Of a stretch of DNA of 40,631 nucleotides, positions 1 to 40,631 are shown one piece after another. Position numbers and translations under genes: made by a program. Each line of letters starts with the position of its first letter. The first letter of the stretch is position 1. Source of the DNA: Patescibacteria group bacterium (GTDB lineage: Bacteria; Patescibacteriota; Patescibacteriia; JAGVFQ01); assembly GCA_020057505.1 (NCBI GenBank), contig JAGVFQ010000034.1, forward strand, positions 1-40,631, given 5' to 3'. The notes below the pieces were generated by a model. That model was not told the DNA's origin. It searched no databases and saw nothing but the letters and a program-made list of their open reading frames with translations.

Positions 1-98
1 AAAGTGCTTAATTATTTTTTTAATCTTAAAAGTCGAAATTTTATTTTGATTTAGCATATATCTCTATTATATCAGAGATAGGTGCTAGTCTAGAGCCT

Positions 99-749
99 TT
101 AATGTTCATTATAAATCCAAACAGCCTTGTCGCTTCGGGCAATGTCGGCTGGAGTGGTGGTTTCTTGCAGTTCGATCGGCGAAAGAAATTCTTTTTTAAA
201 AATTATTTTTTCCCTTTGGTCCCAGTTGGCGGCTTCATAGAAGGCTTTTTGAACAAAGCCGCTACAGCAAAATCTCTGGCGGCCTAAGAGTTTTTCACTG
301 AATTTTCTGGAAAAAATAGCCAAAAGAAAACGCCTTAGTTTTAATCTATAATAAGGCGCGTCAACATTCATCAGCATAAAAGCAATAATTCTTTTTCTTG
401 TATCCATGTTGAGGCCGGGAATCCTTTTGACGCCGATGTCATAGATTTCGGGATTTTTCAAATACTTGTCTAATTTATGAATTTCAATGCCTCGTGGATC
501 GACCGCTTCAATAATTTGGTTATAGAAATATCCTTTTTGGGGATTTTTAGGAAATAAAACCAAGGCCGTATGATCCCAATAGCTTTTGGTTATTTTCCTT
601 AGAGTTATTCTTAAAAGAGTCCGCAGAAAACTGCCCTTAACTTTTTTATGGCGGATTAAAACGATATCTGCTTCTTTTAGGGGAGGCAATTTGCCTCTTA
701 TGTGCTCCAAGGATGAGATTTGTTTTTTGGTCGTTGTTTTTACTGCCAT
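99..749 (-). CDS. YiiX/YebB-like permuted papain (NlpC/P60 superfamily) hydrolase
   Basis: 216 aa ORF; WDHTALVL and RFCCSGFVQKAFYEA resemble the His and Cys motifs of permuted papain-like enzymes. Confidence 0.6.
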   Translation of the reverse strand: MAVKTTTKKQISSLEHIRGKLPPLKEADIVLIRHKKVKGSFLRTLLRITLRKITKSYWDHTALVLFPKNPQKGYFYNQIIEAVDPRGIEIHKLDKYLKNPEIYDIGVKRIPGLNMDTRKRIIAFMLMNVDAPYYRLKLRRFLLAIFSRKFSEKLLGRQRFCCSGFVQKAFYEAANWDQREKIIFKKEFLSPIELQETTTPADIARSDKAVWIYNEH

Positions 750-810
750 ACAGTTTTATTATATATTATCCAGAAGATTTAGACAATAATTAAGTTTTTT
801 TGCCTGTCGC

Positions 811-826
811 CCCGACTAAAGTCGGG
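811..826. repeat. Palindrome CCCGACTAAAGTCGGG followed by ACTCC
   Basis: Perfect 16-nt palindrome; same unit at 15506-15521. Confidence 0.8.
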
Positions 827-882
827 ACTCCTTAGTTGATTTATCACTAATTTTAGCCAAATTTCATTAATCGTTGCGGGGG

Positions 883-911
883 TTGACAAAATTTTGCCTA
901 TGCTGTATACT
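883..911 (+). promoter_or_regulatory. Sigma70-type promoter TTGACA-N17-TATACT
   Basis: -35 883-888, -10 906-911, 17-bp spacer, upstream of the 1068 CDS. Confidence 0.8.
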
Positions 912-1067
912 GGCTTTAAGTTTGGTTACTTTAACGAAATAACTTAACGTTAATTCGAGTTAAGTCCTTGAATAGCTCTCTTATGGAGAGATAGTCGACA
1001 AGGGTCAAAAACCAACGATGATTTAAATATAAAAGGTACAAAATACCTTGTCACAAACAAAGGACAT

Positions 1068-1253
1068 ATGCCATATTCTGATTTTGGGGATAGACCCCAA
1101 CGCCAGATGTTCGATGTCTCCGGAATGGGTTTAAAATGCGCGGATTGCGGTGTCGATATCACCGAATTGCCTTTCAAACCTTCGTCCGACAGACCAGTCT
1201 ATTGCCGAGATTGCAATCGCAAACGCAAGAGCAATTTCAAGCGAAGATTCTAA
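1068..1253 (+). CDS. Small CxxC-x18-CxxC zinc-ribbon protein
   Basis: 61 aa; CADC...PVYCRDC; RBS AAAGGA upstream; terminator downstream. Confidence 0.8.
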   Translation: MPYSDFGDRPQRQMFDVSGMGLKCADCGVDITELPFKPSSDRPVYCRDCNRKRKSNFKRRF

Positions 1254-1270
1254 GAACATTAGACGATTAC

Positions 1271-1297
1271 AAAAAGCTCTCATCTTGAGGGCTTTTT
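1271..1297 (+). terminator. Rho-independent terminator
   Basis: AAAAAGCTCTCATCTTGAGGGCTTTTT. Confidence 0.75.
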
Positions 1298-1408
1298 GAT
1301 TTGTCCAAATAATCATTTTTAACTGAGACGAAACTTGACATTTCATTTAGCTTATGCTATTATAAAAAATAAGTATTTATTGTTTTAATATCAATAAAAT
1401 TTATTAAT

Positions 1409-2431
1409 ATGGAAGCTAAGAAAATTCTTATTCCCAACAAACCTCACCTCGATCCCATCGCGGCGATTTATATTTTGGGCCAATACGGCCAAGAGCAATT
1501 TCCCGGTATTGATACTGCGGAGATTATTTTTTATGAAAGTGGCGAAGATCCGAGTGAAGAAGAACGAGCGCGACTCGAAGGCGAAGGCGTCTTAATGATT
1601 GATGTTGGCGGGGGATTATTTGATCATCATCAAAGCCAAGGGAATATCAAAGAAACTTCTGCCTCGCTCGCGGCCACTTATTTAGGTGTAGAAAATAATC
1701 CGGAACTAAACGCGCTCTTGAGCTATGTGCGCGAAGACGATCTCGAAGGCTTGCACAATCGCTTTGGCGATTTGGCCTATCTGCTCAAATGCATGCACAA
1801 GCAAAATATGTCTTCCACTGAAGTCGTGCAAACCGCTCTTCAGGTTTTGCATCTGTTCCAAACCTCCCAGCTTGACTGGCATCAGAATGTTCACCAAGAA
1901 TATGAAGCTAAATGCAAAATAATCAGAGTCAAGCATTTCAAACGCAAAATGAAAGTCGGTATCATCGAATCCGACAATATCCAGGTGGCAAATTACGGCA
2001 TTACGGCTGATAATTTATCAGTAGTGATCCAATTGCGATCTACCGGCCACGTGATGATTTTGACTAATAAACTGCATCGAATTGATTTGCGGGAAATTAT
2101 TGGCGCGATCAGAAAAAGAGAATTGGAATTGCGCGGCTATACCGAACCTATCGATCCCAAGCGCTTGCAATTCGAAGGCAAGAATTCTCAGTTGCCTATG
2201 TGGTTTTATCACCGCTCGCTCAATTCTTTTTTGAATGGTTCGGACGCACTAAGCAAAACTGAAGCCACGAAAGTTCCTTTTGAAGAAATTATTCAATTCG
2301 TTATTTATGGTTTGACTACCGACGAATCCGAATTCTGCGACTGTGCCCAAGGCGGCGCTAATTGCCCCTTTGCCAATTATGGTTTTAGCAAATGCGCAGC
2401 CAAAAGAAGGGGAGAAATATACGAATCTTAA
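1409..2431 (+). CDS. MYG1/DHH-like metal-dependent hydrolase
   Basis: 340 aa; NKPHLDPIAA and MIDVGGGLFDHHQ motifs; Cys-rich C-terminus CDCAQGGANCPF. Confidence 0.5.
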   Translation: MEAKKILIPNKPHLDPIAAIYILGQYGQEQFPGIDTAEIIFYESGEDPSEEERARLEGEGVLMIDVGGGLFDHHQSQGNIKETSASLAATYLGVENNPELNALLSYVREDDLEGLHNRFGDLAYLLKCMHKQNMSSTEVVQTALQVLHLFQTSQLDWHQNVHQEYEAKCKIIRVKHFKRKMKVGIIESDNIQVANYGITADNLSVVIQLRSTGHVMILTNKLHRIDLREIIGAIRKRELELRGYTEPIDPKRLQFEGKNSQLPMWFYHRSLNSFLNGSDALSKTEATKVPFEEIIQFVIYGLTTDESEFCDCAQGGANCPFANYGFSKCAAKRRGEIYES

Positions 2432-2462
2432 TTTAGCCAATATAAACTTAAATTAATCATTT

Positions 2463-2486
2463 AAATCCCGATTTTAATCGGGATTT
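2463..2486. repeat. Palindrome AAATCCCGATTTTAATCGGGATTT
   Basis: Perfect inverted repeat, possible diverged CCCGA...TCGGG family member. Confidence 0.6.
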
Positions 2487-2552
2487 AAAATAAATTAATA
2501 TTTATTTTTAGCTAAATTAAGCCAAAATATCTAATTTTAAGCCCCAAAATCC

Positions 2553-2581
2553 TTGACAATTTTTGCCACTTATGCTATACT
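2553..2581 (+). promoter_or_regulatory. Sigma70-type promoter TTGACA-N17-TATACT
   Basis: -35 2553-2558, -10 2576-2581, 17-bp spacer. Confidence 0.8.
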
Positions 2582-2720
2582 AAAATATTAGAAAATAGTT
2601 CTTTACAACTATTATTTCCGTCAAAATTGGTTACTTTAAAGCAGAGCAACTAGCTTTGGCGGAAATAATTTTTCCACGAAACAAACAATAGTCCGAAACA
2701 CTCACACGGAGGAATAAGTC

Positions 2721-3365
2721 ATGGCGATTATCACACTGAAAGCGGAAGTTCTGCATCAGAGCAATGGCTGCCCGATCTGCGGCGGCGAGAAGACCAAGCG
2801 GGCGAAGACCTGCGCCAAGTGCCGCAAGGAACACGGTGCGGTCGTCACCGACGCGGTCGACAAGATCGCCGAGACGATCGAAACCGCCAAGGCCGGCCAC
2901 GAGGCGGCTCTGGAAGGCGGCACCAAGCGCGACATCGCGTTCGGGCTGATCCTGGCTCAGGTCAAGATCGACAAGAATGCCGTCTCGCACCTCAGCAACG
3001 GTACCGTCCAGGGTTACTGGGAATGCAAGCGGATGATCGATGGCGGCTTCGTGTCGCTCTTCGTCTTCGGCACGGCGCTCGAACCCGGCAAGGTTTACAC
3101 CGCCATGATCGAACTCAAGACCAAGCAGCCGCGGCCCGGTTGCACCGTCCACTATCTCCGCGCCGAGGTCGTGCCCGACGGCATCCGCTCGGACATGAAG
3201 CTGGCGGTCGTTCCGGCCATCGAAGCCACGAAGCTCAGCTCGAACCTCCCCTCGATGAAGGTGCGGGAAGAGCGGCGCTCCTGCGCCATCGGCTTCCTGC
3301 CGGTCAATCCGCCGCCGAAACCGGAGGAGAAGGCCACCATCGTCGAACAGCCCACGGCCAACTAG
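2721..3365 (+). CDS. Uncharacterised protein with N-terminal zinc ribbon (CPICGG...CAKCRKE), GC-rich gene
   Basis: 214 aa; RBS GGAGG; promoter and terminator present; strong C/G third-position bias. Confidence 0.85.
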   Translation: MAIITLKAEVLHQSNGCPICGGEKTKRAKTCAKCRKEHGAVVTDAVDKIAETIETAKAGHEAALEGGTKRDIAFGLILAQVKIDKNAVSHLSNGTVQGYWECKRMIDGGFVSLFVFGTALEPGKVYTAMIELKTKQPRPGCTVHYLRAEVVPDGIRSDMKLAVVPAIEATKLSSNLPSMKVREERRSCAIGFLPVNPPPKPEEKATIVEQPTAN

Positions 3366-3393
3366 GCCACAACCAACAAGGAGGAATAACAAA

Positions 3394-3434
3394 GGGACCC
3401 AATCGCAATATGCGAGCGGGTCCCTGATTTTTTT
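3394..3434 (+). terminator. Rho-independent terminator
   Basis: GGGACCC(3394-3400)...GGGTCCC(3418-3424) then T-tract. Confidence 0.9.
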
Positions 3435-3463
3435 CAATTTATTTTTATCGAAGTCTCTTTTTC

Positions 3464-3502
3464 GTTCCCCCTTTGTTAAGGGGGACAGGGGGTTGTTCAC
3501 CA
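3464..3502. repeat. Dispersed GTTCCCCCTT..AAGGGGGACAGGGGGTTGTTCAC repeat, copy 1
   Basis: Near-identical to 4502-4540. Confidence 0.85.
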
Positions 3503-3527
3503 CAGAATTTCTCAAATCCTCCAATAT

Positions 3528-4475
3528 TTATTTTAAAACTTTCCCCACCATCTCCACATAACCATTTAAAAATTCTTTGCCGTTCACTTCTTTTTTCCCT
3601 TCCATTTGAACCTTATCTAGAATCAAACTGCCTTCGCCACAGACAACGGCCAATTCACCTGAAGCGGTTTTAAATACTTCACCGGCATTTTTACTGCCTG
3701 GCTCATTGGTAATTTTAGCTTTTATTATCTTTAATCTTTTGCCATCAAGTTCCGTAAAGCTTCCCGGCCAGGGAGTAAAAGCGCGGATCTGCCGCTCAAT
3801 TTCTACAGCCGATTTCGACCAATTAATCCGTCCGTCATCGCGAGTCAAAATCTTCGTATAAGTCACTTGGGTCATATCCTGCTCTTGCGGCTCTAATTCT
3901 TGATTTAGCCACTTGGGCAGGGTCTTAATCAAGAGCTTCGCCCCGAGGTCGGCTAATTTATCATGCAGTGTGCCGCTTGTGTCATCTGGCGCGATCCTAA
4001 TCGCTTCTTCGGCCAAAATTGAGCCATGGTCCATTATTTCGTCCATTAGCATGATTGTAACGCCGGTTTCCGCTACGCCCTGCCAAATAGCATATTGGAT
4101 AGGGGAGGCGCCGCGGAATTTGGGCAGGAGCGAACCATGCACATTGATAGCGCCAAGTTTGGGTAATTCTAAAATTTCTTTGGGAATAATTTTGCCATAA
4201 GCCGCGGTAATAATTAAATCGGGCTTTAATTTTTTTAAGTCAGCTAAAAAAACAGGGTCTTTCAGATTGCTCGGCTGCAGTACTTTGATTTTATTTTTTA
4301 GCGCTAAAACTTTCGTCGGCGGGGGAGCCATGGTTTGATGCCGGCCGATTGGCTTGTCCGGCTGCGCGACAAGAACTTTAATCGAATAATCCGCTGACAA
4401 CAAAGCTTTGAAAATTTTAGCCGCAAATTCCGGCGTACCGAAAAAAATTATTTTAGGTTTGTTATTTTGAGGCAT
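3528..4475 (-). CDS. fmt: Methionyl-tRNA formyltransferase
   Basis: IIFFGTPEFAAKIF, INVHGSLLPKFRGASPIQYAI motifs; start set to MPQNNK because the longer ORF reads into the repeat at 4502. Confidence 0.95.
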   Translation of the reverse strand: MPQNNKPKIIFFGTPEFAAKIFKALLSADYSIKVLVAQPDKPIGRHQTMAPPPTKVLALKNKIKVLQPSNLKDPVFLADLKKLKPDLIITAAYGKIIPKEILELPKLGAINVHGSLLPKFRGASPIQYAIWQGVAETGVTIMLMDEIMDHGSILAEEAIRIAPDDTSGTLHDKLADLGAKLLIKTLPKWLNQELEPQEQDMTQVTYTKILTRDDGRINWSKSAVEIERQIRAFTPWPGSFTELDGKRLKIIKAKITNEPGSKNAGEVFKTASGELAVVCGEGSLILDKVQMEGKKEVNGKEFLNGYVEMVGKVLK

Positions 4476-4501
4476 ATTCAACAAAATAAAGGTATTACTT
4501 C

Positions 4502-4540
4502 GTTCCCCCTTAACAAAAGGGGGACAGGGGGTTGTGCACA
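4502..4540. repeat. Dispersed CCCCCTT repeat, copy 2
   Basis: GTTCCCCCTTAACAAAAGGGGGACAGGGGGTTGTGCACA. Confidence 0.85.
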
Positions 4541-4652
4541 CTCAAGGCTTGAATTATAGAATTACAATGAAAATTTATTATAAGCGAATTAAAAGAATAG
4601 TAACATACTTACGCAATACAATCTTACATTAAAGGAGTTGAATTGAACGGCG

Positions 4653-4690
4653 GTGAACAACCCCCCGCGGCCCCTTTTTGTAAGGGGGAA
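4653..4690. repeat. Dispersed CCCCCTT repeat, copy 3 (inverted)
   Basis: Reverse complement TTCCCCCTTACAAAAAGGGGCCGCGGGGGGTTGTTCAC. Confidence 0.8.
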
Positions 4691-4718
4691 TATTGCGAAT
4701 TCAAAGGTGTTACTTAGA

Positions 4719-4758
4719 GTTCCACCTTAGCAAAGGGGGATTAAGGAAGTTGTCACAA
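4719..4758. repeat. Dispersed CCCCCTT repeat, copy 4 (diverged)
   Basis: GTTCCACCTTAGCAAAGGGGGATTAAGGAAGTTGTCACA. Confidence 0.65.
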
Positions 4759-5220
4759 CTGAACGTCGTTCGTGTAATTTATCACTTTGTCGATAAATAA
4801 AATGCCGTCCAGATGATCGAGCTCGTGCTGAATCACGCGGGCAAAGAGTCCCTTGGCTTTAAATTTGATGAATTTGCCATTCTCGTCTAATGTTTCCACT
4901 TTGACGTTCACCGGCCTTTTAATTAGACCAAATTTGCCGGGCACGGACAAACAACCCTCTTCATCTATAACCTTTCTCCATGAATGGCTGACGATGACAG
5001 GATTAATTAAGATCATGGGCTCATCTTCAGTGTTGATAATAACGATTCTAAGCGACTTGCCAACCTGCGGCGCGGCAATGCCGATGCCTTTGGCATTATT
5101 CACGGTCTCAATCATATCTGTGATTAATTGCTTAACATCGGGAATTAGATCACTCGCCACTTCTTCGGCTTTCTTGCGTAAGATTGAATTTGGCTCGGTG
5201 ATGATAGGGATTATTGACAT
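4753..5220 (-). CDS. def: Peptide deformylase
   Basis: GIAAPQVG, EEGCLSVPG, QHELDHLDG motifs. Confidence 0.97.
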   Translation of the reverse strand: MSIIPIITEPNSILRKKAEEVASDLIPDVKQLITDMIETVNNAKGIGIAAPQVGKSLRIVIINTEDEPMILINPVIVSHSWRKVIDEEGCLSVPGKFGLIKRPVNVKVETLDENGKFIKFKAKGLFARVIQHELDHLDGILFIDKVINYTNDVQL

Positions 5221-5308
5221 AGTTTTATAATTATATTAATGTTAATTAACGCCGTTCTTTATTTATAGCAGAATTTAACCAAAAAATCCAGAAATAGGAG
5301 GATTAGAT

Positions 5309-5515
5309 ATGGAAACAACACTGTTTGAAAAAGTGCTGTTCTGTTCATTTCTTGCAGCAGTGGCAATAACGATAATTGCCATTATTGCGGTTGTCATCGG
5401 CGTTATCTGGGCGATATTGACGGCGGCGACAACGGCTAAAATAATGGTAGTCGGCGGGATTTTAGTGGCCATAGTTAGCTGCAAATATGCCGCCTACATC
5501 TCAGAAGGTGATTAA
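5309..5515 (+). CDS. Small membrane protein, two predicted TM segments
   Basis: 68 aa hydrophobic ORF; RBS AGGAGG; terminator after stop. Confidence 0.7.
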   Translation: METTLFEKVLFCSFLAAVAITIIAIIAVVIGVIWAILTAATTAKIMVVGGILVAIVSCKYAAYISEGD

Positions 5516-5517
5516 AC

Positions 5518-5546
5518 GGCTACGCTAAACGACGTAGCTTTTTTTA
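5518..5546 (+). terminator. Rho-independent terminator
   Basis: GGCTACGctaaacgaCGTAGCTTTTTTT. Confidence 0.8.
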
Positions 5547-5547
5547 T

Positions 5548-7536
5548 TTATAATAAACTATCCGGATTAATGTCAATAATCCAATTATCGGGAATAGTAT
5601 CTAATATCTGATATCTTTTATCTCTTATCTTCACTATAATTTGATAACGATAGCGGCCGCGAACTTTAACAGAATAAATTGGCTGCGGCTGGCTGATTTC
5701 TATTCCTTTCAAACTTTCAATTTTTTTATTTAGTCCCATCCAAAGCCGCCGTGATTCGTAAATGACTTTTTTCTCATTTGGATGTTGAAAAATTAATTTT
5801 ATTAATTGGCTATAGGGCGGATAATGAAAATCTTCGCGATCCTTGAGCTCCTCATCATAAAATATTCCTGGATCACTCTTCAAGAGAGCCATAAGGGCAT
5901 AATTTTCCGGTTTGCGCGTTTGAATAATAATTTTCGCGGCAGGGGAGTATTCGGACGCTTTATATATTATATCAGAAAAAAGTTGGTAAGTTCTTTCGCT
6001 CGATCGGAAGTCCGGAAGATAGAGAATCGTGTCCGCGGAAACGATTCCAACCAGGCCGATTCTGGTCCAGTCCAAAGATTTTAAAGCCAGCTGCGTGCCG
6101 ATAATAACATCGCAATCAACTGAACAATATTTTTGTTCAGCCTGATTTTTCTTTTGTGTATCAATATCAATTCGCGCGATTTTTATATTTGAATCAATTT
6201 TTCTAATTTCATTTTCAATTTTTTGCGTTCCGGTTCCTAAAAATTTTATTTCCGGTCCGCGGCAGGAGGGACAGAAGAGCGGCACTCCTTGCTTAAAATT
6301 GCAATTATGGCATTTTAGATATTTATCGCCGTGATAGGTAAGCGGCAATTTACAATCAGGACATTTAAAAACATAACCGCAATCCTCGCAGATGGCGCTC
6401 GTCGAGGTACCCCGGCGGTTGATAAAAAGAAAAATCTGCTTCTTTTCTTCAAGTGTTTTTTCTATTGCTTCTTTTAAAGATTCACTGATAGGGGAATAAT
6501 TGCGCCCGCGGACTTCTTCACGCATATCAATTATTTTCGGCTTGATAATGTCTGCATCTCGCAATTCTAATAATTCGTAATCATTATTTTTAATTTTGTA
6601 ATAAGATTCTAGGCTTGGCGCCGAATCAGAAAGTAGAAGCTTAACATTGGTCAATTCAACGAGCTTTTCCGCAATTTCCCGATCATGATAGCGGGGATTT
6701 TGATCCCATTGCTTATGACTTGAATCATGCTCTCGATCAAGAATAATCAGGCCGAGATTGTCGACCGGCGCGAAGATCGCGATTCTCGTGCCAAGAATAA
6801 TTTTAGCCTGATTATTTCTTATCTTCTCCCACTCGCTAAAATATTCGCCATTTGAGAGATCGCCGTGCAAAATCGCTACCAGATCATTGCTAAAATATTT
6901 TTTGAATAAAGCCGTTAAATCATTCAGATTATTAATTTCCGGCGTGATTAGCAAAATCTGTTTACCACTAAGAGATAATCTTTTGGCTAATTCTAAATAA
7001 ATCTGCTTCTTATCTTCGTCTTTCGTATACCACAGGTAATATCTCTGTAAGTTCCCCCTTATTAAGGGGGGCGGGGGGATGTTTTGTTCCCCCTTATCAA
7101 AGGGGGCCAGTGGGTTGTTTACCGTGAAGATTGCATCAGCAATTGATTTTAAATTTTCACTCAAATCGATTGGCCTAATTTCATTTTTAACTATTTCTTT
7201 TTCCTTACCTTTTCTTTTAGGTATCTGGGGCAAAATCGCCTTTAGGATCAATCCCAGCGAGAGGTGATAATAATCAGCCATCCAAAAAGCGAGCTTGAGC
7301 TGCTTATCATTCATGAATGGCGTACTATCTATAATCCTAATAATAGCTTTCAATTTTATCTTAAGGTCTGATTCTTTTTTTAATTCCAAAACAATCCCGG
7401 TAATATTTTTATTGCGAAAGGGGATTTCAACAGCCTGGCCAACCTTAATTTCATTTTCCAGTTCCGATGGAATCAAATAGCTAAAAGTTTTGATTCTCAA
7501 TGGCAAGCGATTGATAGGAATTATTTCGGCGAACAT
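5548..7536 (-). CDS. priA: Primosomal protein N' (PriA helicase)
   Basis: LGTRIAIFAP, CEDCGYVFKCPDC zinc-binding, IGTQLALKSLDW motifs; contains an in-frame repeat insert. Confidence 0.93.
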   Translation of the reverse strand: MFAEIIPINRLPLRIKTFSYLIPSELENEIKVGQAVEIPFRNKNITGIVLELKKESDLKIKLKAIIRIIDSTPFMNDKQLKLAFWMADYYHLSLGLILKAILPQIPKRKGKEKEIVKNEIRPIDLSENLKSIADAIFTVNNPLAPFDKGEQNIPPPPLIRGNLQRYYLWYTKDEDKKQIYLELAKRLSLSGKQILLITPEINNLNDLTALFKKYFSNDLVAILHGDLSNGEYFSEWEKIRNNQAKIILGTRIAIFAPVDNLGLIILDREHDSSHKQWDQNPRYHDREIAEKLVELTNVKLLLSDSAPSLESYYKIKNNDYELLELRDADIIKPKIIDMREEVRGRNYSPISESLKEAIEKTLEEKKQIFLFINRRGTSTSAICEDCGYVFKCPDCKLPLTYHGDKYLKCHNCNFKQGVPLFCPSCRGPEIKFLGTGTQKIENEIRKIDSNIKIARIDIDTQKKNQAEQKYCSVDCDVIIGTQLALKSLDWTRIGLVGIVSADTILYLPDFRSSERTYQLFSDIIYKASEYSPAAKIIIQTRKPENYALMALLKSDPGIFYDEELKDREDFHYPPYSQLIKLIFQHPNEKKVIYESRRLWMGLNKKIESLKGIEISQPQPIYSVKVRGRYRYQIIVKIRDKRYQILDTIPDNWIIDINPDSLL
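7051..7122. repeat. Tandem pair of CCCCCTT repeats (copies 5 and 6) inside priA
   Basis: GTTCCCCCTTATTAAGGGGGGCGGGGGGATGTTTT and GTTCCCCCTTATCAAAGGGGGCCAGTGGGTTGTTTAC. Confidence 0.85.
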
Positions 7537-7568
7537 ATATTATCGTAAATTTTGACTTTTGAGTTTTC

Positions 7569-8084
7569 TTATTCGTGCCTCTCAACTGTAAAACGAGAAA
7601 TAAAAAATTTATCGCGAGAAGGATCAATACCAGCTTTCTCGCAGGCGACAGAGATTTGTTCATCCACCATGTCCACACCTTCGAGATCCGGTAGGAGCAG
7701 CCCAGCGCGACCATCTTCGGCCTCGACAATAATGCCATATTTCTTGGGATCAAGCGCCCTAAGAGAATCAACTTTTTCAGGAACAGACAACACATCAACT
7801 GATATTTTTAATTTATTTAATTCATCAATGCTCACTGGATCAAACCGCGGATCCGCTGTGGCGGAGGAAATGGCATTGGCGATAATTTCTTCCACCAAAT
7901 TTTTCTTCGACGGCAAATAAGTGCCGATGCAGCCGCGCAAATCGCCATTTTTTTTCAAAGTAACAAAAGCGCCAGCCTTTCTCTCCAATAATTCTTTGGT
8001 CAAATCAGCCGGCGGTTTGATGACTTTTTTATTTCTGACATAGCTTTCTATAGCCTTTTTAGCTAAATCGATATATGAGTCCAT
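7569..8084 (-). CDS. amrA: AmmeMemoRadiSam system protein A (AMMECR1 domain)
   Basis: GAFVTLKKNGDLRGCIGTYLPSKKNLVEEIIANAISSATADPRF. Confidence 0.9.
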   Translation of the reverse strand: MDSYIDLAKKAIESYVRNKKVIKPPADLTKELLERKAGAFVTLKKNGDLRGCIGTYLPSKKNLVEEIIANAISSATADPRFDPVSIDELNKLKISVDVLSVPEKVDSLRALDPKKYGIIVEAEDGRAGLLLPDLEGVDMVDEQISVACEKAGIDPSRDKFFISRFTVERHE

Positions 8085-8095
8085 AAATACACACT

Positions 8096-8130
8096 AGAGG
8101 TTCGACCTGCTATTTTGAAGTCGAACCTCT
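8096..8130. repeat. Hairpin AGAGGTTCGAC...GTCGAACCTCT
   Basis: Perfect 11-bp inverted repeat, 13-nt loop, no T-tract. Confidence 0.75.
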
Positions 8131-8145
8131 CAGTAATTCTAAAAT

Positions 8146-8532
8146 TTATTTTAATTTACAACCACAAATGCCTTGATCTTGATCACATGCTTGTCGATAA
8201 CTAGGAATGCAATCAGAAAATAATCCTTTTTCGCACCACGAATCAGTAACACAACGTTCTCCTATGACTGGCTCATTTACTTCAGGCGCACACTGACATA
8301 AATTATCCACACAACCTTCCATAAGGCCTGATTTGCAATTAACCTTATTTTCGCACTGATAATTAAAATCGCATTCTAGCCCGGCAATAGGTGTCTGGGG
8401 ATTTTCTTCTAACAACTTAGAATTAGACGCTGGCAGTTCTTCACCTCTGTTACTTTGCCAGAGGTAAACCCCACCTCCGACTACAATTGCCGTGATAATG
8501 ACCGCAATAACAATTTTCCATGTCTGTGACAT
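8146..8532 (-). CDS. Membrane-anchored Cys-rich protein with two six-cysteine modules
   Basis: N-terminal TM; CDFNYQCENKVNCKSGLMEGCVDNLCQC and CVTDSWCEKGLFSDCIPSYRQACDQDQGICGC. Confidence 0.75.
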   Translation of the reverse strand: MSQTWKIVIAVIITAIVVGGGVYLWQSNRGEELPASNSKLLEENPQTPIAGLECDFNYQCENKVNCKSGLMEGCVDNLCQCAPEVNEPVIGERCVTDSWCEKGLFSDCIPSYRQACDQDQGICGCKLK

Positions 8533-8552
8533 AAATTTTTAAATTAAAATTA

Positions 8553-9341
8553 TTATTTTATCTTAAAATTACCCACTAAATACCCGACGCCAAAAGGCCC
8601 TTCATAGGACAAGACTTCAAATTCATAATCCATCCGCTGGATAATGCCGAGAAGGATGAGAATTGACCGTAGGCCGCATTCGCCGGCTTCTTCGATTAAT
8701 TTCGGATCAAGTCCCAAAATGCCCTTAACGTCTTTTTTCTGCAATAATTCGATTAATTTTTGGTCAAAAATTTTGCCCTTAGGAGAATAGCCGGCAGGGG
8801 CTTCTTTGGTTAATCGATGCGAAAGATCGCCTGAAGCGACGACAGCAATCCTTTTGTTGGAATTAAAAATTTCATTCTTTAGGATATCGCCAAATTTGAG
8901 ATGAGATTCATAATCAAGGAAAGAATAGCAAGCGGGAATAATCGCAATGTTAGGCAGATGCTGGGTGAGATAGAAGAGGGGCACTCCCGCGCCATGATCA
9001 ATTTTTTCTTCACTGGCGAGAATTAACGGCAGATTATTTTCCGCCGCTACCTTGATGTTTTCCACGAGCATAATACTGCTTTTAAAATCTTTTTTGGTTT
9101 CAAAATCGCCAAACTCTTCAAAATCAAGTTTATAGATCGGACTCAGATTAATTGAGAACGCGTCCGCGATTAATTGGCCATGGGGGGAAATAATAAAAAT
9201 TACATCCGGTTTGGCGGCGTATAATTCTTGTTCCAATATTTTCATCGCCTCCACTGTTTTTTTGATTTGGCTCAGATTTTCTTTGCCAATATTCGGAATC
9301 AAAATCGGCGGATGAGGCGTAATAGCACTAAAGACTAACAT
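8553..9341 (-). CDS. amrB: AmmeMemoRadiSam system protein B (Memo/class III extradiol dioxygenase-like)
   Basis: ITPHPPILIPNIGKE, DHGAGVPLFYL, VASGDLSHRL motifs. Confidence 0.9.
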   Translation of the reverse strand: MLVFSAITPHPPILIPNIGKENLSQIKKTVEAMKILEQELYAAKPDVIFIISPHGQLIADAFSINLSPIYKLDFEEFGDFETKKDFKSSIMLVENIKVAAENNLPLILASEEKIDHGAGVPLFYLTQHLPNIAIIPACYSFLDYESHLKFGDILKNEIFNSNKRIAVVASGDLSHRLTKEAPAGYSPKGKIFDQKLIELLQKKDVKGILGLDPKLIEEAGECGLRSILILLGIIQRMDYEFEVLSYEGPFGVGYLVGNFKIK

Positions 9342-9359
9342 TTTTTTATGTTTAAATGT

Positions 9360-10769
9360 TTACATGTTCAAAGCCACTTGTACCGGGGCGACAGGAGTCA
9401 AATTAATCGGCTGGCCAAGCGGATGTATTTCCAAAGCCTTTAAACTTGTTTTGATAATATTTTCTTTCTTATAACCTAACTTATCAAAAACCGTTGCCGA
9501 GGGAATCAACCGCCGCTCGCCGTTGGAAATCACATAAATATCTTCGGAGTCTTTGGCTTGAATAATTTCGCCATCCTTAAATTTAATCGGTTCCAAAGTC
9601 GGATATTTGGCAAGCTCATCCGTACTCACGCCAGTTAATCTTCTGCCTTTAAAATTAGCCAGCATAATTTCTTTAGAATAGATGGGATACTTGTTGCCGT
9701 TCTCGACATAATAAACGCCGCCGGTTTTCTTGTCCTGCAGCAAGCCGCCCAAAGGGAAAATACTTTTCATCGTTATCGAATTGCCTTCTTTGTAATTATT
9801 TAATTCGTCAAAAGTCACATCCTCGACTTCTTCCGGATTAAAACCAATATTTTTAAACACCGCTTTGGAAGCAATGCCTCGGCGCTCGTCATTTACCAAA
9901 AGATAAACCGTTCCTTTGGGCGAGCGGAGGAGAGAATATTGAGCGAATTTTATGGAATTTCCATTGTCATAATTATCTAAAGTATCGCTTGTAACATCAA
10001 TGATTTTGTTTGTGTCATACCCGGATTTCAAAACCGAATTGGAGGCGAATAATCTTTTTTTGCCGCCCTGAATCAGATAAACTTTTTTAGTATCCTTGTC
10101 GCGGAGCAGAGCGCCGTCCGGATAAACGGTCGCGAACCAATTATTCCAGATCCGCCAGAAATTGTAATTACCGGTATAGTGGGGCGTGTAATTATAAAGC
10201 GCGGCCGTCACTTGATTTGAAGGAGTAACATTAACGCCATCAATCATAAAAGTTTCACGAGGGTATTTCAGCCATTGGCTCGTGCCTTTTTTGTATTCTT
10301 CAACAAACCAGCGAAAACGCCAAGCAGCTCGATCAACCTGATTAGTAAAGCCGGCAAAAATCGCCACGCGCGGATCAGTCGCTTCACAATCATCACAAAG
10401 CGCGAAGCCCATGGCCCATTTGTATTGCGTGTCTTTAGGGTCGGAATCGGTAACCAAACTTTGCTCTTTCTGGAGCAAGACCAAAAGAAATTTAGGGTTA
10501 ATGCCATAGCTCTCTGCCGACTGCCAGATAATTTCCGCGGCGCTGCGCCTGGTCACTGGATCGATATAGGTCGCAAGCGCGCCTCCCTGAATTTTCAAAA
10601 ACGCTTGAACCTCTTCCAGAGTTATCGAATTCGCTTCAAGCATTTCTGAATCGGAAATAATGTAGTTTGGATTAAAATCAGCCGCAAGAGAGGGGGGAGC
10701 GGGAGTCAAAAAAGACGGTAGGAGCGCGCCAATTATTAAAATTTTTACTGCTTTTTTTATTCTATTCAT
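9360..10769 (-). CDS. Secreted lysozyme/transglycosylase-like protein with four C-terminal repeats
   Basis: Signal peptide; SAESYGINPKFLLVLLQKEQSL; four repeats of about 55-60 aa with VYLI/VYLL/VYYV/IYVI-x-G/N cores. Confidence 0.65.
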   Translation of the reverse strand: MNRIKKAVKILIIGALLPSFLTPAPPSLAADFNPNYIISDSEMLEANSITLEEVQAFLKIQGGALATYIDPVTRRSAAEIIWQSAESYGINPKFLLVLLQKEQSLVTDSDPKDTQYKWAMGFALCDDCEATDPRVAIFAGFTNQVDRAAWRFRWFVEEYKKGTSQWLKYPRETFMIDGVNVTPSNQVTAALYNYTPHYTGNYNFWRIWNNWFATVYPDGALLRDKDTKKVYLIQGGKKRLFASNSVLKSGYDTNKIIDVTSDTLDNYDNGNSIKFAQYSLLRSPKGTVYLLVNDERRGIASKAVFKNIGFNPEEVEDVTFDELNNYKEGNSITMKSIFPLGGLLQDKKTGGVYYVENGNKYPIYSKEIMLANFKGRRLTGVSTDELAKYPTLEPIKFKDGEIIQAKDSEDIYVISNGERRLIPSATVFDKLGYKKENIIKTSLKALEIHPLGQPINLTPVAPVQVALNM

Positions 10770-10811
10770 ATTGACATTATAGCATAGTTATAATTAATTT
10801 TAAAGTAAATT

Positions 10812-10840
10812 TTGACAAATTCTGATTATAATCTTAAGAT
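10812..10840 (+). promoter_or_regulatory. Candidate prs promoter TTGACA-N17-TAAGAT
   Basis: -35 10812-10817; -10 10835-10840. Confidence 0.45.
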
Positions 10841-10869
10841 ACATTAATTAGTTCTTTGAAAGAAAAGGT

Positions 10870-10888
10870 CAATCCTTTTTAAGGATTG
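10870..10888 (+). promoter_or_regulatory. Leader hairpin upstream of prs
   Basis: CAATCCTT-TTT-AAGGATTG. Confidence 0.5.
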
Positions 10889-10922
10889 GAAAAAATTAAC
10901 CGTTTTGAGAGGGAGACTAATA

Positions 10923-11912
10923 ATGGACGGACAAGCAAAGCTAGGATTGGTTACCGGCACTTCAAATGTCGGTTTTGCTAAGGCGGTAGCAAAAGAATTG
11001 GGTATCGGAGTTACTCTACATGGGGTAGCTAATCGTTTTTCCGATGGAGAAATAAAAGTGCAGTTGCCGGATAATATCCGGGGCGCCGATGTTTTTATCA
11101 TCCAATCGATTCAGCCACCAGGCGACAACCTGCTCGAGCTCTTAATTATGATCGACGCGGCCAAGCGCGCTTCCGCCGGCCGAGTGACGGCCGTCATCCC
11201 TTACTTTGGTTATGCTCGTCAAGACAGGAAGGATAAGCCCAGGACGCCAATTACTGCCAAGCTCATCGCCGACTTAATCGTTACCGCTGGTGCTGACCGC
11301 GTCTTATTCGTTGACCTGCATACCGATACTATCGAAGGCTTTTTCTCGGCAAGAGACATCAAGGTTGATAAGGTCTTAGGTATCGAAGAAGTCTTTAGGT
11401 ACGCTTTGCGGTACTTAGGGACCATGGGTATCAACCTGCAGGATCTGGTATTGGGAGCGCCGGATGTGGGAGCTACGGCCTTGATTAAGAAATTAACCGA
11501 AGGCAAAATCAATTTACGCATGGTCATCATCGACAAAAGGCGTCCCAAACCGAATGAGTCGGAGGTGACGAACGTCATCGGCGACGTAGAAGGCGCGACG
11601 GTCCTATTCCTCGACGATATGGTCGATACCGCCGGAACCATAACCAACGCCGCGGTGGCTTTAAAAGAAAAAGGAGCAAAACAGATTTTTGCCGCGGCAA
11701 CGCACCCCGTACTTTCGGGGCCGGCTATTGAGCGCCTACAGAAATCGCCTATCGAGAAGTTGTTTGTAAGCGACACTTTCCCGCTTTCGGCTGAAAAACA
11801 GATTGAAAAAATCGAGGTGATTTCCCTGGCCAAATTAGTCGCCGATGCCATTTTCCGCACTCATCATAATGAATCCATCAGCGCTCTTTTCCAAAAACCG
11901 ATCCAGCTCTAA
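10923..11912 (+). CDS. prs: Ribose-phosphate pyrophosphokinase
   Basis: FSDGEIKVQ, PYFGYARQDRK, VDLHTDTIEGFF, FLDDMVDTAGTI motifs; start MDGQAK after GAGAGGGAG. Confidence 0.96.
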   Translation: MDGQAKLGLVTGTSNVGFAKAVAKELGIGVTLHGVANRFSDGEIKVQLPDNIRGADVFIIQSIQPPGDNLLELLIMIDAAKRASAGRVTAVIPYFGYARQDRKDKPRTPITAKLIADLIVTAGADRVLFVDLHTDTIEGFFSARDIKVDKVLGIEEVFRYALRYLGTMGINLQDLVLGAPDVGATALIKKLTEGKINLRMVIIDKRRPKPNESEVTNVIGDVEGATVLFLDDMVDTAGTITNAAVALKEKGAKQIFAAATHPVLSGPAIERLQKSPIEKLFVSDTFPLSAEKQIEKIEVISLAKLVADAIFRTHHNESISALFQKPIQL

Positions 11913-11937
11913 CAAAACTGGAGGAGGATCCAAACCT

Positions 11938-11974
11938 AAAAACTGTCCGGCATTGACCGAACAGTTTTTTTATT
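11938..11974 (+). terminator. Rho-independent terminator after prs
   Basis: AAACTGTCCGGCATTGACCGAACAGTTTTTTT. Confidence 0.85.
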
Positions 11975-11978
11975 AAAT

Positions 11979-14603
11979 TTAACTAAATATTACTTTATCG
12001 TTTTTAGTATCCACCTTAATTTTATCTCCCTCTTTGATCTTGCCCTCGATAATCTGGAGAGCCAGCTCATCCAAAATTTTGTCTTGGATGACCCGCTTCA
12101 AAGGTCTCGCGCCGTACAGCGGGTCAAAACCTTCTTTGGTAAGCAATTCTTTCACCTTGTCGCTAAAATCAACTTTAATTTTTTTCTGCTCCAAGCGCTT
12201 GGCAACTTTTTCGAGCTGAAGATTAATAATCGCCTTAATCTGTTCTTGACGGAGCGGATGGAAGACGATAATATCATCAACGCGATTAAGAAATTCCGGC
12301 TTGAAACTTTTTCTCAAAATCTCCATAATCTTATCATTCATTTCCTTGTCACTGATGTCGGAACCATTATGGCGTTCCGCCGCGAAACCGATAGGGGAGT
12401 ATTCCTGGATTACCTGATTGCCGAGATTAGAGGTCATAATAATCACGGTATTTTTGAAATTTACTGTCTTACCTTTGCCGTCTGTGAGCCGGCCATCATC
12501 CAAAATTTGAAGCAAAGTATTAAAGACATCGGGATGAGCTTTTTCAATTTCATCAAAAAGAATGACTGAATAGGGCCGACGTCGCACCCGTTCTGTGAGT
12601 TGCCCGCCCTCATCATAGCCGACATAGCCTGGCGGCGAGCCGATCAAACGCGCCGTGGCGTGCTTTTCCATGTATTCACTCATATCCACGCGTATAAGGG
12701 CATTCTCGTCGTTAAACAAGAATTCTGCAAGAGTCTTCGCTAATTCGGTCTTGCCGACGCCAGTGGGCCCGAGGAAAATAAAGGAACCGATTGGTTTTGT
12801 CTCTTCGGAAATGCCGGCGCGCGATCGCCGGATGGCATCGGACACCGACTTAATCGCTTCTTCCTGACCGACCACTCTTTTTCTTAATTCTTCTTCCATG
12901 CGGGCGAGCTTGTTCGTCTCTGATTCGAGCATCCTCGTGAGCGGGATGCCGGTCCAGCGGGCGACCACGCGGGCGATGTCTTCTTCGGTCACTTCTTCTT
13001 TTAATATTTTTTCTTTCTTTTGCAATTCAGCTAATTTTTTATTGGCTTGCTTCAGCGCCTTTTCCAAATTGGGAATTTCGCCATAGCGAAGCTTGGCGAC
13101 GCGATCCAGATCGCCGCCGCGTTCCGCTTCTTCTTCCTCGTGTTTTAATTTTTCCATCTTGGCTTTGATATCGCGATTTTCGGAAATAATTCCTTTCTCA
13201 TTCCGCCAGCGAAGTTCAAATTCTTTGGCCTTATCTTTGATTTCGGCCAATTCTTTTTCAATAATTTTGAGACGGTCTTTCGAATCTTTGTCTTTTTCTT
13301 GTTTCAATGCCGCTTTTTCAATTTCCAGTTGAGTAATGCGCCTTTTTAACTGATCTAATTCAGTCGGTCGGCTTTCTACTTCCAATTTCAAAGCAGCCGC
13401 CGCCTCGTCAATCAGATCCACGGCTTTGTCGGGCAGGAATCTATCCATAATATAACGGGCCGAAAGCTCGGCCGCGGCGACAATCGCCGGATCAGTTATC
13501 CTAACGCCATGATGAATTTCGTATTTCTCTTTAAGACCGCGCAGGATCGCGATAGTATCTTCAATTGAAGGTTCGCTAACCATAATTGGCTGGAAGCGGC
13601 GTTCAAAAGCCGGATCTTTTTCAATATATTTTCGATATTCGTTGGTAGTAGTGGCGCCTATGGCTCTTAGCCTTCCCCGCGCGAGAGCCGGCTTCAGCAT
13701 ATTTGAAGCGTCAATCGCGCCTTCCGCACCGCCGGCGCCAACAATAGTATGGAGTTCATCGATAAAGAGAATAAATTTACCGGCGGCCTGTTCCACTTCG
13801 CGCATCACGGCCTTTAACCTGTCTTCAAATTCACCGCGAAACTTGGTACCAGCCACGAGCGATCCGATATCAAGAGAAATAATTTCCTTATTCTTCAAAG
13901 TTTCCGGCACATCACCGGAAATAATTCTTTGCGCCAAGCCCTCAGCGATAGCTGTCTTACCCACGCCCGCTTCACCAATGAGCACTGGATTATTTTTGGT
14001 CCGGCGGGAAAGCACTTGCATGACGCGCCTAATCTCTTCATCACGGCCGATGACGGGATCTAATTTGCCTTCGCGGGCGAGTTTGGTAAAATTCATAGTA
14101 TATTTTTCTAAAGCCTGAAATGTCGCCTCCGGTTCAGCCGAGGTAACGCGCGCATTGCCACGCACGTCTTTCATTACTTGTAAAATTTTCTGAGAAGTAA
14201 TGCCAAAAGAGCCGAGAATTTCCTGGCTGCGAGTCTTATTGTTCGCGATCGCCAAAAGCAGATGTTCAGTCGAAATAAATTCGTCTTTCATATTTTTGGC
14301 TTCCTTGAATCCGGCATCGAGTATCCGCTTCATGCCAAGAGAAATATAAAACTGCCCAATCGGACTTTCTTCCGAGAAAAAAGTCTTGGGAATTTTGTTC
14401 AAGTCTTCAGTAATGCGATTCTTCAAGAGATCAATGTTGATTTCTAATTTCTGCAAAATCGGCGTGATAATACTTTCACTCTGAGTGACAAGAGAGAGTA
14501 GAAGGTGGAGGACATCCACTTCCTGATGATTATATTCCGTTGCTATTTCCTGCGCTCTTTGCAGGGCTTCCTGAGTCTTGGTCGTGAAATTGGGCATTGG
14601 CAT
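11979..14603 (-). CDS. clpB: ATP-dependent chaperone ClpB
   Basis: Clp_N repeats, two AAA+ modules ([34 protein letters not shown]), middle coiled coil. Confidence 0.95.
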
Positions 14604-14657
14604 ATTGTAGAATTATGAAGTATGAATTAGGAATTATGAATTTTGATTTTTTCTAAA

Positions 14658-14684
14658 TTAGCACTCGTGTCTAGAGAGTGCTAA
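14658..14684. promoter_or_regulatory. CIRCE (HrcA operator)
   Basis: TTAGCACTC-N9-GAGTGCTAA, exact canonical inverted repeat. Confidence 0.95.
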
Positions 14685-14689
14685 TTTGA

Positions 14690-14718
14690 AGTATAGAATA
14701 ATATTATTGTAATGTCAA
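14690..14718 (-). promoter_or_regulatory. clpB promoter TTGACA-N17-TATACT (minus strand)
   Basis: -35 14713-14718, -10 14690-14695, CIRCE immediately downstream. Confidence 0.8.
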
Positions 14719-14741
14719 GCTTGACAAAATTTTTCTTCTGT

Positions 14742-14760
14742 GCCAGTATTATATACTGGC
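14742..14760. promoter_or_regulatory. Candidate palindromic operator GCCAGTAT-TAT-ATACTGGC
   Basis: Perfect 8-bp arms over the likely -10 region of the plus-strand promoter (TTGACA at 14721-14726). Confidence 0.45.
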
Positions 14761-14781
14761 TCTTTAAAGTAAATCTCCTAC

Positions 14782-14816
14782 TGAAATGCAACTTTAGTTT
14801 ACCAAGTTGCATTTCA
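14782..14816 (+). promoter_or_regulatory. Leader hairpin TGAAATGCAACTT-N9-AAGTTGCATTTCA
   Basis: Perfect 13-bp stem in the 5' UTR of the 14893 gene. Confidence 0.7.
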
Positions 14817-14892
14817 AAAGAGAATTTTCGTAAATAAGACAAAAATCGCTAAATAAACGAAGTTTAGAAACAAAAAAGAAGGGAAGGATACA

Positions 14893-15346
14893 ATGAAAAC
14901 GCTAAAAGGAGTCTTATTGTTTCTACTTTTAGTTGCCGCTCTAGGGGGAAGCGGGTATGCCGTACGGCAACAAGACAACGAAATAGAAGCCCGTTGCCAG
15001 GCAAAGATCCTAGCTCAGGTAGTCAAAACTAATAAGGCAAAAGGAGTGCGGCCGCCAGCAACGCCGACTAGCCTTACCGCGACAGCCAACAGAACCATTA
15101 ACTCCGGATATAGCGAAATCTATGTTCGGTGGGATCCATTGCTTGCTGAATATCGCTGGCTACAAACTCTGTCGAGGAGTTGACGAGACTCACTATGATG
15201 ACTGCTTAGTAATCGGCTACACCAACAATTCCTACACATTCACCGGGATGATGTATGGCAAAACTTATTACTTCATTCTTCAAAGCTTCGATGCCGACGG
15301 AAATTTCAGCGCGATCGCCGGTCCGGTGAGTGAAAAAGCTCCGTGA
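14893..15346 (+). pseudogene. Secreted single-FN3-domain protein, interrupted by a +1 frameshift
   Basis: ORF 14893-15183 (signal peptide, FN3 start to IYVRWDPLLA) continues in the next frame as NIAGYKLCRGVDETHYDDC...GMMYGKTYYFILQSFDADGNFSAIAGPVSEKAP. Confidence 0.75.
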
Positions 15347-15375
15347 TCAAACACGCCTATAGGAGGATTCAATCC

Positions 15376-15432
15376 AGTTCCAAAATTTTCTTTCCAACGC
15401 GGAAGAATCTCTTGGGGCTTTTTTATTTCACA
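15376..15432 (+). terminator. Rho-independent terminator
   Basis: AGTTCCAA...TTCTTTCCaacgcGGAAGAA...TTGGGGCTTTTTTA. Confidence 0.6.
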
Positions 15433-15447
15433 GAATAATAATGGAGT

Positions 15448-15521
15448 CCTCACTTTAGTGAGGCAATGGCCCCGTCTAAAGACAGGACTCCATTTGAACG
15501 GTTGACCCGACTAAAGTCGGG
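15448..15521. repeat. Cluster of three CTAAAG/CTTTAG-core palindromes
   Basis: CCTCACTTTAGTGAGG, CCCGTCTAAAGACAGG, CCCGACTAAAGTCGGG. Confidence 0.8.
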
Positions 15522-15527
15522 ATTCCT

Positions 15528-16574
15528 TTATTCCACCAAATCAATCTTTGTCCCGCAATTTTTACATTTCCCCTTATCATCCAATCTTTCGATATCATAG
15601 CCAAAACGCTTGATAACGACTTGCCCGCACTTGGGACAATAGGTATTTTCCATGCCATCACTCAGGGTGTTGCCGGCGTAAATATATTTCAAGCCGGCTT
15701 TTTTGCCTATCTCATAGGCCTGTTTTATCGTTGCTTCCGGAGTGGGGGAGACGGCGTTCATTTTGTATGTCGGGAAAAAGCGGGAAATATGCCAAGGCGT
15801 ATTTACGCCCAATTCTTTTACAATAAATTCAGCAATATCGGTTAATTGCTTCTCATCATCATTTTGTCCGGGGATAATTAAGGTCGTAATCTCAAGCCAG
15901 ATTTTCAATTTTTTATAAAGCTTTAAAGTTTCCAAAATCGGCGCGAGATGGCAGCCGCAAATGCGCCAATATGTTTCGTCATTAAAAAATTTAAGATCAA
16001 TGTTTGCGGCTTCGAGATACGGCGCGACGGTTTCTAGAGCTTCTTTCGTCGTATAGCCATTGGAAACCCAAACATTTTTCAAACCCTGTTCTCTAGCCAA
16101 TTTCATCACATCCAAAGCGAACTCGGCAAAAATAGTCGGCTCGGTATAGGTGTAGGCGATCGAGGCGCAATCATTATGCAATGCTTCGCGGACAATCTGT
16201 TCCGGCGTTCTATCTTCGCCGGGGATTCGTTGCTCCCACCCCCTCCTGACCTCCCCCTCAGGCAGGGGGAGAGATGTGAGAGACGCTTGTGAAATATCCG
16301 CATTCTGGCAAAAAGAACAGCGCAGATTACAGCCGACCGTGGCGATGGAATAACTCGTCGTGCCGGGCAAAAAGTGGAAGAGCGGTTTCTTTTCAATTGG
16401 GTCAATGTGCTCGGCAATAACCTTGCCATAGACCAAGGTATAAAGCGTACCGTCGTGATTTTCCCGCACGCCGCAAAGGCCGCGACCGCCATCAGAAATT
16501 AAACAATATTGATTGCAGAGCTGGCACTGGACTTTTTTCCCATCTAATTTTTTCCAAAATAATGCTTCTTTCAT
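15528..16574 (-). CDS. amrS: AmmeMemoRadiSam system radical SAM enzyme
   Basis: GCNLRCSFCQNADIS radical SAM motif; C-terminal CPKCGQ...CKNCG; contains in-frame repeat insert. Confidence 0.92.
   Translation of the reverse strand: MKEALFWKKLDGKKVQCQLCNQYCLISDGGRGLCGVRENHDGTLYTLVYGKVIAEHIDPIEKKPLFHFLPGTTSYSIATVGCNLRCSFCQNADISQASLTSLPLPEGEVRRGWEQRIPGEDRTPEQIVREALHNDCASIAYTYTEPTIFAEFALDVMKLAREQGLKNVWVSNGYTTKEALETVAPYLEAANIDLKFFNDETYWRICGCHLAPILETLKLYKKLKIWLEITTLIIPGQNDDEKQLTDIAEFIVKELGVNTPWHISRFFPTYKMNAVSPTPEATIKQAYEIGKKAGLKYIYAGNTLSDGMENTYCPKCGQVVIKRFGYDIERLDDKGKCKNCGTKIDLVE
16230..16285. repeat. Palindromic CTCCCCCT..AGGGGGAG element inside amrS
   Basis: CTCCCCCTcaggcAGGGGGAG at 16251-16271; encodes SLPLPEGEVRRGW. 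Confidence 0.75.
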
Positions 16575-16599
16575 GCCTTAATCTTATCAAATTCTAGAA

Positions 16600-16626
16600 A
16601 TAAAAAAAGGGCATTTTATTTGCCCC
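16600..16626 (-). terminator. Rho-independent terminator
   Basis: Minus strand GGGGCAAATAAAATGCCCTTTTTTT. Confidence 0.8.
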
Positions 16627-16650
16627 TTGACGTTTCTTTGTTTTGAAATG

Positions 16651-16827
16651 TCAGCCGTTGCGCCCTTGCGATTTTTCGATCTCGGCCATAATTTCCTTGG
16701 CCATCTGCCGCATCACCGACATTTTGAAAAGCTGACGGAACAATTTCTTTATGAAATCCAGATCTTTTTCCGCCAGGGCATTCACCATTTCATCGACCGT
16801 GATCGAGATTGATTGGCTTTCGTTCAT
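16651..16827 (-). CDS. Small helical protein, unknown function
   Basis: MNESQSISITVDEMVNALAEKDLDFIKKLF...; RBS GAGGAAA, own promoter and terminator. Confidence 0.7.
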   Translation of the reverse strand: MNESQSISITVDEMVNALAEKDLDFIKKLFRQLFKMSVMRQMAKEIMAEIEKSQGRNG

Positions 16828-16886
16828 GATTAGTTTCCTCTTTATTTTGTTTGATTCTAAGGAACCTTTTTTCTCCTTTTGCGAGT

Positions 16887-16937
16887 AGATTAGCAAAAAT
16901 ATAATTATTTGTCAATTTAAGTAAAAATTGCTATAAT
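16887..16937. promoter_or_regulatory. Divergent promoters sharing one -35 region
   Basis: Plus: TTGTCA(16909-16914)-N17-TATAAT(16932-16937); minus: TTGACA(16910-16915)-N17-TAATCT(16887-16892). Confidence 0.65.
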
Positions 16938-16959
16938 TTCTCTATTAAAGAATGAATTT

Positions 16960-35050: not shown

Positions 35051-37924
35051 TTAATTCATGCCGGTCGAACTTATTTTGGTAAAGACCAAAAATACTATCA
35101 AGAAAAATATGCCCATGAAAATCGGGGCTAAAGTTGAGACAAAATTAAAACGGCCTGGTTTAAAGCGCTGTAAAAGCAAGGAATTGACTACGACCGAGAT
35201 TGAACTGAAAGCCATGGCTAAACCGGCTAATTCCGGTCGCAAAACAATGCCAAAGCCAATGAATACCCGGGCGGCAATGGGAATACCAATCAGGTTATAA
35301 AATAAAGCAAAAAACATATTTTGTTTGATTTTACCGACAGTTTCCCTGCTTAAATCTATGGCCGCGATAACATCCCTCAAATCGTTTTTTACCATAACGA
35401 TGCCGCCAGTTTCCATGGCCACATCGGCGCCACTACCCATGGCAATGCCCAAATCGGCTTGAGCCAACGCTGGCGCATCATTAATACCGTCGCCGATCAT
35501 CGCCACTTTAATGCCGGTCCCCTGTAATTTTTGTATTTCATTGGCTTTATCCTGAGGCAAAACTTCTGCCAAAACATTATCAATTCCGACTTGTTTGGCA
35601 ATCGCATTGGCAGTCCGCTGATTATCACCGGTAATCATATAAAGTGTAAAGCCCTTGTTTTTTAATTGCCTAATTGCTTCTGAAGAAGTTTCTTTAATCG
35701 TATCAGCCACGGCAATCAGCCCCAGTACTTCATTTTCTGAAGTTAAAATCATAGCGGTTTTGCCGGCTTCTTCCAACCTCAGCATTTTCTTCTCAATTTT
35801 ATCTGGCGATAAGCCGACAATATCCGTGATTAATTTACGATTGCCAAAATAATATTTTTTATTATTAAGCAGCCCCTCAACGCCATGACCGGGAATTGCT
35901 CTGAAATTTTGAACTTCCAATAAATCGATATTTTCTTCTTCAGAATATTTAACAATGGCATCGGCCAACGGATGTTCTGATAATTTTTCTAAACTAGCCG
36001 CCAAAGTCAAAATTTCCTGCTCATCGCCTAAGCCATTGGCAACAATATCCGTTACTTCCGGCTGACCTTTAGTCAAAGTTCCGGTTTTATCAAAAATAAT
36101 GGCTTTAACCTTGCAAGCCGCTTCTAATGGTTCGCCGCCTTTAATTAAAATGCCATATTCTGCTCCCTTGCCGGTACCAACCATAATGGCGGTCGGAGTA
36201 GCCAGGCCTAAAGCGCACGGACAAGCAATAACCAAAACTGCAGTAAAGGCCATAAGCGCAAATGAAATACCAAAACCTAAAAACAACCAAGTAACCAAAG
36301 TTATTACGGAAATGATTAAGACGATTGGCACAAATTTGGCTGAAATCCGGTCAGCATACGCCTGAATTGGAGCCTTTGATCCCTGGGCATCTTCAATAAA
36401 CTTGATAATTTGAGCCAAGGCGGTTTCACTGCCTACTTTGGTGGCCTTAAATTCAAGACTGCCGTTTTTATTAATGGTGGCGCCAATCACCGTATCGCCT
36501 TCATTTTTTTCTACCGGCAAACTTTCTCCGGTCAGCATTGATTCATCAACCGCTGAAGAACCCTTAACCACTATACCATCAACCGGAATTTTTTCTCCCG
36601 GTTTAACTAAAATCAAATCCCCGGCAACTACTTGTTCAATTGGTATATCTATATATTTTCCGTTTTTATTTACTCGCGCGGTTTTTGCCTGCAAACCCAT
36701 GAGTTTTTTTATCGCTTCGCTGGTCCGGCCTTTGCTTTTGGCTTCCAGCCATTTGCCTAAAATAACAAAAGTAATCAAAAAGGCCGCCGTCTCAAAATAA
36801 AGATCGGGAATTTTCATTCCAACCTCGGCAAAAAAGGAACTATTAAGCAGGACATAGCTAAAATATCTAAACAAACTATAAAAATAAGCCGCTGAGGTGC
36901 CAATAGCAATCAGGCTGTCCATGTTGAAAGTTTTCATTTTCAAGCTGGACCAGGCGCCTTTATAAAATCCTCGGCCAAAGATGAACTGTACCGGCGTGGC
37001 TAAGATTAAAGAAATCAAGCCGACATAGGGCAGCAAAAAACTGGCGCCAGGCAGCCATCTAAAAAAATCAAAAAGCATAAAATAAAGCATGGGCACGCTT
37101 AATATAAAACTTCCGATGAAATTTTTAAAATAGCCTTTAATGGTAGCAGTTCTTTTTTTTCTTTCAACTTCAGGATCAGCCTGATCAGCTAAGCTGGCTT
37201 GATAGCCGGTTTTATTGACGGCTTTAATCAGTTCTTCTGGTGTGGTAATTTTGGTATCATAAGTCACCAGCGCTTTCTCTGAAGCAAAATTAACATTGGC
37301 ATTAATAACGCCCGTGGTTTTTTTCAAAGATTTCTCAATCAACCCGGCACAGGAAGAGCAATGCATGCCACTTAAAGACAAACCGACTTTCTTAATAGCG
37401 CTTCCCTCTTTTGTTCCCGGTTCTTCTAGGGTCTCAGCTCGGTCTTCAGCGACAATTCCTTTTTTAATCTCATCTGAAATCAAATTAATTTTTGGCTCTG
37501 ATTTGGGTAATAATTCGCTGGTTTGCTCTTGGGCTTGAAAATCTGCGGGAGTTATCGACCTAAGCGCGCGACTGAGAAAATAAGCGATTTTCTCTGCATT
37601 TTCTCCTTCAGCTTCTATTTTTGTTTCCACTTTTACTTTAAAAGGCGCCTTTTTGTCAGACTCGACCACGGTGGGCGGAAAGCTTGACTCGGGTTTACTA
37701 TCAATTTCTGGTAAAACTTGAGCTTCATAGCCACTATTTCTTATAGCCGTTAAAATTTCGGCATCGCTGCTTAATTGATCGTCGTATTCTATCTCACCTC
37801 GGCCGTTTTGAGCATCAATCTTTATCACCTTCACTCCGTTCGATTCATCAACTGACATGGTGATTATCTTTTCGCAGGAAGCGCAATGCATGCCATCTAT
37901 CTTTAAATTTATTTTCTTTATCAT
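35051..37924 (-). CDS. copA: Copper-type P1B ATPase (CPC) with two HMA domains and long linker
   Basis: [60 protein letters not shown]. Confidence 0.93.
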
Positions 37925-37952
37925 ATTTTTAAAAAAGAATAATTAATATTTT

Positions 37953-38618
37953 TTATATCAGCCACCATAGAAGCAGTAGGCCGGAAATAATCATGGAAAT
38001 CCCCATAATCAATTTAATCCAATTAAATGTTTTACTGTTAAGTTTCCGCATAAATTCAAATACGGGCCGATTGCCAGTCGAAACAAAAATCAGAATCAGA
38101 GGCAGGACGAACATAACATTGTATAAAAGCAGATAGGAAATGCCTTGCCAAAAAGTCTCTCTAACCGTTAAAAGACTGATGGTGGCTAGATAAACTCCGC
38201 CTGAGCAAGGAAATTCGCAGATGCCGATTAAAAATCCCAAGACAACGGCGGAAAGTATGGTAATCTGGGGTTTCCATTTGGGAATCCGGCAACGGCTAAA
38301 GAAAGCGGAAAGAACGGGAACCTTCCAATTCGGCCAAAAAAATTCTTTTAAATTAAATAAGCCAAGTATTAAAATCAAAAATGCCGCGATCCAGCCAAAG
38401 AAATTATGAACGCCAAAAAGATGGATAACGTGAAAAATACCAAAACCGATAAAAAGATAAGTCACATAGGTTGCCAGAATATAAAATAGGCCGAAAGCAA
38501 TAAATAATTTTCGCTCAACTTTAAGCGACAAAATCAAGGCCAAATAAAAGATTAGAACGCCGATAGCGCAGGGATTAAAAGAATCTATTAATCCGTTAAT
38601 CAAAACTAAATAAAGCAT
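37953..38618 (-). CDS. CcdA/DsbD-like transmembrane thiol transporter
   Basis: DSFNPCAIGVLIFYLALIL and GICEFPCSGGVYLATI. Confidence 0.85.
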   Translation of the reverse strand: MLYLVLINGLIDSFNPCAIGVLIFYLALILSLKVERKLFIAFGLFYILATYVTYLFIGFGIFHVIHLFGVHNFFGWIAAFLILILGLFNLKEFFWPNWKVPVLSAFFSRCRIPKWKPQITILSAVVLGFLIGICEFPCSGGVYLATISLLTVRETFWQGISYLLLYNVMFVLPLILIFVSTGNRPVFEFMRKLNSKTFNWIKLIMGISMIISGLLLLWWLI

Positions 38619-38626
38619 ATATTGTT

Positions 38627-39124
38627 TTATTCAACTACCGCTTGGAAGCGGATATTAGTTAGCGGTTTTTCCGGATCATTGGTTTTAAAAATAACTTCCC
38701 GTTTAACAACGCCTTTAACCGGCATGATTCTCGGTTCATAAATAACTCTCAAAACAGCGCTTTCGCCGGGCAAAATTTCTCCCCGCCATTTCATGTCGCG
38801 ATTCATGGCAAATTTTGGACTTTCCCGGCCATTAATTACTAATTGGGCAAAAGTGCAATCGCAAGAAGTGTAAATATCGGAAATGACTAATGGTTTTGAT
38901 CCTTTATTTTGGAGGGGAATTTCTTGGACTTTTACGTCATCCACTTTCATTAATCCAAAGTCAAAACTTGTTTCGGAAATCTCCAACTGCGGCCGGCTCT
39001 GATCGGTATTGCCATACTGAGGAATAGGAGCGTTTTGGGTCGCAAATGCCGCGATAATAACACCGCCAAAAATCACTAACGTGAAAATAATAATGCCAAT
39101 AGTTATAGGTTCGATTTTTTTCAT
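38627..39124 (-). CDS. DUF1573-like exported protein
   Basis: SFDFGLMKVDDVKVQEIPLQNKGSKPLVISDIYTSCDCTFAQL. Confidence 0.88.
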   Translation of the reverse strand: MKKIEPITIGIIIFTLVIFGGVIIAAFATQNAPIPQYGNTDQSRPQLEISETSFDFGLMKVDDVKVQEIPLQNKGSKPLVISDIYTSCDCTFAQLVINGRESPKFAMNRDMKWRGEILPGESAVLRVIYEPRIMPVKGVVKREVIFKTNDPEKPLTNIRFQAVVE

Positions 39125-39129
39125 AAAGA

Positions 39130-40146
39130 TTATTTGGTTAAGAGACTGTCAATCACTTGCTTAAAAGATTCATAAGGCTGGGCGCCGCTCACAAGCTGGC
39201 CATTAACAAAAGTGGCCGGCGTGCCATTGACTCCCTTGCTTGAACCCTCTTGAAATTCAGTATTGACTTTAGAGGCGTATTTGCCGCTGTCAAGACAATC
39301 ACTGAACTTGCTTTCTTTAAGACCAAGATCCTTGGCCCATTGCTTGAATTTTTCCAGGCTAAAGCCGGCTTGTTGATTGTCGAAAAGTTTATCATGGTAT
39401 TCCCAGAATTTTCCTTGTTCAGCGGCGCACTCGGCTGATTCAGCCGCTTTCTCGCCATTAGGATGGAAGCTTAAAGGGAAATGTTTATATACCAATCGGA
39501 CTTTATCCGGATAATCCTGAATGATTTTTTTAAAAGTAGGATAAATCTTGCCGCAGAAAGGACATTCAAAATCGGAAAATTCGACTAGCGTTATCGGCGC
39601 GTTAAAATTGCCTCGAACATTATCATTTTTTGTGATATCAAATTTCTGGACGGCCGCAGGCTGATTGTCGGCTGATGGCGCCGGCTGCTGGACTAATGGC
39701 TGATTAACAGCTTGAGCCGAGGCCGCTTTTATATTTTGCCCTTCAATCGTCGGACTTTTAAATAAAATAGCCAAAAGAATAACATTAGTTATTAATGAAA
39801 CAATACTAATACCCACCAGCAGCCCTAACCAAAATATTTTTTTATCATTTGATTCTGAAGATAAAGATTCTCGGCAACGATCTGTTCCTCTATTATCTTC
39901 TTCCTCTTGAATTTTTTCTTTGATTTTATTTTCTTCTTTGGTTACTTCATAGTCGCCGGCGCTATTGATTGCGTCAAAAATTTCTTGTTCTTTGATTTTT
40001 GAAGAATCGTAAACCACGACTCCTCTTCCAGAATCAAAATTGACTTTAGCCGCCGTTATTCCCGCCTTATTTTTTAATCTATCTTCGATCAGCATGGCGC
40101 AGGACTTGCAATTCATGCCCTTGATTTGAACTTTTATCTTTTGCAT
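39130..40146 (-). CDS. HMA domain - TM - DsbA-like (CPFC) fusion protein
   Basis: N-terminal GMNCKSCAMLIEDRL, TM segment, then EFSDFECPFCGKIYPTF...GVNGTPATFVNGQLVSGAQPYESF in one uninterrupted ORF. Confidence 0.93.
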   Translation of the reverse strand: MQKIKVQIKGMNCKSCAMLIEDRLKNKAGITAAKVNFDSGRGVVVYDSSKIKEQEIFDAINSAGDYEVTKEENKIKEKIQEEEDNRGTDRCRESLSSESNDKKIFWLGLLVGISIVSLITNVILLAILFKSPTIEGQNIKAASAQAVNQPLVQQPAPSADNQPAAVQKFDITKNDNVRGNFNAPITLVEFSDFECPFCGKIYPTFKKIIQDYPDKVRLVYKHFPLSFHPNGEKAAESAECAAEQGKFWEYHDKLFDNQQAGFSLEKFKQWAKDLGLKESKFSDCLDSGKYASKVNTEFQEGSSKGVNGTPATFVNGQLVSGAQPYESFKQVIDSLLTK

Positions 40147-40199
40147 AAAAATTAATTATTTTTATAAATTTAGGTTAAAATTTCGCGATTATTGTTCAG

Positions 40200-40631
40200 T
40201 CATTTTGGCGCCGAACAGCTTCCGCTGCCACCGCCGCCACAACCGCAACCCTTGGCTCCTGAAGGAATAGGTGTTGATTCTGCCAAAGCCGCGCTGCCGG
40301 TAGGGTTGGACAAGCCGGCTGATGCGGTTTTAGTATTTACAACCTCGATAATGCCGGAAATCATTCCCATCCAACAGCTAAAGACATACTTGCCGGCTTT
40401 CGTGGGGGTAAATTCTTTAATAGCTACCTGACCCGGCGTGAGACTTATCTGGCCGTCAAATAAACTGCGAGAGATAATAGCATTGGTACAGCCGCTGGTT
40501 CCCGTATCAGTGATTTCCCAACGAACCGGCATTCCCAATCTCACTTTCAGATTATTCGGCGCATAACCTCGGCTTGAAGCTTCCATTTTTAATATTTGTT
40601 TGCCGTTAATAATAGAAGGCAACCCTTCTTC
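40200..40631 (-). CDS. Cupredoxin-like protein, partial at window edge, with Cys/Gly-rich tail
   Basis: LKVRLGMPVRWEITDTGTSGCTNAII...YVFSCWMGMISGIIEV...GCGCGGGGSGSCSAPK; frame stays open to the window end (EEGLPSII). Confidence 0.75.
   Translation of the reverse strand, partial: EEGLPSIINGKQILKMEASSRGYAPNNLKVRLGMPVRWEITDTGTSGCTNAIISRSLFDGQISLTPGQVAIKEFTPTKAGKYVFSCWMGMISGIIEVVNTKTASAGLSNPTGSAALAESTPIPSGAKGCGCGGGGSGSCSAPK

Follow-up and report, generated by a model that had tools for sequence, protein, structure and literature searches.

Why should a strong Shine-Dalgarno (SD)-like motif stand just behind a stop codon and in front of a transcription terminator? The question is raised by a stretch of 40,631 nucleotides (hereafter the window), which is contig 52 of a 1.01-Mb, 66-contig assembly of a Patescibacteria group bacterium (GCA_020057505.1), and in which the initial annotation had noted AGGAGG shortly past the stop of four plus-strand genes or relics, each time followed by a terminator. 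All four motifs were confirmed at the positions claimed by reading the sequence, and a stable GC hairpin and then a T-run, the mark of an intrinsic terminator, was found by folding after each of them (-7 to -27 kcal/mol), the FN3 and purF hairpins being the weaker ones. The features of the four units, all on the plus strand, are as follows.

2553..2581, plus strand: sigma70-type promoter of the 2721 unit, TTGACA-17-TATACT (11/12 matches)
2598..2608, plus strand: boxA-like element GTTCTTTACAA in the 2721 leader (GYTCTTT is enriched in the gene class)
2612..2669, plus strand: leader hairpin of the 2721 unit (region 2553-2638 has a homologue, 71% over 86 nt, that leads an acquired lipoprotein-like gene elsewhere in the genome)
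2708..2712, plus strand: 5' SD of the 2721 gene, GGAGG (sequence)
2721..3365, plus strand: 2721 coding sequence, 214 aa, unknown function, GC 0.64, GC3 0.87 (TAG at 3363-3365)
3378..3384, plus strand: post-stop SD of the 2721 unit, AAGGAGG (dG with the genome's own anti-SD, -11.2 kcal/mol)
3393..3434, plus strand: intrinsic terminator of the 2721 unit (sequence, fold)
10812..10840, plus strand: prs promoter, TTGACA-17-TAAGAT
10851..10860, plus strand: boxA-like element GTTCTTTGAA in the prs leader
10923..11912, plus strand: prs, ribose-phosphate pyrophosphokinase (TAA at 11910-11912; Pfam Pribosyltran_N, 3e-44)
11920..11927, plus strand: post-stop SD of prs, GGAGGAGG (sequence, fold)
11938..11971, plus strand: intrinsic terminator of prs (fold)
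14759..14769, plus strand: boxA-like element GCTCTTTAAAG in the leader of the FN3 gene
14893..15346, plus strand: FN3-like gene, frame broken near 15150-15180 (TGA at 15344-15346)
15361..15366, plus strand: post-stop SD of the FN3 unit, AGGAGG (sequence)
15375..15426, plus strand: terminator of the FN3 unit, imperfect hairpin and T-run (fold)
25391..25549, plus strand: purF remnant, C-terminal ~50 residues (TAA at 25547-25549; E 4e-9 to amidophosphoribosyltransferase 6lbp)
25553..25558, plus strand: post-stop SD of the purF remnant, AGGAGG (predicted fully unpaired)
25563..25595, plus strand: weak terminator of the purF remnant (fold)

The frameshift in the FN3-like gene is either genuine decay or an assembly error. 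The purF remnant is divergent from serS and still keeps its post-stop SD and weak terminator. The remaining plus-strand intergenic AGGAGG motifs of the window, at 5296 and 20790, stand 5-9 nt ahead of an ATG as ordinary SDs, and a search for known RNA families in the window returned one tRNA only. Since the total of AGGAGG in the window is unremarkable (14 versus 10.1 +/- 3.6), it is position that matters and not number.

The wider survey used a blind sample of 40 stretches (521 kb, 462 genes) from the same genome with the window excluded; genes were called on the sampled stretches with a simple codon-usage caller, and terminators were located with a home-made finder, which missed large-loop terminators (e.g., those of prs and the 2721 gene), so that the counts are conservative. 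Gene ends with no same-strand start within 60 nt were taken as isolated. A mixed set, which includes the window and loci fetched for carrying the motif, served for the positional profile, the 5-mer ranking and one of the boxA counts. All counts come from the sampled stretches and from genome-wide pattern searches, the contigs tested belong to one assembly, and the p-values relied on are those of the blind set unless stated otherwise. GGAGG or AGGAG was present within 28 nt past the stop in 13/43 isolated terminator ends of the blind set, compared to 1.5 in dinucleotide shuffles (Poisson p about 9e-9), while isolated ends lacking a terminator carried it in only 9/291. The non-randomness that the initial annotation had suspected is thus borne out, the frequency exceeding the composition-matched expectation. 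In the mixed set, the excess was confined to the first 20 nt past the stop (9 versus 0.47 expected at 0-10 nt, 6 versus 0.53 at 10-20 nt, nothing further out), and when all 5-mers were ranked over the 22 nt that precede terminator hairpins, AGGAG came out on top (13 versus 3.0). A genome-wide pattern search yielded about 16 clear units in which stop, AGGAGG, spacer, hairpin and T-run follow one another.

The usual order of such a unit is promoter, boxA-like element, leader (sometimes a long hairpin), SD, gene, stop, 0-20 nt, AGGAGG, spacer, hairpin and T-run, the spacer between AGGAGG and hairpin being typically 8-14 nt long and A/C-rich. The 3' end of the genome's own 16S rRNA reads GGATCACCTCCTTTCT, a canonical anti-SD, and for all post-stop motifs tested the computed pairing with it amounts to -10 to -18 kcal/mol; the folds leave the rear SD largely unpaired or in weak pairs. 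A properly spaced start codon, which the initial annotation had found wanting behind the motif, occurs in 2/15 units of the mixed set against 4.3 expected. The ends of the highly expressed housekeeping genes rplL, rpsO and atpE in the sample lack a post-stop SD, which is therefore no general need.

The genes that carry the motif form a recognizable, non-random set: they are GC-rich, patchily distributed, mostly monocistronic and often boxA-led. In the blind set, the post-stop motif was found in 10/31 genes with GC3 of at least 0.55 and in 12/303 genes below 0.55 (p=3e-6); a strong 5' SD was also commoner in the GC3-rich genes (15/28 versus 38/468 for the rest, window included). Carriers that can be named are prs, the purF remnant, a PurC-PurE fusion, the OMP decarboxylase operon and DAHP synthase, and further ones encode a CofD-like protein, a GHL15 hydrolase, a ParB-like protein, lipoprotein-like products and orphans. 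Of 379 genomes from the phylum, two others encode relatives of the PurC-PurE fusion (L047:17944-19248, minus strand), which are ~50% identical to it; a candidate purE at L047:19449 was rejected and identified as an aminotransferase fragment. A SAM riboswitch (RF00162; L027:6931-7115, minus strand) precedes a post-stop-SD gene for a 56-aa cysteine-rich protein. A different 3' UTR motif, GGNCCTTGGNCAAC, is common to two unrelated GC3-rich genes (L021:5078-5881 and L009:12586-13263, both minus strand), where it stands before similar terminators.

The 57 nearest genomes available for comparison are related at class level only. In same-class genomes, the motif occurred at 4/75 terminator ends (1.7 expected), which differs from the 13/43 found here (p=4e-4), so that the feature is close to lineage-specific; prs orthologues in the class are mostly without it (AGGAG in 2/29). 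A raw count of AGGAGG-N-T6 in 56 same-class genomes gave no excess over a reversed-pattern control, a count that is uninformative without a hairpin filter. The carrier genes are patchy in their distribution, with prs present in 29/57 genomes, DAHP synthase in 22/286 and the 2721 gene in 2/381. A single, weak homologue of the 2721 gene turned up when 380 other same-class genomes were searched, and a search for relatives in viral contigs, phage records and named genomes returned none; an extended string, AGGAGGAATAACAAAG, is widespread in viral contigs, from which nothing is concluded. For DAHP synthase, identity reaches 60-67% with many proteins of Deltaproteobacteria, Nitrospinales and Dadabacteria but only ~45-55% with its better same-class homologues. 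Being closest to the deltaproteobacterial proteins (66% identity), it was most likely acquired, and the same is suggested for the other carrier genes. GGAGG lies within 35 nt past the stop in 4/36 donor-type DAHP synthase genes, and none of these four has the SD-hairpin arrangement. Since donor-type copies mostly lack the post-stop SD, it did not arrive with that gene, and carry-over from the donor was rejected for DAHP synthase only.

The front of these units is also distinctive. The boxA consensus GYTCTTTAANA precedes rRNA genes, Nus-factor genes and a few others (PMC5725501), and leaders of the gene class carry a putative boxA (NusB/S10) element that matches a similar consensus; NusB is encoded in the genome, and its own 16S rRNA leader contains ATTCTTTACAA, close to the element ahead of gene 2721. 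GYTCTTT was found in 12/42 leaders of the class and in 11/266 others (p=4e-6, mixed set). In single-gene units of the blind set, boxA and post-stop SD co-occurred (two-by-two table with rows 5, 9 and 9, 184; p=9e-4). Separately, a ~116-nt hairpin leader (about -55 to -61 kcal/mol) was seen ahead of different lipoprotein-like genes in copies that are 96-97% identical:

L032:3-160: hairpin-leader copy
L025:97-212: hairpin-leader copy
L012:12161-12276, minus strand: hairpin-leader copy

Contig 64 ends on one side in a fourth copy that is similar (L459), and the 2721 leader, with its promoter, boxA-like element and hairpin, is 71% identical to this family over 86 nt. A ~96-nt repeat ending in CAATTTCGG stands at six contig ends (C2, C5, C10, C18, C64 and C65; L009, L012, L017, L025, L459 and L312), in one orientation throughout, and several copies directly adjoin different GC-rich SD-led genes; a second repeat is common to eight contig ends. 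These repeats probably reflect a multi-copy element at which the assembly breaks; what was seen is the repeats and not the element as such.

The post-stop element itself is well supported, and it points to an undescribed 3'-end signal whose function is putative. The reading that we prefer, tentatively and at somewhat short of an even chance, is that AGGAGG has been selected in the 3' UTR of stand-alone transcription units as a place where the anti-SD can dock without initiation; the docking mechanism, its consequence and the selection are what we infer. A stand-alone unit consists of its own promoter, often a boxA-like leader, a 5' SD, one or two GC-rich and patchily distributed genes, the post-stop SD and the terminator. 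The site, 0-20 nt past the stop, would bind the anti-SD end of 16S rRNA without initiation: after termination, the 30S subunit, a non-recycled 70S ribosome or a free 30S subunit would dock on the SD within the single-stranded stretch that links stop and hairpin, where it would be parked and kept from drifting into AT-rich downstream sequence, and where it may shield the linker and the 3' end from nucleases. In E. coli, post-termination 70S ribosomes diffuse into 3' UTRs after RRF depletion (PMC7538156), and an intrinsic terminator is repressed when a ribosome stands closer than about 27 nt to the hairpin (PMC4824070). RRF is encoded in the present genome. It speaks against docking that a 30S subunit docked there could also hinder folding of the terminator, that prs orthologues in the class mostly lack the motif, and that the housekeeping ends named above are without it. 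A broader proposal, possible but doubtful, is that this lineage of small-genome bacteria fits acquired single genes with a standard frame, a promoter and boxA-like leader in front and an anti-SD docking site and terminator behind. The rear SD would then truly serve to park ribosomes in the 3' UTR, and what becomes of post-termination ribosomes, or of the 3' end of the mRNA, would depend on it.

The initial annotation had offered several roles without a choice among them; ribosome docking is the one preferred here, a remnant of a deleted gene has a lesser chance and is a poor fit with the tight, recurrent geometry, and initiation of hidden peptides is disfavored. The remnant is the main rival, and we regard it as unlikely while taking it seriously: the motif would be the SD of the next gene in an operon of the donor or acceptor locus, a gene lost from its start codon onwards, with SD and terminator left. 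Such an origin would agree with the resemblance of the post-stop SDs to normal SDs with A-rich spacers, with the similar contexts of the internal (AAGGAGAGAAACCC-ATG) and terminal (AAGGAGAAACGAC) SDs in the OMP decarboxylase-OPRT operon, with the decay of the purF and FN3 copies themselves, and with the unit at L024:6437, where an SD, 7 nt, GTG and a 15-codon frame lie ahead of the terminator. However, it needs about 16 independent losses, all ending between SD and start codon with a hairpin 8-14 nt behind, and the 8-18 nt spacers are too short for any coding remnant; the nearest homologues of the acquired DAHP synthase, moreover, are mostly without a post-stop SD. A model with flanking direct repeats around the ORF, left by insertion, was rejected (permutation p=0.26).

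The other explanations fare worse. One is spacing or purine filler: a terminator would have to keep about 20-30 nt away from the stop, lest the terminating ribosome block the hairpin, a purine-rich, unstructured linker would be favored, and AGGAGG would be incidental. This is improbable; the stop-to-hairpin distances of the SD set are mostly 15-33 nt, near the 27-nt E. coli limit (PMC4824070), and the spacers are A/C-rich, but terminators without SD in the same genome often lie 0-16 nt from the stop, so that spacing is not enforced, composition-keeping shuffles give only 1.5 expected, and the excess is specific to the G-rich 5-mer rather than to purine runs in general. We consider it very improbable that the motif serves a GGA-recognizing regulator such as CsrA, or a C-rich small RNA: GGA motifs do occur within AGGAGGA, yet no PF02599 match was obtained in the genome by a search that found CsrA in E. 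coli, B. subtilis and T. maritima, and CCUCC/CUCCU is not enriched in the leaders of the units (1/15 versus 11%), by which pairing of a leader anti-SD with the rear SD was rejected as well. Start sites of small unannotated peptides are a slimmer prospect still, given that start codons behind the SD are not enriched and that most frames hit the hairpin at once; two units nevertheless have a possible start at SD spacing, the GTG at L024 and an ATG inside the hairpin at C10:5393. Least probable of all is chance or a composition artefact, with which the AGGAGG total of the window would agree but which both the blind sample of this genome and the controls from its class reject.

No description of the arrangement of stop, SD and hairpin was found in the open literature searched, although this does not prove it new. 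Should the rear SD have a function, ribosomes would find in bacterial 3' UTRs a binding signal that neither initiates nor couples translation, and mutation of one hexamer would be enough to test the fate of ribosomes past the stop at an operon end. Should it be a remnant, it would still show in what way transcription units for acquired genes are put together in this lineage, and either way it is a warning against reading every AGGAGG as an initiation site.

Several known systems come close to this arrangement. Intrinsic (Rho-independent) terminators share the GC hairpin and T-run, while an SD in the 5' linker is absent from their usual description. Like boxA leaders of the rRNA/suhB type (PMC5725501), many of the units have GYTCTTT shortly past the promoter; the difference is that the putative boxA stands here ahead of a group of acquired single genes. 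An SD for translational coupling (termination-reinitiation) also offers a strong anti-SD match within about 20 nt past the stop, but here the span of about 4-12 nt behind the SD shows no enrichment of start codons (2/15 versus 4.3), and a terminator follows instead of a downstream same-strand gene, the set having been defined so. STAB-SD sequences sit in the 5' UTR and act on a 5' exonuclease. They are known from Bacillus 5' UTRs (e.g., those of cry genes) as non-initiating SDs at which 30S binding is thought to stabilize the mRNA (PMC4113751). With them the post-stop sites share strong anti-SD complementarity (dG -10 to -18) without start-codon enrichment; the sites described here differ in lying at the 3' end, 0-20 nt past the stop and beside the terminator.
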